This document shows positions 1 to 64,000 of a DNA stretch of 64,000 bases, piece after piece. Positions within the stretch are counted from its first letter, which is position 1. Each line of letters begins with the position of its first letter. The notes under the pieces were generated by a model. It was not told where the DNA came from, made no database searches, and saw nothing but the letters and a program-made list of their open reading frames with translations. Made by a program: the position numbers and the translations under genes. The stretch is from Actinoallomurus bryophytorum (GTDB lineage: Bacteria; Actinomycetota; Actinomycetes; Streptosporangiales; Streptosporangiaceae), in assembly GCF_006716425.1 (NCBI RefSeq), contig NZ_VFOZ01000001.1, positions 5,518,001 through 5,582,000 on the forward strand, given 5' to 3'.

Positions 1-1
1 G

Positions 2-187
2 GACTATCCGGCCGGGCCGCTCGGCGGCGCCCTCCGCTGTGGCGCCGGATCGGTCGGCGCCGGCGAGGCGACCGCCTGCGCGTGGGCCGATTCCTCCACG
101 GTGGGCATGTTGATCGAGACGGGCGGCAGCGGTGCCCCGGCGCTCGCGAAGACGACCCTCGACCTGCGGAACGCCGCCGAGCACTGA
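2..187 (+). CDS. C-terminal end of a membrane/secreted protein (partial)
   Basis: Open from the window edge to TGA at 185-187, reading in the frame that begins at base 2. The visible 61 residues contain two cysteines about 13 residues apart (RCGAGSVGAGEATACAW) followed by a small-residue stretch (ADSSTVGMLIE), a pattern I associate with actinobacterial hypothetical membrane or secreted proteins encoded just upstream of nadD. The function is not recognisable from this fragment. The 5' part lies outside the window. Confidence 0.6.
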   Translation, partial: DYPAGPLGGALRCGAGSVGAGEATACAWADSSTVGMLIETGGSGAPALAKTTLDLRNAAEH

Positions 188-240
188 TTTCACGGGGGGC
201 GAGCCGCGCGTTCGTCGGTGCCGCTGGTTAGGGTCGCGCC

Positions 241-846
241 ATGAGCACCGATGGGGGGCGGCGTCGCCTCGGGGTCATGGGTGGCACGTTCGATCCCATC
301 CACAACGGGCACCTGGTGGCCGCGAGCGAGGTCGCGCACCTGTTCGCCCTGGATGAGGTCGTCTTCGTGCCGACCGGGCAGCCGTGGATGAAGGAAGGGC
401 GTAAGACGTCCGCGGCGGAGGACCGCTACCTGATGACGGTGATCGCGACCGCCTCCAACCCGGCTTTCTCGGTCAGCCGCGTTGACATCGAGCGACCCGG
501 GAAGACCTACACCATCGACACGTTGCGGGAGATGCGCGAAATACACGGGCCTGACGTCGAGTTGTTCTTCATCACCGGCGCCGACGCTCTGTCGGAGATC
601 TTGTCCTGGCGTGACGCGGATGAGCTCTTCAACCTCGCGCATTTCATAGGCTGTACCCGACCGGGCCACAACCTCACCGATCCAGGCCTGCCTGGTGGCG
701 GCGTGAGCCTGGTCGAGGTGCCCGCATTGGCGATCTCCTCGACCGAGTGCCGCGAACGGGTACGGGCCGGGGAACCGGTGTGGTATTTGGTGCCAGACGG
801 AATCGTGCAGTACATCAATAAACGAGGGCTTTATCGTGACAGCTAA
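241..846 (+). CDS. nadD: Nicotinate-nucleotide adenylyltransferase
   Basis: A 201-residue cytoplasmic enzyme that joins ATP and nicotinate mononucleotide to form deamido-NAD in NAD biosynthesis. The N-terminal nucleotidyltransferase motif [11 protein letters not shown] is at about residues 14-24, and the second signature ISSTECRE is at about 165-172. The length is normal for the family. It is followed 36 bp later by rsfS in the same direction, the usual actinobacterial order nadD-rsfS-phosphatase-tRNA-Ala. The ATG at 241 gives a complete N-terminus. Function is assigned from family motifs. Confidence 0.96.
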
Positions 847-882
847 CGGTAAGACCCTCGCAGGGAGGAACACGACAGCATC

Positions 883-1290
883 GTGACCGCATCCGACAGG
901 GCCAACCAGCTGGTCCAGATCGCCGCCGACGCCGCGGCGGAAAAGCTGGCCGAGAACATCATCGCCTACGACGTGAGCGAGCAGCTCATCATCACGGACG
1001 CCTTCCTCCTCTGCTCGGCCGCCAACGACCGGCAGGTACGCGCCATCGTCGACGAGATCGAAAAGCGCCTTCGCGAGGACGCGGACGTCAAGCCCAACCG
1101 GCGGGAGGGCGAGCGCGAGGGACGCTGGGTGCTCCTCGACTACGCGGACATCATCGTGCACATCCAGCACGAGGAGGACCGGGTCTACTACGCCCTGGAA
1201 CGTCTCTGGAAGGACTGCCCGGAGATGGACCTGCCGGCCGGCATCAACGCCCACGCGTCCCAGCGCGTACGCGCCGGAGAGGGGCAGTGA
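883..1290 (+). CDS. rsfS: Ribosomal silencing factor RsfS
   Basis: A 135-residue member of the Iojap/RsfS/DUF143 family, which binds ribosomal protein L14 and blocks joining of the 30S and 50S subunits during starvation. The conserved core is visible: an N-terminal helix (LVQIAADAAAEKLAENI), the strand AYDVSEQLIITDAFLLCSA, and DWVLLDYAD-like and VIVHIQHEEDRVYY-like segments (here WVLLDYADIIVHIQHEEDRVYYALERLW). The GTG start at 883 is preceded by a good ribosome-binding site (AGGGAGGA near 862-869). Probably co-transcribed with nadD. Confidence 0.95.
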   Translation: MTASDRANQLVQIAADAAAEKLAENIIAYDVSEQLIITDAFLLCSAANDRQVRAIVDEIEKRLREDADVKPNRREGEREGRWVLLDYADIIVHIQHEEDRVYYALERLWKDCPEMDLPAGINAHASQRVRAGEGQ

Positions 1291-1491
1291 GCCGGCCGCG
1301 CGTGAGCGGGCGCGTGTCGTGGCCGGGGCGATCGTCCCGGCACACCTCGGCGCCGTACGGCCCGGGCACGTGCGTGCGGATGTGCGGGCCCGGAGCGGGT
1401 CGATGAACAAGCGACGTGGAGGTCGAGCTGTGGTGGCATCGGGGGCCGGCCGGAGGCGTCGCGTACGCCGTGTTCGCGCGGAGATGGGCCG

Positions 1492-2127
1492 ATGAGCAAG
1501 TCACGCAAGATCGTGCTCTGGCGCCACGGTCAGACCACCTGGAACGTCGAGCGCCGTTTCCAGGGCACGACCGACATCCCGCTCGACGAGACGGGCGTCG
1601 AACAGGCGGCACGCTCCGCGCGGCTCCTGGCCGCCCTGGCCCCGACCGCGATCGTCTCGTCGCCGCTGCGGCGCGCGGCCGCGACCGCACAGGCGCTGAG
1701 CGAGGTCACCGGCCTGACCGTGACCCACGACCCCGACCTGATCGAGCGCGGCGGCGGAGCCTGGGAGGGCCTCACCAACCAGGAGATCCGCGCCCGATAC
1801 CCGGGAGAGCACGCCATCTGGCAGCCGCCGGGCGGCGAGACCGCGGAGGAGGTCGCCAAGCGCTTCGCCGAGGCCCTGGAGCGCGCACTCGAACACCTCC
1901 CTGACGGCGGCCCGCTCGTCGTCGTGAGCCACGGCGCCGCCGTGCGCATCGGCATGCTGAACTGGCTGGGCTTCCCGGAGGAGCTGTGGGGCCGCTTCGG
2001 CGGCCTGTCCAACTGCTCCTGGTCCGTGCTGGAAGAGGGCCGCCTGGGCTGGCGCCTGGTCGAGCACAACGCGGGCACTCTGCCCGAACCGGTACTCAGT
2101 GACGACCGTGCCGCGAGTGACACCTGA
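1492..2127 (+). CDS. Histidine phosphatase family protein (phosphoglycerate mutase-like)
   Basis: A 211-residue protein of the histidine phosphatase superfamily. The phosphohistidine motif LWRHGQTTWN is at residues 9-18 with H12 as nucleophile. The second catalytic histidine is in VVVSHGAAVRIG, about residue 145. A Glu-containing segment (IERGGGAWEGL) supplies the usual acid. In actinobacteria this gene regularly follows rsfS and is annotated as a phosphoglycerate mutase homologue. The true substrate cannot be read from sequence, and glucosyl-3-phosphoglycerate or broad phosphatase activity is possible. A 200-bp gap separates it from rsfS, so it may have its own promoter. Confidence 0.9.
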   Translation: MSKSRKIVLWRHGQTTWNVERRFQGTTDIPLDETGVEQAARSARLLAALAPTAIVSSPLRRAAATAQALSEVTGLTVTHDPDLIERGGGAWEGLTNQEIRARYPGEHAIWQPPGGETAEEVAKRFAEALERALEHLPDGGPLVVVSHGAAVRIGMLNWLGFPEELWGRFGGLSNCSWSVLEEGRLGWRLVEHNAGTLPEPVLSDDRAASDT

Positions 2128-2204
2128 GCCGGTTCGCGATTACAGGTCTGGTCGTCAGGTCCGATACACTGGCGGGGCGTCGCAGGGACACCTGATTGAC
2201 GTGC

Positions 2205-2277
2205 GGGGCTATGGCGCAGTTGGTAGCGCGCCTCCATGGCATGGAGGAGGTCTGGGGTTCGAATCCCCATAGCTCCA
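2205..2277 (+). tRNA. tRNA-Ala (anticodon GGC)
   Basis: A full 73-nt cloverleaf. The acceptor arm is GGGGCTA with TAGCTCC (one G-T pair). The D arm is GCGC/GCGC around AGTTGGTA. The anticodon stem CCTCC/GGAGG encloses the loop ATGGCAT, giving anticodon GGC for alanine codon GCC. The T arm is TGGGG-TTCGAAT-CCCCA, with discriminator A at 2277. CCA is not encoded. Its position downstream of the histidine-phosphatase gene is the conserved actinobacterial arrangement. Confidence 0.98.
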
Positions 2278-2286
2278 CGCGACTTG

Positions 2287-2318
2287 GACGCCCTATGCCC
2301 TTTCGGGCTTGGGGCGTC
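2287..2318 (+). terminator. Hairpin terminator after tRNA-Ala
   Basis: Arms GACGCCC (2287-2293) and GGGCGTC (2312-2318) pair, and inside them GCCC pairs with GGGC around TTTC. The hairpin begins 10 bases after the tRNA 3' end and is followed by a short T-rich stretch (GCTTTC). It most likely ends tRNA transcription. Confidence 0.75.
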
Positions 2319-2332
2319 GCTTTCATGTTGGC

Positions 2333-2381
2333 CCAGGGGGCGACCCCCTGGAACCCCCGATGTGGGGGGCTTCGCCCCCCA
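2333..2381. repeat. Twin GC-rich inverted repeats downstream of tRNA-Ala
   Basis: Two perfect hairpins in tandem: CCAGGGGG (2333-2340) with CCCCCTGG (2344-2351) around CGA, and TGGGGGGC (2363-2370) with GCCCCCCA (2374-2381) around TTC. They lie beyond the tRNA terminator and code for nothing. They look like REP-type extragenic elements. From 2382 to 2678 I see no gene or further convincing element. Confidence 0.7.
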
Positions 2382-2678
2382 CGCCCCCCGGTGGGCTGGG
2401 GTCGGTTGAGAGCACTTTTGTTGGTTTGACGGCGTTGTTCTTCCATGGCTCGTTGGAGCGGTGGACGGCGGCGCCGTTTTGTGTTTCACCTTTGGTGGCG
2501 GTGGCGTTGCTACATGAGTGAGATGTGGACCGCACGAGCCCACACCATTGCACCCGTCGCCAGAACACTGATCGCCTTCGACCACATCGGAACCACCCGT
2601 CTGGCGAACCTGCACTGAACGACACGACCGTTCTCACCACCGGGTCCGGGGGGCTTCCCTGAAACGGCCGGCGGAGTG

Positions 2679-3263
2679 TCAGACGTGGGGGTGGGGATCG
2701 TCGTTCAGGCGGGCGTGCAGGTGCATGTCGTGCCAGCCGTCGGCGTGCAATCCCTCGCCTCGTTTCGTCCCTTCGTGCGTGTAGCCGGCGTTGACCGCGA
2801 CGCGGCAGGAGGCCGAGTTCAGCGTCGAGTGCGCGAGTTCGACCCGGTGAAGCCGGAGCTGTTCGAAGGCCCACGTGCTCAGCGCGCACAGAGCCCGCGT
2901 CGCCACGCGCCGGCCGCGCGCCGCGGGTAGGACCCAGTAGGACACTTCCCCGCTGCCATCGGGGAGGTTCAGCCGGCGCAGGCTGATCTGTCCGAGCAGA
3001 CCGGAAGTACCCGCGATGGCCCAGCCGCCCCCACTCTCCCCAGCCCATCGGCCAGGCCACGAGTCGATCCACGCCCGGGCCTCATCCTCGGTCATCGACC
3101 GCACGTGCCAGCGCCGGATGCCCGGATCGGAGTAAGCCTGCGCGACAGCGGGCGCGTCCGCGGCCTGCCAGGGCCGCAGCACGAGATCTCCCGATTCCAG
3201 AACCGGCTGACACGACCGCGCGAGACTACCGGGCACGACGACCGGACCAGTGAGCTGCGGCAC
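2679..3263 (-). CDS. GNAT family N-acetyltransferase
   Basis: A GNAT-fold acetyltransferase of about 194 residues, of the RimJ/RimL-like group that acetylates N-termini or small-molecule amines with acetyl-CoA. The start LESGDLVLRPWQAADAPAVAQAYSDP is typical of this group. The acetyl-CoA loop is represented by LPAARGRRVATRALCALSTWAF, followed by RVELAHSTLNSASCRVAVNAGYTHEG. The frame extends upstream only to TTG/GTG codons. I chose GTG at 3263 because it leaves a short N-terminal extension, and the start is uncertain. The substrate is unknown. It stands alone on the minus strand. Confidence 0.85.
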   Translation of the reverse strand: MPQLTGPVVVPGSLARSCQPVLESGDLVLRPWQAADAPAVAQAYSDPGIRRWHVRSMTEDEARAWIDSWPGRWAGESGGGWAIAGTSGLLGQISLRRLNLPDGSGEVSYWVLPAARGRRVATRALCALSTWAFEQLRLHRVELAHSTLNSASCRVAVNAGYTHEGTKRGEGLHADGWHDMHLHARLNDDPHPHV

Positions 3264-3329
3264 CTCGCCATTATCGCCACGACACCCACCCGGCACTACC
3301 GGCCCCAACCCACGAGCCGCGTCGGGCTC

Positions 3330-3938
3330 TCATGCCGGTCGGTCCGGTGTGCGGGCCAGGGAGCTCAGCAGGAGTTCCGCCTCGGCGGCCACGACCGGGA
3401 GTGCGCGGGCGGGGTCGTCGGATCGGGCGAGGAGCATTCCCGCCTCGCACAGTGCGCCGAAGATCAGCTGGGACCGGGCGGTCAGGTCTCCGTCGATGAC
3501 GTTGCCGTCCACCGCGGCGGCGCGTATGCCCTCGGTCAGGACCCGGAGGGTGTGCGCGTACTCGATCTCGCGTACCGCCTCCCAGCCGAGGACGGACGGG
3601 CCGTCCAGCAGCACGATCCGGCGGAAGGCCGGGTCGAGGCAGTGTCCGAGGAAGGTCCGGCAGCCTCGCACCAGCGCGGACCAGGAGTCGGGTTCCTCAC
3701 CGGCGGCACGCTCGAGCGCGGCGGAGATCTGCCGCTGCTCGTGGATGAAGACTCGCCGGAACAGCGCCGCCTTGTTGCCGAAGTGGTGGTAGGCCGCGCC
3801 CTTGGTCACTCCGGCCGCCGCGGCGACCGTCTCGATCGAGGTGGCGGCGTAGCCGTCCCGGCCGAAGAGATCCCGCGCCGCGGAGACGAGCTTGGACGAC
3901 GTCGCGTCCGAACGCTCGGCCTGAGTACGGCGAGCCAT
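3330..3938 (-). CDS. TetR family transcriptional regulator
   Basis: A 202-residue one-component repressor. An N-terminal helix-turn-helix is clear (DLFGRDGYAATSIETVAAAAGVTKGAAYHHFGNKAALFRRVF, about residues 20-60), followed by a divergent ligand domain. The ATG at 3938 was chosen because it has a strong ribosome-binding site (AAGGGGGG at about 3944-3951); an in-frame upstream start at 3989 would run through the divergent promoter. It is transcribed away from the two NAD-binding-fold enzymes at 4017-5920 and is their probable regulator. Confidence 0.9.
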   Translation of the reverse strand: MARRTQAERSDATSSKLVSAARDLFGRDGYAATSIETVAAAAGVTKGAAYHHFGNKAALFRRVFIHEQRQISAALERAAGEEPDSWSALVRGCRTFLGHCLDPAFRRIVLLDGPSVLGWEAVREIEYAHTLRVLTEGIRAAAVDGNVIDGDLTARSQLIFGALCEAGMLLARSDDPARALPVVAAEAELLLSSLARTPDRPA

Positions 3939-3972
3939 CTCGTCCCCCCTTGACAGGACATTGGGGTCGAAC

Positions 3973-4008
3973 ATACGTTCGTATCCCAAGTTACATACTC
4001 ACGGTATG
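3973..4008. promoter_or_regulatory. Two operator-like inverted repeats in the TetR divergent promoter
   Basis: ATACG-TT-CGTAT spans 3973-3984 and CATAC-TCACG-GTATG spans 3994-4008. They sit 35-70 bp upstream of the TetR start at 3938 and just before the gene starting at 4017. TetR proteins typically bind such palindromes next to their own gene, so this is the likely operator region. That is inferred from position and symmetry. Confidence 0.55.
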
Positions 4009-4016
4009 GAAGTGGA

Positions 4017-5036
4017 ATGGCCATGACCGCACCACCCATCGCAATCTACGGCGCGAACGGGCACACCGGACGCCTCGTGGCCGCCGAGCTGCTCTCACGG
4101 GGCCAGGAGGTCGTGCTGGCGGGACGCGACGACGCGGCGCTGCGGGCGATGGCCGGCGAGCTCGGCTCCCGCGCCCACCTCGCACGCCTGGACGACCCGG
4201 CGTCCCTGCGCGCGCTCGCGGAGAGCGCCGCCGTGCTGATCCACTGTGCGGGCCCCTTCTCCGTGACGGGTGCCCCCGTCGCCTCGGCGGCGGCGGAAGC
4301 CGGCTGCCACTACATCGACCACGCCGTCGAGCCGCACCACGTCAAGCACGTGTTCGAGACGTACCAGGAGCCGGCGCGGCGTACGGGAGCCATCATGATC
4401 CCCGGGCTGAGCTTCTACGGCGGCGTGGGAGACCTGCTCGCCGGTGCGGTGACCGAGGGCATGACCGGCATCGACCGGGTGACGGTCGCGTACGCGGTGA
4501 GCGGCTGGCGGATGACCACCGGGGCCCTGAACACGGCTCGGCAGCTGTTCGCCGAGACCGAGCGGATCAGCTTCTCCGACGGCGTCCTCCGGATGGGCTA
4601 CGTGGAGCCGCGCAACGTGGTGTTCCCGTTCCCGCCGCCCATCGGGCCCCGGACGATGATCGCGCCCATTCCCTTCCCCGAGGCCGTCACCGTTCCCCGC
4701 CACGTCCCCGCCCGCGAGGTCGAGGCGATGCTGACCGCCAGGACCTTCGAGGAGGAGCGGGTCTTCGACAGCGAGGACGCCGATGCCGAGACACGGGCGC
4801 AGACCGACTTCACCGTCGCCGTCCAGGCGATCGCGGAGCACGGCGGCCGTGCGGGTCAGGTGAGCGGGCACGACCTCTGGCGGGCGGGCGCGCTGGCCTC
4901 GGTGGAGGCGGCCCTGCGGCTGGCCTGCGGCGAGGCCCCGGCCAAGGGCGGTGTCCTCAGCGCCGGCGAGGCGTTCCCGGCCGAGCCCTTCCTGCGCGTG
5001 CTCGAGCGCCGCGGCGCCTTCACCGTCACCCTGTGA
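4017..5036 (+). CDS. Saccharopine dehydrogenase-like NAD(P)-binding oxidoreductase
   Basis: A 339-residue protein with an N-terminal Rossmann fold. The dinucleotide loop is IAIYGANGHTGRLVAAELLSRG (residues 8-29), followed by LAGRDDAALRAM and CAGPFSVTGAPVASAAAEAGCHYID, which matches the saccharopine dehydrogenase/trans-acting enoyl reductase family. Many members reduce enoyl or keto groups, but the substrate here is unknown. The start could be ATG 4017 or ATG 4023. It is transcribed divergently from a TetR gene and is followed 20 bp later by an NmrA-like gene, probably as one operon. Confidence 0.85.
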   Translation: MAMTAPPIAIYGANGHTGRLVAAELLSRGQEVVLAGRDDAALRAMAGELGSRAHLARLDDPASLRALAESAAVLIHCAGPFSVTGAPVASAAAEAGCHYIDHAVEPHHVKHVFETYQEPARRTGAIMIPGLSFYGGVGDLLAGAVTEGMTGIDRVTVAYAVSGWRMTTGALNTARQLFAETERISFSDGVLRMGYVEPRNVVFPFPPPIGPRTMIAPIPFPEAVTVPRHVPAREVEAMLTARTFEEERVFDSEDADAETRAQTDFTVAVQAIAEHGGRAGQVSGHDLWRAGALASVEAALRLACGEAPAKGGVLSAGEAFPAEPFLRVLERRGAFTVTL

Positions 5037-5056
5037 CACCTGGCCGAGGAGAGACG

Positions 5057-5920
5057 ATGGAACCCATACTCGTCACGGGGGCTGCGGGCGGCCGGCAGGG
5101 GTCGACGGGCCGGCACGTCGTGCGCATGCTGCTCGAACGCGGCCAGACCGTACGGGCGTTCGTGCGTACGGACGACGCCAGGGCCGCCGAGCTGCGGGCG
5201 CTGGGCGCGGAGGTCGTCGTCGGCGATCTCCGGGAGATCAGCGATGTCATGCCGGCCGTACGAGGAGTGCGCCGGGCGTTCTTCACCTACCCGGTGACCG
5301 GCGGAATGCTCGACGCCACGGCCGTCTTCGTCGCCGCGGCCCGGCAGGAAGGGCTGGAGCGGGTGGTCGACGTGTCACAGCTCGCCGCCGACCCCGAGGC
5401 CGGCACCCCCCACATGCGCCGGCACTGGGTGTCGGAGCAGGTGTTCGACCGGGCCGGTGTGGGCGCGGTCCACCTGCGCGCGGCGGTGTTCTTCGAGAAT
5501 CTGGCCGTCCTGGCAGAGGCGGGCGGCGGGCGTGAGCTGGCGCTTCCACTCGGGTCTCACGAGACCGTGCTCCCGCTGGTCGCGGGGGCCGACGTGGCGC
5601 GGGTGGCGACGGGCCTGCTCACCGGCCCGGGTGGCGAGGTGGACCCGATCTGCCGGCTGACCGGCGAGATCATGACCATCGGCGAGGCCGCGCGTGCGCT
5701 CGGGGGAGGGCTGGTCTACGTCGAGCAGGACCCGTCTGAGTGGCGGCTCAGGGCGATGGCGGTCTACGGCGACGCCGTCGTCGTGGAGCACCTGTCCCAT
5801 CTGTGGGAGCTCTTCCGGATCATCGGAGGCCACCATGACCTCTACGAGGTGACCGAGGCGATCGAACGCCTCGGCGGACGCCCGCCGCAGACCCTGCGCG
5901 AGTTCGCCCGCCCGCGCTGA
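5057..5920 (+). CDS. NmrA/atypical SDR family NAD(P)-binding protein
   Basis: A 287-residue atypical short-chain dehydrogenase. The nucleotide loop is LVTGAAGGRQGSTGRHVVRMLLERG (residues 5-29), slightly longer than the usual GATGxxG. It is followed by VRAFVRTDDARAAELRALGAEVVVGDL, which fits an NADP-preferring NmrA-like protein. The C-terminal part includes LTGEIMTIGEAARALG, as in NAD(P)H azoreductase/NmrA homologues. Members act as redox sensors or quinone/enone reductases. The ATG at 5057 has GAGGAGAG just upstream. Likely co-transcribed with the preceding gene under the TetR regulator. Confidence 0.87.
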   Translation: MEPILVTGAAGGRQGSTGRHVVRMLLERGQTVRAFVRTDDARAAELRALGAEVVVGDLREISDVMPAVRGVRRAFFTYPVTGGMLDATAVFVAAARQEGLERVVDVSQLAADPEAGTPHMRRHWVSEQVFDRAGVGAVHLRAAVFFENLAVLAEAGGGRELALPLGSHETVLPLVAGADVARVATGLLTGPGGEVDPICRLTGEIMTIGEAARALGGGLVYVEQDPSEWRLRAMAVYGDAVVVEHLSHLWELFRIIGGHHDLYEVTEAIERLGGRPPQTLREFARPR

Positions 5921-5927
5921 GTCGGCC

Positions 5928-5933
5928 TTGACA
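5928..5933 (+). promoter_or_regulatory. TTGACA -35 element upstream of the galactanase gene
   Basis: A consensus TTGACA lies 21 bases before the GTG start at 5954. No good -10 hexamer is seen at the right distance, so the promoter is tentative. Confidence 0.3.
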
Positions 5934-5953
5934 CACTCGATCCGTCGGTCAGT

Positions 5954-7477
5954 GTGGTGGCTGTGACAAGTCGCGTCTTAGCCGGTTTCGTCCTCTTCGC
6001 GGCCCTGCTCGTCCCGGCCACCGAAGCCCGCGCGGACGTGTCCCGTGGCACGCCGACGGTGAATCTCGCCGTGACGGGGTCGGCGACCGCCGACACCACC
6101 ACCGGGGGAGGGCAGGCGGCGTCGGCCGCCGACGGCAACGCGGCGACCGCATGGTGTCCGGCCGGTCCCTCGGGGACGATCACGGTCGACCTGAAGCGCG
6201 CCCGCGCGCTGAGCGGGTTCGGGGTCACCCTGCTGGGCGACGTCCCGGCGGCCGTGACGATCGCGACCGCGACGGCTCCGGGCCGGTTCCGGGTGGTACG
6301 AGGCGGGGCGCACGCCGACGCCGGGGCGCCGGTCTGGTTCGCGGCGGCCGGATCGGCCAGGTGGGTGCGGCTGTCGGTGACCGGGGACGCGGGCCGTACG
6401 CCCTGCGTGGGCGAGCTGCGCGCCCTGGGACACGGGCCCCCGATCATCGTCGGAGACGACCTGTCGTTCGCCGTGCAGGAGGCGGCGGCCGGAGTCACCT
6501 ACACCGACCGTGGCCGCGTCGCGCCGCCGGAGCGGATCCTGGCCGGGCACGGCGCCGGCTACGTACGCCTGCGGCTGTGGGTGAACCCTCCCGCCGGATA
6601 CAGCGACCTGCCGTCCGTCCTGGCGATGGCGCGGCGAGCCAAGGCGGCGGGCATGCGGCTGCTGCTCGACCCGCACTACAGCGACTTCTGGGCCGATCCG
6701 CAGACGCAGTCCACCCCGCAGGCCTGGGCCGGCCAGGATCTGCCCGCCCTCGCGCGTACGGTCCGTGGCTACACGCGCGACGTCCTCGACCGGCTGCGCG
6801 CGCAGGGCACACCGGCGGACATGCTGCAGCTCGGCAACGAGATCCGGAACGGCATGCTGTGGCCGGCCGGGTCCGTCGACTGGACCGCGGACACGGGCTG
6901 GGACGCCCTGGGCACCCTGCTGCGCGCGGCGGCCGACGGCGCACGAGACGCCCGCGGCCCGACCCCCAGGCTCGTGGCCCACTTCGACCAGGGCGGCGAC
7001 AACGCGTGGAGCCGGTCGTTCTATGACCACCTCGTGGCGCAACGCGTGCCGTTCGACGTCATCGGGCTCTCCTACTATCCGTTCTGGCACGGCACGCTGT
7101 CCGACCTGCGCGCCAACCTGAACGACCTGGCCGTCCGGTACGACCGCGACGTGGCGGTGGTCGAGACCCAGTACGGCTGGACGCTGGACAACGGCGACCG
7201 GCTCGGCAACTTCCTGTGGCAGGCGTCCCAGCTCGTTCCCGGGTACCCCGCGAGCCCCGGCGGACAGCTCGCCTTCCTGTCCGACCTGCTGTCGACCGTC
7301 GCGGCGGTCCCGGACCACCACGGCGCCGGCGTCTTCTACTGGGCGCCGGAATGGGTCCCCGGCGTCGGCTGGGCGCCGGGCGAAGGCACGCCCAACGACA
7401 ACCTCACCCTTTTCGACTTCCAGGGCCGAGCCCTGTCCTCGGTCGACTTCGCGGACCCACTGCGCGCGACCAGATAG
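5954..7477 (+). CDS. Secreted GH53 arabinogalactan endo-beta-1,4-galactanase
   Basis: A 507-residue exported glycosidase that should cut beta-1,4-galactan side chains of pectin. A signal peptide covers about residues 1-27 (AGFVLFAALLVPATEARA). A discoidin-like beta domain, probably carbohydrate-binding, covers about 35-155. The GH53 barrel starts at IIVGDDLSFAVQEAAAGVTYTD. The acid/base is E296 in QLGNEIRNG and the nucleophile E404 in VVETQYGW. The C-terminal GVFYWAPEWVPG is also typical. The first of several GTG codons (5954) is used; 5963 is an alternative. It stands alone, with no sugar transporter beside it. Confidence 0.93.
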   Translation: MVAVTSRVLAGFVLFAALLVPATEARADVSRGTPTVNLAVTGSATADTTTGGGQAASAADGNAATAWCPAGPSGTITVDLKRARALSGFGVTLLGDVPAAVTIATATAPGRFRVVRGGAHADAGAPVWFAAAGSARWVRLSVTGDAGRTPCVGELRALGHGPPIIVGDDLSFAVQEAAAGVTYTDRGRVAPPERILAGHGAGYVRLRLWVNPPAGYSDLPSVLAMARRAKAAGMRLLLDPHYSDFWADPQTQSTPQAWAGQDLPALARTVRGYTRDVLDRLRAQGTPADMLQLGNEIRNGMLWPAGSVDWTADTGWDALGTLLRAAADGARDARGPTPRLVAHFDQGGDNAWSRSFYDHLVAQRVPFDVIGLSYYPFWHGTLSDLRANLNDLAVRYDRDVAVVETQYGWTLDNGDRLGNFLWQASQLVPGYPASPGGQLAFLSDLLSTVAAVPDHHGAGVFYWAPEWVPGVGWAPGEGTPNDNLTLFDFQGRALSSVDFADPLRATR

Positions 7478-7559
7478 GCGTGACAACCCGGTCGCATCGC
7501 GTACGGGCAGGGTGGCGGCCGCCCTTGGCGGCGGGGGGCCGCCGCCACCGTGGTGCCGA

Positions 7560-7862
7560 GGCTCTGGCGCCGCCGAACGCCAGGTCCGACCCGAACACCA
7601 CCGGCACCACGTCCATCGCGACCTCGTCCACGAGCCCGGCGGCGAGGATCTGGCCGCCCACGTCGCCGGCGTTCACGCTGATGGTCCGCTCCCCGGCGAG
7701 CTCCTGGGCCTTGTCGATCGCAGCCGTCACGTCATCGGCGAAATGGCAGGACGCCTCGGGGTGCCAGCCCACGGGCTTGGCCGGTGGGACACCACGACAC
7801 CAATCGTGGAGTGGCCCGACGTCGTCGTTCTCGTCGGCGATGAAGCCGTCCACCGACACCAC
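7560..7862 (-). pseudogene. Dihydrofolate reductase/RibD-C family remnant
   Basis: On the minus strand the frame reads VVSVDGFIADENDDVGPLHDW, then DDVTAAIDKAQELAGERTISVNAGDVGGQILAAGLVDEVAMDVVPVVFGSDLAFGG. These are the N-terminal and central-to-C-terminal blocks of the RibD C-terminal/DHFR-like reductases found beside many actinobacterial regulators. The middle of the domain is missing, no start codon lies at the right place and the C-terminus runs into unrelated sequence. It is read as a decayed gene with an internal deletion. Confidence 0.7.
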
Positions 7863-7864
7863 GT

Positions 7865-7927
7865 TGTGAGCCCGATCTCGTCGTAGTGGCGCAGAGTCCG
7901 TGACGTCACCCCGGACCATGATCACTG
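7865..7927 (-). pseudogene. MerR-type helix-turn-helix fragment
   Basis: In a frame offset from the reductase remnant, the minus strand reads MTSRTLRHYDEIGLT, the recognition-helix and wing signature of MerR-family regulators (usually VTSRTLRHYDEIGLL). Only about 15-20 residues survive before the sequence passes directly into the reductase remnant. This looks like a deletion junction that joined the start of a merR gene to the start of a neighbouring gene. Confidence 0.6.
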
Positions 7928-7956
7928 TGCCCACGGGCTCTCCTCGAGCTCGCTCG

Positions 7957-8562
7957 TCAAAGTTTCCCGGTCGCGCCCCGGGCAGCGGAGCCGCGGGGCG
8001 GTGATGTGCCCGGACCGGGCGGGGTGACCGGGAGCCGGGCGTCGGTGACGTTGTCGAACCGGGTGTCTCCGCCACGGACGAGGACGAAGTGGCTGGTGAT
8101 CACGGCCTGGTAGACGCGCAGCGGCCCCGCCGGTTCGAGGTCCTCCGGGCCCAGCCGGTGACTGGCCGGCACACGGGTGTTGAGCAGGGCGAGGGCCGCG
8201 ACGCGAGCGTCGGCCGCGACCGGCTCGGCGGTCGCCTCCAGGTAGAGCGCCTCCGCCCCGCCGATGGGCGCGTGCGTGTCGAAGACCGTGATGGCCACGT
8301 CCGGGCGCGCCGCGATGTTGCGGGAATGCCGGCTGTCCGGTGCGGACACCCACAGAATCCGGCGCTCGCCGTCGGCCGCGTAGAAAACGGGGGTGGCCCA
8401 CGGGCGACCGTCTCCGTCGGCGGTCGCGAGGACGAGGTACCGATGCTGAGCGAGCAGCCGTGGCACGGTGTCCCACATCACGCCCAGCTCGTCCTCGGGC
8501 AGGCCGGATGGGACCTCCGACTCCGCGTCGGCCGGTTCGAGTCCTGCCACTTCGCCTGCCAT
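7957..8562 (-). CDS. Pyridoxamine 5'-phosphate oxidase-like flavin/F420-binding protein
   Basis: A 201-residue split-beta-barrel protein. The core LAQHRYLVLATADGDGRPWATPVFYAADGERRILWVSAPDSRHSRNIAARPDVAITVFD is the PNPOx-like fold, which binds FMN or F420 and is used in redox or detoxification reactions. ATG at 8562 was chosen over a longer frame because a GGGAGGA ribosome-binding site lies just before it. It is divergent from a broken LysR gene, with an intact palindrome between them. The reaction is unknown. Confidence 0.82.
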   Translation of the reverse strand: MAGEVAGLEPADAESEVPSGLPEDELGVMWDTVPRLLAQHRYLVLATADGDGRPWATPVFYAADGERRILWVSAPDSRHSRNIAARPDVAITVFDTHAPIGGAEALYLEATAEPVAADARVAALALLNTRVPASHRLGPEDLEPAGPLRVYQAVITSHFVLVRGGDTRFDNVTDARLPVTPPGPGTSPPRGSAARGATGKL

Positions 8563-8639
8563 CGGTCCTCCCGCTGTTGTGCCGTCGCGGCCATCCTGGT
8601 TCGCCGGCGGTGGCGTCATCAAGGGCGGAGTCCAGCACA

Positions 8640-8662
8640 ATTGTTCAGCCGACATGAACAAT
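8640..8662. promoter_or_regulatory. Operator-like 8-bp inverted repeat between PNPOx-like and lysR genes
   Basis: ATTGTTCA (8640-8647) and TGAACAAT (8655-8662) form a perfect inverted repeat with a 7-base spacer, in the divergent intergenic region and touching the start of the LysR frame. LysR regulators commonly bind such dyads next to their own gene. Assignment is by position and symmetry. Confidence 0.55.
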
Positions 8663-9562
8663 GAGGGGATGGAACGGCAGGGACATCGAGGTGTTCCTCG
8701 TGCTGGCCCAGGAACTGCACTTCGCCCGCACCGCACAGCGCCTGCGTGTGGCCCCGGCCTCGGTCAGTCAGACGATCAAGAAACCCGAGCGCCGGTTCGG
8801 GGCGCCCCTGTTCACGTCAGGACCACCCGCCGGGTGGACCTGACCCCGCTCGGCCGCCAGTTCCTCGACGAGCTCGGCCCGGCCTACGCCCAGGTCCAGG
8901 CGGCGATCGCGCGAGCGACCGCCACGGGTCACGGCACCACCGGTGAACTCCACCTCGGCTACATGTCCGCCGCCCTGACCCGCCGCCTCCTGACGCTGGT
9001 CGACACCTTCCACGCCCGCAGCCCGGCGGCCGGGTCCGCATCCGTGAGACCGCCCTGGCCGACCTGTACGGGCCGCTACGCCGCACCGAGGTCGACCTGT
9101 CGATCCTGCCGCTGCCCGTTCAACGAACCGGATCTCACCGTCGGGCCGGTAGTGCTGTCCGAGGCCGCACTGCTCGCCGTCCCCGCCGACCACCGGCTGG
9201 TCCGGCGCACCCATCTCACCCCCGGCGATCTGACCGACCAGACCTTCCTGTTCGCGCAGGACCTTCCCGGCTACTGGATCGAGCACCACCTCCCCATCGC
9301 CCGGCCGGCGGCGATGGATCACCCTGCTGCCCGGCTTCCAGGAAATGCCGGCCTATGTCGCATCCGGCCACGGAGTGGCCATCGTCGGCGCCCAGACCGA
9401 GCAGCTCTACCCACGGCCCGGCCTGACCTGCGTCCCCATCGCCGGACGCCCCACCTTCGACTACGCACTCATCTGGCGCACCGGCGACCTCAACGCCCTC
9501 GCGTCGGCCTTCCTCCATCACACCGCCGCCACGCCCCGCCACGGTGCGCGGAATGACTCATT
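8661..9562 (+). pseudogene. LysR family transcriptional regulator, multiply frameshifted
   Basis: The helix-turn-helix IEVFLVLAQELHFARTAQRLRVAPASVSQTIKK is in one frame. At about 8815 the reading shifts to RTTRRVDLTPLGRQFLDELGPAYAQVQAAI. From about 9030 to 9120 a third frame carries RVRIRETALADLYGPLRRTEVDLSILPLPV, then the second frame resumes with NEPDLTVGPVVLSEAALLAVPADHRL. From about 9310 yet another shift gives MPAYVASGHGVAIVGAQTEQLYPRPGL and the end. Joined, the pieces make a full-length LysR protein of about 295 residues, so at least four indels break it. Recent decay or assembly errors are both possible. Confidence 0.85.
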
Positions 9563-9862
9563 GAGCGGGTCGAGGTCGTTGAAAATGCGATTACTCCGGC
9601 CTTTTGCAGCGACCATCAGGAGAAACGAACGGCGTCCAGTGAATATCGCTGCTCCGGCGCGAAGGCAGACGCCTTTTCCGTTAAAGGCGGTGATAAGTTC
9701 TGTCGCGGTACGGGCGGCGGACCCTGACCGCGCACGCATTCCGAGCATCTCGACCCCAGCACGGCTTTGACGTGGGAAAGACACGTCCGTCCCGGACGTG
9801 AGGCGTATCTTCGCCGCGCTCCTGGGAGACGGCTGTCACGGGTGAATTCGACTGGAGGGAAT
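9563..9862 (+). other. Intergenic region before lipoprotein gene
   Basis: About 300 bases of lower-GC sequence without a credible gene. A perfect stem CGCCTTT/AAAGGCG (9670-9676 and 9683-9689, loop TCCGTT) is present but lacks a T-run. The promoter of the lipoprotein gene at 9863 should lie here, though I cannot pick out clear hexamers. Confidence 0.4.
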
Positions 9863-10303
9863 ATGGGCCGGCTTTCGATGGTCGTGTTCATGGTGGTGAT
9901 CACCGTTGCGGGCTGCGGTGGTGCCGGCGACTCCAACGCCGGAGGCGGTTCGCCGGTCCCTTCGCGTACGCCCAGTGCCGCCGCGTCCGTGACGAACTCC
10001 GCGACTGCCGGTGCTCTTCCGGTGGCGGCCGACGGGACCCGGCTTTCCGCATGTCACACGCGTAAATGTGAAGTGCTCGTCTCGCCTCACGATGAGATTT
10101 CTCCGCCGGCCCGCCTCGGCGTCACCACGGTCACCGTCAAGTCCATCACCGGCGAAGGGGTCACCTACGCCGGCAGCGGGCCCGGGATCACGCTCTCCCT
10201 CGGCGGGCAGCGGCGAGGGATGACGTCCTACATGAACAACCTCGCGATCACCACGGTCGCGGTCCAGGACGGTAAGGCCGTAGTGCGGTTCGCGAAGCGG
10301 TAG
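9863..10303 (+). CDS. Putative lipoprotein of unknown function
   Basis: A 146-residue exported protein. Residues 1-18 form a lipoprotein signal ending in the lipobox VAGC (lipidated Cys18), followed by a Ser/Pro/Ala-rich linker. The mature part holds a Cys pair (SACHTRKCEVLV), which may form a disulphide, and beta-rich sequence (LGVTTVTVKSITGEGVTYAGSGPGITLSL). ATG 9863 is preceded by GGAGGGA; the longer frame from 9767 lacks such a site. I do not recognise the family. It stands alone. Confidence 0.75.
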   Translation: MGRLSMVVFMVVITVAGCGGAGDSNAGGGSPVPSRTPSAAASVTNSATAGALPVAADGTRLSACHTRKCEVLVSPHDEISPPARLGVTTVTVKSITGEGVTYAGSGPGITLSLGGQRRGMTSYMNNLAITTVAVQDGKAVVRFAKR

Positions 10304-10659
10304 CCGAACGCGACGGCGGACGGACGCGGCGGACCCGCCCGCGCGGGGCGATGTCGCGACGCGGCTCGGGCCGGTCGCGACCCGGGCTCGCGGAGTGCCC
10401 GACGGTGCGCCGTACGGCGACCGGCCGTACGGCACACCCGCCGGGCAGGGCGGACGTGATCGGCGCCACGACGAGCAGGACGGCCCAGACATATCCGAAC
10501 GGACAGGTCTCGGAGCGTGGCACCCACCGCCGTCCGAACCAACTCCCTCGCCTACGGCAGCGGTGCCGTACGCATGCGTCACCCTAAGGAGAAGTCTCGG
10601 GAGGGGTCCCGAGCCGCCCGGTCGTCTCCGGGCGAGACCACCGCCGTCCGGTCGGGGTG
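10304..10659. other. Non-coding stretch with CCGTACGG palindromes
   Basis: No credible gene. GCCGTACGGC occurs at 10409-10418 and again at 10424-10433, each self-complementary, so that the region could also fold as one longer hairpin. Its position after the lipoprotein gene would suit a weak terminator. Confidence 0.35.
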
Positions 10660-10751
10660 CTCGGCGGATCCCCAGGGTGACGCCCGGCGAGTACAAAGAT
10701 CCGTGCTCGGCAGATCCAAAGCTGCATCTTCGGCAGATTGAAAGCACGACT
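10660..10751. repeat. Four degenerate 23-bp direct repeats upstream of the ATPase gene
   Basis: Units begin at 10660 (CTCGGCGGATCC...), 10683 (CCCGGCGAGTACAAAGA), 10706 (CTCGGCAGATCCAAAGC) and 10729 (TTCGGCAGATTGAAAGC), exactly 23 bp apart. The last two match best, and the first two agree with the third at 13/17 and 11/17 of the first positions. The array ends at the promoter of the gene at 10766, so it may be an operator with sites two helical turns apart. Confidence 0.65.
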
Positions 10752-10753
10752 GC

Positions 10754-10759
10754 TAGGAT
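10754..10759 (+). promoter_or_regulatory. Candidate -10 element of a leaderless promoter
   Basis: TAGGAT lies 6 bases before the GTG at 10766, the spacing expected if transcription starts at the start codon. No ribosome-binding site precedes that GTG, which fits a leaderless mRNA. Confidence 0.4.
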
Positions 10760-10765
10760 CGGCTG

Positions 10766-12019
10766 GTGCGCAAGGCGATGGACTACGTGCCCCGGAGGGC
10801 GGCCGAGCTGATCGGCGAGGCGCTCGCCGACACCCGCGTCGTCGTGGTGAACGGTGCCCGTCAGGTCGGCAAGAGCACTCTGGCCGAGGTCGTCCTCAGA
10901 CACGATCCGAACGGCGTCGCACGGTTCCTCGACGATCCGGTCACGCGTGCCGCCGCCACCGAGGATCCCGTCCGGTTCGTCCGGCACGACGGGCTGATGC
11001 TCATCGACGAGGTGCAGCGCGTCCCCGACCTCTGGCTGGCGATCAAGCATCTGGTCGACCGTGACCCGCGCCCCGGGCGGTTCCTGCTGACCGGGTCCGC
11101 ACGGCTGCTCGCGCTGCGCAGCCTGCCCGACACCCTTCCCGGCCGCTCGGAGACCATCGAGCTGTGGCCCCTGTCCCAAGGAGAGATCGAGGGTGCGCCC
11201 GACGGTTTCGTGGACGCGGCCTTCACCCACGGCGCCGATATGCGGGCCGGGCCGTCCGCGCTGCTGCGCAAGGACTACCTCATGCGGGCGGCGCGCGGTG
11301 GCTATCCGGAGGCGCGACGCCGTGAGTCACCGCTGCGCCGGCGGAGGTTCTTCGAGGGCTACCTCGCCGATCTGCTGAGCCGTGACGTCAAGCAGGTGGC
11401 CGACATCGAGAAGGCCGGTGACATGCGCCGGCTCGTCGCGTTGCTCGCCGCGCAGACGAGCGGGCTGCTCAACGTCAACCGTCTCGCCGGCGAGCTCAGC
11501 ATCACGGCGCCGACGGTCCGCAGTTACATCGAGATCCTGGAGACCGTCTACCTCGTCCGGCTCATCCCCGCGTGGTCGGCGAACCGCGGGGTCGCCGCGC
11601 CCAAGGTCATCTTCGTCGACCCCGGGCTGGCCGGCCACCTGACGGCGGGCGCGGTCACCGACGCGTCCCTCGGCGGTCACCTGGAGAACTTCGTCCTCGG
11701 TGAGCTGGCGCGGCAGCTCACCTGGGCGGACACGCCCGTCCGCCTCTACCACTACCGGGACCGGGACCAGTACGAGGTGGACGGCGTTCTCGAGGACAAC
11801 GCGGGCCAGGTCGTCGGCGTCGAGGTGAAGGCCGCCGAGACCGTACGCGCCGATGACTTCCGCGGCTTGAAACGGCTCCAGCGGCGGCTTGGACCGCGAT
11901 TCCGCGCCGGGTTCGTTCTCTACTGCGGCACCGACTCGCTCAGCTTCGGCGACGGCCTGACCTGCCTGCCGATCTCCGCGCTGTGGACGACCGAGGCCGG
12001 GCGAGCGCCCGGCGCGTAG
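10766..12019 (+). CDS. AAA ATPase with DUF4143 domain
   Basis: A 417-residue protein of the large ATP-binding/DUF4143 family. The Walker A is NGARQVGKST (about residues 29-38), the Walker B LMLIDEVQRVP (about 77-87) and the sensor LLTGSARL. A central winged-helix-like part (LAGELSITAPTVRSYIEILETVYLV) is followed by a PD-(D/E)XK-like segment (QYEVDGVLEDN...VVGVEVKAAE). The biological role of the family is poorly known; proposals include toxin-antitoxin-like or nucleic-acid functions. The start is GTG 10766 or ATG 10778. Four 23-bp repeats lie immediately upstream. Confidence 0.88.
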   Translation: MRKAMDYVPRRAAELIGEALADTRVVVVNGARQVGKSTLAEVVLRHDPNGVARFLDDPVTRAAATEDPVRFVRHDGLMLIDEVQRVPDLWLAIKHLVDRDPRPGRFLLTGSARLLALRSLPDTLPGRSETIELWPLSQGEIEGAPDGFVDAAFTHGADMRAGPSALLRKDYLMRAARGGYPEARRRESPLRRRRFFEGYLADLLSRDVKQVADIEKAGDMRRLVALLAAQTSGLLNVNRLAGELSITAPTVRSYIEILETVYLVRLIPAWSANRGVAAPKVIFVDPGLAGHLTAGAVTDASLGGHLENFVLGELARQLTWADTPVRLYHYRDRDQYEVDGVLEDNAGQVVGVEVKAAETVRADDFRGLKRLQRRLGPRFRAGFVLYCGTDSLSFGDGLTCLPISALWTTEAGRAPGA

Positions 12020-12026
12020 CGGCCGG

Positions 12027-12071
12027 GGCCGCCCGGCAGCACCCTTCGACGGTCTCGGCTGCCGGGCGGCC
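12027..12071. terminator. Bidirectional hairpin terminator
   Basis: GGCCGCCCGGCAGC (12027-12040) pairs perfectly with GCTGCCGGGCGGCC (12058-12071) across a 17-base loop. It lies between two convergent genes, just after the stop at 12019 and before the end at 12118. Confidence 0.7.
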
Positions 12072-12117
12072 GCCTCAGGAGTGGAACGCGTCACGTAACG
12101 CGCTCCGGCGGCGATCC

Positions 12118-12687
12118 TCAGCCGTCGACGCCGAGGTAGCGAGCCCGCAGGACGCGGTGGGGCAGGACCATCACGGTCTCGATCACCGGGCGGGGCGTGG
12201 CCGGCAGGCAGGAGGCCGTCAGGACGCCGATACGCGCGACCCGGGCGGTGATCGCGACGCCACCGCCGCGGAACCGGTCCACTCCGCGTGCCCTCGGCAC
12301 CCAGGTGCCGTACAGGTCACCGCTGATCGGCTGGCCGGGGGCGACCGGGCCGCCGGATCCGGCCATCCGGAACGACGTGGCCTGCGCGCCGTTGACGTCG
12401 ATGCCGGCCACCGCGGTCCACGAGTCGATGGTCACCGGAGCCCGCAGGCTCAGCCGGGCGATGTGCAGCTGGAACCGGACCGGCTGCCCGACGACCACCC
12501 GGTCGGCCATGGCGTTCAGCGTGCCGTTGATGACGATGGGCCGGGCACCGAGCACCGGGACGGTGCAGGTGTAGGCGGCCGAGAAGACGGAAGCCCGCGC
12601 GGACTCCTGCGCCGAGGCGGCCCCCGTGCCGCCGAGCGCGATCACCGTGGCGGTGGCCATGGCGTGCTTTCCGATGGACTTGATCAT
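12118..12687 (-). CDS. Secreted protein, DUF6801-like
   Basis: A 189-residue protein with a classical signal peptide (MIKSIGKHAMATATVIALGGTGAASAQ) and a mature beta-rich domain. YTCTVPVLGARPIVINGTLNAM and VVVGQPVRFQLHIARLSL resemble the actinobacterial DUF6801 domain of exported proteins (YTC-x-P-x-LG near the N-terminus and a VGQP block). A lone Cys near the C-terminus (TASCLP) could pair with the one in YTC. The function is unknown. It is convergent with the ATPase gene. Confidence 0.72.
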   Translation of the reverse strand: MIKSIGKHAMATATVIALGGTGAASAQESARASVFSAAYTCTVPVLGARPIVINGTLNAMADRVVVGQPVRFQLHIARLSLRAPVTIDSWTAVAGIDVNGAQATSFRMAGSGGPVAPGQPISGDLYGTWVPRARGVDRFRGGGVAITARVARIGVLTASCLPATPRPVIETVMVLPHRVLRARYLGVDG

Positions 12688-12765
12688 CTACTGCTCCCCG
12701 TCGAAGTCGGTCCCGGACACCGGTGGGCATCCGGGAGTTCCCCCGACGACGTCATCATGGTCACA

Positions 12766-12785
12766 GCGCGTACCGCGCGGTTTTT
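12766..12785 (+). terminator. Short hairpin with T-run
   Basis: GCGCG-TAC-CGCGC is followed by GGTTTTT, a small intrinsic-terminator shape reading on the plus strand. No plus-strand gene precedes it, so its role is unclear. Confidence 0.3.
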
Positions 12786-12847
12786 ACCGGCGGCGGCGAA
12801 GATCGCTACCCGCCGGTGGTGATGGCGGTACGCGGCGGGGCCCGGTG

Positions 12848-14028
12848 TCAGGCGCCGCGGTCCGCGAAAGGGCCGGGCGCGGTGAGAACCCTCTTGGCGA
12901 AGCGTTCGCCGATGCGCCGGTGCGTGGCGGCGTCCGGGTGGAGCCGGTCGGGCAGCGGCAGCTCGGCGGAGTCGGCCTCGCCGTAGAGGTCGAGGCCGTC
13001 GAGGTAGCCCAGGTGCGGGTCCACGGCCGCCCGCTGCTCCACGATCCGGGCGAGCTCGTCCCGGATGACGCGCAGGGTGAGCTTCCCGCTCGCGATCTCC
13101 GCGGGATCGCCCGTGGCCCGGAACCTCAGTTGCCCGTCGCCGAGGGCGGTGAGGTCCGCGGCGCTGGGGCCGGGGGTGTCCTCGTGGATGGGGCAGTAGA
13201 TGGGCGAGACGACCAGCAGCGGTGTCGTGGGGGTGGCCTTCGCGGATGGTGTCGAGGAAGCCGTGCACGGCGGGGGTGAACGCGCGCAGGCGCATCAGAT
13301 CGGTGTTGACCAGGTTGATGCCGATCTTGACGCTGATCAGGTCGGCGGGGGTGTCGCGCATGGCGCGGGCGGTGAAGGGGTCGAGCAGGGCGCTGCCGGC
13401 CAGGCCCAGGTTGATGAGGTCGACGCCGCCGAGGGCGGCGGCGAGGGCGGGCCAGGTCGTGGTGGGGCCGGCCGCGTCGGAGCCATGGCTGATCGAGCTG
13501 CCGTGGTGCAGCCACACCTTGCGACCCCGGTCCGGGACGGGCTCGACGGGGGCGTCGGTGCGCAGGGCGAGGAGTTCGGTGGTCTCGTTGTGCGGCAGCC
13601 AGATCTCGACGTCCTTGTCCGCGTCGGGCAGGCCGCCGAAGCGGAGGGTGCCGGCCGGGCCGGTGCTCGGCGGTCCCGGTGGTCATGTCGATGGTCAGGG
13701 TGTTGCCGCCGGTCACGCCGGACCGGCCGGCCAGGCGGCCGTCGACGAGCAGGTCGTACACACCGTCCGGGCGGGGCGGCGCGCCCACGTAGATCCGTTT
13801 GGTGGGCAGTGTGTCGAGTTCGAGGGCGGTGGCGCGGGTGCGGAAGGCCAGCCGTACGCCGGAGGGCTGGGCCTCGGCCATGGCGAGCTGCCCGTCGGTG
13901 CACTGGGCGCGGGCCCAGGCGGGCAGCCGGTGGGGGAGCACGCCGCCGGCGGTGTGCTCCAGGTCGAGGGCGCCGCGCAGGAGGTCCGCGGTGATCGGCG
14001 TGGTGATCCAGTCGTTCTCGGTGTGCAT
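12848..14028 (-). pseudogene. SGNH/GDSL-type hydrolase, two frameshifts
   Basis: The pieces join to a protein of about 390 residues. From ATG 14028: MHTENDWITTPITADLLRGALDLEHTAGG ... GGNTLTIDMTTGTAEH. After a shift near 13655: TLRFGGLPDADKDVEIWLPHNETTELL, then the catalytic block HHGSSISHGSDA (serine loop), GLAGSALLDPF and KIGINLVN. After a second shift near 13228: LLVVSPIYCPIHEDTPGP, ending in DRLHPDAATHRRIG with the Asp-His pair. All SGNH blocks are present, so the breaks are recent or are sequencing errors. It lies 68 bp downstream of the TetR gene and looks co-transcribed with it. Confidence 0.82.
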
Positions 14029-14096
14029 CGTCTTGGCCTGTCGATCGAGGGGTTCGCCGTACGGCCGGTGGCTGCCGGCAGGTGTGGGTACCGGCG

Positions 14097-14669
14097 TCAG
14101 GGGACGGGCCGGTTTCGTAGCAGGGCCTCGAGGTGATCCAGGATCCATGACCAGGTCTCCTGCGTGCCGGGGGCGCTGTGGCTGAACCCTCCCCCCATCT
14201 CCAGGCTGACGTAGCCGTGGAAGACGCTGCCCAGCAGCCGGACGGCGTGTGTCTGGTCCGGCTCCGTCAGGTCGTAGCCGCGCAGGATCGCCCGGGTCAT
14301 CTGCGCATGCCTGCCCCCGGCACTCGCCGCCGCCGTCTCCGGGTCGAGGCGGAGTTGTGCCGCGGCGTAACGGCCGGGATGCTCCCGTGCGTAGTCGCGG
14401 TAGACACATCCGAAGGCGGTCAGGGCGTCCTTGCCGGCGCGCCCGGCGAGGGCGGCGGCGACCCGGTCGGCGAGTTCCTCCAGCGCCAGCAGGGCGATCT
14501 TGGTCTTGAGGTCCTGGGAGCTCTTCACATGGGAGTACAGACTCGCGACCTTGACATCGAACCGCCTGGCGAGCGCCGACACGGTCACGTGGTCGAAGCC
14601 GACCTCGTCGGCGAGCTCGGCCCCTGCCTGGACCAGGCGTTCCGTGGTCAGTCCCGCGCGCCCTGCCAT
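14097..14669 (-). CDS. TetR family transcriptional regulator with WHG-type C-terminal domain
   Basis: A 190-residue repressor. The DNA-binding helix-turn-helix is ELADEVGFDHVTVSALARRFDVKVASLYSHVKSSQDL (about residues 17-53). The C-terminal part has the signature FHGYVSLEMGGGF, as in the WHG subgroup. A 25-bp near-perfect palindrome lies 34 bp upstream and is the likely operator. Downstream is the broken SGNH hydrolase, while an FBP-domain gene is divergent. Regulation of both sides by this protein is inferred. Confidence 0.9.
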   Translation of the reverse strand: MAGRAGLTTERLVQAGAELADEVGFDHVTVSALARRFDVKVASLYSHVKSSQDLKTKIALLALEELADRVAAALAGRAGKDALTAFGCVYRDYAREHPGRYAAAQLRLDPETAAASAGGRHAQMTRAILRGYDLTEPDQTHAVRLLGSVFHGYVSLEMGGGFSHSAPGTQETWSWILDHLEALLRNRPVP

Positions 14670-14702
14670 AACCTCTCCCTCATCCGCCTGAAACCACTAT
14701 GC

Positions 14703-14727
14703 ATTTGCCTAAAGCCTTTAGGCAAAT
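14703..14727. promoter_or_regulatory. 25-bp palindrome, probable TetR operator
   Basis: ATTTGCCTAAA (14703-14713) and TTTAGGCAAAT (14717-14727) are exact reverse complements around GCC. The site lies between the TetR start (14669) and the ATG at 14741 and is AT-rich against its surroundings. Its symmetry and place make it the strongest operator candidate in the window. Confidence 0.75.
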
Positions 14728-14740
14728 TAGCTTACTACTC

Positions 14741-15232
14741 ATGAGGCCGCTTACCGAGCAAGAGATCCGTACCGCGTTCGTGAACTGCACCAAGGGCGAG
14801 GCGAAGCGCCTGTCCGTCCCGCGCGGTCTGGCCGACCGGCCCTGGGAGGACCTGGACTATCTCGGCTGGCGTGATCCTCAGGCCCCCGACCGCGCCTACC
14901 TCGTCACCGAGCTGGACGGCCGCCTGCGCGCCGTCGCGCTGCGCTGCCCCCGCCCCGCCTCCTGGCGGCTACGGCGCACGATGTGCTCGGTGTGCCTGGC
15001 CACCCACACCGGCGGCGTGTCCCTGATGGTCGCCCCGAAGGCGGGGAAGGCCGGACAGCAGGGCAACTCGGTGGGCATCTACATCTGCAGCGACCTCGCC
15101 TGCTCGCTGTACGTGCGCGGTAAGAAGCACCTGGACCCCGGCGCACGGCTCCCCGAGTCGCTCACCCTGGAGGAGAAGATCCAGCGGACCGTGACGAACA
15201 TCGCCGCGTTCGTCGTCAAGGTGACCGCGTGA
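14741..15232 (+). CDS. FBP domain protein (FusB/FusC-like zinc-finger family)
   Basis: A 163-residue member of the FBP_C family, to which the EF-G-binding FusB/FusC proteins also belong. The start MRPLTEQEIRTAFVNCTKGEAKRLSVP is typical. Four zinc-ligand candidates follow: CSVC (within TMCSVCLATHTGG) and a second set in ICSDLACSLYVRGKKH. Proteins of this kind can rescue ribosomes stalled with EF-G, but the actinobacterial role is unproven. There is no ribosome-binding site before ATG 14741, so the mRNA may be leaderless. It is divergent from a TetR gene across a 25-bp palindrome. Confidence 0.85.
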   Translation: MRPLTEQEIRTAFVNCTKGEAKRLSVPRGLADRPWEDLDYLGWRDPQAPDRAYLVTELDGRLRAVALRCPRPASWRLRRTMCSVCLATHTGGVSLMVAPKAGKAGQQGNSVGIYICSDLACSLYVRGKKHLDPGARLPESLTLEEKIQRTVTNIAAFVVKVTA

Positions 15233-15233
15233 C

Positions 15234-15890
15234 TCAGGTGATGCCGAGTTCACCCGCGCGCAGGCCGGCCTGGAAGCGGGACTCGGAGTCGAGAGTCCTC
15301 ATCAGCTCGGCGACGCGCCTGCGGTAGGTGCGCAGGGAGATGCCCAGGCGCCGGGCGGCGACCTCGTCGGTGAGGCCGGCGCCGAGGGAGCGGAGGATGT
15401 CGCGGGCGTCCGGGCCGAGCAGCGGGAGTTCCTGCCGGTCGGCGAGCGGTACGGCGGTCTCCCAGGTGGCGTCGAACAGTGCGTGCACCGGGTCGATCAG
15501 CGCCGGGGACGTCGTCACGGTGAACTCACGGTCGCCGGGCGCGCCCGGACCGGCGAGGAACAACACCCGCCGGTCGATGATGATCGTCTCGTGGGGGAGG
15601 CCGGCGTCGCAGATGCGGATCTGGGCTCCCGCCGCGGCGATCTGGAGCAGATGGTCGCGCTGTTCGTCGTCGGCCAGCGCGACCGCGGTGTAGAGCTTGC
15701 GTACGACGACGCCGTTGCTCAGCGGCGTACGCAAGCGCTGGGAGATGGTGACGCGCGACTCCGGGTGCGACCAGGTGTTCAGGTCGGTCGCGGCGCACAG
15801 GAACTCCTCTTGCACCCCGGCGAACAGGTGCCCGGCACGCTCGCGGAGCTCGCTCTCACCACGGACGGTGATGACCTGGTCGTTCGGCAC
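15234..15890 (-). CDS. Helix-turn-helix regulator with TrmB/PLD-like sensor and LuxR-type C-terminus
   Basis: A transcription regulator of about 218 residues. The N-terminal part (ELRERAGHLFAGVQEEFLCAATDLNTW ... IRICDAGLPHETIIIDRRVLFLAG) resembles the effector domain of TrmB/PLD-like actinobacterial regulators. The C-terminus carries a LuxR-like helix-turn-helix (LGAGLTDEVAARRLGISLRTYRRRVAELMRTL). GTG 15890 was chosen because longer starts would overlap the divergent aldo/keto reductase start at 15985. A palindrome lies between the two genes. Its stop is one base from the FBP gene stop. Confidence 0.78.
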   Translation of the reverse strand: MPNDQVITVRGESELRERAGHLFAGVQEEFLCAATDLNTWSHPESRVTISQRLRTPLSNGVVVRKLYTAVALADDEQRDHLLQIAAAGAQIRICDAGLPHETIIIDRRVLFLAGPGAPGDREFTVTTSPALIDPVHALFDATWETAVPLADRQELPLLGPDARDILRSLGAGLTDEVAARRLGISLRTYRRRVAELMRTLDSESRFQAGLRAGELGIT

Positions 15891-15927
15891 GCCTGTCAGT
15901 CTGAACCCCGGGAACGGCCGGAGCAAA

Positions 15928-15943
15928 TGGCAGCTTGCTGCCA
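15928..15943. promoter_or_regulatory. Perfect palindrome between LuxR-type regulator and aldo/keto reductase
   Basis: TGGCAGC-TT-GCTGCCA is a 16-bp inverted repeat with 7-bp arms, 38 bp upstream of the regulator start and 42 bp upstream of the reductase start. It is the probable operator of the adjacent regulator. Confidence 0.6.
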
Positions 15944-15984
15944 GCGGATGGCCCTCTCTCGCCGCGCGCAGCAGGGTTGGGGTC

Positions 15985-16857
15985 ATGACGAACATCACGG
16001 CCGCCGCGGGCGGCGACTTCGTAATGGGTGGTGACCTGCGGGTCCACAGGATGGGTTTCGGCGCGATGCGTCTTCCGGCCGGCGGGTTCGACGGGCCGCC
16101 ACGGGACCCGAGCACGGGAATGGCGGTGCTGCGTCGCGCGGTGGAGCTCGGCGTGAACCACATCGACACGGCAGGCTTCTATGAGCGGGGCGGCGTCAGC
16201 GCGAGCGACCTGATCCGGCGGGCGCTCGCCCCGTACGGGGAGGAGCTCGTGATCGCGACGAAGGTCGGGCCGCTGCGAGGCCCGGACGGCGTCCCTACGG
16301 GTCAGGCGACGCCCGAGCAGCTGCGTGGCCTGGTGGAGGATGATCTGCGGCTGCTCGGGGTGGACCGGCTGGACCTGGTGTACCTGCGGATCGGCGGCCT
16401 GTCGGTGCCGGGCGGGGAGTCTCTGGCCGACCGGTTCGCCGTGCTCGCCGCCATGCGCGAGGAGGGGCTGATCCGCCATCTGGGGCTCAGCAATGTGGAC
16501 GTCGCCCAGCTCGCCGAGGCCCGCACGGTGGCCCCCGTCGTCGCCGTGCAGAACCACTTCCACGTGCAGCACCTGGACGACAGGGAGCTGCTCCGGCAGT
16601 GCGCGGAACTCGGCGTGGCGTATGCGCCGTTCTTCCCGCTCGGCGGTGGGTTCAGCCCGATCGACGCGGAACGGGTGGCGAAGGTCGCGGCACGCCACGG
16701 GGCGACGAACGCTCAGGTGGCGTTGGCATGGCTGCTCGCCATCTCGCCGGTCATGCTCGCCATCCCGGGCACCGGCTCGCCGGAGCACCTGGAGGAGAAC
16801 ATCGCCGCGGCCGGCCTGGAACTGACCGAGGAGGACCTGGCCGACCTCGAAGGCTAG
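15985..16857 (+). CDS. Aldo/keto reductase
   Basis: A 290-residue NADPH-dependent TIM-barrel oxidoreductase. The catalytic Asp-Tyr pair is in HIDTAGFYERGG and the Lys in VIATKVG. The usual catalytic His position reads LVYLRIGG, so it is replaced. LGLSNVDVAQLAEA, VQNHFHVQ and the cofactor-binding IPGTGSPEHLEEN are typical of AKR-family members next to such regulators. The substrate is unknown. ATG 15985 is divergent from the regulator with a palindrome between. Confidence 0.9.
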   Translation: MTNITAAAGGDFVMGGDLRVHRMGFGAMRLPAGGFDGPPRDPSTGMAVLRRAVELGVNHIDTAGFYERGGVSASDLIRRALAPYGEELVIATKVGPLRGPDGVPTGQATPEQLRGLVEDDLRLLGVDRLDLVYLRIGGLSVPGGESLADRFAVLAAMREEGLIRHLGLSNVDVAQLAEARTVAPVVAVQNHFHVQHLDDRELLRQCAELGVAYAPFFPLGGGFSPIDAERVAKVAARHGATNAQVALAWLLAISPVMLAIPGTGSPEHLEENIAAAGLELTEEDLADLEG

Positions 16858-16925
16858 AGAGGAGCCTCGCCGGGATCCGGCTCCGGTACGGGTGCGGTGC
16901 CCCCGTCCAGGCCAACGCGCCGGCG

Positions 16926-17702
16926 TCACCAACCGGTCTTGGACAGTGCGGCGGCCAGCTGCGGGGCGACCAGGTCCGTCGTCGCCAGGGCGCCGATGTG
17001 GTCCTGTCCCTCGAACTCGATCAACTCGAAGCCCGTCTCGCGCAGCTCGTCCGCATGGGCGCGAATGTGACGCGCGATGGCCGCTCCGCCGACGAAGTCG
17101 TACATCCGGCAGTCCGGTTCGCAGTCGCGGTCGCCGTACCAAACGATCTTCGGGCCCGGGAGGGCGGCCAGGGCGGGCCGGTCGTCGCGCCTGCCCCACT
17201 CCCGGTAGAACATGCGGCCCAGGTGGTGTTCGGCCGCCTTGTCCGGCAGCCCCGCCTGGATCAGGGCGGCGCGCGCACCCTCCTCGAACCCGAGCCAGTA
17301 ATCACAGCTCGCGAGCAGCGGGAACCCGCCGATCATGAGTCCCGTCGCCCGCTCGCTGAAAGGGGAGAGGAAGGCCGCGAGAGCGGCCATGCCCGAGTAT
17401 CCGGCCAGGACGAAGTCGCCCGCACCGGCGGCGTCGGCCACCGTGTGCAGATCGGCGACCTCCGGCCCCACGGGGTACGCGGTGAAGGACGACGGCTCCC
17501 ACGAGCCGCCGGCCTCCTCCTCGGGCTCCATCACTCCGACGACCGACCGGGGCTTGTACCGGACGACCCGGTACTGATCGGCCAGCGCGGCGCCGAGAGC
17601 GGCGAACTCCGCGCGAGACCGGGCGGGAAGGACGATGGCCGGTCCATCGCCCACCGCGTCGTACCACAGCCTGTATCCGTCACCCGCGACGGCGATCGCC
17701 AC
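16926..17702 (-). CDS. Alpha/beta hydrolase
   Basis: A 258-residue alpha/beta-hydrolase fold protein. The nucleophile elbow is VLAGYSGMAAL (Ser in GYSGM), the acid loop is VWYGDRDCEPDC and the catalytic His is in FEGQDHIGAL. The start is GTG 17702 with GGAGG a few bases upstream. The oxyanion region (GPAIVLPARSRAEF) lacks the common HG motif. The substrate is unknown. It lies downstream of the desaturase gene in the same direction (30 bp) and may share its transcript. Confidence 0.87.
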   Translation of the reverse strand: MAIAVAGDGYRLWYDAVGDGPAIVLPARSRAEFAALGAALADQYRVVRYKPRSVVGVMEPEEEAGGSWEPSSFTAYPVGPEVADLHTVADAAGAGDFVLAGYSGMAALAAFLSPFSERATGLMIGGFPLLASCDYWLGFEEGARAALIQAGLPDKAAEHHLGRMFYREWGRRDDRPALAALPGPKIVWYGDRDCEPDCRMYDFVGGAAIARHIRAHADELRETGFELIEFEGQDHIGALATTDLVAPQLAAALSKTGW

Positions 17703-17731
17703 GTCGGCCTCCGATGTTCAGATGCGGCAGA

Positions 17732-18778
17732 TCACTCGGCGTCGGCGGTGCGGAGTGGCGCGGCCACCGTGTGGAGATGGCGGAGAACCTGGGTGTACGA
17801 GCCGACCAGTGTGCTCTCCAGGTACGGCAGGTCGTGCAGCCGGCAGTGGTCACGGACGAACCGCTGCGCGCGCCGCAGCGAAGGCCGCGGCATGCTCGGG
17901 AACAGGTGGTGTTCGATCTGGTAGTTGAGCCCGCCCAGGGCGAAGTCGGTGAACCACCCGCCGCGGATGTTGCGCGACGTCAGCACCTGACGGCGGAGGA
18001 AGTCCAGCTTGCTCTCGTCGGTGATGATCGGCATGCCCTTGTGGTTCGGGGCGAACGAGCACCCCATGTACAGGCCGAACAGACACTGGTGCACGAGGAT
18101 GAAGGCCACCGCCTGCAGCGGCGAGAGCACGACGAACAGCACCGTCAGATAGCCCACGACGTGCCCGCCCAGCAGCAGGGCCTCGACCGCACGTGAGCGG
18201 CGCGCCGGGCCGCCCATCAGCGCACGTACGCTCGCCGCGTGCAGGTGCAGGCCTTCGAGCAGAAGCAGCGGGAAGAAGAGGAACGCCTGGGCCCGCGCCA
18301 GTACACGGCCGGTAAGACCGCGACGGGACTCGCCCTGGCTGGCCGTGAGGGCGAGGACGCTGCCTCCGCCGAGGTCGGGGTCGCGGCCCTCGTGGTTGGG
18401 GTTGGCGTGATGCCGGTTGTGCTTGCTCACCCACCAGCCGAAGCTGAGCCCGATCAGCAGGTTGCCGTGCAGCACCCCGAGCAGGTCGTTGACCCGCCGG
18501 GAGCCGGCGATCTGACGGTGACCCGCGTCGTGCCCGACGAACGCGATCTGGGTGAAGACGAACGCGAGGAACGCCGCCACCAGGAGCTGGTACCACGAGC
18601 GCCCCAACAGGGCGAAGGCGACAAAACCGGCCAGCAACAGGACGGTGTTGGCGATGATCTTCGCGGTGTAGTAGCCGGGACGGCGCTTCAGCAGCCCCGC
18701 ATCCTTGATCTTCCGGCACAGCACCGCGTAGTCGCTACCACGCGTTGCGCCGACCGTGCTTTCGACACGCGACGTCAT
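17732..18778 (-). CDS. Membrane fatty acid desaturase
   Basis: A 348-residue integral-membrane di-iron desaturase that introduces a double bond into acyl chains. The three histidine boxes are HDAGH (83-87), HNRHH (120-124) and QIEHH (near 290), in the spacing of the front-end/acyl-lipid desaturase group. Hydrophobic segments lie between the boxes (for example VLLLAGFVAFALLG and LLVAAFLAFVFTQIAF). ATG 18778 has AAGGAGAT at good spacing. It is followed by an alpha/beta-hydrolase gene 29 bp downstream. No electron-donor gene is adjacent. Confidence 0.93.
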   Translation of the reverse strand: MTSRVESTVGATRGSDYAVLCRKIKDAGLLKRRPGYYTAKIIANTVLLLAGFVAFALLGRSWYQLLVAAFLAFVFTQIAFVGHDAGHRQIAGSRRVNDLLGVLHGNLLIGLSFGWWVSKHNRHHANPNHEGRDPDLGGGSVLALTASQGESRRGLTGRVLARAQAFLFFPLLLLEGLHLHAASVRALMGGPARRSRAVEALLLGGHVVGYLTVLFVVLSPLQAVAFILVHQCLFGLYMGCSFAPNHKGMPIITDESKLDFLRRQVLTSRNIRGGWFTDFALGGLNYQIEHHLFPSMPRPSLRRAQRFVRDHCRLHDLPYLESTLVGSYTQVLRHLHTVAAPLRTADAE

Positions 18779-18995
18779 CCGATCTCCTTCGGCTGAGGAC
18801 CACACCAGTTACAGACTGCTGCTGCGATCATCCGTCACCGTAGGAAGGGCCCAGGGAGAACGAACAATCCGGTGACCATGATTCATGGGAAAACGATTCG
18901 CGGATACGGCTGTGACTACCAAAATCAACGCTTTAACCTGGCGTTCGGTTCCACGCCCTGTACCGGGCATCCCTGGTAGGCGACATCGCCCACCG

Positions 18996-19193
18996 TTACC
19001 CTCCGTTACGTCGTGCCTGCTCTCGCGAGATGGCTTCCACGACATCCACGATATGTCGTTCGCACACCGGGTCGCGAGAATGCCGGCCACTGAACCAGAC
19101 CATCTCGACGACGAAATCCGCCGGCTCGCCGCACAGGCACTCGCCGCCCACGGCCGGATCCACCGGCACGACCTCCGGGCGTCGAAATGACAT
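18996..19193 (-). CDS. Small cysteine-rich protein of unknown function
   Basis: A 65-residue protein with CLCG and VCERH pairs separated by about 20 residues, the arrangement of a small zinc ribbon or treble-clef. The remainder (ADFVVEMVWFSGRHSRDP, HIVDVVEAISREQARRN) reads as a real folded domain. No ribosome-binding site precedes ATG 19193; the AT-richer CATACGCT 9 bases upstream may be a -10 of a leaderless gene. It follows recQ on the same strand at 60 bp. A longer plus-strand frame over the same bases is less protein-like. Confidence 0.55.
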   Translation of the reverse strand: MSFRRPEVVPVDPAVGGECLCGEPADFVVEMVWFSGRHSRDPVCERHIVDVVEAISREQARRNGG

Positions 19194-19253
19194 TTTGCCA
19201 GCGTATGTCGAAGATCTACGTTGCCGCCACGCGCCGACGGCACTGACCGGTTG

Positions 19254-21086
19254 TCAAATCTCGGCGAGGGTGTCCAGAATCTGCTGGCCGTACTTCGCGA
19301 GTTTGTTCTCGCCGACGCCGTTGACCGTGCCGAGCTCGCCGAGCGATGACGGATGCAGGGTGGCGACCTCGCGGAGCGTCTTGTCGTGGAACACGACGTA
19401 GGGCGGGACACCCTGCTCCTTCGCGGTGGCCGAACGCCACGCGCGGAGCCTTTCGAAGATCGCGGTCGCCTCCTCCGACAGGTCGGCCGCGGCGGGCGCC
19501 GTCTTGGCGACCCTGGCGGCCTTGAGCTTGGCGGCCCGGCGCTCGGGCTCGCGGCGCATCGGCACCTCGAGCTCGCGGCGCAGCACGGCGCCACTGGTCT
19601 CGGTCAGGGCCAGCGTGCCGTGGTCGGGCTGGACGGCCAGCAGGCCCCGCGCCAGCAGCTGGCGCACGACGCCGCGCCACTCACCGGCGCTCAGGTCCGC
19701 GCCGACGCCGAACACGCTCAGGCCGTCGTGGTCGAACTGGATCACCTTGGGCGTCTTTTTGCCGACCAGGATGTCGATCACATGGCCGGCGCCGAACCGC
19801 TGACGGCGCTCACGGTCCAGCCGGTAGACGGCCGACAGGACCTTCTGCGCGGCGACCGTGCCGTCCCATGACTCCGGGGGTGTCAGGCAGGTGTCGCAGT
19901 TGCCGCACGCCTTGCTCTCCTGGCCGAAATAGGCGAGCAACCGCACGCGCCGGCACTCGACCGTCTCGCACAGCGCCAGCATCGAGTCCAGGTGCGCGCC
20001 CTGCAGGCGGCGGTGGGCGTCGTCGCCCTCGGAGGTGTCGATCAGCTTGCGCAGCTGGACGACGTCCTGCAGCCCGTACGCGAGCCAGGCCGTGGACGGG
20101 AGGCCGTCACGGCCGGCGCGGCCGGTCTCCTGGTAGTAGCCCTCGACCGACTTGGGCAGGTCGAGGTGGGCCACGAAACGCACGTCCGGCTTGTCGATGC
20201 CCATGCCGAACGCGATGGTGGCGACGATGATGACGCCGTCCTCACGCAGGAAACGCGACTGGTTCGCCGCGCGGGTCTGGGCGTCGAGGCCCGCGTGGTA
20301 CGGGATCGCGGTGATGCCGTTCTCCGCCAGGAACGCGGCGATCTTTTCGACGGAGTTGCGCGAGAGGCAGTAGACGATGCCCGCGTCACCGGGATGCTCG
20401 GTGCGCAGCAGCTCCAGGAGCTGGCGCTTGGGCTCGTCCTTCGGCGCGATGCGGTATTGGATGTTGGGCCGGTCGAAGCTCGCCACGAAGTGACGTGCGT
20501 CGTCGAGCCGCAGACGGGAGGCGATCTCCGCGTGCGTGGCCGGGGTCGCGGTCGCGGTGAGGGCGATCCGCGGCACGTCCGGCCAGCGCTCGTGCAGTGC
20601 GGACAGCGCGAGGTAGTCGGGCCGGAAGTCGTGCCCCCACTGGGAGACGCAGTGCGCCTCGTCGATGGCGAACAGCGACACGTCGCCGGCGTCGAGCAGC
20701 CGTTGCGTCGACTCCAGCCGCAGCCGCTCGGGCGCGAGGTAGAGAAGGTCCAGCTCGCCGGCGCGGAACGTCGCCTCGACCGTGCGCTGCTCGTCGAAGT
20801 CGAGCGTGGAGTTGAGGAACCCGGCGCGTACGCCCAGTGCCCGCAGCGCGTCGACCTGGTCCTGCATCAGCGCGATGAGCGGGGAGATGACGACGCCGGT
20901 GCCTTTTCGCACGAGCGAGGGGATCTGGTAGCACAGGGACTTGCCGCCGCCCGTGGGCATGAGCACGAGCGCGTCGCCACCGGCCACGACGTGCTCGATG
21001 ATCTCCTGCTGTCCCTCGCGGAACTCGTCATAGCCGAAGATCCGCCGCAGCACCTGCGACGCGTCGCCGTACTCGGGAGCGTCCAT
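19254..21086 (-). CDS. recQ: ATP-dependent DNA helicase RecQ
   Basis: A 610-residue 3'-5' DNA helicase for recombination and repair. Motif I is [14 protein letters not shown] (about 43-56), motif II is [18 protein letters not shown] with the RecQ aromatic loop, and motif VI is [12 protein letters not shown]. The zinc cluster includes CGNCDTC. The RecQ-C winged helix follows, and an HRDC domain closes the protein ([29 protein letters not shown] ... [20 protein letters not shown]). It is divergent from an mscS-like gene. Confidence 0.97.
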
Positions 21087-21132
21087 TCGGCCACTCTATG
21101 AGGCCCGGGAGGCCGGTGTGACCCAGGCGTGA

Positions 21133-21150
21133 GCACTTGTGGACAAGTGC
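21133..21150. promoter_or_regulatory. 18-bp palindrome in the recQ/mscS intergenic region
   Basis: GCACTTGT-GG-ACAAGTGC is a perfect dyad, 47 bp from the recQ start and 71 bp from the mscS start. It does not match the actinobacterial LexA box (GAAC-N4-GTTC), so SOS control is not indicated. It may be an operator for either gene. Confidence 0.45.
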
Positions 21151-21220
21151 CTCAGGGGCCGCGCGCGCCGGGGTCGCCGGTAGCGTTGCGCACTGTCCGT
21201 CCCGAGCGTTGTCGAGGAGA

Positions 21221-22033
21221 ATGCGGTTGAACCAGACGCAGGTGGTCGACCAACTGGCGGAGCAGGTGGCCAAGGTGCGGAGACGGGCGAGGCCGTGGCG
21301 GTCGATCTTCGCGCTCCTGCTGGCCCTGTTCGCCATGGTCGGGTCGATCCTCGCACGCGAACAGTCCCGCGATCTGGACGACAAGCTCCCGCTGGAGCTC
21401 GTCGCGGCGGGCTGCGCCGCGGCGTTCTTCGTGTTCGGCTTCGTCGCCACCCTGGGCCTGTCCGGCCGGGCGCGCGACATCCTGCTGCCGCGCGTCGGCA
21501 ACGCACACGCGACGATGGTGCGGCTGCTGATCGTGCTGGTCGGCGCGCTCACCACCCTCGTGCTGACCCTGCAGCTGTTCGACCTGCCCGTGGGCCAGCT
21601 CGTCCTGGGCGGCGCGCTGACCGGTGTGCTCGTCGGGATCGCCGCTCAGCAGACGCTCGCCAACCTGTTCGCCGGCATCATCCTGCTGCTGTCCAAGCCG
21701 TTCGTCGTGGGCGACGACGTGCGACTGTGGTCCGGGCCGCTCGGCGGGGAGTTCGACGGGACCGTGATGGAGATCGGCCTCACCTACGTACGCCTGGAGG
21801 CGGCGAACGGGGAGTTCCGGCTGCCCAACGCCCAGGTGCTGTCGTCGGCGGTCGGGCCGCGCGACACCAACGCCCCGGCGACCGCCACCGCCACCGCCAC
21901 GGGAGCCGTGACGGCGACGGCCCAGGCGGTACCGGCCGGGGCCGATGCCACCCAGGCCGAGCCCGGCCCGATCCAGACCGCGCCGGTCGCGGCCCAGACC
22001 GTCCACACCGAGGGCGAGTCCGGGCCGCGCTGA
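21221..22033 (+). CDS. Mechanosensitive ion channel family protein (MscS-like)
   Basis: A 270-residue inner-membrane channel subunit. Three hydrophobic segments (about residues 28-45, 60-80, 100-120) precede the pore helix LVLGGALTGVLVGIAAQQTLANLFAGIILLLSKPFVVGDDV, the MscS signature. A short beta domain follows (GTVMEIGLTYVRLEAANGEFRLPNAQVL). The C-terminal 55 residues are an Ala/Thr/Pro-rich low-complexity tail in place of the usual alpha/beta cage. Its stop lies 3 bp from the stop of the convergent transporter gene. Confidence 0.9.
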   Translation: MRLNQTQVVDQLAEQVAKVRRRARPWRSIFALLLALFAMVGSILAREQSRDLDDKLPLELVAAGCAAAFFVFGFVATLGLSGRARDILLPRVGNAHATMVRLLIVLVGALTTLVLTLQLFDLPVGQLVLGGALTGVLVGIAAQQTLANLFAGIILLLSKPFVVGDDVRLWSGPLGGEFDGTVMEIGLTYVRLEAANGEFRLPNAQVLSSAVGPRDTNAPATATATATGAVTATAQAVPAGADATQAEPGPIQTAPVAAQTVHTEGESGPR

Positions 22034-22036
22034 GGC

Positions 22037-23488
22037 TCAGGGTGAGATCACGTCCAGCTCGCGGTCCCGCGTGTGCTCGGTGAACTGCCCGACGACCGCC
22101 GCCACCACCAGGAACGACGAGATCAGCAGCAGCGCGCCCAGCACCGACAGGTCCTTGACGTACGGCGCGATCAGCAGCACGCCGATCCCGCCGCCGAGGT
22201 GCCCGATGCCGTCCACCAGGCCGAAGCCCGTCGTGCGGGCCCGGGTCGGGAAGGATTCGGACGTCAGCGCGTACGCCGGCGACACCCACAGGTTGAAGCC
22301 GAAGAAGATGAGCATCGACCCGATGAAGGCGATCGCGATCGTGGTGCCGGCCTCGGCGACCAGGACCGCGCCGACGAGAGTGAGCACGGCGCCGATCGGC
22401 AGCCAGTGACGGCGTTCGAGCCTCTCCACGAAGAACGACGTGAAGACGCCCTGGATCAGGAAGCCGAAGACCCCCATCGCGGTGATCACCCCGGCCTCCG
22501 GCGGCGGGTACTTCAGCACGGTGAGCACGGAGGTGAAACCGCTGGAGAAGCCGTACACGGTGACGTACCCGGTGAACCACATGAGCAGCAGGATGATGAT
22601 CCGGCGGACGTAGCGCGGGTCGGTGAACAGCTCGCGGTACGTGGACAACGCGGGCACCTGCCGTACGGGCCGGACCTCCTCCTCGTCCACCGGTACCGGC
22701 TCGGCCAGCGGCCCGTGCCTGCTCGCACGCTCCTCCATCGCGGTGACCACGGCGTCGGCCTCTTCGAGGCGGCCTCGCCCGGCCAGCCAGCGGGGTGACT
22801 CGGGCAGCTCGAAACGGAGCAGGATGGCGATGAGGGCGAGCAGCGCGCCGACGCCGTACATCCAGCGCCAGCCGTTCTCGAACGAGGGCCCGGCCAGCGC
22901 GAACGGCAGGCCGAGCGGCCAGTGCTCGGACGGCGTGGTCAGCAGCAGGCCGCCCCAGATGCCGAAGAACGCCCCCAGCGCCGACATCGTGAAGATGACG
23001 GCCGTGTAGCGTGCCCGGCCGCGCCGGGGCGCGACCTCGCCGAGGTAGGTGTTGACGATGGCCAGGTCGGCGCCGATGCCGATGCCGGTGATCACGCGGG
23101 CGATGACGAAGTTGTCATAGCCCGGGGCGAGGGCGTTGTAGAGCGAGCCGACCCCGGTGATGAGCATCGTGACCAGCAGCATGTTCCGGCGGCCGATGGT
23201 GTCGGCGATCGGGCTGAGCACGAGTGTGCCGATGACGTACCCGGCGAGGTTGAGCACGACCGGGACGGTGAGGGCGTCCAGCGCCTTTTCGGGCGTACAG
23301 CCGGGCTTGATCTGCACGCACGTCTGCACGAAGGAGACGTTGATGTCGAAGATGTCGTAGAAGGTGAACAGAAAGCCCACGCCGATGATCCCGATGAAGA
23401 GATACGACAGGGACCACACGTTGATGCGTTCGACGCGGGCGGCGATCGTCTGAGGTGACAAAGGGGGCGTTTCGGCAGGTGCCGTCAT
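22037..23488 (-). CDS. MFS transporter (sugar-porter/aromatic-acid type)
   Basis: A 483-residue transporter with twelve predicted transmembrane helices. Signature loops are PIADTIGRRNML between helices 2 and 3, ARVITGIGIGADLAIVNTYLGEVAPRRGRAR, LPESPRWLAGRGR at the central loop, and SESFPTRARTTGFG in the second half. A good AAGGAG site precedes ATG 23488. The substrate is unknown; the two long loops and the PESPRWL motif fit the sugar or organic-acid porter branches. Confidence 0.92.
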   Translation of the reverse strand: MTAPAETPPLSPQTIAARVERINVWSLSYLFIGIIGVGFLFTFYDIFDINVSFVQTCVQIKPGCTPEKALDALTVPVVLNLAGYVIGTLVLSPIADTIGRRNMLLVTMLITGVGSLYNALAPGYDNFVIARVITGIGIGADLAIVNTYLGEVAPRRGRARYTAVIFTMSALGAFFGIWGGLLLTTPSEHWPLGLPFALAGPSFENGWRWMYGVGALLALIAILLRFELPESPRWLAGRGRLEEADAVVTAMEERASRHGPLAEPVPVDEEEVRPVRQVPALSTYRELFTDPRYVRRIIILLLMWFTGYVTVYGFSSGFTSVLTVLKYPPPEAGVITAMGVFGFLIQGVFTSFFVERLERRHWLPIGAVLTLVGAVLVAEAGTTIAIAFIGSMLIFFGFNLWVSPAYALTSESFPTRARTTGFGLVDGIGHLGGGIGVLLIAPYVKDLSVLGALLLISSFLVVAAVVGQFTEHTRDRELDVISP

Positions 23489-23617
23489 CGCCGGGCTCCT
23501 TCGAGAGATCGGTTGCGGTCGGCCCCGGCCCCCCAGGCAGGCCTGTTTTGTACAGACGAATGAAGTACATCCGGGCGACGGCCGACGCCAAAGTTTCCGC
23601 TGAGCGGAAGTGGCGCG

Positions 23618-23639
23618 CGGGCCGATGGTGATCGGCCCG
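23618..23639. terminator. Inverted repeat between MFS gene and secreted-protein gene
   Basis: CGGGCCGAT (23618-23626) and ATCGGCCCG (23631-23639) form a perfect 9-bp stem with a GGTG loop. It lies downstream of the minus-strand gene ending at 23690, behind a stronger hairpin. Confidence 0.5.
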
Positions 23640-23645
23640 ACGCGT

Positions 23646-23683
23646 GCCGAAGGCGTCCCCCCTGGTGGGGAGACGCCTTCGGC
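23646..23683 (-). terminator. Strong hairpin terminator
   Basis: GCCGAAGGCGTC (23646-23657) pairs exactly with GACGCCTTCGGC (23672-23683), with extra C/G pairing inside. It sits 6 bases after the stop of the minus-strand gene at 23690 and is its probable terminator. Confidence 0.75.
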
Positions 23684-23689
23684 GCGGTG

Positions 23690-24364
23690 TCAGTCGTTCT
23701 GGTCGTCGAACACCACGCCTCGCCAGTCGGTGACGCAGGCGCGGCTCATGAAGACCCAGCCGAGGGCGGCGTCGCGTACCACCATCCCGGCGCCGCCGTT
23801 GGCGGTGAAGCGGTACCTGACCTCAGAGGACGGGGTGCCGGCCGGGTCGCGGAGCGCTCCCGAGCCGTACGTGCTGTCGCTGTAGTAGTTGTAGAAGGCG
23901 CCGCAGGCCGGGTCGACGGTGATCGCCGTGCCGTCGGTCTGGTCGTGCGGCGGGGCGTTGAAGTCGTAGCCGAACGACCGCCGGTGCGCGATGGCCTGCT
24001 TGATCGTGTCGCTGCACGACACCGCGGCCGTACCGGTCGGGTTCGGGCTGAGCGCGGCGGGCGGGATCCACGCGCACAGGTTGTTGGAGCCGTGGTCGCG
24101 CCCGTAGTGGTAGCCGCTCGCGGCGGTCTCGTGGACGTCGAACGACGTGCCGGCCAGCGCGGTGCCGATGAAGTAGCCGCACACCTTGTTCTGCAGCCAG
24201 GTGCCGGCGGGGATGGTGCCGCTGTTGTCGCAGGCGGCGGGCTTGGGGGAGTTGGGCTGGATCGTGTAGCGGTTCACGGCACGCGCGGGTGAGGCGAGGG
24301 CCAGGGGGAGGAGGGCCGCCGCGGCGGCCCAGGCGGCGAGTCGGCGGGTTCTGGAGGGCTCCAC
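23690..24364 (-). CDS. Secreted protein of unknown function
   Basis: A 224-residue exported protein. The signal peptide (RRLAAWAAAAALLPLALASPARA) is followed by a Cys-containing mature domain: AACDNS, KVCGYFIG, NLCAWIPP, VSCSDT, PACGAFYNYY and RACVTDW, which suggests three disulphides. It has a repeated aromatic character (GYHYGRDHGSNN, YNYYSDSTYG). GTG 24364 was chosen for its GGGAGC site and because it begins directly before the signal peptide. I do not recognise the family. A hairpin terminator follows. Confidence 0.75.
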   Translation of the reverse strand: MEPSRTRRLAAWAAAAALLPLALASPARAVNRYTIQPNSPKPAACDNSGTIPAGTWLQNKVCGYFIGTALAGTSFDVHETAASGYHYGRDHGSNNLCAWIPPAALSPNPTGTAAVSCSDTIKQAIAHRRSFGYDFNAPPHDQTDGTAITVDPACGAFYNYYSDSTYGSGALRDPAGTPSSEVRYRFTANGGAGMVVRDAALGWVFMSRACVTDWRGVVFDDQND

Positions 24365-24617
24365 AGATGCTCCCAGGCGGGTGGGGGAACGTCGCAGAAT
24401 CGTCGGCATGACGATCGAGCTGGATCTTCCCGGGTTCGGCCACTCCACGCCCGAGATGACCGGTGAGGTGCACCACCGGCGGCTCGCCGAGCCACGGGCC
24501 CGCGCGGGGTGGGACGCGCGGGCTCTGGTAGAGAAGGCCCGGCCGGCGCTCGGCGCCCACTACCGCCCGGGCGCCGACCGCGACCGCGGAGCCGGAGGAG
24601 GGTCTCACGCGGGCGGG

Positions 24618-25523
24618 TCAGCCGCGGCGGACGAGGTCGAGGACGCGCTGGGCGAGCTCTTCCATGTGCTTCACACTGTCGGCGATGGCGAACAGGTCGA
24701 CGAAGGCGTTGTCGATGCCCGCCTCGGCCCCGGCCCGCAGGATGACCTCGGCGCACTGCTCGACGGTGCCGGTCTCGGTGGGGTAGACGCGGAGTACGGC
24801 GCCGATGCTCTGCGGATCCCGCCCCGCCTCCTCGGCCAGCTGCCGGATGTGCCCGAGCGGCTTGGCGATGAAGGCCTGGGGGTCGAACTCCAGCATCCCC
24901 GGACGGAACACCGGAAGCCAGCCGTCGGCACGGCGGGCCGTACGCTCCATCGCCTTGGGTGCGAAACCGGCGAGGTAGATCGGCGGACGCGGGCTCTGTG
25001 CGGGCTTGAGGTTGGCGTGGGTCGCCGGAACGGACCAGTACTCGCCGTGGTACTCGGCGGGATCGGTGGTCCACAACGCCTCCAGGGCGTCGAGGCACTC
25101 GTCGAGCCGGGCGCCGCGTTCGTTCATCGGGATCCCGGCCGCGACGTACTCCTCCGGCGACCACCCGATGCCCAGACCGACCAGGAGCCGTCCGCGGCTG
25201 AGCTGGTCGATGCCCGTCAGCGACCGTGCGAGCACGGCGGGCGCGTACCAGGGGGCGTTGAGGACGTTCGTGCCGATCTGGACCCGCTCGGTGACGGTGG
25301 CGGCGATCGTCATGAGAACGAACGGGTCCAGCACCGCGTGGAACGCCTCCGGGATCGTCGAGCCGCCCCCGTAGCCCACGGTGGGGTTCACCGGGGCGAG
25401 GAGCCGGTCACCGACCCACAGGCCGTCGCCGCCCATCGCCTCGACGCTGCGGGCGAAGCCGGCGACCTGGTCGGCCTGGTGGGCCGGTGCCCCGAACTGC
25501 GGCAGGGCGAATCCGGTGCGCAT
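24618..25523 (-). CDS. LLM class (F420-dependent) oxidoreductase
   Basis: A 301-residue luciferase-like monooxygenase-fold enzyme of the actinobacterial F420-dependent group. MRTGFALPQFGAPAHQADQVAGFARSVEAMGGDGLWVGDRLL, RVQIGTNVLNAPWYAPAVLARSLTGIDQLSRGRLLVGLGIGW and RPPIYLAGFAPKAMERTARRADGW are family signatures. These enzymes transfer hydride between F420 and small organic substrates; the substrate here is unknown. It stands alone. Confidence 0.92.
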   Translation of the reverse strand: MRTGFALPQFGAPAHQADQVAGFARSVEAMGGDGLWVGDRLLAPVNPTVGYGGGSTIPEAFHAVLDPFVLMTIAATVTERVQIGTNVLNAPWYAPAVLARSLTGIDQLSRGRLLVGLGIGWSPEEYVAAGIPMNERGARLDECLDALEALWTTDPAEYHGEYWSVPATHANLKPAQSPRPPIYLAGFAPKAMERTARRADGWLPVFRPGMLEFDPQAFIAKPLGHIRQLAEEAGRDPQSIGAVLRVYPTETGTVEQCAEVILRAGAEAGIDNAFVDLFAIADSVKHMEELAQRVLDLVRRG

Positions 25524-25793
25524 GCGTTCTCCTTCGTGTGAGTCCGTCAGTTCGACCGTACCGGGAGGGGCCGACTGGTCGGCCGGTCAGGTGGGCGGCC
25601 GGCTCGAGGCCACGAGTCCCGGCGCGCGACGCCGGGGGCCTCGCGCGCCCGGTGGCGTGTGCCTCGGCGGCCCGTCCGGAGGGCGTCGAGTGGTTCTGTC
25701 TCGGCAGAAGCCCGGTTGTCCGCGGCCCGTACCCGTGCCGTCAGGCCGTTGACCTGGGTGCGCGGAATCTCTGGCCGATTACCCCCTCCCGTT

Positions 25794-25820
25794 GAACCTT
25801 TCGTGTCCAGGGCCGCGTAC
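25794..25820 (+). promoter_or_regulatory. ECF-type promoter motif of lipoprotein gene
   Basis: GAACC (25794-25798), 17 bases, CGTAC (25816-25820), 30 bases before ATG 25850. This resembles ECF sigma promoters (AAC in the -35, CGT in the -10). The same pair of motifs occurs before both genes of the divergent pair at 29.6 kb, which strengthens the call. Confidence 0.7.
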
Positions 25821-25849
25821 TGCTTCCCGACACCGGAGGAGTCGAGGGG

Positions 25850-26440
25850 ATGAGGACGATGGGCATGAGGCGCCGGATCACTTTGGCGGGCACCGCGACC
25901 GTGGCCGGACTGATGCTCGCCGCCTGCGGCACGGGCGGCAACGAGACGGCCAAGCCGAAGAACGAGGTGCCGGCGGCGGCGACCGTCGCACCGGGCGACG
26001 CGAAGGCCGCGCCGGCCGCCGCGGCCCGGCGCTGGAAGGGCTGGCTCGTCCTGTCCGACGCGCAGACCCCCACCCTCGGCACGATCGTCGTCAACGGCAA
26101 GGGCCTCACCGTCTACCGCTTCGACGCCGACACGGCCAAGCCGTCGGTCTCCAACTGTTCCGGTGCGTGCGCCAGGCTGTGGCCGCCGGTGAAGTTCACC
26201 AAGAAGCTGAGACTCAAGGGCATCCCGCGCTCGAGCATCGGCAACATCATGACCAAGGACGGCATCTGCCAGGCCACCATCGACGGCCGTCCCGCGTACA
26301 CGTACGCCAGGGACACCGCGCCCGGCCAGATCAACGGCCAGGGGATCGGCGGCAAGTGGTTCGCGATGGCCCCGGACGGCTCGAAGGCGGGCGGTGGCCT
26401 GGTCCCGGGACCGCCCGGCCAGGGCTCGTACGGCTACTGA
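25850..26440 (+). CDS. COG4315-type lipoprotein (YxFxxD repeat)
   Basis: A 196-residue lipoprotein. The signal ends in the lipobox LAAC (Cys about 26). The mature part has the COG4315 repeat motif Y-x-[FWY]-x-x-D as LTVYRFDAD. It is followed by NCSGACARLWPPV and the second repeat PAYTYARDTAPGQINGQGIGGKWF. Proteins of this family are often encoded beside ECF sigma/anti-sigma genes, as here; a role in surface redox or metal chemistry has been suggested but is unproven. A GAACC-N17-CGTAC promoter precedes it and a terminator follows. Confidence 0.88.
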   Translation: MRTMGMRRRITLAGTATVAGLMLAACGTGGNETAKPKNEVPAAATVAPGDAKAAPAAAARRWKGWLVLSDAQTPTLGTIVVNGKGLTVYRFDADTAKPSVSNCSGACARLWPPVKFTKKLRLKGIPRSSIGNIMTKDGICQATIDGRPAYTYARDTAPGQINGQGIGGKWFAMAPDGSKAGGGLVPGPPGQGSYGY

Positions 26441-26449
26441 CCCGCACAC

Positions 26450-26477
26450 GGGGACGTGCCCGGACCGGCACGTCCCC
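26450..26477 (+). terminator. Hairpin terminator after COG4315 lipoprotein gene
   Basis: GGGGACGTGCC (26450-26460) and GGCACGTCCCC (26467-26477) pair exactly around CGGACC, 9 bases after the stop, and are followed by TTC. It separates the lipoprotein gene from the sigma-factor operon. Confidence 0.75.
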
Positions 26478-26604
26478 TTCACTCGAAAGACGCGAAAGAC
26501 CGGAGATGCGGCAGCACACCCTTACGCCGGTCCCGGCCGGACCCACGCCTCCCGCTGACGACCCCATCGTGAGTTCCTCCTCGACCCGCCGGAGACGCAT
26601 CGCC

Positions 26605-27174
26605 ATGGACGCCTCCCCGACGCGCGGCTCGCGCCTGTGGGCCCGCGGGACACGACCGGTGAAGGACGCCGACGAAGACCGGATCGTCGCCGGGCTCTAC
26701 CGCGAATACCACCGGCCGCTGCTGAGCTTCGTGATGAAGCAGGTCGGCGGTGACCGGCAGTGGGCGGAGGACGTCGTGCAGGAGACCATGATCCGTGCGT
26801 GGCGCTCGGCCGACCGGCTCGACGGCGAGGCCGGGTCGCTGATGCCCTGGCTGGCGACGGTCGCCCGTCGCGTCGTCATCGACGACCGGCGGCGCAAGGC
26901 GGCCCGGCCGCAGGAGGCGGGCGAGGCCGCGCTGGAGGGCCTGCACATCGCCGACGGCATGGAGGACCTGCTGCGGACGGTGGTCGTGAGGGAGGCGCTG
27001 AAGGAGCTGTCGCCGGCTCACCGCGAGGTCCTGAACGAGACGATTCTGCGGGACCGTAGCGTGAACGAGGCCGCCGAGGTGCTCGGCGTACCGGTCGGTA
27101 CGGTCAAGTCACGTACCTACTACGCACTTCGTGCGCTGAAGGTCGTTCTGGAGGAGAGGGGGGCACTGGCGTGA
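26605..27174 (+). CDS. ECF-type RNA polymerase sigma factor
   Basis: A 189-residue sigma-70-family factor with only regions 2 and 4. Region 2 is LYREYHRPLLSFVMKQVGGDRQWAEDVVQETMIRAWRSAD (about 31-70) and region 4 is LSPAHREVLNETILRDRSVNEAAEVLGVPVGTVKSRTYYALRALK (about 134-178). ATG 26605 has GGAGA nine bases upstream. An in-frame ATG at 26506 would add 33 residues but lacks spaced Shine-Dalgarno sequence. The stop overlaps the start of the anti-sigma gene (GTGA), indicating translational coupling. It probably reads the GAACC/CGTAC promoters nearby. Confidence 0.92.
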   Translation: MDASPTRGSRLWARGTRPVKDADEDRIVAGLYREYHRPLLSFVMKQVGGDRQWAEDVVQETMIRAWRSADRLDGEAGSLMPWLATVARRVVIDDRRRKAARPQEAGEAALEGLHIADGMEDLLRTVVVREALKELSPAHREVLNETILRDRSVNEAAEVLGVPVGTVKSRTYYALRALKVVLEERGALA

Positions 27175-27899
27175 CAACCGAGGTTCAGCACACAGACGTC
27201 GCGGCCTACGCCCTCGGGCTGCTCGAGGAGGACGACCGGGTGGCCTTCGAGGGCCATCTCACGCAGTGCACGCTGTGCACCGAGGAACTCGGCGACTTCG
27301 CCGGGATGGCCGCCGTCTTCGCCGACGTCACGCCCGTCACCGGCGAGGAGGACACCGCCGGAGGGCGGATCGAGGACATGCTGCGCCGCCGCAGGTCGGC
27401 CGCGCGCAGCCGGCGCCGCGGCACGGCCGTGCTCGGCGCCGCCGCGGGCGTGGTGCTGCTCGCCGGCGGCGCGATCGCCGGCGCGATCGCCGCGCGTGAC
27501 CGGGCCGATCCCATCGGGAAGGCGATGCCCGGCCACTCCATGTCGGTGGACGAGGTCTTCACGTCCGGGGAGAAGGTCTCCGCGGCCGACGCGAAGACCG
27601 GCGTCAGGGGCACGGTGGCGATGTTGAGCGCGGGCTGGGGCACCGACGTCGGCCTGGAGCTGAGCCGTGTCAGGGGCCCGCTGGTCTGTGAGCTGGTCGC
27701 GGTGTCCAGGACGGGCGAGCGGCGTACGGTCACGGACTGGACCGTCCCGGCCAAGGGGTACGGCTTTCCCGGCACGCCCGCGAGCCTCCAGGTCCACGGG
27801 GGCACCGCGTTCGCCCGTGCCGACCTGGCGCGGTTCGACGTCCAGGTCGAGGGGGGCGGGCAGACGCTTCTCAGCATCCCGGTCGAGGGGCGCGGATGA
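27171..27899 (+). CDS. Transmembrane zinc-finger anti-sigma factor
   Basis: A 242-residue single-pass anti-sigma factor. The N-terminal zinc anti-sigma motif has H29, C33 and C36 in EGHLTQCTLC. A basic stretch (RRRRSAARSRRRG) precedes the transmembrane helix (about 84-105). The outside domain ends in LQVHGGTAFARADLARFDVQVEGGG. It should hold the preceding ECF sigma factor until an outside signal acts. It begins with GTG overlapping the sigma stop. A paralogue with the same architecture lies at 28173. Confidence 0.9.
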   Translation: MTTEVQHTDVAAYALGLLEEDDRVAFEGHLTQCTLCTEELGDFAGMAAVFADVTPVTGEEDTAGGRIEDMLRRRRSAARSRRRGTAVLGAAAGVVLLAGGAIAGAIAARDRADPIGKAMPGHSMSVDEVFTSGEKVSAADAKTGVRGTVAMLSAGWGTDVGLELSRVRGPLVCELVAVSRTGERRTVTDWTVPAKGYGFPGTPASLQVHGGTAFARADLARFDVQVEGGGQTLLSIPVEGRG

Positions 27900-27981
27900 G
27901 CCGGCCCGGCTCCGGCGCGTTGTTCTGTACGCTCCGAAGTACGGCCGGACCATCGGTAGATGGGAGGACGTCCTGCCCAGG

Positions 27982-28176
27982 GTGATAGTCGCAGAAGCGC
28001 TGAGTTCTCTTTCGCGCGCCCACCGCGAGGTCCTCACCGAGACGGTCATGCGCAATCGTTCGGTCAACGAGGCCGCGGATATATTGGGTATCCCACTGGG
28101 TACCGCCAAGAGCAGGGTCTACTACGCGCTCCGCGCCCTGCGCATCGTGCTCGAGGAGCGAGGGGTTTCCACATGA
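27982..28176 (+). CDS. Truncated sigma factor containing only region 4
   Basis: The frame yields about 64 residues (VIVAEALSSLSRAHREVLTETVMRNRSVNEAADILGIPLGTAKSRVYYALRALRIVLEERG) that align end to end with region 4 of the sigma factor at 26605. No region 2 is present in any upstream frame, so it cannot open a -10 element alone. GTG 27982 is the best start; GGGAGG lies about 14 bases before it. The stop overlaps the ATG of an intact anti-sigma gene (ATGA). It may be a -35-only regulator, a decoy for the anti-sigma factor or a remnant. Confidence 0.65.
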   Translation: MIVAEALSSLSRAHREVLTETVMRNRSVNEAADILGIPLGTAKSRVYYALRALRIVLEERGVST

Positions 28177-28877
28177 CCGTCGCGCACACCGACGTCGGTG
28201 CGTACGCTCTCGGTCTCCTCGAGGAGGACGACCGGCAGGCGTTCGAAGACCACCTCGGCGACTGCACCGCATGCGCGGCGGAGCTGAGCGGGCTCGGCGG
28301 CATGCGCAGTCTGCTCGCCGGCATCGGCCCGGTCGAGGTCGACGACGAGGAGCCCGAGGACCTGTCGGGCAACATCACCGCCCTGGTCGACCGCCGCAGA
28401 CGAGAAGACCGCCGCAGGCGCCGCGGCACGCTGGTGATCGGGCTGGCGGCCGGCGTCGCGCTGGTGGCGGGCGGCGTCACGGTCGGTTCGGCCATCGTCT
28501 CGCCGGACGGCGGGGGCGAGCACCAGCACGGCAGCCCCGCCGCGGACGTCCTCGCCAACGGCGTACGCCACTCGGCCACCGACCCGGCCACCCACGCGGT
28601 GGGCGTCGTGGCGACGCGTGCCGAGCCGTTCGGCACCGAGGTCGGGCTGGACCTGGCCAACGTCCGCGGCCCGCTGACCTGCCGGCTCGTGGCGATCACG
28701 CGGTCCGGGCAGCAGCAGCCGGTGACCGAATGGGCGGTCCCGCCCAAGGGGTACGGCGTGCCCGGCTCTCCGGCCCATCTCCAGGTCCACGGCGGCATCT
28801 CCGTCAAGCCGTCGGACGTCAGCCGCTACGACGTGCTCATCGAGGGCGGCGGCCGGCTGGTGACGATCCCGGTCTGA
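28173..28877 (+). CDS. Transmembrane zinc-finger anti-sigma factor (second copy)
   Basis: A 234-residue paralogue of the anti-sigma factor at 27171. The zinc motif is H27, C31, C34 in EDHLGDCTAC. A basic run (RRRREDRRRRRG) precedes one transmembrane helix (about 85-106). A His-rich linker (GGGEHQHG) leads to an outside domain closely like that of the first copy (GLDLANVRGPLTCRLVAITRSGQ, LQVHGGISVKPSDVSRYDV). It is coupled by a 4-bp overlap to the region-4-only sigma gene. The block is a tandem duplication of the sigma/anti-sigma pair. Confidence 0.88.
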   Translation: MTVAHTDVGAYALGLLEEDDRQAFEDHLGDCTACAAELSGLGGMRSLLAGIGPVEVDDEEPEDLSGNITALVDRRRREDRRRRRGTLVIGLAAGVALVAGGVTVGSAIVSPDGGGEHQHGSPAADVLANGVRHSATDPATHAVGVVATRAEPFGTEVGLDLANVRGPLTCRLVAITRSGQQQPVTEWAVPPKGYGVPGSPAHLQVHGGISVKPSDVSRYDVLIEGGGRLVTIPV

Positions 28878-28887
28878 AGCCGGTGCC

Positions 28888-28916
28888 GGGACCGTCATCG
28901 CCTATCTGACGATCCC
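28888..28916 (+). terminator. Hairpin after second anti-sigma gene
   Basis: GGGACCGTCA (28888-28897) and TGACGATCCC (28907-28916) pair with one mismatch, 10 bases after the stop. There is no T-run. Further on, GTCGGCCG (29006-29013) and CGGCCGAC (29021-29028) form a second stem. The rest of 28917-29075 shows nothing else. Confidence 0.45.
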
Positions 28917-29075
28917 GCCCGTGGCCGGTTGCACGCGGCGCCCCTGTGTGACCACGAATGGCCGATGGTGATGGTAGGTATTTCCAGCTGAATGGAGCTT
29001 GACTCGTCGGCCGAATGGCACGGCCGACAGGCACGGAAATCGCGTTTCGCGCACCGGAATCCGGGCGCGGTGAAT

Positions 29076-29099
29076 GGGGCCGGGAAACGACCCGGCCCC
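29076..29099 (-). terminator. Hairpin terminator for minus-strand lipoprotein gene
   Basis: GGGGCCGGG (29076-29084) and CCCGGCCCC (29091-29099) pair exactly around AAACGA, 8 bases beyond the stop of the gene at 29108. Confidence 0.7.
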
Positions 29100-29107
29100 A
29101 TCGCGCG

Positions 29108-29569
29108 TCATGACGCTCGCTTGATCAGTTTTCCGTCCGCGCCGACGACGTACCAGACGTCGTCCACGCCCTGGCCGTCCACGTCGCCGGGGTTCATGTC
29201 CCCGGCGTAGTAGTACAGCGGCCAGGTGCCGTACGTCGCCTGGAGGGTGCCTTCGGCGCGCTTGGTCTCGCCGAGGAGCGCCTTCTGGGTGCCGGCGCCC
29301 GCGGTCACCGCCTTGCCGCTGACCAGCGCGGGCCAGCTCGCGATGCACTGTCCGGAGCAGCTGCTGCCGCCGTTCTTGTCATTGGTGAACGCGTACAGCG
29401 TGCGTCCGCTCCGGTCGGTCAGGATCGGGCCCAGGCTCGACTGGCTGACCGTGACGCCCGCCCCGGCCGGCGCGGCATGGCCGCCGGGCTCGTGGCCGCC
29501 GCCGCCACCGCCACAGGCGGCGAGGCCGGTCGCGAGTACGGCACCGAGGACGAGGAAACGTATGCGCAT
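29108..29569 (-). CDS. COG4315-type lipoprotein (YxFxxD repeat)
   Basis: A 153-residue lipoprotein. The signal peptide ends in LAAC, followed by a Gly/His-rich linker (GGGGGGHEPGGHAAP). Repeat motifs are LYAFTNDK and LYYYAGDMNPGDVDGQGVDDVWYVV, with SSCSGQCIASWPALV between. This matches the protein at 25850. An AAGGAGCTC site precedes ATG 29569. It is divergent from the CHRD gene; both have GAACC/CGTAC promoters, so both are likely targets of the local ECF sigma factor. Confidence 0.9.
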   Translation of the reverse strand: MRIRFLVLGAVLATGLAACGGGGGGHEPGGHAAPAGAGVTVSQSSLGPILTDRSGRTLYAFTNDKNGGSSCSGQCIASWPALVSGKAVTAGAGTQKALLGETKRAEGTLQATYGTWPLYYYAGDMNPGDVDGQGVDDVWYVVGADGKLIKRAS

Positions 29570-29602
29570 GAGAGCTCCTTATTCAACGGGATCTGGCGTG
29601 CA

Positions 29603-29628
29603 GTACGCATACGACGGACCGGCGGTTC
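29603..29628 (-). promoter_or_regulatory. ECF-type promoter motif, minus strand
   Basis: On the minus strand GAACC (29628-29624), 16 bases, CGTAC (29607-29603), 33 bases before ATG 29569. Same elements as at 25794 and 29654. Confidence 0.7.
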
Positions 29629-29653
29629 AATCCGTTTTTCCCTGAATTCGGGT

Positions 29654-29680
29654 GAACCGCCGAGGTCCGCGGTGCCGTAC
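29654..29680 (+). promoter_or_regulatory. ECF-type promoter motif before CHRD gene
   Basis: GAACC (29654-29658), 17 bases, CGTAC (29676-29680), 46 bases before ATG 29727. It lies back to back with the minus-strand copy at 29603-29628; both share TGAACCGCC at the -35. Confidence 0.7.
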
Positions 29681-29726
29681 CGGGGGGCGAATCACGAAAA
29701 AGGCACCTCTGTTCAAAGGAATGAGA

Positions 29727-30740
29727 ATGCGCAAGAGACTGGCCGCGATACCCGCCATCGCGCTCGCCTTCGGCATGCTCGGCACGACGGCCGCGCGCGC
29801 CACGGACTACCCGACGCCGGAGCCCTCCGGCGGATCCCAGGACCACTCGATGCCCGGCATGCCGGACATGAAGATGCCCCAGTCGGCCCCGCCGCCGCAG
29901 CGGCAGGACGTCTCACGCGACGAGGCCATCGCACGGGCACGCCAGCGGCCGGTCTACTTCGCCGCCCGTCTCTCCGGCCGGAACGAGGTCCCGGTGGCGG
30001 GCAAACCGGCCGTCGGTGACCCGGACGGGAGCGCGACCGGCGTGATCCGCCTGCAGGGCGACCGGGTGACGTTCGCCTTCAACTGGAAGGGCATCACCGC
30101 GCCCACCCTCGGCCACATCCACCAGGGCGTGGCCGGCGTGAACGGTGACGTCAAGGTGCCGCTCTTCACCACGGCGATGCCGGACACCGCGACGGCCGCG
30201 GCGGGCTCGGTGACCGTGCCCGACCCGGCCATCGCCGACGCGATCCGCCAGAACCCGGGTGGCTTCTACCTCAACCTGCACAGCAAGGAGTTTCCGGGAG
30301 GTGCCGTACGCGCCCAGCTCAGCCCGCTGGCCGGGCCCACCGACGTGCTCCGGCTCGTGACCGGTGGCGGCCTGCGCGGGTTCCTGTCCGGTGACCAGGA
30401 GGTGCCGGTGGCGAACGGCCCCGCGGTCGGCGACCCGGACGCGCGCGCCGTGACCTTCATCCGCCCGGCCGGTACACAGGTCGGTTACTCCTTCGCGTGG
30501 ATCGGCGTGACACCCACCCTCGGCCACATCCACCAGGGCGCCTTCGGTGCCAACGGACCGGTGGTCGTCCCGCTGTTCACCACTCCGGTGCCCGCCACGG
30601 TCTTCGCCATCGCGGGCACGGCCACCGGCCTCGACCCGGCCGTCGTCCGCCGGATCGGCCAGAACCCGCGCGGCTTCTACGCCAACCTGCACTCCGCGGA
30701 GTTCCCCGGCGGCGCCCTGCGCGCCCAGCTCGCCGGCTGA
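29727..30740 (+). CDS. Secreted protein with two CHRD domains
   Basis: A 337-residue exported protein. A signal peptide (MRKRLAAIPAIALAFGMLGTTAARA) is followed by a Met/His/Pro-rich stretch (DHSMPGMPDMKMP) that could bind metal. Two CHRD domains follow, each with FxxxLSGxxEVPV, LGHIHQG, VPLFTT and GFYxNLHSxEFPGGAxRAQL. The function of bacterial CHRD proteins is unknown. ATG 29727 has AAGGA at six bases; the ATG at 29721 is too close to it. It is the likely product of the local ECF regulon. A very strong terminator follows. Confidence 0.93.
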   Translation: MRKRLAAIPAIALAFGMLGTTAARATDYPTPEPSGGSQDHSMPGMPDMKMPQSAPPPQRQDVSRDEAIARARQRPVYFAARLSGRNEVPVAGKPAVGDPDGSATGVIRLQGDRVTFAFNWKGITAPTLGHIHQGVAGVNGDVKVPLFTTAMPDTATAAAGSVTVPDPAIADAIRQNPGGFYLNLHSKEFPGGAVRAQLSPLAGPTDVLRLVTGGGLRGFLSGDQEVPVANGPAVGDPDARAVTFIRPAGTQVGYSFAWIGVTPTLGHIHQGAFGANGPVVVPLFTTPVPATVFAIAGTATGLDPAVVRRIGQNPRGFYANLHSAEFPGGALRAQLAG

Positions 30741-30749
30741 CGCCCGACC

Positions 30750-30790
30750 GTCAGGAGGGCCCGGAGCGACACGCTCCGGGCCCTCCTGAC
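30750..30790. terminator. 19-bp perfect hairpin, bidirectional terminator
   Basis: GTCAGGAGGGCCCGGAGCG (30750-30768) pairs without mismatch with 30772-30790 around ACA. It lies between the convergent CHRD gene and the Smr gene. Confidence 0.85.
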
Positions 30791-30803
30791 GTCGCGCGTA
30801 CGG

Positions 30804-31052
30804 TCAGCGGAAGTGCACGAGCACGCGTCCGGTGTTGCTCTCGTCGGTCTCGACCCGCTGGTACAGCTTCCTGAGGTGAGCCTGCTTCAGCATGGCGAGG
30901 ACGCGCTGCTGGAGCTTGCCCGACCCCTTGCCCGGGATGATCTCGACGGTCTCGGCCTTCGTGCGCACGGCCTCGAAGATGATGGCCCGTACGGCGCGGT
31001 CGACCTCGCGTTCGTTCCGAAAGATCGGATGCAGATCGAGCGTCAGCGTCAT
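30804..31052 (-). CDS. Small stand-alone Smr domain protein
   Basis: An 82-residue protein that is essentially one Smr (small MutS-related) domain. LDLHPIFRNEREVDRAVRAIIFEAV holds the LDLH motif, and VEIIPGKGSGKLQQRVLAML holds the GKGSGxL motif that replaces the usual HGxG. Smr domains nick or bind nucleic acids, including stalled-ribosome mRNA. ATG 31052 has a GGAGGAG site. Residues usual for catalysis (LDLH) are present. Confidence 0.85.
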   Translation of the reverse strand: MTLTLDLHPIFRNEREVDRAVRAIIFEAVRTKAETVEIIPGKGSGKLQQRVLAMLKQAHLRKLYQRVETDESNTGRVLVHFR

Positions 31053-31152
31053 GGGGATTCTCCTCCGTACCCGGACCGGTCCCGTGAAGTGAACCACGCA
31101 TCCCCTCAGGTGCGTACGACGGATGACCGTGCATGAGTCAAGGGGGGCACAG

Positions 31153-31452
31153 ATGGTCCACGAACCGATGGAAGACGTCGTCACGGAGGCCGCGGAGGGG
31201 ACGGGGAGCCACTGGCGGACGCGTGCGGCATGCCGGCCGTACGGCTCGGAGCTCTTCTTTCCCGCGAAGGCGGACCTCCGGAACACCGTGATCGCCCGGG
31301 CGAAGGCGATCTGCCGCCAGTGTCCCGTACGAGAGGAATGCCTGCTGGCGGCGATGGACGGCGGCGAGAAGATCGGCATCTGGGGTGGTTTCACCCCTGA
31401 GGAGCGCGCACGGCTCCGCCGCCTGAACCGGCGTGCTCCGGCCGTCCGGTGA
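31153..31452 (+). CDS. WhiB family transcriptional regulator
   Basis: A 99-residue iron-sulphur regulator. The four cluster cysteines are C27, C54, C57 and C63 (C-X26-C-X2-C-X5-C), followed by the GIWGG turn and a basic C-terminus (EERARLRRLNRR). In most WhiB proteins a DPELFFP-like block follows the first Cys; here it reads SELFFP. The ATG at 31153 has a GGGGGG site at six bases; one at 31123 has none. WhiB proteins partner with the main sigma factor and sense redox or NO. Confidence 0.92.
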   Translation: MVHEPMEDVVTEAAEGTGSHWRTRAACRPYGSELFFPAKADLRNTVIARAKAICRQCPVREECLLAAMDGGEKIGIWGGFTPEERARLRRLNRRAPAVR

Positions 31453-31601
31453 CGCGGAGAGCGTCGCAGGTGCGCTGAGGCTTCCCCGGTGGCATGGTCG
31501 ACATGTCGCCGGGGATAGCTCATTCATGGGCTGGATATTGAGCCAGGCTTTACATGGGCCGCGTATTAAGGAACAGAAGGGTTGCGGCGAAGGAGACCCC
31601 G

Positions 31602-31859
31602 ATGCCAAGCACGATGATCCCCAGCACGTCGGACCTCGCGGAGGTCCTGTTCGCCTCGACGCTCCAGGCGTCCGAGGCGCCCACCGCCTCGCAGGTACGC
31701 ACGGTCGTCGAGCAGGGCCTGCGGACCTTGATCGAGGACTGCATGGCCTGTGTCTCGTGCGTCGCGCAGGAGGCCGGCGACCACCCCGATGAGTTCGCCC
31801 GCCGTATGCACTGGGCGCTGGACACGGTCCGGTCCGTCTACGGCGTCCAGTTCGGCTGA
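31602..31859 (+). CDS. Small helical protein of unknown function
   Basis: An 85-residue protein without a signal peptide, rich in helix (ASEAPTASQVRTVVEQGLRTLIEDCMACVSCVAQEAGDHPDEFARRMHWAL). A CMACVSC motif, two Cys pairs in seven residues, could bind a metal or be redox-active. ATG 31602 has a strong AAGGAGA site. I do not recognise the family. It lies between whiB and a UBP zinc-finger gene. Confidence 0.75.
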   Translation: MPSTMIPSTSDLAEVLFASTLQASEAPTASQVRTVVEQGLRTLIEDCMACVSCVAQEAGDHPDEFARRMHWALDTVRSVYGVQFG

Positions 31860-31887
31860 GCACGCGGGCGCCGGACCCGCCGATCGC

Positions 31888-31908
31888 GCCCTGGGTGGCG
31901 CCCAGGGC
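31888..31908 (+). terminator. Hairpin between two small genes
   Basis: GCCCTGGG (31888-31895) pairs with CCCAGGGC (31901-31908) around TGGCG, 28 bases after the stop at 31859. Confidence 0.55.
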
Positions 31909-31979
31909 TCGCCGGGGTGAGATTCTGGACTCGATCGCCGGCCCGCCGGGGCCGGCCGGAACACGAGGGGCGCCCCGCG

Positions 31980-32243
31980 ATGTCCGTCACCTGTCCGCAC
32001 GTACTCTCCCTGCCGCCGGCGGTCGCCCCGCACACCACGGCGGGCTGCGAAGACTGCCTCAAGATCGGCTCACCCTGGGTGCACCTGCGCGAGTGCCTGA
32101 GCTGCGGGCACATCGGCTGCTGCGACTCCTCGCCCAACCGCCACGCCCGTGCGCACGCGGCGGCGGACGGCCATCCGGTCGTGCGTTCCTTCGAGCCGGG
32201 CGAGGACTGGCGCTGGTGCTTCGTGGACGAGACGTTCGTGTAG
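31980..32243 (+). CDS. Stand-alone UBP-type zinc-finger protein
   Basis: An 87-residue protein that is one zf-UBP domain: CPH, GCEDCLKIG, WVHLRECLSCGHIGCCDSSPNRHARAHAAADGHPVVRSFEPGEDWRWCFVDE. The Cys/His spacing (CxxC, CxxC, C, H, H, H) is that of eukaryotic ubiquitin-binding ZnF-UBP modules. Bacterial stand-alone copies have no ubiquitin to bind, and their role is unknown. ATG 31980 follows GAGGGG. Confidence 0.88.
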   Translation: MSVTCPHVLSLPPAVAPHTTAGCEDCLKIGSPWVHLRECLSCGHIGCCDSSPNRHARAHAAADGHPVVRSFEPGEDWRWCFVDETFV

Positions 32244-32414
32244 GAGCCCGCGTGGGATCTTAAGTCTGATTCGGCCACATACGAGGACATCGAGGGGGAT
32301 AGGCCGTTCGCTTCCGGGGATGGCTACGATGTGCCCCCCAACTCACCATCCGCGCCCGGGGCGACCCGGGCCGCCGCGGCGAGCCGAGTAGTGATCCCCC
32401 CACGGAAGGCGAGC

Positions 32415-32984
32415 ATGCCGTCCACCTCCGTCAAGCGTCGTGGCAACAAGAGTGGAAACAAGAAGACGAGCAACAAGAAGACGGGCGACAAGAAGCCGCG
32501 CGACAAGAAGACCGGCGGCAAGAGCGGCTCTCGACCCTTCACGAGCTACCTGATACGCGGCCTCTGGATCATCGCGGGGCTGGTCGGTGTCGTGCTGTTC
32601 GCCTACGTGATCTCCAAGCTCACGTTGCGGCCGGAGCCCGGTGCCGGAAAGTACGTGCATGACAACACGCACCCGGGCCAGACGCTGCGGCTGTACCTCG
32701 ATCAGCCCAGTGTCAGGACGGCGCTGCTGGAGATCGGCGGCAACCTGGTCCTGCTGATGCCGCTCGGCGTTCTTCTGCCCGTGCTGTCCAACCGGTTCCG
32801 CGGTCCGCTCCGGATACTTCTCGTAGTCGGACTCATCTCGTTGTGCATCGAGACGGTCCAGGGCACGATGCTCGCCGGCCGGGCGTTCGATGCCGATGAC
32901 GTCATCCTCAACACGGTGGGCGCGGTGCTGGCCTACCTTCTCGTCGGCCGCCGGGTCTCGCGCTGGGCGCATCGTTCGACCTGA
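32415..32984 (+). CDS. VanZ family membrane protein
   Basis: A 189-residue membrane protein. A hydrophilic N-terminus of about 35 residues carries a Lys-rich near-repeat (NKSGNKKTSNKKTGDKKPRD). It is followed by VanZ signatures: a first helix (LWIIAGLVGVVLFAYVIS), GGNLVLLMPLGVLLPVL, LISLCIETVQ and AFDADDVILNTVGAVLAYLL. Some VanZ proteins alter glycopeptide susceptibility, but most are uncharacterised. ATG 32415 has GGAAGG upstream. Confidence 0.88.
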   Translation: MPSTSVKRRGNKSGNKKTSNKKTGDKKPRDKKTGGKSGSRPFTSYLIRGLWIIAGLVGVVLFAYVISKLTLRPEPGAGKYVHDNTHPGQTLRLYLDQPSVRTALLEIGGNLVLLMPLGVLLPVLSNRFRGPLRILLVVGLISLCIETVQGTMLAGRAFDADDVILNTVGAVLAYLLVGRRVSRWAHRST

Positions 32985-33162
32985 CGCGCGTTGTACGTGC
33001 GGATTCGCTACGATTGTCGCTTGGCAAGCTTTTTGTGATCCCGGCTGTGAGAACCGCCCGGCGGGCGGCCTCGCCTCGTCCGGGAGCGTGGCCGGCCATA
33101 CGCGCGCGGGGGCGCGCGTCCCGGGGGCGATCAGGATCATGGAGATACGGGTGACGACCCGA

Positions 33163-33257
33163 TGACCGGCGACGTGCGGATCGCGGTGGCGCGCCACGCC
33201 GGGACCACCGTCATGGCGGTCTCGTCGTCGCGCGCCGGCCGGCGTGTGCCGCGATGA
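33163..33257 (+). CDS. Very short ORF overlapping the next start (possible rsbT remnant)
   Basis: ATG 33163 opens 31 codons (MTGDVRIAVARHAGTTVMAV then SSSRAGRRVPR) whose stop overlaps the ATG of the following gene as ATGA. Its first residues weakly recall the start of RsbT-type kinases, which normally precede such genes. It may be a translational-coupling leader or a remnant. Evidence is thin. Confidence 0.25.
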
Positions 33258-34300
33258 GCGGCCGGATGACGGTCACCGAGGCGTGGGACCTGACCGTGGC
33301 CGACGAGGGCCAGGTGCACGGCGCGACCGCGGCCGCGTCCGCCGCGGCGCTTGCCGCCGGCCTGGACCCGGGCGAGGTCGCCACCTGTGAGCGGCTCGCG
33401 ACCGAGCTGGCCACCAACCTCGTCCGGCACGCCGTCGGCGGCCGGTTGCTGGTCAGCGTCGCCGGCAAGGGCGCGGTGCAGATCGTCGCGGTGGACCGGG
33501 GCCCCGGTATCGACGACGCGGCGGTGTCCAGGATCGACGGCCGTACGACCGGCACGTCGCTGGGCGCCGGCCTGGACGCGTGCCGGCGTGAGGCGGCGCA
33601 GTTCGACCTGTACAGCAGGCCTGGACAGGGCACGGTCGTGCTGGCACGGGTCGGACCGGCCGCCGCGGAGCCGGCGGGGCCGGTCGAGTTCGGCGGGATC
33701 ATCACCCCGCATCCGGACGAGTCGGCGGTCGGGGACGGCTTCGGCCTGGCCTGGGAAGGCGAGCGGATGACGATCGGCGTCGTCGACGGCCTCGGGCACG
33801 GAGTCGAGGCGGCCGAGGCGCGGCAGGCCGCGCTGGAGCGGTTCGAACAGCGTCCCGCCCGCGACTCGGCCGGTCTGCTCCGCGAGATCGACGTCGACCT
33901 GCGGGTCACGAGGGGTGCCGCCGCCGCGGTCGCCCAGATCGACGGGCGGTCCCGTCAGCTCACCTTCGCCGGGATGGGCAACGTGACCGGCCGGCTGTTC
34001 CGGCCCGGCAACGCCCAGACGCTCGTGTCCCGGCCGGGCATCCTCGGTGCCGGCCATGGCATCGGCGCCGCCGCCCGGCCACGGCTGCACCGGCTGGTCG
34101 CCGCGGACTGGCTCGCGCCGGCCGTGCTCGTCATGCACACGGATGGCGTCACGAACCGCTGGGACCCGGCCGACCATCCAGGCGCAGACAATCACCATCC
34201 CGCGATCCTGGCCGCGCTGATCTGGCGGGACGCTCTGCGCGGCAACGACGACGCCACGGTTGTCGTAGCCCGTACATCACCGGAGAATGGTCTTCGATGA
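33254..34300 (+). CDS. Anti-sigma kinase-like ATPase fused to SpoIIE/RsbX-type phosphatase
   Basis: A 348-residue protein of the partner-switching system. The N-terminal half is a GHKL/RsbW-like ATPase: ATCERLATELATNLVRHA (N box) and VAVDRGPGIDD (G1). The C-terminal half is a PP2C/RsbX-like phosphatase: MTIGVVDGLGHGVEAAEA, FAGMGNVTGRLF, VLVMHTDGVTNRW and DDATVVVA. Such proteins control STAS antagonists of a sigma factor. The stop overlaps the next gene by 4 bp (ATGA), so both are made together. Confidence 0.88.
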   Translation: MSGRMTVTEAWDLTVADEGQVHGATAAASAAALAAGLDPGEVATCERLATELATNLVRHAVGGRLLVSVAGKGAVQIVAVDRGPGIDDAAVSRIDGRTTGTSLGAGLDACRREAAQFDLYSRPGQGTVVLARVGPAAAEPAGPVEFGGIITPHPDESAVGDGFGLAWEGERMTIGVVDGLGHGVEAAEARQAALERFEQRPARDSAGLLREIDVDLRVTRGAAAAVAQIDGRSRQLTFAGMGNVTGRLFRPGNAQTLVSRPGILGAGHGIGAAARPRLHRLVAADWLAPAVLVMHTDGVTNRWDPADHPGADNHHPAILAALIWRDALRGNDDATVVVARTSPENGLR

Positions 34301-35934
34301 ACGAGCGGATCCAGGACGGACCGATCGGCGATCCGGTCGCGGCCCTCGCCACGGTCGCGTCCGCCATGGGACGGTTCGGCGTCGCCGAGGACGAACGCGC
34401 CGGGTTCCTGGCCACCGTCGCACGGGCGCTGCGCGACCACCGGCCCGGCGACCGGCTCACGCTCAGCGTCACCGGCGGATCCCTGAGCGCCACGGTCGGG
34501 AACGGCGCGGCACCCGCCTCGACGGCGACGGTCGCGGCGTACGGCGAGACCGCGTCCGACGGCCGCGGCGACGGGGCCGGACTGCTCGACCTCGTCATCG
34601 GCCAGCACGAGGCCCTCGGCCGGCAAGGGCAGGAGCTGGAGCAGACCGGCCAGGGAGTCGTCGCGCTGCACGCCGAGCTCGCCGAGACGACCGAGCGGCT
34701 CCGCCACGCCAGTGACCTGCAGCGCCGCCTGCTGAGCGCCGAACGCCGGGCACATGCCGTGGCCGAGGCGTCACGTGCCCGGCTGGCGTTCCTGGCCCAC
34801 ACCGGCGCCATCCTGGCCGAGTCGCTCGAGCACGAGCGGCTTCTCTGGCGGTTGCACGCGAGCGTCGTCCCGCGTTACGCGTCCCGCATGACGGTGTGGC
34901 TGGTCCGCGAGCCCGGCCTGCTCGACCCCTATCCGCCCGCGGCCGAGGCCGAGCGGCCCCGGCCGCTGGTCGAGAAGGCGTTCAGCAGCGGCCGGGCCCA
35001 GCACGCTACCCGCGTGCCGGGCGACGAGGAAGTGGCGCCGGGCGTCGACACCACGATCGACGATCAGCAGATCCTCGCGGTCCCGCTGATCTCACGAGGC
35101 ACCACCCTCGGCGTCCTCGCCGTCGAGCCGCCCGCGGACTCCTTCACCGCCGAGGACGTCGCGGTCTTCGGCGAGCTGGCCCGGCTGACCGCCGCCGCGA
35201 CCGACAACGCGCTGCGCTACGAGCACGAACGCGACGTCGCGGAGCTGCTGCAGCGTGCCATGCTCACCGACCTGCCGTCGTCTGGACGGCTGCGTTTCAC
35301 CGCTCGCTACCTGCCCGCCGAGGCGGGGCTGAACGTCGGCGGCGACTGGTACGACGCGTTCGAGCGCCCCGACGGCGACATGGTCGCCGCGGTCGGCGAC
35401 GTCACGGGGCACGGGCTTCAGGCGGCCGCCCTCATGGGACAGCTGCGCACCACGCTGCGGGCGTTCGCGATCGACGCCGACGGCCCGGGCGAGGTCCTGA
35501 CCCGGATGCACCGGCTCCTGTCGCATCTTCAGCCGGACGACCTGGCCACCGCGGTGCTCGCGCAGGTGTCCGGCGACGGCCTCCTGCGCTGGGCCAACGC
35601 CGGTCACATGCCGCCGTTGCTCCGCGCGCCCGATGGCACCGTGACGGTGCTGGAGGGCCACGACTTCCTGCTCGGCATGCCACTGGAGGGCGCACGCCTG
35701 CAGGAGTTCGGCATCCGGCCCGAGCCCGGCTCGATCGTGCTCTTCTACACCGACGGACTCATCGAGCGGCGCGGAGTGCCCCTGGGGGAGGGGATCGACA
35801 AGCTCGCCAGGGCGTTCGCGCGGGCGGATGGCGAGCTCGACGTCATCGCCGACAGCGTGCTCACGGACATGCTGCGCGACAGCGCCCGCGAGGACGACAC
35901 GTGCCTGCTGATGTTCCGCACGGCAACGCCGTGA
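34297..35934 (+). CDS. PP2C-type (SpoIIE) phosphatase with coiled coil and GAF domain
   Basis: A 545-residue signalling protein. Residues about 1-100 are low in recognisable features. A coiled coil covers about 105-165 (HEALGRQGQELEQTGQGVV ... ERLRHASDLQRRLL). A GAF sensor covers about 165-305 (DDQQILAVPLISRGTTLGVLAVE). A SpoIIE phosphatase covers about 320-543: LNVGGDWYDAF, AVGDVTGHGLQAA, WANAGHMPPLL, LFYTDGLIERR and REDDTCLLMFR, with all metal-ligand Asp residues. It should dephosphorylate an anti-sigma antagonist in response to a bound signal. Coupled to the upstream gene. Confidence 0.93.
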   Translation: MNERIQDGPIGDPVAALATVASAMGRFGVAEDERAGFLATVARALRDHRPGDRLTLSVTGGSLSATVGNGAAPASTATVAAYGETASDGRGDGAGLLDLVIGQHEALGRQGQELEQTGQGVVALHAELAETTERLRHASDLQRRLLSAERRAHAVAEASRARLAFLAHTGAILAESLEHERLLWRLHASVVPRYASRMTVWLVREPGLLDPYPPAAEAERPRPLVEKAFSSGRAQHATRVPGDEEVAPGVDTTIDDQQILAVPLISRGTTLGVLAVEPPADSFTAEDVAVFGELARLTAAATDNALRYEHERDVAELLQRAMLTDLPSSGRLRFTARYLPAEAGLNVGGDWYDAFERPDGDMVAAVGDVTGHGLQAAALMGQLRTTLRAFAIDADGPGEVLTRMHRLLSHLQPDDLATAVLAQVSGDGLLRWANAGHMPPLLRAPDGTVTVLEGHDFLLGMPLEGARLQEFGIRPEPGSIVLFYTDGLIERRGVPLGEGIDKLARAFARADGELDVIADSVLTDMLRDSAREDDTCLLMFRTATP

Positions 35935-36000
35935 CCATCACGTGTCCGCGGTTCCGGTCCACGTGGTGGCCCGCTCGGAATATAGTTGGCGTAATAAGAC

Positions 36001-36018
36001 AGTTGTCCTCCGGCAACT
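36001..36018. promoter_or_regulatory. Short inverted repeat before the 88-residue protein gene
   Basis: AGTTG-TCCTCCGG-CAACT, 76 bases before ATG 36094, in an AT-richer stretch (ATATAGTTGGCGTAATAAG) that may hold a promoter. A weak operator candidate. Confidence 0.35.
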
Positions 36019-36093
36019 AACGCGGTCCCCGGGGCCGCTGGAACATATCGGCGGTCCTCTTCACCGGGTCCCGCCGTGCTGGAAGGAGCCTCG

Positions 36094-36360
36094 ATGGCTG
36101 ACTCCGAGACGGAGCAATACGGTGAGCTCGTCGACCGGCTGGCCGGCGACTATCCCGACGTCCCCCAGCAGGTCGTGGAGGAGCAGGTCGCCAAGGCGGT
36201 CGAAGGGACTCATCTGTTCGGCGAGGTTCCGACGACCGTGGAGCTGGTCGAGACCATCGCGACGGAGAACGTCGCACGGGTCGACCGCGCCATGCGCGGC
36301 GGAGCGGACCTGAGCGAGGAGAGCCCCGGACCGCGGGAGCAGGTGGCCACCGAGCCCTGA
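36094..36360 (+). CDS. Small three-helix-type protein
   Basis: An 88-residue cytoplasmic protein: YGELVDRLAGDYPDVPQQVVEEQVAKAVEGTHLFGEVPTTVELVETIATENVARVDRAMRG. It resembles small actinobacterial proteins described as three-helix bundle dimerisation domains (DUF3562-like), whose role is unknown. ATG 36094 has an AAGGAG site. It is convergent with the MarR gene, 7 bases apart. Confidence 0.75.
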   Translation: MADSETEQYGELVDRLAGDYPDVPQQVVEEQVAKAVEGTHLFGEVPTTVELVETIATENVARVDRAMRGGADLSEESPGPREQVATEP

Positions 36361-36367
36361 GCGGGCG

Positions 36368-36859
36368 TCAGGCGGGCATCGAGAAGGACTCGGCCGATCC
36401 GGACGTGCCGGACACGTCGGCCGCGGCGCGGAACTCGCTGAGGCCGTTGAACAGCGCCTGGCGGGCTACGGAGGGCATCCGGGCCAGAACCTTCTTGATC
36501 TCCTCCTGCCGCTCCTGGCGCACGCGGTCGAGCAACGCCTCGCCGTCGGGACTGAGCCGGATGGCGATCTCTCTCCGGGATTGCTGACCGGACTCGCGTA
36601 CAATCAGCCCAGCGGCTTCAAGGCGGTCACACAGTCGGCTTGCCGAGGACAGGAGCGCACCGAGCTCGGCCGCCAGACCACTGAGATTGATCGCTCCGTT
36701 TTGCTCCACGACGAACAGAACGCGCAGCTGAGTGGCCGGAACCGGCACGCCAGGCGCACTCTGTGGTCCCGTCCAGATCCGGACGATCGCTTCGGCGGCC
36801 AGATCGATCGCAGCGGCGCATTCCGACAGCTGCGATGAATCACCCACATCCGCCACCAT
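36368..36859 (-). CDS. MarR family transcriptional regulator
   Basis: A 163-residue winged-helix regulator: LRVLFVVEQNGAINLSGLAAELGALLSSASRLCDRLEAAGLIVRESGQQSRREIAIRLSPDGEALLDRV contains the recognition helix and the wing (SRREIAIRLSPDG). ATG 36859 is used, with TAGGGG upstream. It is divergent from the SpoIIE-type gene starting at 36954, which it may control. Confidence 0.9.
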   Translation of the reverse strand: MVADVGDSSQLSECAAAIDLAAEAIVRIWTGPQSAPGVPVPATQLRVLFVVEQNGAINLSGLAAELGALLSSASRLCDRLEAAGLIVRESGQQSRREIAIRLSPDGEALLDRVRQERQEEIKKVLARMPSVARQALFNGLSEFRAAADVSGTSGSAESFSMPA

Positions 36860-36953
36860 ACCCCTACCGTCACACATCGCGCGTGCGCAGTCACTCGTTC
36901 ACGCCGCGCATCCGAACAGTTCATTACCCAAGGCAGCCGAGCGAGACGAGATC

Positions 36954-38135
36954 ATGTCCGAAGACCAGCGACGTAACACCGAACGCGCCATCTGGGAGGC
37001 TCAGCCGCACGCCCTCGCCGGGAGTGTGTCCGACGCCATCCGGCAGTCCTATGGCGCGACCTCCGTCGAGTTGCTGCTCGCGGACTACCGGCTGGACTTC
37101 CTCATCCCGGTCGCCTCGGAACGCCCGGGGTTCCGTATGGACGGCACGCCCGCCGGACGCGCCTTCGCCGCGCAGGAGCCGGTGCTGAGGCCGCCGGCCG
37201 ACGACGGGCCCTGGGAGTTCCACCTGCCGCTGGCCGTGCGGGGCGACCGCTCCGGCGTCCTCACCGTGTCACTGCCGGACCAGCCCGACCTGGCCACACG
37301 TGAGGAGCTCGTCGCGCTCGCCATGGTCCTGGCCCGTGCGCTCAAGATCGCCGATGACGGCACCGACCTCTACCGGCGCGTGCGGCGTCGCAACCGCCTC
37401 ACGCTCGCCGCGGAGATCCAGTGGGAGCTGCTGCCCGGACGCTCGTGCGTGACGGATGAGTTCCACCTGGCCGGGCAGCTCGAGCCGGCCTACGCGATCT
37501 GGGGTGACAACTTCGACTGGGTGACCGCCGCCGACCACCTGAGCGTCTCCGTCACCAACGGCATGGGCCGCGGGGCCGACGCCGCCCTGCTCACGCAGCT
37601 CGCCGTCGGCGCCCTGCGCAACGCCCGCCGCTCCGGCGCCGACCTGATCGACCAGGCCACGCTGGCGAACGAGACGATCTACAACCACCACCACGGCCGG
37701 CGGCACGTCTCGACGCTCCTGCTGCGGTTCGACCTGGCCACGGGGCGGGCCGCGGTCATCGACGCGGGCTCGCCGAAGATCTTCCGGATGCGCGGCGGCA
37801 AGGTCGATCCGGTCGAGCTGGAGGCGCAGCTCCCGCTGGGCATGTTCGACGACACCCAGTACACCGAGCAGGAGTTCGCCGTCGAGACCGGCGACCGCCT
37901 CATCATCCTCAGCGACGGCTTCCACGCCGCCGTGTCCCCCGGCGGCGATTCCTACGGGGCGTCCGCGCTGGCGATGGGGCTGCGTCAGACCCGCCTGCAG
38001 AGCCCGTCGGAGGCGGTCCGCACTCTCACCCGCGGTCTCCTCGACTACTACGAGGGCGGCGAGATCGCCGACGACGCCGTCGTCCTCTGCCTGGACTGGA
38101 CCGGGCGGACGGCCGGCAGCCCGCCGGGCGTGTGA
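36954..38135 (+). CDS. SpoIIE-type serine/threonine phosphatase
   Basis: A 393-residue protein. The N-terminal part (about 1-140) looks like a degenerate GAF (LADYRLDFLIPVASE ... LPLAVRGDRSGVLTVSL). The phosphatase half has AEIQWELLPGRSC, IWGDNFDW, SVSVTNGMGRGADAALL, IDAGSPKIFRMRGG, RLIILSDGFHAA and DDAVVLCLDW. The motif usually reading DxMGHG is TNGMGRG, so one metal-ligand Asp position is Asn; this may be a subfamily trait or reduce activity. It ends 3 bp from the convergent glpK stop. Confidence 0.87.
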   Translation: MSEDQRRNTERAIWEAQPHALAGSVSDAIRQSYGATSVELLLADYRLDFLIPVASERPGFRMDGTPAGRAFAAQEPVLRPPADDGPWEFHLPLAVRGDRSGVLTVSLPDQPDLATREELVALAMVLARALKIADDGTDLYRRVRRRNRLTLAAEIQWELLPGRSCVTDEFHLAGQLEPAYAIWGDNFDWVTAADHLSVSVTNGMGRGADAALLTQLAVGALRNARRSGADLIDQATLANETIYNHHHGRRHVSTLLLRFDLATGRAAVIDAGSPKIFRMRGGKVDPVELEAQLPLGMFDDTQYTEQEFAVETGDRLIILSDGFHAAVSPGGDSYGASALAMGLRQTRLQSPSEAVRTLTRGLLDYYEGGEIADDAVVLCLDWTGRTAGSPPGV

Positions 38136-38138
38136 CGG

Positions 38139-39647
<1,509 letters not shown>

Positions 39648-39681
39648 CGCGTCCCTACCTCCAAGGTCGGGCAGCAGGGCC

Positions 39682-40458
39682 TCACCAGCGGGAGGCCCCC
39701 AGGTCTCGGGAGACCGCGCGCGCGGCGTCCCGTACGTAAGTCACCAGCGTCGGGTTCGGCCGTCCGCCGGGGCCGCAGATGCGTTCGATGGCGCCGCGGA
39801 TCCCCATGGCGCCGACCACCAGCCCGCCCTGACCGCGGATCGGAGCGGCGACGCCGGCCTCGCCGACCGTCATCTCCTCGATCTCGTCCGCCCACCCCAT
39901 GTCACGCACCCGCGCCAGCGCCTTGGCGAGGTCGCGGGGAACGGTGTTCGTACGTCTGGTGAACGGTTCGAGGTCGCCGTGAAGTGTGGCCGCCGTACCC
40001 GCGTCGTAGGCGAGGAGGACCTTGCCGAGCGCGGTCGCGTGGGCCGGGAGCAAGGCCCCGACGTCCAGGGTCTGCAGAGTGTCGTCGGGCCGGAAGACGT
40101 GGTGGACGACGAGCACCTTGCCGTCGAGCGGAGTGCCGATTCGTACCGCCTCGCCGCTGCGGGCGGCGAGGGCGTCCGCCCAGTTGATCGCGCGGGACCG
40201 CAGCTCGTTGACGTCGAGGTAGCTCGTGCCGAGGTGCAGCAGCGCCGCGCCGAGCCGGTACTTGCCGGTCTCCTCGTCCTGTTCGACGAAGCCGACGCCG
40301 TGGAGCGTACGCAGGATGCCGTGCGCGGTTCCGCGGGCCAGGCCGAGCGATCCCGCGATCTCGCTGACGCCGAGCCGCCCCGAGCCACGCGCGAGCAGGC
40401 GCAGGATCGCCGCCGCGCGCTCTATCGACTGAACCGGACCAGGCACGGTGCGGAGCAT
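39682..40458 (-). CDS. IclR family regulator (GylR-like)
   Basis: A 258-residue regulator. The winged helix is [60 protein letters not shown], followed by an IclR effector domain ([15 protein letters not shown] ... [16 protein letters not shown] ... [22 protein letters not shown]). Its place between the two glycerol operons matches GylR of Streptomyces, which controls glycerol use. ATG 40458 was chosen; GTG 40446 is an alternative. An operator-like repeat lies 16 bases upstream, suggesting autoregulation. Confidence 0.92.
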
Positions 40459-40473
40459 AGCGATGTCAACATA

Positions 40474-40491
40474 TGTTCGACAATGTCGGCA
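40474..40491. promoter_or_regulatory. GylR-type operator candidate, copy 1
   Basis: TGTTCGACAATGTCGGCA, holding the dyad CGACA-A-TGTCG, 16 bases upstream of the iclR start. The identical 18 bases recur at 40599-40616. Probable binding site for the IclR-type regulator. Confidence 0.7.
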
Positions 40492-40598
40492 TTGTTGCCA
40501 CGCTCCGGCTCTGTGATCATCCGAATGCCCCCCGTGGTGGCCCGCCGACGTCCGAAACGGTCGTGTGAGGCCCGTGTCCGCTTGGCAACGCAGGGCGG

Positions 40599-40616
40599 TG
40601 TTCGACAATGTCGGCA
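40599..40616. promoter_or_regulatory. GylR-type operator candidate, copy 2
   Basis: Second exact copy of TGTTCGACAATGTCGGCA, 125 bp from copy 1 and 125 bp before the glpF start. Serves the glpF-glpK-glpD side of the divergent region by position. Confidence 0.7.
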
Positions 40617-40740
40617 CCTGTCTGTTGACCCCCTGCCTGGACCGACTTACCGTCCGGGCAGCCGTGAGAGACCTGAACCCCCTCATCACGCGCGGGTGCC
40701 TCGTGATGTCCGTAACGGATGTCGTCATCAAGGAGGAGAC

Positions 40741-41565
40741 GTGGCAGAGCGATTGAAGATCCCAGGGTTGGCCGGTGAAATGGCCGCCGAGTTCGCCGGG
40801 ACCCTGATCCTGATCTTGTTCGGAGCGGGTGTCGTGGCGCAGGTGGTGGCCGGTGGTATCGGCGACCATGACAGCATCGCGTGGGCGTGGGGCCTCGGCG
40901 TCACCCTGGGCGTGTACGTGGCGGGCCGGATCAGCGGCGCCCATCTCAATCCGGCGGTGACCGTCGCGCTCGCCGTCTTCAAGGGCTTCTCCTGGCGCAA
41001 GGTCGCCCCGTACGCCCTCGCGCAGTTCCTCGGCGCGTTCGTGGCCGCCCTGATCGTCCGCTGGAACTACAGCGAGGTCCTCGCCAAGCTGGACCCGGGG
41101 CACACCATCAAGACCCAGGGCGTCTTCTCCACCCTGCCCGGCAACGGCGCGCTCCCGGTGCACACCTGGGGAGCCTTCCGTGACCAGGTGATCGGCACCG
41201 CCATCCTGCTCTTCCTGATCCTGGCCGTGACCGATCTGAAGAACTCCTCACCCGCCGCCAACCTCGCGCCCTTCATCGTCGGCCTGATCGTCGTGGCGAT
41301 CGGCATGGCCTGGGGCACCGACGCCGGCTACGCCATCAACCCGGCACGTGACTTCGGCCCGCGCCTGGCCTCGTTCATCACCGGGTACGGCACGGCGTTC
41401 CGCGACCAGTACGGCTCGCTGTACTTCTGGGTGCCCATCATCGGCCCGCTCATCGGCGCGGTGCTCGGCGCCGGGCTGTACCAGGCTCTGGTGGCGCGAT
41501 TCCTGCCCTCGGACGACAACGAACCCGGCCAGCTCCCGACAGACTCTGAGCTCGAGACCGCCTGA
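40741..41565 (+). CDS. glpF: Glycerol facilitator, MIP/aquaporin family
   Basis: A 274-residue six-helix channel for glycerol entry. The two NPA half-helices are [11 protein letters not shown] and [12 protein letters not shown]; the second NPARD form with Arg is the glycerol-facilitator type. Helix segments such as [20 protein letters not shown] and [16 protein letters not shown] flank them. GTG 40741 follows an AAGGAGGAG site. First gene of glpF-glpK-glpD. Confidence 0.96.
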
Positions 41566-41599
41566 GTCCCCAAAGAAAGAAAAAGAAAGGCGACCTTCC

Positions 41600-43117
41600 A
41601 TGGCCGACTTCGTCGGAGCCGTTGACCAGGGCACCACGAGCACGCGTTTCATGATCTTCGACCACTCGGGCAACGAGGTGGGCAAGCACCAACTCGAGCA
41701 CGAGCAGATCCTCCCCCAGCCCGGCTGGGTCGAGCACAACCCCACCGAGATCTGGGAGCGCACCAGGTCCGTCATCGAGACCGGGCTCCACCAGGCGAAC
41801 CTCACCGCCACCGACCTGTCCGCGCTCGGCATCACCAACCAGCGCGAGACCGCCGTCGTGTGGAACCGGCGTACCGGGCGCCCCTACTACAACGCGATCG
41901 TCTGGCAGGACACGCGTACCGACCGGATCGCCTCGGCGCTGGACCGCGACGGGCGCGGCGACGTGATCCGGCAGAAGGCCGGTCTGCCGCCGGCGACGTA
42001 CTTCTCCGGCGGCAAGATCCAGTGGATCCTGGAGAACGTCGACGGGGTACGCGAGGCCGCCGAGGCCGGGGACGCGGTGTTCGGCAACACCGACACCTGG
42101 CTGCTGTGGAACCTCACCGGCGGGGTCAACGGCGGCGTGCACGTCACCGACCCGACCAACGCCAGCCGCACGATGCTGATGAACCTGGAGACGCTGGACT
42201 GGGACGACGAGCTGCTGTCGTTCTTCAATGTGCCGCGTTCGATGCTGCCGAAGATCCAGCCGTCGTCCAACCCGGACTTCTACGGGATGACCCTGGCGAA
42301 CGGCCCGGTAGGCGGCGAGGTGCCGCTCTCCGGTGACCTCGGCGACCAGCAGGCGGCGACCGTCGGGCAGGTCTGCTTCGGCGTCGGCGAGGCCAAGAAC
42401 ACCTACGGCACCGGCAACTTCCTGTTGCTCAACACCGGCACCGAGCTCGTACGGTCCAAGAACGGGCTGCTCACGACGGTCTGCTACCAGTTCGGCTCCG
42501 AGGCGCCCGTGTACGCGCTGGAGGGCTCGATCGCGGTCACCGGATCGGCCGTGCAGTGGCTGCGCGACCAGCTCGGCATCATCTCGGGCGCCTCGCAGAG
42601 TGAGACGCTCGCCCGGCAGGTGGAGGACAACGGCGGCGTGTACTTCGTGCCGGCCTTCTCCGGCCTGTTCGCCCCGTACTGGCGCTCCGACGCTCGCGGC
42701 GCCATCGTCGGGCTGTCCCGTTTCAACACCAACGCCCACCTGGCGCGGGCCACGCTCGAGTCGATCTGCTACCAGACCCGCGACGTCGTCGAGGCGATGC
42801 GGCAGGACTCCGGCGTCACGCTCGACGTGCTGCGCGTCGACGGCGGCGTGACCGCGAACGAGCTCTGTATGGAGATGCAGGCCGACGTTCTCGGCGTACC
42901 GGTCTCCAAGCCGGTCGTCGCGGAGACCACGGCACTCGGCGCGGCGTACGCGGCGGGCCTGGCGACCGGCTTCTGGCAGAACACCGACGAGCTCAAGCAG
43001 AACTGGAACGAGGACAAGCGCTGGGAGCCGCGCTGGAGCGAGGACCAGCGCGCCAGTGGATACGCCGGCTGGAAGAAGGCGGTCGAGCGCACCCTCGACT
43101 GGGTCGACGTCGACTGA
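41600..43117 (+). CDS. glpK: Glycerol kinase (second copy)
   Basis: A 505-residue FGGY kinase: [83 protein letters not shown] and [14 protein letters not shown]. It is 34 bp after glpF and before glpD, the standard glycerol operon order. An AAAGAAAGG stretch precedes ATG 41600. Compare the divergent copy at 38139; two kinases may serve different growth conditions. Confidence 0.96.
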
Positions 43118-43224
43118 TCCCTTCGGCGGGCGGGGCGCCGTCCGGCGCCCCGCCTCGCCGCGTGTCACTCCCGTCCCTTGTCTCCCTTTGCCCCCTCAGA
43201 CCCCGAGCCTTGAGGAGCCCGACT

Positions 43225-44931
43225 GTGAAACCCGCATCCCTGGGACCGGCCGATCGCGCACGGGCGGTGCGCGAGCTGGCGGACCAAGAGTTCGACGTGC
43301 TGGTCGTGGGCGGCGGCGTCGTGGGCGCCGGAGCGGCGCTCGACGCCGTGTCACGCGGCCTGTCCGTGGCGCTGATCGAGGCCGCGGACTGGGCGGCCGG
43401 CACGTCCAGCCGGTCGAGCAAGCTGATCCACGGTGGCCTGCGCTACCTCGAACAACGTGACTTCGGCCTCGTACGCGAGGCGCTTCGGGAGCGCGCCTTG
43501 CTGCTGACCAGGATCGCGCCCCACCTGGTGCACCCGGTCCCGTTCCTGTACCCGCTGAAGCACCGGATGTGGGAGCGCTTCTACGTCGGCGCCGGGATCG
43601 GCCTGTACGACTCGATGGGCGGCTCCGGGGCGGTGCCGCGGCACCGGCACCTGAGCCACCGGCGTGCCATGAGGATGGCGCCGGCCCTGCGCGGCGACGC
43701 CTTCGTCGGCGCGATCCAGTACTTCGACGCCCAGGTCGACGACGCGCGCTTCACGATGACGCTCGCGCGCACCGCCGCCGGCTACGGGGCCACGGTCGTG
43801 AGCCGGGCGCGGGCGACCGGCTTCGTCCGTGAGGGCGAACGCATCGCCGGCGCCCACATACGTGACCTGGAGAACGACCGGGAGATCACCGTGCGCGCCC
43901 GCGAGGTGATCAACGCGACCGGCGTATGGACCGAGGAGACCCAGGGGCTCTCCGGCGCCCGCGGCGACCTGTCCGTACGCGCGTCCAAGGGCGTCCACCT
44001 CCTCGTCCCGCGCGACCGGATCCGCCTGGACACCGGCCTGATCATGCGGACGGAGAAGAGCGTCCTGTTCGTCATCCCGTGGGGCCGCCACTGGATCATC
44101 GGGACGACGGACACGCCCTGGGACCTGGACAAGGGCGACCCGGCCGCCAGCGGCGCCGACGTGGACTACCTGCTCGAACACGTGAACTCGGTGCTGACGA
44201 TCCCGCTCGTGCCCGACGACATCGAGGCCGTGTACGCGGGCCTGCGCCCGCTCGTGTCCGGGGGCGCGGCCGAGACGACCAAGCTGTCACGCGAGCACAC
44301 CGTCTCCCAGCCGGTGCCCGGCCTGACCGTGATCGCCGGCGGGAAGTTCACGACGTACCGGGTGATGGCCGAGGACGTGGTCGATGCCGTGGTGGGGCGG
44401 CTGCCGCTGAACGTCCCCGCCTCGGCGACCCACCGGTTGCCGCTCGCCGGGGCCGTCGGGTACGAGGTGCTGTGGAACGACCGACGGCGACTGGCACGCC
44501 GCGCGGGCCTGCACGTCGCACGGATCGAGCACCTGCTGAACCGCTACGGCTCGTGTGTGGACGAGCTCCTGGAGCTCATCGAGGCCGACCCCTCGCTCGG
44601 CGAACCGATCTCCTCGGCCGCGGACTACCTGAAGGCCGAGGCGGTCTACGCCGTGACGCACGAGGGCGCTCTGCACATCGAGGACGTCCTGCGCCGCCGG
44701 CTGCGTGCCTCGATGGAGGAGTGGGACCAGGGCGCCGCCGCGGCGCCGGAGGTCGCCGCGCTCATCGCGCCGCACCTCGGGTGGGACGCCGAGACGGTGA
44801 AGCGCGAGACGGAGCACTACCTGCGCCAGGTCGAGGCCGAGCGCGACGCCCGCCGGCAGCAGGACGACGTCGCCGCGGCCGCCGCCCTGGGGGAGGTTCC
44901 GGCACTGTTCCCGGGCCGCGCCGCCTCCTGA
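43225..44931 (+). CDS. glpD: Glycerol-3-phosphate dehydrogenase (FAD)
   Basis: A 568-residue membrane-associated flavoprotein that oxidises glycerol 3-phosphate to dihydroxyacetone phosphate and feeds electrons to the quinone pool. The FAD loop is VLVVGGGVVGAGAALDAVSRGLSVALIEAADWAAGTSSRSSKLIHGGLRYLEQ. Further blocks are FVIPWGRHWIIGTTDTPWD, AGLRPLVSGG and GKFTTYRVMAEDVVDAV. The C-terminal domain (EGALHIEDVLRRRLR) is typical. GTG 43225 has GAGGAG at seven bases; the ATG at 43162 lacks one. Last gene of the glp operon. Confidence 0.95.
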   Translation: MKPASLGPADRARAVRELADQEFDVLVVGGGVVGAGAALDAVSRGLSVALIEAADWAAGTSSRSSKLIHGGLRYLEQRDFGLVREALRERALLLTRIAPHLVHPVPFLYPLKHRMWERFYVGAGIGLYDSMGGSGAVPRHRHLSHRRAMRMAPALRGDAFVGAIQYFDAQVDDARFTMTLARTAAGYGATVVSRARATGFVREGERIAGAHIRDLENDREITVRAREVINATGVWTEETQGLSGARGDLSVRASKGVHLLVPRDRIRLDTGLIMRTEKSVLFVIPWGRHWIIGTTDTPWDLDKGDPAASGADVDYLLEHVNSVLTIPLVPDDIEAVYAGLRPLVSGGAAETTKLSREHTVSQPVPGLTVIAGGKFTTYRVMAEDVVDAVVGRLPLNVPASATHRLPLAGAVGYEVLWNDRRRLARRAGLHVARIEHLLNRYGSCVDELLELIEADPSLGEPISSAADYLKAEAVYAVTHEGALHIEDVLRRRLRASMEEWDQGAAAAPEVAALIAPHLGWDAETVKRETEHYLRQVEAERDARRQQDDVAAAAALGEVPALFPGRAAS

Positions 44932-44948
44932 GCCACGGCACGCCGGTC

Positions 44949-44979
44949 GGGGCCTCGCACCACGCAGGCGTGAGGCCCC
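44949..44979 (+). terminator. Hairpin terminator after glpD
   Basis: GGGGCCTC (44949-44956) and GAGGCCCC (44972-44979) pair, with partial pairing inside. It lies 17 bases after the glpD stop and before the end of a convergent small gene. Confidence 0.7.
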
Positions 44980-45013
44980 ACCGGTGGGTCACCGGCCGGC
45001 TGAGAGCCGTCCG

Positions 45014-45220
45014 TCAGCACCAGTCCCAGTCGTCCCAGTCGTCGCAGCAGTCCCAGCCGCAGCCCCACCATGAGATGAGGTGGCTGGCGAGATGCTGACC
45101 GGTCACCGGAGCACTTGTCGTCGCCGCGCCGGCAGGGGACGCCGCACCCATCGTGAGTGCGGCCGCGCCCGCGAAGGCCGCACCGGAGATGGCTACCGCG
45201 AGTCGCTTCGAAATCGCCAT
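45014..45220 (-). CDS. Small secreted peptide with Trp/Asp/Cys-rich tail
   Basis: A 68-residue product. A signal peptide (MAISKRLAVAISGAAFAGAA, cleavage after about SPAGAA) is followed by a short Ser/Thr linker and the tail WWGCGWDCCDDWDDWDWC. Those last 18 residues contain only six Trp, six Asp, four Cys and two Gly. ATG 45220 has an excellent GGGAGG site. The tail could bind metal or form a disulphide-locked knot; a modified peptide is also possible, but no modifying enzyme is encoded nearby. The family is not recognised. Confidence 0.8.
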   Translation of the reverse strand: MAISKRLAVAISGAAFAGAAALTMGAASPAGAATTSAPVTGQHLASHLISWWGCGWDCCDDWDDWDWC

Positions 45221-45248
45221 GGAAATACCTCCCTGGTTCGTCCCGTAC

Positions 45249-45272
45249 GGCATGACGGGTCATTGTCATGCC
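45249..45272 (-). promoter_or_regulatory. Hairpin in the leader of the Trp/Asp/Cys peptide gene
   Basis: GGCATGAC (45249-45256) and GTCATGCC (45265-45272) pair exactly around GGGTCATT, 29 bases before the ATG at 45220. It may act as a dyad operator or an mRNA stem. Confidence 0.4.
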
Positions 45273-45640
45273 AGGCAATTTGCGGCTTTTATGGCCTCAT
45301 CACCTAATTCAACCTCACATGTCCTGGTCGGCAGGCGCAATACTGACAAAGGGCTATATGCCACATCTTGACCACTATTGGATGGGTTTGACGGTCCCGC
45401 TTTAAGTGGTGAACCGCCCTGGTGGGAGCGGATCTCCCGGCTCCGCCGACCGGATATGGCATTCCGCGTGCGGCACGGTCTTCATGGTCCGGTGGATGGC
45501 CTGTCATGGTCCGTTCATGGGCGTATCGCGGGATTTTCGAACGGGACCATCGGCGCCTCGTACGGGACCATCCGGCCCTGCGCCGCCCCTCGTACGCGCG
45601 TTTCGATGGAGGTGTCGACGAGCCGCGGAAGGGGCCGGTC
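45273..45640. other. Divergent control region between the peptide gene and the USP gene
   Basis: AT-richer than its surroundings. GGGACCATCGGCGC (45543-45556) and GGGACCATCCGGCC (45564-45577) lie 21 bp apart before the USP gene, and GGGATTTTCGAACG begins at 45530. These fit the GGGAC-type boxes seen before the other stress genes. No gene is seen. Confidence 0.5.
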
Positions 45641-46507
45641 ATGAACGCGATCATCGTGGGCGCGGACGGTTCGCGCCACAGCCTCGGGGCGGTCGGCTGG
45701 GCCGCCGAGGAGGCCGCCCTGCGGAGGTCACCCCTGCGGGTCGTGCACGCCGTGCCTCCCTGGCTCTATGACCGGAACGTCGACCCGCGGCTCGTCTCGG
45801 TACGCGAGTGGCTGCTCGCCGGTGGCCAGGAGGCCATCGGGGAGGCCGTCGAGACGGCGCGCGCCCGGGTGGGCGGCGAGGTCGACGTCGCGGGGGAGGT
45901 CGTGCCCGGTGGGGCGGCACGCACGCTGCTCGAACGGGCGCGCGAGGCGTCCATGGTCGTGGTCGGCAGCCACGGTGTGGGCACGGTCGCCGGGTTGCTG
46001 CTGGGATCCACGGCGCTGCAGGTGGTGGCGCACACGCGCGTGCCGGCCGTGGTGGTACGCCATGTGGAGCCCGTCCTGCGACAGGAGATCGCGGTCGGCT
46101 TCGACGCGCCGCCGGCCGGCGACTCGACGCTCGCCTTCGCGTTCGAGGAGGCGGCCATGCGCAGGGCGCGCCTGCGGGCCGTACACGTCTGGTCCGACCC
46201 CGGTACCGGGCTGGGCGGCATGACACCGCTGGTCTATGACCCCGAGCAGATCGCCGAGGAGCAGACCCACCGGCTGAACGAGGTGCTCGCGCCCTGGCGC
46301 GACAAGTACCCCGAGGTCCAGGTCGTGATCGAGATCGTCCACGGCCGGCCGGTGCGGATCCTGGCGGGCGTCTCGGCCCGGGCCGATCTCCTGGTGGTGG
46401 GCACCCGCGGACTCGGCGGTTTCACGGGCCTCATGCTGGGTTCGGTCAGCCACGGCCTCCTGCACCACGCCCACTGCCCGCTGGCGGTCGTACCGCCACC
46501 CGGCTGA
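45641..46507 (+). CDS. Universal stress protein, two USP domains
   Basis: A 288-residue tandem USP. Domain 1 (1-140) starts MNAIIVGADGSRHSLGAVGWAAEEA and has the ATP motif G-x2-G-x9-GS in VGSHGVGTVAGLLLGSTA. Domain 2 ends in VVGTRGLGGFTGLMLGSVSHGLLHHAHCPLAVV. Such proteins bind ATP and help survival in hypoxia or stationary phase in mycobacteria. GGAAGGGG precedes the ATG. Two GGGACCATC boxes lie 65-100 bases upstream, suggesting DevR-like control. Confidence 0.93.
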   Translation: MNAIIVGADGSRHSLGAVGWAAEEAALRRSPLRVVHAVPPWLYDRNVDPRLVSVREWLLAGGQEAIGEAVETARARVGGEVDVAGEVVPGGAARTLLERAREASMVVVGSHGVGTVAGLLLGSTALQVVAHTRVPAVVVRHVEPVLRQEIAVGFDAPPAGDSTLAFAFEEAAMRRARLRAVHVWSDPGTGLGGMTPLVYDPEQIAEEQTHRLNEVLAPWRDKYPEVQVVIEIVHGRPVRILAGVSARADLLVVGTRGLGGFTGLMLGSVSHGLLHHAHCPLAVVPPPG

Positions 46508-46531
46508 TCCGGCCGCAGGTCCCTGCTCGCC

Positions 46532-46545
46532 GGGACTTTCGTCTC
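46532..46545. promoter_or_regulatory. DevR/DosR-like box before Acg-type gene
   Basis: GGGACTTTCGTCTC, matching GGGAC-N4-GTCCC with one mismatch, 58 bases before ATG 46603. Confidence 0.6.
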
Positions 46546-46602
46546 TGCCGGTCCCCGGGCACGGATGGTGCGCTGAAGACCTACGACGGACGGGGAGCGC
46601 AC

Positions 46603-47613
46603 ATGAATGCCGTGGAGACACCGCGGGCGGACGAGATCGCGCACTTTCTCGTCGACGCCGCGGTCTGGGCGCCGTCGGTGTACGACACCCAGCCGTGGTG
46701 GTTCGGCACGCGGGGCTGGACGGTCACCGTGCACGCCGACGCCGAGCGCAGGCTGGACGTGGCCGATCCCCGCGGCCGCGAGATGTTCATCAGCTGCGGA
46801 GCGGCGCTGTACACGCTGCGCCTCGCGGTGCGCAACATCGGGCGGATGCCGGAGGTACGCCTCCGGTCCGACCCGCGCAGGCCCGGCCTGATCGCCGACG
46901 TCAGGGTCGGCGTCGAGGAGCCGGCCACCGCCGAGGAACGGCAGACGTACGCCCAGGTCAGGCGCAGGCACACGCACAGCGGAGGGTTCCGGCCCGGCGG
47001 CCTGCCGATCGGCCTGCTGCAGGCGCTCCGCACCCACGCCTACTGCGAACAGGCCTCCCTGCGCATCGTGGCCGACCCGAGGGCACGGATCGCGCTCGCC
47101 GCCCTGACAGAGGCGGCCGAACAGGTCCAGCGGCAGAACCCGGCGTACGCCGCCGAGGTGGCCCGCTGGGCGGCGGGGGACCGGCCGGCCGCGCCGGCGG
47201 ACCAGGCCGCGCCGCTCGCGCCACTCGGTCCGGAGGAGCCCTGCCCGCGCGAGTCGGCACATCTCGACCCGGACTTCGCCGGATGCGACTTCGCGCGCGG
47301 TCAGGGCTGGGGCCAGGCCGGCACCGAACAGCGAGACGCGAACGGGGTCGTGGCACTGCTGGTGACCGACGACGACGACCGGGACGACTGGCTCTGCGCC
47401 GGGCAGGCGCTGCAGCGGATCCTGCTCTGCGCGGCCGAGTACGAGGTCTCAGCGGCCTTCCACAGCCAGGCGCTGGAGGTACCCGAGCTGCGGGAATTCA
47501 TCCGCAACCGATTCTGCGACGGCGCGCACCCACAGATGATCATGCGGCTGGGCGTCGCCCACGAGGGCCCCGCCCGCCGGTCCGTGACCGAACTGACAAG
47601 AGGCGAACTGTAA
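46603..47613 (+). CDS. Acg family FMN-binding nitroreductase-like protein
   Basis: A 336-residue protein of the Acg (Rv2032-like) branch of the nitroreductase fold. WAPSVYDTQPWWFGTRGWTVTVHADAERRLDVADPRGREMFISCGAALYTLRLAVR is the typical first half, with a second FMN-related half (AGQALQRILLCAAEYEVSAAFHSQALEVPELREFIR ... HPQMIMRLG). Acg proteins belong to the mycobacterial DosR regulon and may sequester FMN. GGGGAG precedes the ATG. It lies among other DosR-type genes. Confidence 0.92.
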   Translation: MNAVETPRADEIAHFLVDAAVWAPSVYDTQPWWFGTRGWTVTVHADAERRLDVADPRGREMFISCGAALYTLRLAVRNIGRMPEVRLRSDPRRPGLIADVRVGVEEPATAEERQTYAQVRRRHTHSGGFRPGGLPIGLLQALRTHAYCEQASLRIVADPRARIALAALTEAAEQVQRQNPAYAAEVARWAAGDRPAAPADQAAPLAPLGPEEPCPRESAHLDPDFAGCDFARGQGWGQAGTEQRDANGVVALLVTDDDDRDDWLCAGQALQRILLCAAEYEVSAAFHSQALEVPELREFIRNRFCDGAHPQMIMRLGVAHEGPARRSVTELTRGEL

Positions 47614-47711
47614 CCGCGGCCCCACGTCCTGTCCCGAAGCCCTCGGCCGGGCCCGCCCCCGTCGTCGAGCCGCTTCGTAGTGGAGCTGATCCGTCGTGGG
47701 GCCTGCCCGTC

Positions 47712-47891
47712 CTGGAGCCCACCCACCTGGAGTCCACCCACCTGGGGCCTGCCCGTCCTGGAGCTCACCCGTCTGGGACCCGCCGTCTGGAGCTCACCCG
47801 TCTGGAGCTCACCCCCCTGGGGCCTGCTCATCTGGAGCCCACCCCCCTGGAGCCCACCCCCCTGGAGCCCACCCCCCTGGAGCCCACCCGC
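47712..47891. repeat. 15-bp minisatellite, about 12 units
   Basis: Units of CTGGAGCCCACCCCC and variants start at 47712, 47727, 47742, 47758, 47773, 47787, 47802, 47817, 47832, 47847, 47862 and 47877. The last four are nearly identical. Open frames on both strands across it give only five-residue repeats. The stretch 47614-48030 contains no other feature I can support. Confidence 0.85.
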
Positions 47892-48030
47892 CCGGGGGTG
47901 CCATCCCACTCTCATTGTCCAGCGAGAACAGCGGCGGGCGGAAGTAGAGCGGGGTTCTGTGGATAACGCCACCCAGGCGCCACCCAGGCCACCCAGGCGG
48001 CGCCACACGGCAAATCAGCTGAGACAGGGC

Positions 48031-48687
48031 CTAGTCGTCCCGTGACCGGTCGCCGCTCGCCTTGAGCTGGGCCACGAAGGCCGCGGCCTGCGTACGACGG
48101 CGCATGTCGAGTTTGGTGAACAGGTTCGACACGTAGTTCTTGACCGTCTTCTCGGCCAGGAACAGGCGCTCGCCGATCTGGCGGTTGGTGAGGCCCTCGC
48201 CGATCAGTTCGAGGATCTGGCGCTCCTGGTCGGACAGGGTGGACAGGGGATCCTTGCGGGTCTGGCGTTCGCGCAGCCGGTGGAGCATCTGGGCGGTGCT
48301 GTGCGGGTCGAGCAGCGACTGCCCGGACGCGACCGTACGGACCGCCGAGACGAGGTCGGACCCGTGGATCTGCTTCAGTACGTATCCGGCGGCGCCCGCC
48401 ATGACCGCGTCGAAGAGCGCCTCCTCGTCGGAGAACGACGTGAGCATCAGGCAGGCGATGCCGGGCAGGCGAGAGCGGATCTCACGGCAGACGCCCACAC
48501 CGTCGCCGTCGGGTAGGCGTACGTCCAGGACGGCGACGTCGGGCCGTACCGCCGGGATCCGCGCGATCGCGTGGGCGGCGGTGGCCGCCTCGCCGACGAT
48601 CTCTATGTCGGACTCGGACTCGAGCAGTGCCGCGACGCCACGCCTGACCACTTCGTGGTCGTCCAGCAGGAATACCCGAATCGTCAT
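48031..48687 (-). CDS. NarL/DevR-type response regulator
   Basis: A 218-residue two-component regulator. The receiver domain has DDHEVVRRGV (acidic pair), the phosphoacceptor Asp in VAVLDVRLPDGDG, and the conserved T and K in MLTSFSD and YVLKQIHGSD. The LuxR helix-turn-helix is LSDQERQILELIGEGLTNRQIGERLFLAEKTVKNYVSNLFTKL. KTVKNYVS is the DevR/DosR-type recognition helix. No histidine kinase lies nearby. A GGGACCAAGGTCCT box, a near-perfect DosR-like dyad, lies upstream and suggests autoregulation. Confidence 0.93.
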   Translation of the reverse strand: MTIRVFLLDDHEVVRRGVAALLESESDIEIVGEAATAAHAIARIPAVRPDVAVLDVRLPDGDGVGVCREIRSRLPGIACLMLTSFSDEEALFDAVMAGAAGYVLKQIHGSDLVSAVRTVASGQSLLDPHSTAQMLHRLRERQTRKDPLSTLSDQERQILELIGEGLTNRQIGERLFLAEKTVKNYVSNLFTKLDMRRRTQAAAFVAQLKASGDRSRDD

Positions 48688-48789
48688 GCCCCTGGCCCCG
48701 TCATCCGTGCGGGCCGGCGGTCGCCGGCCTGTGTCCTCACGTTAGGAGGCGTTCCTCGGTTCAGAGCGGTACGAACGTCGGCGATCCTC

Positions 48790-48803
48790 AGGACCTTGGT
48801 CCC
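48790..48803. promoter_or_regulatory. DosR-like box upstream of the response regulator
   Basis: On the minus strand GGGACCAAGGTCCT, a GGGAC-N4-GTCC(C) dyad with one mismatch, about 100 bases upstream of the start at 48687. Confidence 0.6.
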
Positions 48804-48855
48804 TGGCGTGAGCCGGGCGGCGTGTTCCAGGCCCGTGATCGAGGCCCGTGATCGC

Positions 48856-49434
48856 TCAGGGAAGGCCCGTCCAGCGCGGGGCGACCGCGGCCCATTCGCG
48901 TTCCCACAGCTCGAGCCGGCGTCGTTCGAGCCGCCGGTCGATCAGCGTGCGGGCGGCCGAGTGCAGCAGCCCGAGCAGGGTGACGGCGGTCAGTGCGGCC
49001 ATGACGCTGTCCGCGACCGTCTGGGAATGCTTGCGTGGACGCGAGGTCAGCGCTCCGGCGCGGTCGACCCAGACGGACCGGTGCGCGCCGACCGCCGAGT
49101 TGCCGTTGTTCGGCACGACGGCGGTGTGGGCCCCGCCGGAGGCGTCATGCCAGCCGATCCGCACGGTCTGGTCCAGCACCCCCTTGGGTGACACGTCGAG
49201 CACGACGGCGCTCACCTGGTGACGGGTATGCGACTGTAGCCGTTCCGCCCGCAGCCCGGCGTTCCCGGCGAGGCGCGCGGTCACGAAGGCCACGAGCGGT
49301 GCGAGGACGAGGAAGAGCAGGCAGAGCGTGACCATCGCCCGGACGTGGGTGCGGTCGACCGGACGCCGCAGCAGGTTGCCGTCAGGGCGCAGGTAACGGA
49401 CGACGCCCAGAAGCTGGATCGTGAAGGTTCGCAT
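48856..49434 (-). CDS. Rv1733c-like two-helix membrane protein
   Basis: A 192-residue membrane protein with one helix near the N-terminus (VTLCLLFLVLAPLVAFVTARLAG) and one near the C-terminus (SVMAALTAVTLLGLLHSAARTLIDRRLERRRLELWEREWAAVAPRW), enclosing a beta-rich domain (VSAVVLDVSPKG ... VRIGWHDASGGAHTAVVP). This layout is that of the mycobacterial dormancy antigen Rv1733c, whose function is unknown. ATG 49434 has GGAGGTG upstream. A weak GGGAC box is at 49504-49517. Confidence 0.88.
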   Translation of the reverse strand: MRTFTIQLLGVVRYLRPDGNLLRRPVDRTHVRAMVTLCLLFLVLAPLVAFVTARLAGNAGLRAERLQSHTRHQVSAVVLDVSPKGVLDQTVRIGWHDASGGAHTAVVPNNGNSAVGAHRSVWVDRAGALTSRPRKHSQTVADSVMAALTAVTLLGLLHSAARTLIDRRLERRRLELWEREWAAVAPRWTGLP

Positions 49435-49629
49435 CGGACACCTCCGCAACGGCCTTTACTCCGCAGACTAAGCGGTCCGGGCCCGACCCGGGAGGGTCGC
49501 CGGTCCACGCGAGTCCCATGATGGCGCGGTGTAGGCCCCGGCCGGGGGCGTCCCGGACGGATCGAGCCGTACTGAACATGCTCTGACGGTGCCCCCAGGG
49601 CGGGTCAGGGCCGGGCGGGCCGTTATCGG

Positions 49630-49643
49630 GGGACCTTCGGCCT
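49630..49643. promoter_or_regulatory. GGGAC-type box before second USP gene
   Basis: GGGACCTTCGGCCT, 46 bases before ATG 49689. Same GGGACYTTCG core as at 46532, 50584, 53378 and 53455. Confidence 0.5.
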
Positions 49644-49688
49644 CTTTTGGGGCGCAGCCCTTCCCCCGACTCTGGAACAAGGGGGGCG

Positions 49689-50543
49689 ATGAACCGATTC
49701 GACGGGTCCTACGTGCTCGTGGGCTTCGATGGTTCGCCGGCCAGTGAACGCGCGCTGCGCTGGGCCGTCGACGAGGCACGGCTGCGGCGCCTGCCACTGA
49801 CCGTGTGCCACGCCTGGCAGTGGTCCTATCCCGTGCCACCCTCCGGGCCGGAGGCCATGGAAACGGCGCGCAAGATGGCCCAGCACGTACTGGACAAGGG
49901 GGTGTTCATCGCACGGGAGGTCTCACCGCGGACCCGTACGCAGGGCCGGCTGGTCGCCGGGCCGGCGCCGGCGATGCTGGTCAACCAGTCCAAGAACGCC
50001 TCCCTGGCGCTGATCGGCACGTACGGAGAGGGCGCCTTCGCCGGGTCCTCCGCCATCCAGCTGCCCGCGTACGCGCACTGCCCGGTGATCGTCGTACGGT
50101 GCGTCGCCGACCGCGGCCGCCCGGTGGTGGTGGGGGTCGACGGCTCCGCCGCGTCGGACGCCGCCCTCGCCTTCGGGTTCGAGGAGGCGGCGCTGCGCGG
50201 GCAGCGGCTGCGGGCGGTGTTCGGCTGCTGGGAACCCGAGGCGATCGCGTCCGCCGAGATGGGGATGATCACCGATCCGGAGGAGCTGCGCGTCATGGCG
50301 GCCGGCCGGCTGGAGCGGACCGTGTCGCCCTGGCGGGAGAAGTATCCCTATGTGGACGCCGAGACGGCCCTCGCGATGCGGACACCGCGGCACGCGCTCC
50401 TCGAAGCCGCCGCGGGCGCCGCGCTGCTCGTGCTGGGCGGGCGGGGGCTGGGCGGCGTCGCGGGGCTGAGGCTCGGCGCGGTCGGCAGCGCCATGCTCCA
50501 GCACGCCCCGTGCTCGGTGGCGATCGTACGGCCGTGGATCTGA
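49689..50543 (+). CDS. Universal stress protein, two USP domains
   Basis: A 284-residue tandem USP. Domain 1 starts YVLVGFDGSPASERALRWAVDEARLR; its ATP loop is altered (IGTYGEGAFAGSSAIQLPA). Domain 2 starts PVVVGVDGSAASDAALAFGFEEAAL and ends VLGGRGLGGVAGLRLGAVGSAMLQHAPCSVAIVRP. ATG 49689 has a GGGGGG site. It is the second USP of the cluster. Confidence 0.92.
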   Translation: MNRFDGSYVLVGFDGSPASERALRWAVDEARLRRLPLTVCHAWQWSYPVPPSGPEAMETARKMAQHVLDKGVFIAREVSPRTRTQGRLVAGPAPAMLVNQSKNASLALIGTYGEGAFAGSSAIQLPAYAHCPVIVVRCVADRGRPVVVGVDGSAASDAALAFGFEEAALRGQRLRAVFGCWEPEAIASAEMGMITDPEELRVMAAGRLERTVSPWREKYPYVDAETALAMRTPRHALLEAAAGAALLVLGGRGLGGVAGLRLGAVGSAMLQHAPCSVAIVRPWI

Positions 50544-50583
50544 GCCATGATCGGCCCGCTCTATGGCCGAAGTCCGGGGGACC

Positions 50584-50597
50584 AGGGACTTTCGCCG
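50584..50597. promoter_or_regulatory. GGGAC-type box before PIG-L-like gene
   Basis: GGGACTTTCGCCGC, 65 bases before ATG 50663, shared core with the other boxes in this cluster. Confidence 0.5.
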
Positions 50598-50662
50598 CTC
50601 ACGCCACCCCTCGCGGAGGGTGATCCTCGATATAGGAGAGACCACGACGGGGGGCAACACAG

Positions 50663-51424
50663 ATGGGCGCGGAGATCGGAGTGAGGCCGTCGACGGAGGC
50701 GGCACACGAGGAATGGATGGCGGGGGCGCCCGGGCGGCTTCGCAGGACGCTCCCGGAGGCCGGGAGCGTCCTGGCCGTCGTGGCGCGGCCCGGTGACGAA
50801 GCCTGCTACCTGGGGGCCGTGCTGGACGCCTTCCGCGTCGGCGGCAGCGAGGTGAACGTGCTGGCCTTCAGCCGCGGGGACGCGTCGCCCTTCAACGACT
50901 CGATGGAACGGCTGGGGTCGATCCGGCCGTTCGAGTTCGACGCGGCCGCGTCCGCCCTGCGGGCGACGCACTGCGTGCTGGCCGACTACCCGGAGGCCGA
51001 GCTCCGGCGGCTGCCGATCGCCCAGCTCGCCGAACGCGTGATCCGGATGATCCGTGAGTGGCGCGTGGACCTGCTGGTCACGGTCGACGGCCGGGTGGGC
51101 GACCGTACCGCCGCGAACGTCTGCTGCCGCGCGGGCCGCGAACTCGCCGTACCCGTACTGGGCTGGACGCTGCCGCACGCGGTGGCCAGGTCCGTACGCG
51201 AGGCCACGGGCCTTTCGGTGACCGGCGACGCGGACGGGAGGATCGACTTCGAGCTGCAGGTGCGCCGGACGATCCAGCGGTACGCGATGCTCGCGCACTG
51301 GAGCCAGTCCAGGGGCGACGGCACCCACCTCGCGCGCCTCACGGTCCAGGGCGACCGCGAATGGCTGCGCTGGCTCGTTCCCACACCAGCCTGCGAAGAC
51401 ACACCCGAGAGGGGAGCGGAGTGA
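50663..51424 (+). CDS. PIG-L-like protein with degenerate zinc site
   Basis: A 253-residue protein with the PIG-L/LmbE deacetylase fold pattern: SVLAVVARPGDEACYLGAVLDAFRVGGSEVNVLAFSRGD and WRVDLLVTVDGRVGDRTAANVCCRAG. The zinc motif HPDDE reads RPGDE, and the HxxH block reads VGDRTAA, so two His ligands are missing. Deacetylase activity is doubtful. Its stop overlaps the start of the CBS gene by 4 bp (GTGA). Cluster position suggests a stress role. Confidence 0.8.
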   Translation: MGAEIGVRPSTEAAHEEWMAGAPGRLRRTLPEAGSVLAVVARPGDEACYLGAVLDAFRVGGSEVNVLAFSRGDASPFNDSMERLGSIRPFEFDAAASALRATHCVLADYPEAELRRLPIAQLAERVIRMIREWRVDLLVTVDGRVGDRTAANVCCRAGRELAVPVLGWTLPHAVARSVREATGLSVTGDADGRIDFELQVRRTIQRYAMLAHWSQSRGDGTHLARLTVQGDREWLRWLVPTPACEDTPERGAE

Positions 51425-52104
51425 TAGCGGGGGTATCCGTCGCGGAGGTGATGAGAGACAAGGTCGTCGCCGTACGCGAGAGGGCGAGGTTCACCGAGAT
51501 CGCGTCGGCGATGCGGCGCTTTCACATCTCGTCACTGCCGGTCATCGATTCACAGGACCGGGTGATCGGCCTGATCTCCAACTACGACCTGCTGCTGGGA
51601 GACGGGGGCCCGCAGAACGGCCGGAGCCGTCTTCTGTCCCGGTTGCGGCACCGGGACCGGTGCGAGAGCGCGGGGATGCTCGCCACCGAACTGATGAGCT
51701 CACCGGCCGTGACGGTTACCGCGTCGACGCCGGCCCGTGACGCGGCACGCGAGATGTACCGGCACCGCATCCACCAGCTTCCGGTGGTCGACGCCGTGAC
51801 CGGGCGGCTCACCGGGGTCATCACCCGGTCCGACCTGCTCGCGGTGTACGAGCGGCCGGACGAGGACATCCGCGGCGAGATCCTGTTCGGCATCATCGAG
51901 CACACCCTGGGGATGCCACCCGGACGGTTCGAGGTGACGGTCGTCAGCGGCGCGGTGACGATCCGCGGGCACCTCGAACGCCGTTCCGCCGCGCTGCGGC
52001 TCGCCGAGGCGATCGCGCACGTCGACGGTGTCATCACGGTCATCGACCATCTGACGTTCGCGTGTGAGGACACCACCCCGAAGATGCCCCGCGCCCGGCT
52101 GTGA
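51421..52104 (+). CDS. CBS-CBS-BON domain protein
   Basis: A 227-residue cytoplasmic protein. Two CBS domains (VAEVMRDKVVAVRERARFTEIASAMRRFHISSLPVID and LATELMSSPAVTVTASTPARDAAREMYRHRIHQLPVVD) form a nucleotide-binding module. A C-terminal BON domain follows (FEVTVVSGAVTIRGHLERRSAALRLAEAIAHVDGVITVID). Relatives of this form occur in the mycobacterial hypoxia regulon. The GTG start is coupled to the PIG-L-like gene. Confidence 0.93.
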   Translation: MIAGVSVAEVMRDKVVAVRERARFTEIASAMRRFHISSLPVIDSQDRVIGLISNYDLLLGDGGPQNGRSRLLSRLRHRDRCESAGMLATELMSSPAVTVTASTPARDAAREMYRHRIHQLPVVDAVTGRLTGVITRSDLLAVYERPDEDIRGEILFGIIEHTLGMPPGRFEVTVVSGAVTIRGHLERRSAALRLAEAIAHVDGVITVIDHLTFACEDTTPKMPRARL

Positions 52105-52116
52105 GGGCGGGTCCGG

Positions 52117-52863
52117 TCAGGCGGCGTGGTGCCTGCCGCGCAGCCGGAGTTCGCCCAGGTCCGTCACGACGAAGTCCGCGCCGTGCTCGCCGAGCCGTGA
52201 ACCGCCGAGCCGGTCGACGCCGACCACCAGCCCGAAGCCGCCACGCTGGGCCGCGGTCACGGCCGCGCCGGTCTCCTCGATCACCGCCGTGTGCTTCGGC
52301 TGGGCGCCCAGACGGAGTGCGGCCTGCACGAACAGCGCCGCGTCAGGACAGGTCGGAAGGCCCGTCCCGGGTGCGTCGAGACCGTCCAGGACGATGTCGA
52401 ACATGGCCATCACGCCCGCGCTCCTGAGCACCTCGGTGCCGTGCCGCTGCGTGGACACCGCCGCCGCGTGGATTCCGCGCCTGCGGCACTCCCGGATCAA
52501 CGTCACGGCGGAGCCGAACGGGCTCACACCGTGCCGGTGGACCTCGGCGAGGAAGAACTCCTCGTGACGCATCGTCAGCCCGCGCAGGTCGTCGTAGGGC
52601 AGCGTGATGTCGCGAGAGGCGAGAAAGTCCCGTGCCCCCGCCAGCCGTGGTTTTCCGTGGACGTAGCGCAGATAGTCGCGGCGTACGTCGAACGGCACGA
52701 ACGCGGTCTGGTGGGCCGCCGCGTACGTGCGCAGGAACGGGTCGAGCACCGTCTTCCACGCCCCTGCCGAAGCACGCGCGCTGTCGATGATGACGCCGTC
52801 CACGCCGAAGATCACAGACGTTATGTCGCCTCCGAGCGCACACTGACCGGATCTGGTTCGCAT
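52117..52863 (-). CDS. HAD-like protein lacking catalytic residues
   Basis: A 248-residue protein that aligns along its whole length with beta-phosphoglucomutase/trehalose-phosphate-phosphatase-like HAD proteins (AWKTVLDPFLRTYA, LRYVHGKPRLAGARDFLASRDITLP, GGFGLVVGVDRLG, HGADFVVTDLGEL). Motif I reads FGVDGVIID, with Gly for the nucleophilic Asp. The Lys motif is GLPTCPD and the acidic motif is IEETGA. All key residues are altered, so it is probably a non-catalytic binding protein. It is convergent with the CBS gene. Confidence 0.85.
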   Translation of the reverse strand: MRTRSGQCALGGDITSVIFGVDGVIIDSARASAGAWKTVLDPFLRTYAAAHQTAFVPFDVRRDYLRYVHGKPRLAGARDFLASRDITLPYDDLRGLTMRHEEFFLAEVHRHGVSPFGSAVTLIRECRRRGIHAAAVSTQRHGTEVLRSAGVMAMFDIVLDGLDAPGTGLPTCPDAALFVQAALRLGAQPKHTAVIEETGAAVTAAQRGGFGLVVGVDRLGGSRLGEHGADFVVTDLGELRLRGRHHAA

Positions 52864-52958
52864 GGCCCGTTCACCTCATTCCCCGTGGTCTGTCCCCCCA
52901 TCGGTCTTCCCGGTCTCGGCCGGCGCCATCCGGGTCGCCGGGGTGGATTATGGCCCGC

Positions 52959-53174
52959 TCACGGCGGCATCACCGCCGTGAGCGGCCACGACGCCGTCCG
53001 GCCGGCCAGGGTCCGTGCCGCGCGCGAGGTCAGCACTACGACGGCGACGTCTTCGCCCAGCGAACGCCAGGCCGCGAGTACGGCCTCGGGTCCCTCGGCG
53101 GGCAGGATGATCGCGCCCGCGAGACCGAAGCCGAGCACTTTGCCGCTTTCCCCGATGATCGCGATCTTTGCCAT
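52959..53174 (-). CDS. V/A-type ATPase subunit F-like small protein
   Basis: A 71-residue protein: MAKIAIIGESGKVLGFGLAGAIILPAEGPEAVLAAWRSLGEDVAVVVLTSRAARTLAGRTASWPLTAVMPP. The core (IGFxLAGA...V...A...ED.AVVVLT) is that of V/A-type ATP synthase subunit F. No other ATPase subunit is nearby. The frame stays open upstream to ATG 53318 or 53333, adding MPTLRDLHERFHPGG and a Pro-rich stretch, so a longer 119-124-residue form is possible. AAAGGCG precedes ATG 53174. Confidence 0.65.
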   Translation of the reverse strand: MAKIAIIGESGKVLGFGLAGAIILPAEGPEAVLAAWRSLGEDVAVVVLTSRAARTLAGRTASWPLTAVMPP

Positions 53175-53377
53175 GTCACGCCTTTCCGAAGAGAGGTGTG
53201 CCGACGGCGGGTCGTCGGTCGCGGCGGGCTCCGGAGGGCCGATGACCGGGGCGTGTTCGCGTGCGCCGGCCCGGCCGCCCGGGTGGAACCGTTCATGGAG
53301 GTCGCGCAATGTCGGCATGTCCTCCATGTTCATTCGTGCGACCCGGTTCGGGGCAGGGCCGCACGGAAGTCAGAGAT

Positions 53378-53391
53378 GGGACCTTCGCCCC
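53378..53391. promoter_or_regulatory. GGGAC-type box
   Basis: GGGACCTTCGCCCC, between the divergent subunit-F-like gene and the DUF1707 gene. Confidence 0.45.
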
Positions 53392-53454
53392 GGTTTGTCC
53401 CCTGGGGCCGCTCGGGCCGCTGGATCATCCGCGAGGTCGTGCCGAAGCCCGGCC

Positions 53455-53468
53455 GGGACCTTCGTCTC
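53455..53468. promoter_or_regulatory. GGGAC-type box
   Basis: GGGACCTTCGTCTC, differing by one base from the box at 46532; about 130 bases before the DUF1707 gene. Confidence 0.5.
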
Positions 53469-53586
53469 GTCCGGCGCGCACGCGCCCGGCCGCGCGTTCG
53501 CGTCGCCGGTGCGGCACCAGGGCCTCATGCGAAGTCGCTGTCCTGCGGCGCGGCGCTCGCTACGGATGAGGCCCTACGGTGAAACG

Positions 53587-54094
53587 GTGACCTCACTGCC
53601 GGAAGACCCGTCGCCACCGGCGAGCGAAGGCGACCGTGACACGGCCGTACGGCGCCTGCAGGAGGCGTACGCCGAAGGGCACATCTCGCACGAGGAGATG
53701 GACGCACTCCTGCACCGGGCGCTCACCGCCACTTCGCGCGGCGAGCTCGTGTCGGCTCTGGCCTCGCTCCCGGAAAAGGACGCGGGCACCACGTCCACGA
53801 TCGGCGCCGCGAGCGGCCGGATCCGGCGGCGAGTCAGCTTTGGGCAGGGTGCACCTCGACCTGTCCCGTGCGGTCATCGAGCATCCGGTGGTCGACATCG
53901 AGTTGCGGCTCGGCACCGGCGGGGCGAAGATCACGGTGCCGCGCGACGCGATCGTCGAGGTCGAGGAGCTGCGCACCGGGTGGAAGGACTCGCGTTACAA
54001 GCCCCGGCGGCGTTCCGGCTCCGGCGGGCCGAGGATCCGGATCTCCGGGACCATGGGCTTCGGACGGTTGAAGATCCGCCACGCGCGGCGTTGA
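53587..54094 (+). pseudogene. DUF1707 domain protein, frameshifted
   Basis: The first frame carries the DUF1707 domain (RRLQEAYAEGHISHEEMDALLHRALTATSRGELVSALASLPEKDAGTTSTIGAASGRIRRR). At about 53844 one extra base shifts the frame, after which FGRVHLDLSRAVIEHPVVDIELRLGTGGAKITVPRDAIVEVEEL and PRIRISGTMGFGRLKIRHARR complete the family. About 14 residues normally found between the halves are also missing. The whole protein would be near 165 residues. The GTG start has TACGGT 8 bases upstream and no ribosome-binding site. Confidence 0.75.
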
Positions 54095-54233
54095 GGCCGC
54101 CTCCAGCACCAGGACCTCGAATAGGCAGAACCGTCTTTTGGGCGACAAAAGCGCAGGGAAAGGGCCGTCCTGAAATGGCGGTGCGGTCGCATGGATGCAC
54201 CGAACGCGGCAATGATCCAATAATGTGCCGTGA

Positions 54234-55028
54234 GTGCGCATTCCCCCCAAGAAGCGGCTGTACATCACCACGACCGTCGGTGTCGTCTCCGTCGCCCTGG
54301 CGGCGGTGTCGGGCGCCGGGGCGGCCAATGACGGTGCGCTGAAGCCGTTCTGGGTCGCCCTCGGCATCCTCATGACCGTCGTCGGCGCCGCAGTCCCCGG
54401 CTACGAGCAGCTCCGCAAGGAAAGACAGCGCAAGGAGGCGCACCAGGCGGCGATCGACGCGGCGGTCGAGATGCGGGTGACGATCAACGACGCGCTCGAC
54501 CCGATCGTGCGTCAGCTCGGCCGCATCGCCACGGCGACGAGCAAACAGGAGCGCGGAAACCTGCGGGAGGCGACGATCCCGATGATCCTCGACTCCGCCG
54601 CGCACCTCATCAAGGGCCATCGGGTACGGGCTTGCTGGTTCCACATCGCCGAGGGACGGCCGAGAAGGCTCGAGCCCGTCCAGTACGCCGGCCGTGCGGA
54701 CGCGCCGGTGACGGTCTTCCAGGAGGGCACCCCCGAGGGCGACTCCGTGTTCGCGATGATCCGGAACAACGACGACCTGCAGTCCTCCGACGTCGACCGG
54801 CATCCCCCGGCGGGCTGGCACGGCTCCGACGAGCACGGCTACCGCTCGTTCGTCGCCGTTCCCGTGGTGGCGGGGCAGACGCCGTACGGCATGCTCACGG
54901 TGGACGCCATGAACGCCGGTGGTGTCAGCCGCTCGGAGGTGCCGTTCGTACGCCTCCTGGCCGGGCTGCTCGCCGACGCCCTGGCGTACGGGGCGACCGA
55001 GGAAGGGCTCCGCCGCCTCGTCCGCTGA
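54234..55028 (+). CDS. Membrane-anchored GAF domain protein
   Basis: A 264-residue protein. Two N-terminal helices (LYITTTVGVVSVALAAVSGAGAA and FWVALGILMTVVGAAVPGYE) are followed by a charged helix (LRKERQRKEAHQAAIDAAVEMR). A GAF-like sensor follows (IRNNDDLQSSDVDRHPPAGW ... YRSFVAVPVVAGQTPYGMLTVDAMNAGGVSRSEVPFVRLLAGLLADAL). There is no output domain, so it may signal through partners. The start is GTG 54234, with TAATGT 8 bases upstream suggesting a leaderless promoter. Confidence 0.82.
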   Translation: MRIPPKKRLYITTTVGVVSVALAAVSGAGAANDGALKPFWVALGILMTVVGAAVPGYEQLRKERQRKEAHQAAIDAAVEMRVTINDALDPIVRQLGRIATATSKQERGNLREATIPMILDSAAHLIKGHRVRACWFHIAEGRPRRLEPVQYAGRADAPVTVFQEGTPEGDSVFAMIRNNDDLQSSDVDRHPPAGWHGSDEHGYRSFVAVPVVAGQTPYGMLTVDAMNAGGVSRSEVPFVRLLAGLLADALAYGATEEGLRRLVR

Positions 55029-55086
55029 TGTCGGTTGTCTTTTTACGGACATGCCCGGACACTTAGGGAAGAAGGGGAGTGGGGCC

Positions 55087-55248
55087 ATGCCGGACGAGAT
55101 AGTCGTAAAGGACTCTGACGACCGCTCCGAGCGGATGATCAATAACCCGGACCGCTACTTCGCCGAGGCACGCGAGCGGGCCGAACGCGAGGTCAGACGC
55201 GAGGCCGAGGTCGACGAGCGCAGCGGCGCGCGGGACGGGCGCGAATAG
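55087..55248 (+). CDS. Small charged protein of unknown function
   Basis: A 53-residue hydrophilic protein (VVKDSDDRSERMINNPDRYFAEARERAEREVRREAEVDERSG), mostly one charged helix. ATG 55087 follows GGGGAGTGGGG. Real-gene support comes from the start signals and codon pattern. No function is known. Confidence 0.6.
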   Translation: MPDEIVVKDSDDRSERMINNPDRYFAEARERAEREVRREAEVDERSGARDGRE

Positions 55249-55357
55249 CGGTCCGCGGGGCACCCGCCGAGGTGCGGACGACGGCTTTCGGGGGAAGGTC
55301 GTCATCAGTGACGTTCACCGTGGGTGATCGCGCCGGTAGACGACTCGGGGGAATGAC

Positions 55358-56839
55358 GTGCGTCCCGTCACTGATGTGCTCATCGTGGGCGGCGGCCCGA
55401 CCGGGCTGATGCTCGCCGGTGACCTGGCCGCCACGGGCGTCTCCTGCGCCGTCATCGAACGCCGCGACCGGGACTCCAACCTCACCCGGGCCTTCGGCGT
55501 GCACGCTCGCACGCTGGAACTGCTCGACTCCAGGGGACTGGCCGACGATCTCGTCGCCACCGGCCGGCCGTCCTCGCGAATGGGCTGGTTCGGCCTTGAC
55601 TTCTTCCACCTGCCGACCCGTTTCCCGTACGTGCTGATCACACCGCAGTACGAGACCGAACGCCTGCTGGGCGACCGGGCGCGCGCCCTCGGCGCCGAGA
55701 TCGTGACCGGTACCGAGGCCCTCGCGCTGAGGCAGGACCCGGACGGCGTCGACCTGACCGTCCGCGAGCCCGGCGGGCAGGTGCGTACCCTGCGGACGCG
55801 TTACCTCGTGGGGACGGATGGCGCGCACAGCATGGTGCGGCGCGAGCTCGGCCTGCCCTTCCCCGGCCAGTCGGTCGTACGGTCCGTGATGCTCTGCGAC
55901 CTGCGGCTCCTCGACCCGCCGGCGGACTCCGTAACGGCCAAGGCCACCGGCGACGGCTTCGTGTTCATCGTGCCGTTCGGCGACGGCTGGCACCGCGTGA
56001 TCGGCTGGAACCGCCGCAACCAGCTCCCCGATGGCGCACCGGTCGACTTCGAGGAGCTCCGCGACCTGACCCGGCGTGTCCTGGGCACGGACCTCGGCAT
56101 GCACGACCCGCGCTGGATCTCGCGGTTCCACAGCGACGAGCGCCAGGTGCCGCGCTACCGCGACCGCCGGGTGTTCCTCGCTGGCGATGCCGCACACGTG
56201 CACTCACCGGCCGGCGGCATGGGCATGAACACCGGGCTGCAGGACGCGGCCAACCTCGCCTGGAAGCTCACCGCCGCCGTACGTGGCTGGGCACCTGAGG
56301 GGCTGCTCGACACGTACCACGCGGAGCGATACCCGGTCGGACGGCGCGTGCTGCGCACCAGCGGCGCGATCCTGCGCGCGGTCATGATCCGGGCGCGCCC
56401 TCTGCGCGCCTTCCGCGACAAGGTCCTCGAGGCCGCGACAAGAATCGACCCGATCTCACGGCACCTGGCCGGCGCGGTCTCCGGTATCGACATGGCCTAC
56501 CCCGCACCGCCCGGCGCGCATCCCCTCGTCGGCCGCCGGGCCCCGGACATCCCGCTGGCCGGCGGCACGCCGCGAACCCTGTACCGCGCCCTGCGCCCGG
56601 GCCGTTTCCTGCTGGTGATGCCCCCGGACGCCGCGAAGCCCGCCCTGCCGGTCACCGGCTGGTCCGACCGCGTGGACCTGGTGACGGCGGGCGGGATGAC
56701 CCGCAACGTGGTACTGGTACGGCCGGACGGATACATCGCGTGGGCCGCGGTGGACGCCGACCGAGCGGACCGCGCGGCCACGATCCGCACGGCGTTGAAC
56801 GAATGGTGCGGCCCGGCCGCCGGCCGCGTCGCCCACTGA
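55358..56839 (+). CDS. FAD-dependent aromatic monooxygenase (PheA/TfdB family)
   Basis: A 493-residue class A flavoprotein hydroxylase. FAD loop VLIVGGGPTGLMLAGDLAATGVSCAVIERR, the DG motif in LVGTDGAHSMVRRELG, and the second FAD motif RRVFLAGDAAHVHSPAGGMGMNTGLQDAANLAWKLTAAV. The C-terminal thioredoxin-like domain is present (LYRALRPGRFLLVMPPD ... VVLVRPDGYIAWAA). Substrates are usually phenols or polyketide aromatics. GTG 55358 is used. The last codons form the first unit of a downstream tandem repeat. Confidence 0.93.
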   Translation: MRPVTDVLIVGGGPTGLMLAGDLAATGVSCAVIERRDRDSNLTRAFGVHARTLELLDSRGLADDLVATGRPSSRMGWFGLDFFHLPTRFPYVLITPQYETERLLGDRARALGAEIVTGTEALALRQDPDGVDLTVREPGGQVRTLRTRYLVGTDGAHSMVRRELGLPFPGQSVVRSVMLCDLRLLDPPADSVTAKATGDGFVFIVPFGDGWHRVIGWNRRNQLPDGAPVDFEELRDLTRRVLGTDLGMHDPRWISRFHSDERQVPRYRDRRVFLAGDAAHVHSPAGGMGMNTGLQDAANLAWKLTAAVRGWAPEGLLDTYHAERYPVGRRVLRTSGAILRAVMIRARPLRAFRDKVLEAATRIDPISRHLAGAVSGIDMAYPAPPGAHPLVGRRAPDIPLAGGTPRTLYRALRPGRFLLVMPPDAAKPALPVTGWSDRVDLVTAGGMTRNVVLVRPDGYIAWAAVDADRADRAATIRTALNEWCGPAAGRVAH

Positions 56840-57221
56840 CGACCGGAGGTCGTGCCGCGGGGTCGTGCTGGCTTTCCTGCGGATCGCGTGTGTGTCTGGG
56901 GCGGCGACACGGGTCGCCGGCCGTGTGGCCCACTGACGACTGGGGGTCGTGTCGAGGGGCCGTGCTGGCCTTTCTACCGATCGCGTGCATGTGTCTGGGG
57001 CGGCGGCACGGGTCGTCGGCCGTGGCGCCCACCGGCGATCGGGGGTCGAGTCGCGGTCCCATGCGTGGCTGGGCTTTCTGCGGATCGCGTGTACGGGTCT
57101 GGGGCGGCGGCGTGGGACTCGGCCGTGTCGCCCCTCTGGCGATCAGGGGGCGAGCCGGCGTCCCATGCGTCGCTGATCCTCCGAGGATCGCGTGTACGGG
57201 CCTGCGTGGCGGCATGGGATC
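56821..57221. repeat. Four imperfect 97-103-bp tandem repeats
   Basis: Units start with CGGCCG at 56821, 56918, 57017 and 57120. Each carries GGCCCACTGACGAC-type, GCGGATCGCGTG and TCTGGGGCGGCG blocks. Unit 1 covers the last codons and the stop of the monooxygenase gene. The first two copies are most alike. Minus-strand frames here show repeats and are not real genes. Confidence 0.8.
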
Positions 57222-57807
57222 CCGGTCGCTTGTTCACGGTGGGCCGGATCAGCATCACGCCGGAGTCCGCGGTCGCTCACCTCCGCCCCGCGCCGGTCGC
57301 TCATCTCCGCGCCCCTACGGGGCGTTGCGCCCCTTAGGCGGGTCGGCTGCCAGGTCCACGTCATTCGTGGCTGAGTCCGCTCCGCCCACCGCCCATCACC
57401 GGCTATCGCCGGGCCATCACCACCCATGTCGACCACAGGTCGTTGCTCGGGGCGATGCATGACAGCGTGCGGTGCGTTCCCGGCGGACGGATCGTCCGCC
57501 CGCCGTGGAGCCGGCCGGGACCTGTGGTTGCGATCAGGGCGGATGCCGGTTGAGTGGCGGCGGTTGGTCGGGATTCGGGCGGACGCCGGACGAGTGGCGG
57601 CCTGTCGCCGGTGACGTCGCTCGGTGCGTACAGGCGGAGATCGAGCCTCGCGTGTGGGCAGGCTCGGCCGGCCCCGAGGTCGGGGCGTTCGCCGGCGCCG
57701 CCTCTTCCGGCGGGCCGGACGGCGGATTACGGTGCCGCCGGTCGACGCGCTCGCCGCGTCCTTGCCCCGGAACCGATGGAACCGGCCGCGCGACGTACGT
57801 CATCCAC
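57222..57807. other. Non-coding region
   Basis: About 590 bases with no credible gene. CGCCCC-TA-CGGGGCG near 57310 is a short palindrome. Frames on both strands have poor protein character. Confidence 0.5.
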
Positions 57808-57847
57808 CTCAGGCGCTCAGGCGCTCAGGCGCTCAGGCGCTCAGGCG
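57808..57847. repeat. Five exact 8-bp tandem repeats (CTCAGGCG)
   Basis: CTCAGGCG is repeated five times without change. The last unit covers the stop codon of the minus-strand gene at 57841, so slippage here would alter its 3' end. Confidence 0.9.
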
Positions 57848-58047
57848 TCTGGGTCGTTGTCGGCGGCGGCGTCGTCGTCGTCCTGGTCGTGGCCATGGGC
57901 CTCGTGGACGCTCTCCTTGGTGCCGTCGTAGCGTCGGCCGACGGACTCGGCGGCGCGGTTGGACAGGTCCGCGGCGGTGCGGACGTGGTCGTCCTTGCGC
58001 TCCTGTGCCGAACGCTCGTCGTCCCGGTCCTTGGACTCGGACTCCAT
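57841..58047 (-). CDS. Small acidic disordered protein
   Basis: A 68-residue protein: KDRDDERSAQERKDDHVRTAADLSNRAAESVGRRYDGTKESVHEAHGHDQDDDDAAADNDPD. It is highly charged, with a short helix in the middle and a poly-Asp tail. ATG 58047 follows a strong GAGGAGGGC site. No family is recognised. Confidence 0.65.
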   Translation of the reverse strand: MESESKDRDDERSAQERKDDHVRTAADLSNRAAESVGRRYDGTKESVHEAHGHDQDDDDAAADNDPDA

Positions 58048-58143
58048 GCTGTGCCCTCCTCGTACGGTTTCCGTGAACGGTTCCCCAGCCTAGAGGGCCG
58101 GTGATCGCGAGGACGCATCGCGGTGGTGCGGTAGCGTCGCGCC

Positions 58144-59070
58144 GTGGGCGGAGCGAGGGTGGCGGCCGAATGGGAGCCCGAGCACACCGTCTCCGCGGCC
58201 GAGGCGGCCGTGCTCATCGGGGCGGGGTTCCCCCGGCTGCGCGGCGCGCCGGTCGACGAACTGGCCACCGGCTGGGACAACACCGTCTTCCTCGTGGGCG
58301 GAGACTGGATCTTCCGGTTTCCGCGACGTTCGGTCGCGTTGCCCGGCGTCCGGCGCGAGATCGAACTCCTTCCGCGGCTGGCTCCCCGGCTGCCTCTACC
58401 CGTGCCCGTACCCGAGCTGGTCGGGGACCCGTCGCCCTCGTACCCCTGGCCGTTCTGGGGCGCCCGGCACATTCCCGGCCGCGAGCTCGCCGAGTCCGGT
58501 CGCCCCGACGATGACAGGGCGGCCGCCGCGGCCGATCTCGGGGCGTTCCTGCGGGCGCTGCACGAGCTCCGCCCGCCGGCCGGAACCGACCTGCCACGCG
58601 ACCCGATCGGCCGTGGCGAACCCTCCGTACACGCGCCGAAGGCACGCGAGCGACTCGCCCGCCTCGTACGTGATGGCCGGTGGGAACCCGATCCGGCGGT
58701 CGAGCGGCTCCTCGAAGCAGGTGATCGCATCAAGCCGTACACGGGTCCCGTCTCGATCTGCCACGGGGACCTGCACATCCGCCATCTCCTCGTGAACGAT
58801 GACGGACGCGCGACGGGCGTCATCGACTGGGGCGACCTGTGCATGGCCGACCGTTCGGTCGACCTGTCCCTGGCCTACGGAGGCTTCACCGGGCCGGCAC
58901 GTACGGCGCTGCTGTCCGCGTACGGCCCGGTCGGCGCCGAGCGGGAGATCAGGGCTCGGGTCCTGGCGGTGTTCCTGTGCGCGGCACTCGCCGAGTACGC
59001 CGCCGGCACCGGACGATCACGCCTCCTGCACGAGGCCCTGACAGGCATCACCCGCGCGACCACCGACTAG
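58144..59070 (+). CDS. Aminoglycoside phosphotransferase (APH) family kinase
   Basis: A 308-residue APH-fold kinase. The N-lobe has LATGWDNTVFLVGGDWIFRFPRR. The catalytic loop is ICHGDLHIRHLLV (HGDxHxxH) and the metal loop is VIDWGDLC. Such proteins phosphorylate small molecules, and many have no drug-resistance role. The start is GTG 58144. It is divergent from the small acidic protein gene. Confidence 0.9.
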   Translation: MGGARVAAEWEPEHTVSAAEAAVLIGAGFPRLRGAPVDELATGWDNTVFLVGGDWIFRFPRRSVALPGVRREIELLPRLAPRLPLPVPVPELVGDPSPSYPWPFWGARHIPGRELAESGRPDDDRAAAAADLGAFLRALHELRPPAGTDLPRDPIGRGEPSVHAPKARERLARLVRDGRWEPDPAVERLLEAGDRIKPYTGPVSICHGDLHIRHLLVNDDGRATGVIDWGDLCMADRSVDLSLAYGGFTGPARTALLSAYGPVGAEREIRARVLAVFLCAALAEYAAGTGRSRLLHEALTGITRATTD

Positions 59071-59141
59071 CACCGCACCCCGCCCTCACCCGACCGCCAC
59101 CGCCCTCACCCGACCGCATCCCGCGGCGCCTGAGGGGCCCG

Positions 59142-59253
59142 CCTGCACGGGCCCGCCTGCACGGGCCCGCCTGCACGGGCCCGCCTGCACGGGCCCGCCT
59201 GCACGGGCCCGCCTGCACGGGCGGGCCTGCACGGGCGGGTCTGAATGGGCGGG
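59142..59253. repeat. 14-bp tandem array, eight units
   Basis: CCTGCACGGGCCCG is repeated from 59142 at exact 14-bp steps; the last units read GCGGG in place of GCCCG. Just before (about 59105-59155) and again after (about 59281-59332) lies a shared block containing CACCCGACCGCATCCCGC and CTGAGGGGCCCGCCTGCACG, so a longer segment has been duplicated. The rest to 59480 is a C-rich low-complexity tract without a gene. Confidence 0.85.
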
Positions 59254-59489
59254 TCGCCACCGGCTCGTCATCCACCGGTCTCACCCGACCGCATCCCGCG
59301 CCGCCTGAGGGGCCCGCCTGCACGGGCGGGTCGTCACCGGCTCGTCATCACTGGCCCGCCTTCTGACCCGGTCTTCCCCGGCCCGGCCCCACCCCCAATC
59401 TCCACCTCCGACCCCCACCCCCAACCCCCACCCCCAACCCCCACTCCCAGGCCCCAGCCCCAGTCCCCGGGCCTGCGTACCGCCAAGCC

Positions 59490-59527
59490 AACAGAGCAGC
59501 GCTCTCGTTTCGGCGCGATGCTCTGTT
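59490..59527. promoter_or_regulatory. Spaced inverted repeat before TetR gene
   Basis: AACAGAGCA (59490-59498) and TGCTCTGTT (59519-59527) are exact reverse complements 20 bases apart, 11 bases before ATG 59539. Probable autoregulatory operator. Confidence 0.6.
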
Positions 59528-59538
59528 AAGGTCGGGAC

Positions 59539-60243
59539 ATGAACGCGAGTCGCACGGCGAGAGAGCGGGTGCGGGCCGAGCTCATCGAGGAGATCACCGA
59601 GATCGCCCGGCGCCATCTGGCACGCGACGGTGCGGCCGGTCTGTCGCTCCGGGCCGTCGCCCGCGAGATGGGCATGGCCTCCTCGGCGATCTACCGCTAC
59701 TACCCGAGCCGCGACGACCTGCTCACCGCCTTGATCATCGACGGCTACAACGCTGTGGGAGACGCGGTCGAGAAGGCCGAGGCGGCCTGCCCGCGCGAGG
59801 ACCACCTCGGCCGTTGGCTGGCGGTCTGCCACGCCGTACGCGACCGCGCGCTGGCGCACCCGCACGAGTACGCGCTGCTCCACGGCTCGCCGGTGCCCGG
59901 CTACAGCGCCCCGCAGGACACCATCGGACCCGCGATGCGGGACGCCGTGGTCTTCGGCCGGATCATCGCCGACGCCCATCGCGCGGGCCTGCTCGACCCG
60001 CCGGGCGGCTACCCGCCGGCACCGGAGTCGTTCGGCGCGGACGCGGAAGGGATACGGCAGGCGGTGCTGCCCGGCCTTCCCGACGACATCGTCGCGCGGG
60101 CGGTGACCGCCTGGCCGGGGCTGTACGGCGCGGTGAGCTTCGAACTCTTCGGGCAGTACAACAACGTGATCACGGACCTGCGCGCCACGTTCGACTACGC
60201 GATGCGTGGCCTGGGCCGTCACATCGGTCTACCGGAGCGCTGA
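59539..60243 (+). CDS. TetR family transcriptional regulator (TetR_C_13-like)
   Basis: A 234-residue repressor. The helix-turn-helix is RRHLARDGAAGLSLRAVAREMGMASSAIYRYYPSRDDLLTALI (about 24-66). The C-terminal domain (HPHEYALLHGSPVPGYSAP ... AWPGLYGAVSFELFGQYNNV) is typical of a large actinobacterial subgroup. A spaced inverted repeat lies just upstream. The target genes are unknown; the next gene is convergent. Confidence 0.92.
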   Translation: MNASRTARERVRAELIEEITEIARRHLARDGAAGLSLRAVAREMGMASSAIYRYYPSRDDLLTALIIDGYNAVGDAVEKAEAACPREDHLGRWLAVCHAVRDRALAHPHEYALLHGSPVPGYSAPQDTIGPAMRDAVVFGRIIADAHRAGLLDPPGGYPPAPESFGADAEGIRQAVLPGLPDDIVARAVTAWPGLYGAVSFELFGQYNNVITDLRATFDYAMRGLGRHIGLPER

Positions 60244-60289
60244 AACCCATGGGCGACCCTGCGAGCGCCACGGACGGCAGGAAAACGGT

Positions 60290-60324
60290 GCGGGGCCGGG
60301 TGCCCGAACGGCACCCGGCCCCGC
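60290..60324. terminator. 15-bp perfect hairpin, bidirectional terminator
   Basis: GCGGGGCCGGGTGCC (60290-60304) pairs exactly with GGCACCCGGCCCCGC (60310-60324) around CGAAC, between two convergent genes. Confidence 0.85.
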
Positions 60325-60349
60325 GTTTCGAACTAACTGGTGGATATCC

Positions 60350-62362
60350 CTACCGGAACGACCGCAGGTAGGAGGCGGTCGGGCTGCCGACACCGGTGCC
60401 GATGTCGTACCCCGGAGTGGCGGACAGCGCGTCCGCCTTCGAGATGCCCTTGTTCCCCGAAGTGACCAGGATGTAGAGCAGCGGCCCCGTCCCGGCGTAC
60501 GGGTCGGTGTAGTTGGTGCGGACGTACGCGACCGGGTCACGGCCCTGCGGCTGGTCGGTCACGTCGTTGTAGAGGTGCTTGCCCTCACGCAGGTAGATCG
60601 ACGGGTTGGCGAAGCCGATCGGCTGCCGTCCCTGTGCCTGCTGGGCGAGTGCCTGTACACCCGCGATGATCGGCGCCGAGAGGCTGGTGCCACCGACACG
60701 GCTCTCGGTGTAACCGAAGGAGCCGTCCGACCGCTGGTTCCACTCGGGGTACCGGATGCCGGTGCCCGAGTCACCCACCGCGGAGATGTCCGGGATGGTA
60801 CGCATCGGCTGCTTGGCGGTCGTACCGTCCGGCAGCTTCGTGCTCAGCGACTTGGGCACGACACCGCGCTGGTAGCCCGGCTGGGCGAAGATGTCGCTCA
60901 CACCGCCGCCGCCACCGGCCGAGTAGGTGCTCGGGTAGGTGCCGGGAGGCGGCGAGCTCCAGCTCTTGCCGTTCGCCGCGAGGTTGTCGTACTGGACGTT
61001 CCAGTGCGCCTCGAACTTGTAGTTGTTCGACTTGCCCACCGCGAGGGTCGTACCGCCGACCGCGGTCACCCACGGGTCGGAGGCCGGCAGGTCGGCCTGA
61101 CGGCGCGTCGACTGCGCGTCGCCGTAGCGAGCCTGGCACGGGGTGCCCGGCACCTCGTAACCGCAGTCACCGGTGGAGAAGTAGAAGCCGATGCCCTCGA
61201 TCGCGCCCTGCTGGAAGATGGACTCTTCGGCGTCGATCCCCGCCTGGGTGTAGTGCTCGGCCAGGTCACCCCACGAGTTGGTGACGATGTCGGCCAGGTG
61301 GTTGTCGACGATGTTCGTGAGGGCGGTGTCGAGGCCGTCGGCGCAGTTCTGCGCGCCCACGTACACGACGTTGGCCTTCGGTGCGATGTCGTGCACCGCG
61401 GTGACGTCGAGCGCCTCTTCGCCGTACCATCCGGCCGCGCCGCACTCGTCGACCAGGTCGAAGGTCGGCGGCAGGACCTCGCGGTACTGACCCTTGGCGA
61501 ACCCGGGGGCGCCGTGCTTGGCGGCGAACTGGTTCTCGACCTGCTCCATCTTCGGCGCGGCGTACGCGTCGACGACGGCGACGGTCGCGCCCTTACCGGT
61601 CAGGCCGCTCGCGGTCCCGCCGTACGCGCCGCGCAGCTTGTCGGGCAGGTAGCCGCAGGTCGCGCGCGGCTGGTGCTTTCCGTACGCGGTCGGCTTGTCG
61701 TTCGCGACCTTCTCGCCCCAGTACGTGCCGCACGGCTCCGCGACGTTGTAGTTCGGCTCCGGCGGAGGAAGCGTGTCGCCGTGGGTCCGCAGGTGCTTGC
61801 CCGTGTCCAGGCCGGTCACCGTGAGGACGGCGCTCGCGACGCCATCCGGGACGGTGGCGTTGTTCTCGGGCGCGCGGGCGACCGTGCCCTGCGCCGAGTA
61901 GTTGCGGAACTCGGTGCCGAAGGCCCCGGTCGCCTTGTCCACGTGACCGGTCACGTGGAGGTAGTGGCTGTTGGAGCCGGCGAGGTCGACGTACAGGCCC
62001 GCGCCGCGGATCCACGAGGTGACCGCGGTGACCTGCTGCTGGCTGGCCCCGAAGCGCTGGTTGAACTGCTGAGGGGTGAGGAACTTGCCGTACTGCTGGT
62101 TGCCCGGGGTGGACACGGCCTGCGCGTACGCGTCGAGCCCCTTGGGGTCGCGGCCGGAGAGCCAGACCCTCGCGTCGACTCGCTGATTGCTATCGGTCTT
62201 GCCGCGGTCGGCAGAGGAGCGCGCCCAGGTGGGCTTGGTCCCCGCCACCGTCTGCCGGTCGTTCGCCTGCGCCGTCCCCGTGGCTGCGAACGCTGCCGCG
62301 ACAAGCGGCAGTGCCACGGCCGCGGCTGTCAGAGCGCGACGACGTCGTCCGTCTCGTGACAT
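60350..62362 (-). CDS. Secreted S53 family peptidase (sedolisin)
   Basis: A 670-residue exported serine-carboxyl protease. A signal peptide (ALTAAAVALPLVAAAFAATGTAQA) leads to a pro-kumamolisin domain (about 60-210: VDARVWLSGRDPKGLDAYAQAVSTPG ... YGKFLTPQQFNQRFG). The catalytic domain has Glu and Asp in WYGEEALDVTAVHDIAP, the oxyanion Asp in FSTGDCGYE and the nucleophile Ser in VGGTSLSAPIIAG. The C-terminus carries the GYDIGTGVGSP calcium-site region. Such enzymes work at acid pH. AAAGGACTGGTGG precedes the ATG. Confidence 0.95.
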   Translation of the reverse strand: MSRDGRRRRALTAAAVALPLVAAAFAATGTAQANDRQTVAGTKPTWARSSADRGKTDSNQRVDARVWLSGRDPKGLDAYAQAVSTPGNQQYGKFLTPQQFNQRFGASQQQVTAVTSWIRGAGLYVDLAGSNSHYLHVTGHVDKATGAFGTEFRNYSAQGTVARAPENNATVPDGVASAVLTVTGLDTGKHLRTHGDTLPPPEPNYNVAEPCGTYWGEKVANDKPTAYGKHQPRATCGYLPDKLRGAYGGTASGLTGKGATVAVVDAYAAPKMEQVENQFAAKHGAPGFAKGQYREVLPPTFDLVDECGAAGWYGEEALDVTAVHDIAPKANVVYVGAQNCADGLDTALTNIVDNHLADIVTNSWGDLAEHYTQAGIDAEESIFQQGAIEGIGFYFSTGDCGYEVPGTPCQARYGDAQSTRRQADLPASDPWVTAVGGTTLAVGKSNNYKFEAHWNVQYDNLAANGKSWSSPPPGTYPSTYSAGGGGGVSDIFAQPGYQRGVVPKSLSTKLPDGTTAKQPMRTIPDISAVGDSGTGIRYPEWNQRSDGSFGYTESRVGGTSLSAPIIAGVQALAQQAQGRQPIGFANPSIYLREGKHLYNDVTDQPQGRDPVAYVRTNYTDPYAGTGPLLYILVTSGNKGISKADALSATPGYDIGTGVGSPTASYLRSFR

Positions 62363-62561
62363 CCACCAGTCCTTTCGTCAGCGGCCGAAAGGCCGCCACG
62401 AGAGGATTTCGATGCTTCTCGGGTGAAGCAATGGTCGTTATGGAAAAGATGCAAAAATCGGGAACTGGGGGCCAGAAGTGGACATCTGGGTGTGACCTTG
62501 CGCACTGGGGGTGGAGCGCCGATAGTGGAGGTGGCGATGCCTGACGGCGCGGGGGGCCGTT

Positions 62562-64000
62562 ATGGTTCTACTAGGTCGTACGCCGCCGGCCGTGCCGGGG
62601 CGGGCGCGGCACCGTACCAAGGGCGAGATGGTCGTCTCGGTGCTGACGTCGACCGATCACAAGGTGATCGGCTATCTCTACCTCACGACGTCCTTCAGCT
62701 TCTTCATGGTCGCCGGGCTGGCAGCGATGCTCATCCGTGCCGAGCTCGCGACGCCCGGCCTGCAGTTCGTCGACGGTGAGCAGTACAACTCGCTGTTCAC
62801 GCTGCACGGCACGTTGATGCTGCTGCTGTTCGCGACCCCGCTGTTCGCCGGGTTCGCCAACGTCATCATGCCGCTGCAGATCGGGGCGCCCGACGTCGCG
62901 TTCCCGCGGATGAACGCGCTGAGCTACTGGATGTTCCTCTTCGGCGGGTTGATGGTGGTGGGGGCGTTCTTCACGCCGGACGGCCCGGCGTCCTTCGGCT
63001 GGACCGCGTACTCACCCCTCAACAGCGTGGTCAGGACGCCCGGCATCGGCGGGGATCTGTGGATCATGGGGCTCGTGCTGTCCGGCCTCGGCACGATCCT
63101 GACCTCGGTCAACTTCGTCACCACCATCATCGGCATGCGGGCGCCGGGGATGGTGATGTTCCGGATGCCGATCTTCACGTGGAACGTCCTGTTCACCAGC
63201 GTCCTCGTGCTGATGGCCTTCCCGATCCTGGCGGCGGCGCTGCTGGTCCTGGAGGCCGACCGCAAACTCGGCGCGCACGTCTTCGACGCGAGGTTCGGCG
63301 GGGCGATGACCTGGCAGCATCTCTTCTGGTTCTTCGGCCATCCCGAGGTGTACATCATCGCGCTGCCGTTCTTCGGGATCGTGACCGAGGTGATCCCGGT
63401 CTTCAGCCGCAAGCCACTGTTCGGCTACGTCGGCATGGTCGGCGCGACGACCGCGATCACGGGCCTGTCGATGACCGTGTGGGCGCACCACATGTTCGCG
63501 ACGGGCCAGGTGCTGCTGCCGTTCTTCTCGTTCATGTCCTTCCTCATCGCGATCCCGACCGGCGTGAAGTTCTTCAACTGGACGGGCACGATGTGGCGGG
63601 GGCATCTGTCGTTCGAGTCACCCATGCTGTGGGCGATCGGGTTCCTTGTGACGTTCCTGTTCGGCGGCCTGACCGGCGTCATCCTCGCCTCGCCGCCGCT
63701 GGACTTCCACGTCACCGACAGCTACTTCGTGGTGGCGCACTTCCACTACGTCGTCTTCGGCACCGTGGTCTTCGCGATGTTCGCCGGCTTCTACTTCTGG
63801 TGGCCGAAGATGACCGGGAAGATGCTCGACGATCGCCTGGGGAAAATCCACTTCTGGATGCTGTTCATCGGCTTCCATACGACGTTCCTCATCCAGCACT
63901 GGCTGGGCGCCGAGGGCATGCAGCGGCGCGTACCGGACTACTCGTCCCAGTTCGCCCCGGAGAACCTCATCTCCAGCCTGGGAGCGTTCCTGCTGGGCCT
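62562..64000 (+). CDS. ctaD: Cytochrome c oxidase subunit I (partial, 3' end outside window)
   Basis: The first 479 residues of the aa3-type oxidase catalytic subunit in the plasma membrane. After a basic N-terminus come [37 protein letters not shown], the haem a ligand in [38 protein letters not shown], the CuB/Tyr block [31 protein letters not shown], and [12 protein letters not shown] with the haem a3 and second haem a ligands. ATG 62562 follows GGGGGG; ATG 62628 is an internal alternative. The gene runs off the end. Confidence 0.96.

Follow-up and report, generated by a model that had tools for sequence, protein, structure and literature searches.

Small secreted surface proteins are known from Streptomyces as the chaplins and rodlins, and the peptides described here resemble them in being small, predicted to be exported via Sec, present in multiple copies in actinomycetes and, in some members, in containing Cys. 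Unlike the chaplins, the 16 members searched match no Pfam family at E ≤0.01, and no chaplin-like hydrophobic domain is seen in the family tails; the chaplin domain profile was also not found in the 68 aa peptide that is the subject of this report (P0001; E ≤0.1). The peptide families of venoms and amphibian skin share with this one a conserved signal, a variable mature part and gene duplication, but are eukaryotic, and we know of no structured leader RNA in their genes. Covarying helices just upstream of the ribosome-binding site of one family recall the orphan cis-regulatory RNA motifs in Rfam, though the leader reported below has no match there. The anionic low-complexity domain of Moraxella bovis LbpB is reported to trap cationic antimicrobial peptides in phase-separated droplets (PMC11022072). 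Both are secreted (here by prediction) anionic disordered stretches, but that of LbpB forms part of a larger binding protein instead of a 68 aa peptide, and we claim no sequence relation for the likeness.

The window analysed is a stretch of 64,000 nucleotides from Actinoallomurus bryophytorum (contig NZ_VFOZ01000001.1), and coordinates given below are positions within it. The gene is located on the minus strand, at exactly the position given in the initial annotation.

45014..45220, minus strand: ORF for a 68 aa secreted-type peptide, MAISKRLAVAISGAAFAGAAALTMGAASPAGAATTSAPVTGQHLASHLISWWGCGWDCCDDWDDWDWC, with ATG at 45220-45218 and stop codon TGA at 45016-45014.
45122..45220, minus strand: predicted signal-peptide region spanning residues 1-33, which the family alignment shows to be conserved.
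45071..45121, minus strand: faster-evolving linker, residues 34-50, pN 0.08-0.20 between orthologues.
45017..45070, minus strand: W/D/C/G tail, residues 51-68, WWGCGWDCCDDWDDWDWC, supported by orthologue identity and a run-length control.
45228..45233, minus strand: ribosome-binding site GGGAGG, seen in the sequence and conserved in the leader alignment A2.

This is a real and unusual gene. The ribosome-binding site, described earlier as strong, is a GGGAGG located 7 nt before the ATG, and the N-terminus shows, by eye, the positive start, hydrophobic stretch and A-x-A-like end of a signal peptide. This signal is also conserved in the family, and the earlier prediction of a small peptide of secreted type is supported. 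The extreme composition noted for the 18-residue tail is likewise confirmed, as it consists of 6 W, 6 D, 4 C and 2 G and no other residue. Elsewhere in the window the longest run made up of only these four residues in six frames is 8, and in 60 random 64 kb sequences (first-order Markov) no such run exceeded 9. No match to the 68 aa peptide was found in Pfam (E ≤0.1), NCBIfam or the PDB, consistent with the earlier statement that it belongs to no known family, and AlphaFold gave no confident fold (mean pLDDT 54, with residues 58-68 below 50). No plasmid copy of the gene was found. A chance ORF was ruled out by the conserved relatives and a purifying pattern of substitution; the frame is conserved in relatives and is therefore not a chance one.

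The genes surrounding the peptide gene include the following.

43162..44931, plus strand: GlpD-type FAD oxidoreductase (Pfam DAO and DAO_C), the end of a glpF-glpK-glpD run.
45422..46507, plus strand: universal stress protein (Pfam Usp, E 2.6e-53), divergent from the peptide gene.
46603..47613, plus strand: Acg-family FMN oxidoreductase (NCBIfam NF047509, E 7.6e-73, above the cut-off).
48031..48687, minus strand: DevR/DosR-like response regulator (best PDB match 3c3w, DevR, E 2.4e-77).

The glpF and glpK genes of the run were assigned by Pfam MIP and FGGY, and the coordinates of the Usp gene follow its longest frame, although translation more likely begins further in, near 45643. Two GGGACC-containing motifs are found just upstream of the Usp gene (45540-45580) and are candidate DevR-type boxes. 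Further away, three adjacent ORFs for SpoIIE-type phosphatases, proteins that commonly take part in the regulation of stress sigma factors, occupy 33254-38135. Of 18 distinct neighbouring ORFs scanned (33-57 kb, larger ORFs only), two had no match and none was recognised as a modifying, immunity or metal-transport gene. Nor was a constant partner gene found: tblastn with the window neighbours detected none of them in 19 other member loci.

The gene order was compared in 8 Actinoallomurus genomes, the window's own and 7 others (the genus set). A family member is found at the same position in 7/7 of the other genomes, and in all 8 the Usp and Acg genes are divergent from it. The opposite flank is glpF-glpK-glpD in G003 and G006, glpF-glpK in G002, and part of glpK with glpD at a contig edge in G004. 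The initial annotation had named the lack of homologues with a conserved tail, or a disrupted frame in close relatives, as what would refute its reading; the tail is in fact identical over 54/54 nt in the window, G004 and G006, which represent three species, and is rearranged in G003 (WWGCGWDCCDDCDWDCWDWC). Linkers of G004 and G006 differ from that of the window with pS of 0.22 and 0.38 and pN of 0.08 and 0.11, and the signal region, over the six pairs of four orthologues, shows pS of 0.10-0.24 and pN of 0-0.01. With just 5.3 synonymous sites in the tail, it is chiefly the non-synonymous sites that show it to be conserved. At the same place, the remaining four genus genomes carry relatives with different G/W/D/C-rich tails, and G002 has two members in tandem there. 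At this position W, D, C and G account for 70-100% of the residues from 49 to the end in 8/8 genus genomes, the sequence itself not being kept. The Usp-Acg-DevR surroundings suggest expression under stress or low oxygen, and make growth under these conditions the first of interest.

The peptide belongs to an undescribed family that is found in Actinoallomurus and in a related genus (g51; genomes G057, G106 and G107) where its genes form tandem arrays, and this assignment is well supported. With P0001 alone as query, all 7 of the other genus genomes yielded relatives (best E per genome between 2.2e-40 and 1.3e-6), as did G057; matches at E ≤0.01 were present in 13 of 100 genomes, the window's own included, of which four (G039, G054, G058 and G076) are read as spurious. 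A profile, A1, of 16 members, one row of which is the window copy, matches 8/8 genus genomes at E ≤0.01 with 3 to 6 matches each, a count that takes in weak ones resting on signal peptides, some of which may be chance. At E ≤1e-5, with 16 candidates per genome scored, A1 matches 19 of 341 genomes of the bacterial family. In a set of 394 genomes drawn from the class, with 14 candidates scored in each, the window's own genome was the only one matched at E ≤1e-6. No paper on the peptide family was found in the open-access full-text literature.

Family members share the signal, for which median ungapped identity is 0.61 among 25 genus members and 0.58 among 39 g51 members, compared with 0.15 for shuffled sequences. 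Nucleotide identity computed with free gaps failed to discriminate for leader, signal or tail (0.64-0.67 after shuffling for leader and signal) and was not used. The mature parts vary, and include WDCCDD types, HRNHFRHNQRIIVINRNNNF types, and poly-G/A, poly-N and poly-D/F types. Tail scores nevertheless exceed those of shuffles by at least 10 in 134/300 genus pairs and 373/741 g51 pairs, indicating that the tails are diversified rather than unrelated. The g51 arrays include 11 members at L075 and 13 at L076, with more on the fragmented contigs of G057. By eye, the left flanks are alike in these two species, consisting of a MarR regulator and an FAD hydroxylase gene, and an ADP-ribosylglycohydrolase gene lies beyond the L076 array; flank genes differ among arrays and paralogues.

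This gene architecture, the varied tails, the restriction to one lineage and the occurrence in tandem arrays are what fast-diversifying secreted antimicrobial or signalling peptides would show, the conserved signal serving, as in venom or frog-skin peptide families, to export variable mature parts whose tails act on competitors. Such a role is doubtful, as the window tail is unchanged across 54 nt in three species, no immunity gene was recognised among the scanned neighbours, and the number of Cys in the mature part is not constant but ranges from 0 to 10. To our knowledge, poly-D, poly-G/A and poly-N tails are also unlike those of antimicrobial peptides. The Cys count also bears on the metal-binding or redox function put forward in the initial annotation, by which Asp, Cys and Trp of the tail would bind extracellular copper, iron or another metal. 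The presence of 4 Cys and 6 Asp within 18 residues, both kept in relatives at the same position, is in keeping with this. However, Cys is absent from the tails of some paralogues whose signal and leader are of the same type (L076:3063 and L079:605 among them), which weakens it, and with no metal transport gene recognised among the scanned neighbours we consider it unlikely.

The same annotation also raised the possibility of a precursor of a modified peptide, and a ribosomally made, modified peptide (RiPP) would indeed have a short precursor with a conserved N-terminus and a variable C-terminus. Here the N-terminus reads as a Sec signal, the 18 neighbouring ORFs include no recognised modifying enzyme, the scanned array flanks encode MarR, FAD hydroxylase and ADP-ribosylglycohydrolase, and the flanks of paralogues differ. 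This origin is very improbable.

Upstream of the ribosome-binding site is a conserved leader, one helix of which is the hairpin picked out at 45249-45272 in the initial annotation.

45236..45318, minus strand: whole conserved leader RNA element, matched at E 2.5e-8 by model R3 (built from both genera, the window copy being in its training set).
45273..45305, minus strand: helix P2, AGGTGAT...ATTGCCT with an inner GGC/GCC hairpin, from the predicted fold and alignments.
45249..45272, minus strand: helix P3, GGCATGAC-N8-GTCATGCC, an 8 bp stem in the predicted fold, also seen in alignments.

The leader is a folded RNA with covarying helices P2 and P3; it is new, and well supported. In the sequences upstream of family members the stem letters change and the pairing stays. 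RNAalifold returned no fold for all 25 genus leaders, and subsets were used afterwards, namely 14 of the 25 genus leaders (A2) and 21 of the 39 g51 leaders (A3), leaving out outliers, near-copies and leaders of another type. Structures were read from the same alignments on which they were scored. A2 pairs in 84.2% of cells, and 10 of its 18 pairs change on both sides; A3 pairs in 83.1%, with 17 of 34 pairs changed on both sides. Covariation was 0.285 in A2 and 0.291 in A3, compared with 0.180 and 0.222 after shuffling (0/500 in each case). In the joint alignment of 35 leaders from both genera (A6), 82.9% of cells are paired (74.8% when shuffled and 31.6-43.7% when the structure is slid), and covariation is 0.406 against 0.267 (0/500).

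A further null was obtained by re-placing substitutions along a FastTree tree. Changes on both sides occur in 17 of the 18 A6 pairs and in 62 cells; over 500 runs this null never gave more than 16 such pairs or 42 such cells. The observed number of both-sided cells was reached in 5/500 runs for A2 and 0/500 for A3, and that of pairs in 1/500 and 4/500. Summed G covariation was not significant against the tree null, with runs as high in 53/500 (A2) and 113/500 (A3). The strongest helix is P2 of g51, with 21 both-sided cells (null ≤14 in 300 runs), and P3 of the genus is paired in 92% of cells (null ≤82%), while in g51 both-sided changes are not in excess for P1, P3 or P4 (74, 51 and 244 of 300 null runs, respectively). 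When the best hairpin of any helix, not always P2, was scored in 14 of the 18 g51 leaders outside A3, six were matched by at most 20/300 shuffles and eight were not; the six include L080:5650, which is almost identical to a training row. Taken alone, the window leader has an unremarkable fold energy (z -1.29, 20/200 shuffles folding as well).

A known RNA family was ruled out for the leader, as Rfam gave 0 matches to 45150-45420 at E ≤5 and, at the gathering score, none to the leader of the window or to those of 10 loci. Nor did Rfam matching or the sequence give a hint of a riboswitch ligand. The leader is probably not a coding extension, since its length varies among members by non-multiples of three.

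One promoter-like element was located before the window leader.

45338..45372, minus strand: two-part promoter-like element GTCAA-N27-TTG, upstream of the leader, identified by pattern match.

The pattern [GT]TCAA-N25-27-TTG is present in 14/14 A2 leaders and in 18/3000 random 120-mers, having been read off the same sequences. In g51, a GTTT-N13-18-GG[GA]-type site, also read off the sequences in which it was counted, occurs within 230 nt before 35/39 ORFs, compared with 135/2000 random stretches, and 33 of the 35 are at 173-194 nt. This site resembles the stress sigma factor consensus, GTTT-N14-GGGTAT. Both patterns would place the start of transcription ahead of the folded leader. A sigma-70 scan found no promoter near the peptide gene.

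The shared leader could in principle be just a duplicated promoter/operator, its hairpins being protein-binding palindromes. Leader and signal do duplicate as a unit, the GTGAC/GTCAC-like core of P3 is retained in the manner of a dyad operator, and the promoter-like motifs are similarly conserved. However, the letters of the P2 stem change with pairing kept (9 of 10 pairs are changed on both sides over both genera), and motifs upstream of the fold imply that the fold would be transcribed. An operator alone is therefore quite unlikely.

The reading that we prefer, at a probability of about 0.42, is that the gene encodes an exported low-complexity material or polyelectrolyte peptide, the synthesis of which would be tuned by the mRNA leader. 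The typical gene would be a cassette of promoter, folded 5′ leader RNA (helices P2 and P3, perhaps with P1 and P4 in g51), ribosome-binding site, conserved Sec-type signal and a mature part that varies widely and mostly stays of low complexity. Following export, the signal would be removed near residue 33 to give a mature chain of roughly 35 residues, made up of a short T/A/P/H linker and the acidic aromatic Cys tail. This chain may stay disordered and act via many weak contacts and disulphides, with the tail forming an extracellular coat, a glue or a trap for cationic molecules, and the leader RNA could tune translation or mRNA life. Because an export signal, often the leader, and low complexity are what recur, a physical role of this kind is favoured over specific chemistry. 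A conserved secretion cassette, drifting low-complexity mature parts and a covarying leader RNA are seldom found together in bacteria, and the leader both helps in locating further members and poses a question of regulation that can be tested.

Charges of the array tails accord with such a material role. Tails are net positive in 8 of 11 members at L075 and 9 of 13 at L076, and the last two of each array are acidic (-7 and -28, and -6 and -17, respectively), a pattern that invites a test of co-assembly. The cassette might be reused to export near-arbitrary low-complexity chains, basic and acidic chains of an array co-assembling into a coat or adhesive with the leader setting the dose of each. 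This extension is speculative and we would not expect it to hold, as the three clear members in the window genome are all acidic (-6, -8 and -8) and no basic family partner is seen there. If true, bacteria would have their own equivalent of the secreted systems based on coacervates or silk. The arrays with oppositely charged tails form a natural set for studying the function of secreted low-complexity chains.

Distribution of the leader was followed using model R3 and two further models, R1 from genus leaders and R2 from g51 alone. At E ≤0.1, R1 gives 15 hits in 8/8 genus genomes, 14 of them its own training sequences, and no hit ends more than 1 nt away from the start codon of a family member. 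R3, searched in 341 genomes (13 candidates scored per genome), gives 40 hits at E ≤0.001, all preceding family genes; 32 are training sequences, and the other 8 precede family genes too. A listed family ORF is within 150 nt in 39 of the 40, and the fortieth (G107:C305:6426) belongs to member L076:3063. Up to E 0.1 there are 57 R3 hits, of which 12 (25.6-30.8 bits) lack a listed family gene and are chance-like; when three of these (G136, G007:C31 and G368) were scanned simply for an RBS and a start codon, none had a family ORF. Two of the three clear members in the window genome have no significant leader match. The training leader L095 itself scores only E 0.73 with R3, so that absence of the leader elsewhere is not strict. 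In 394 class genomes, the leader search detected only the copy in the window and a single weak hit at E 0.0078, beside which no family ORF was seen. Leaders lie either 16-20 nt or 55-79 nt from the ATG, and those of the more distant class have the additional hairpin P4.

Given the fold shared across A6, leaders of both genera are likely, though not proven, to derive from one ancestral RNA. R2 detects genus leader L106 at E 4.3e-7 and L087, L088, L090, L095 and L100 at 0.005-0.05, and does not match the window's own leader at E ≤0.1. In the opposite direction, the g51 matches of R1 are confined to 29 nt at the RBS end, apart from one leader at E 0.3. A further R2 hit lies in genus genome G002 (C125, E 5.9e-13), before a peptide of the basic g51 type, and transfer between genera is thus possible.

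Several arrangements were seen at the margins of the family. Three genus genomes (L091, L094 and L099) carry divergent pairs of family members, one W/G-rich and one with CDNWGDCWDTWG, that have a different leader. A distant match in G272 (L086 4420, minus strand) pairs a similar signal with a collagen-like GPxG repeat downstream of it, and ends in a stretch reminiscent of phage tail-collar proteins. In genus g49, R2 gives two weak hits (E 0.0013 and 0.0025), the second preceding a family-like ORF, L085:11825, and the first showing none. Near family-like ORFs of this genus, a c-di-AMP riboswitch (Rfam RF00379, E 4.4e-18) is located at L085 14055-14204 on the minus strand.
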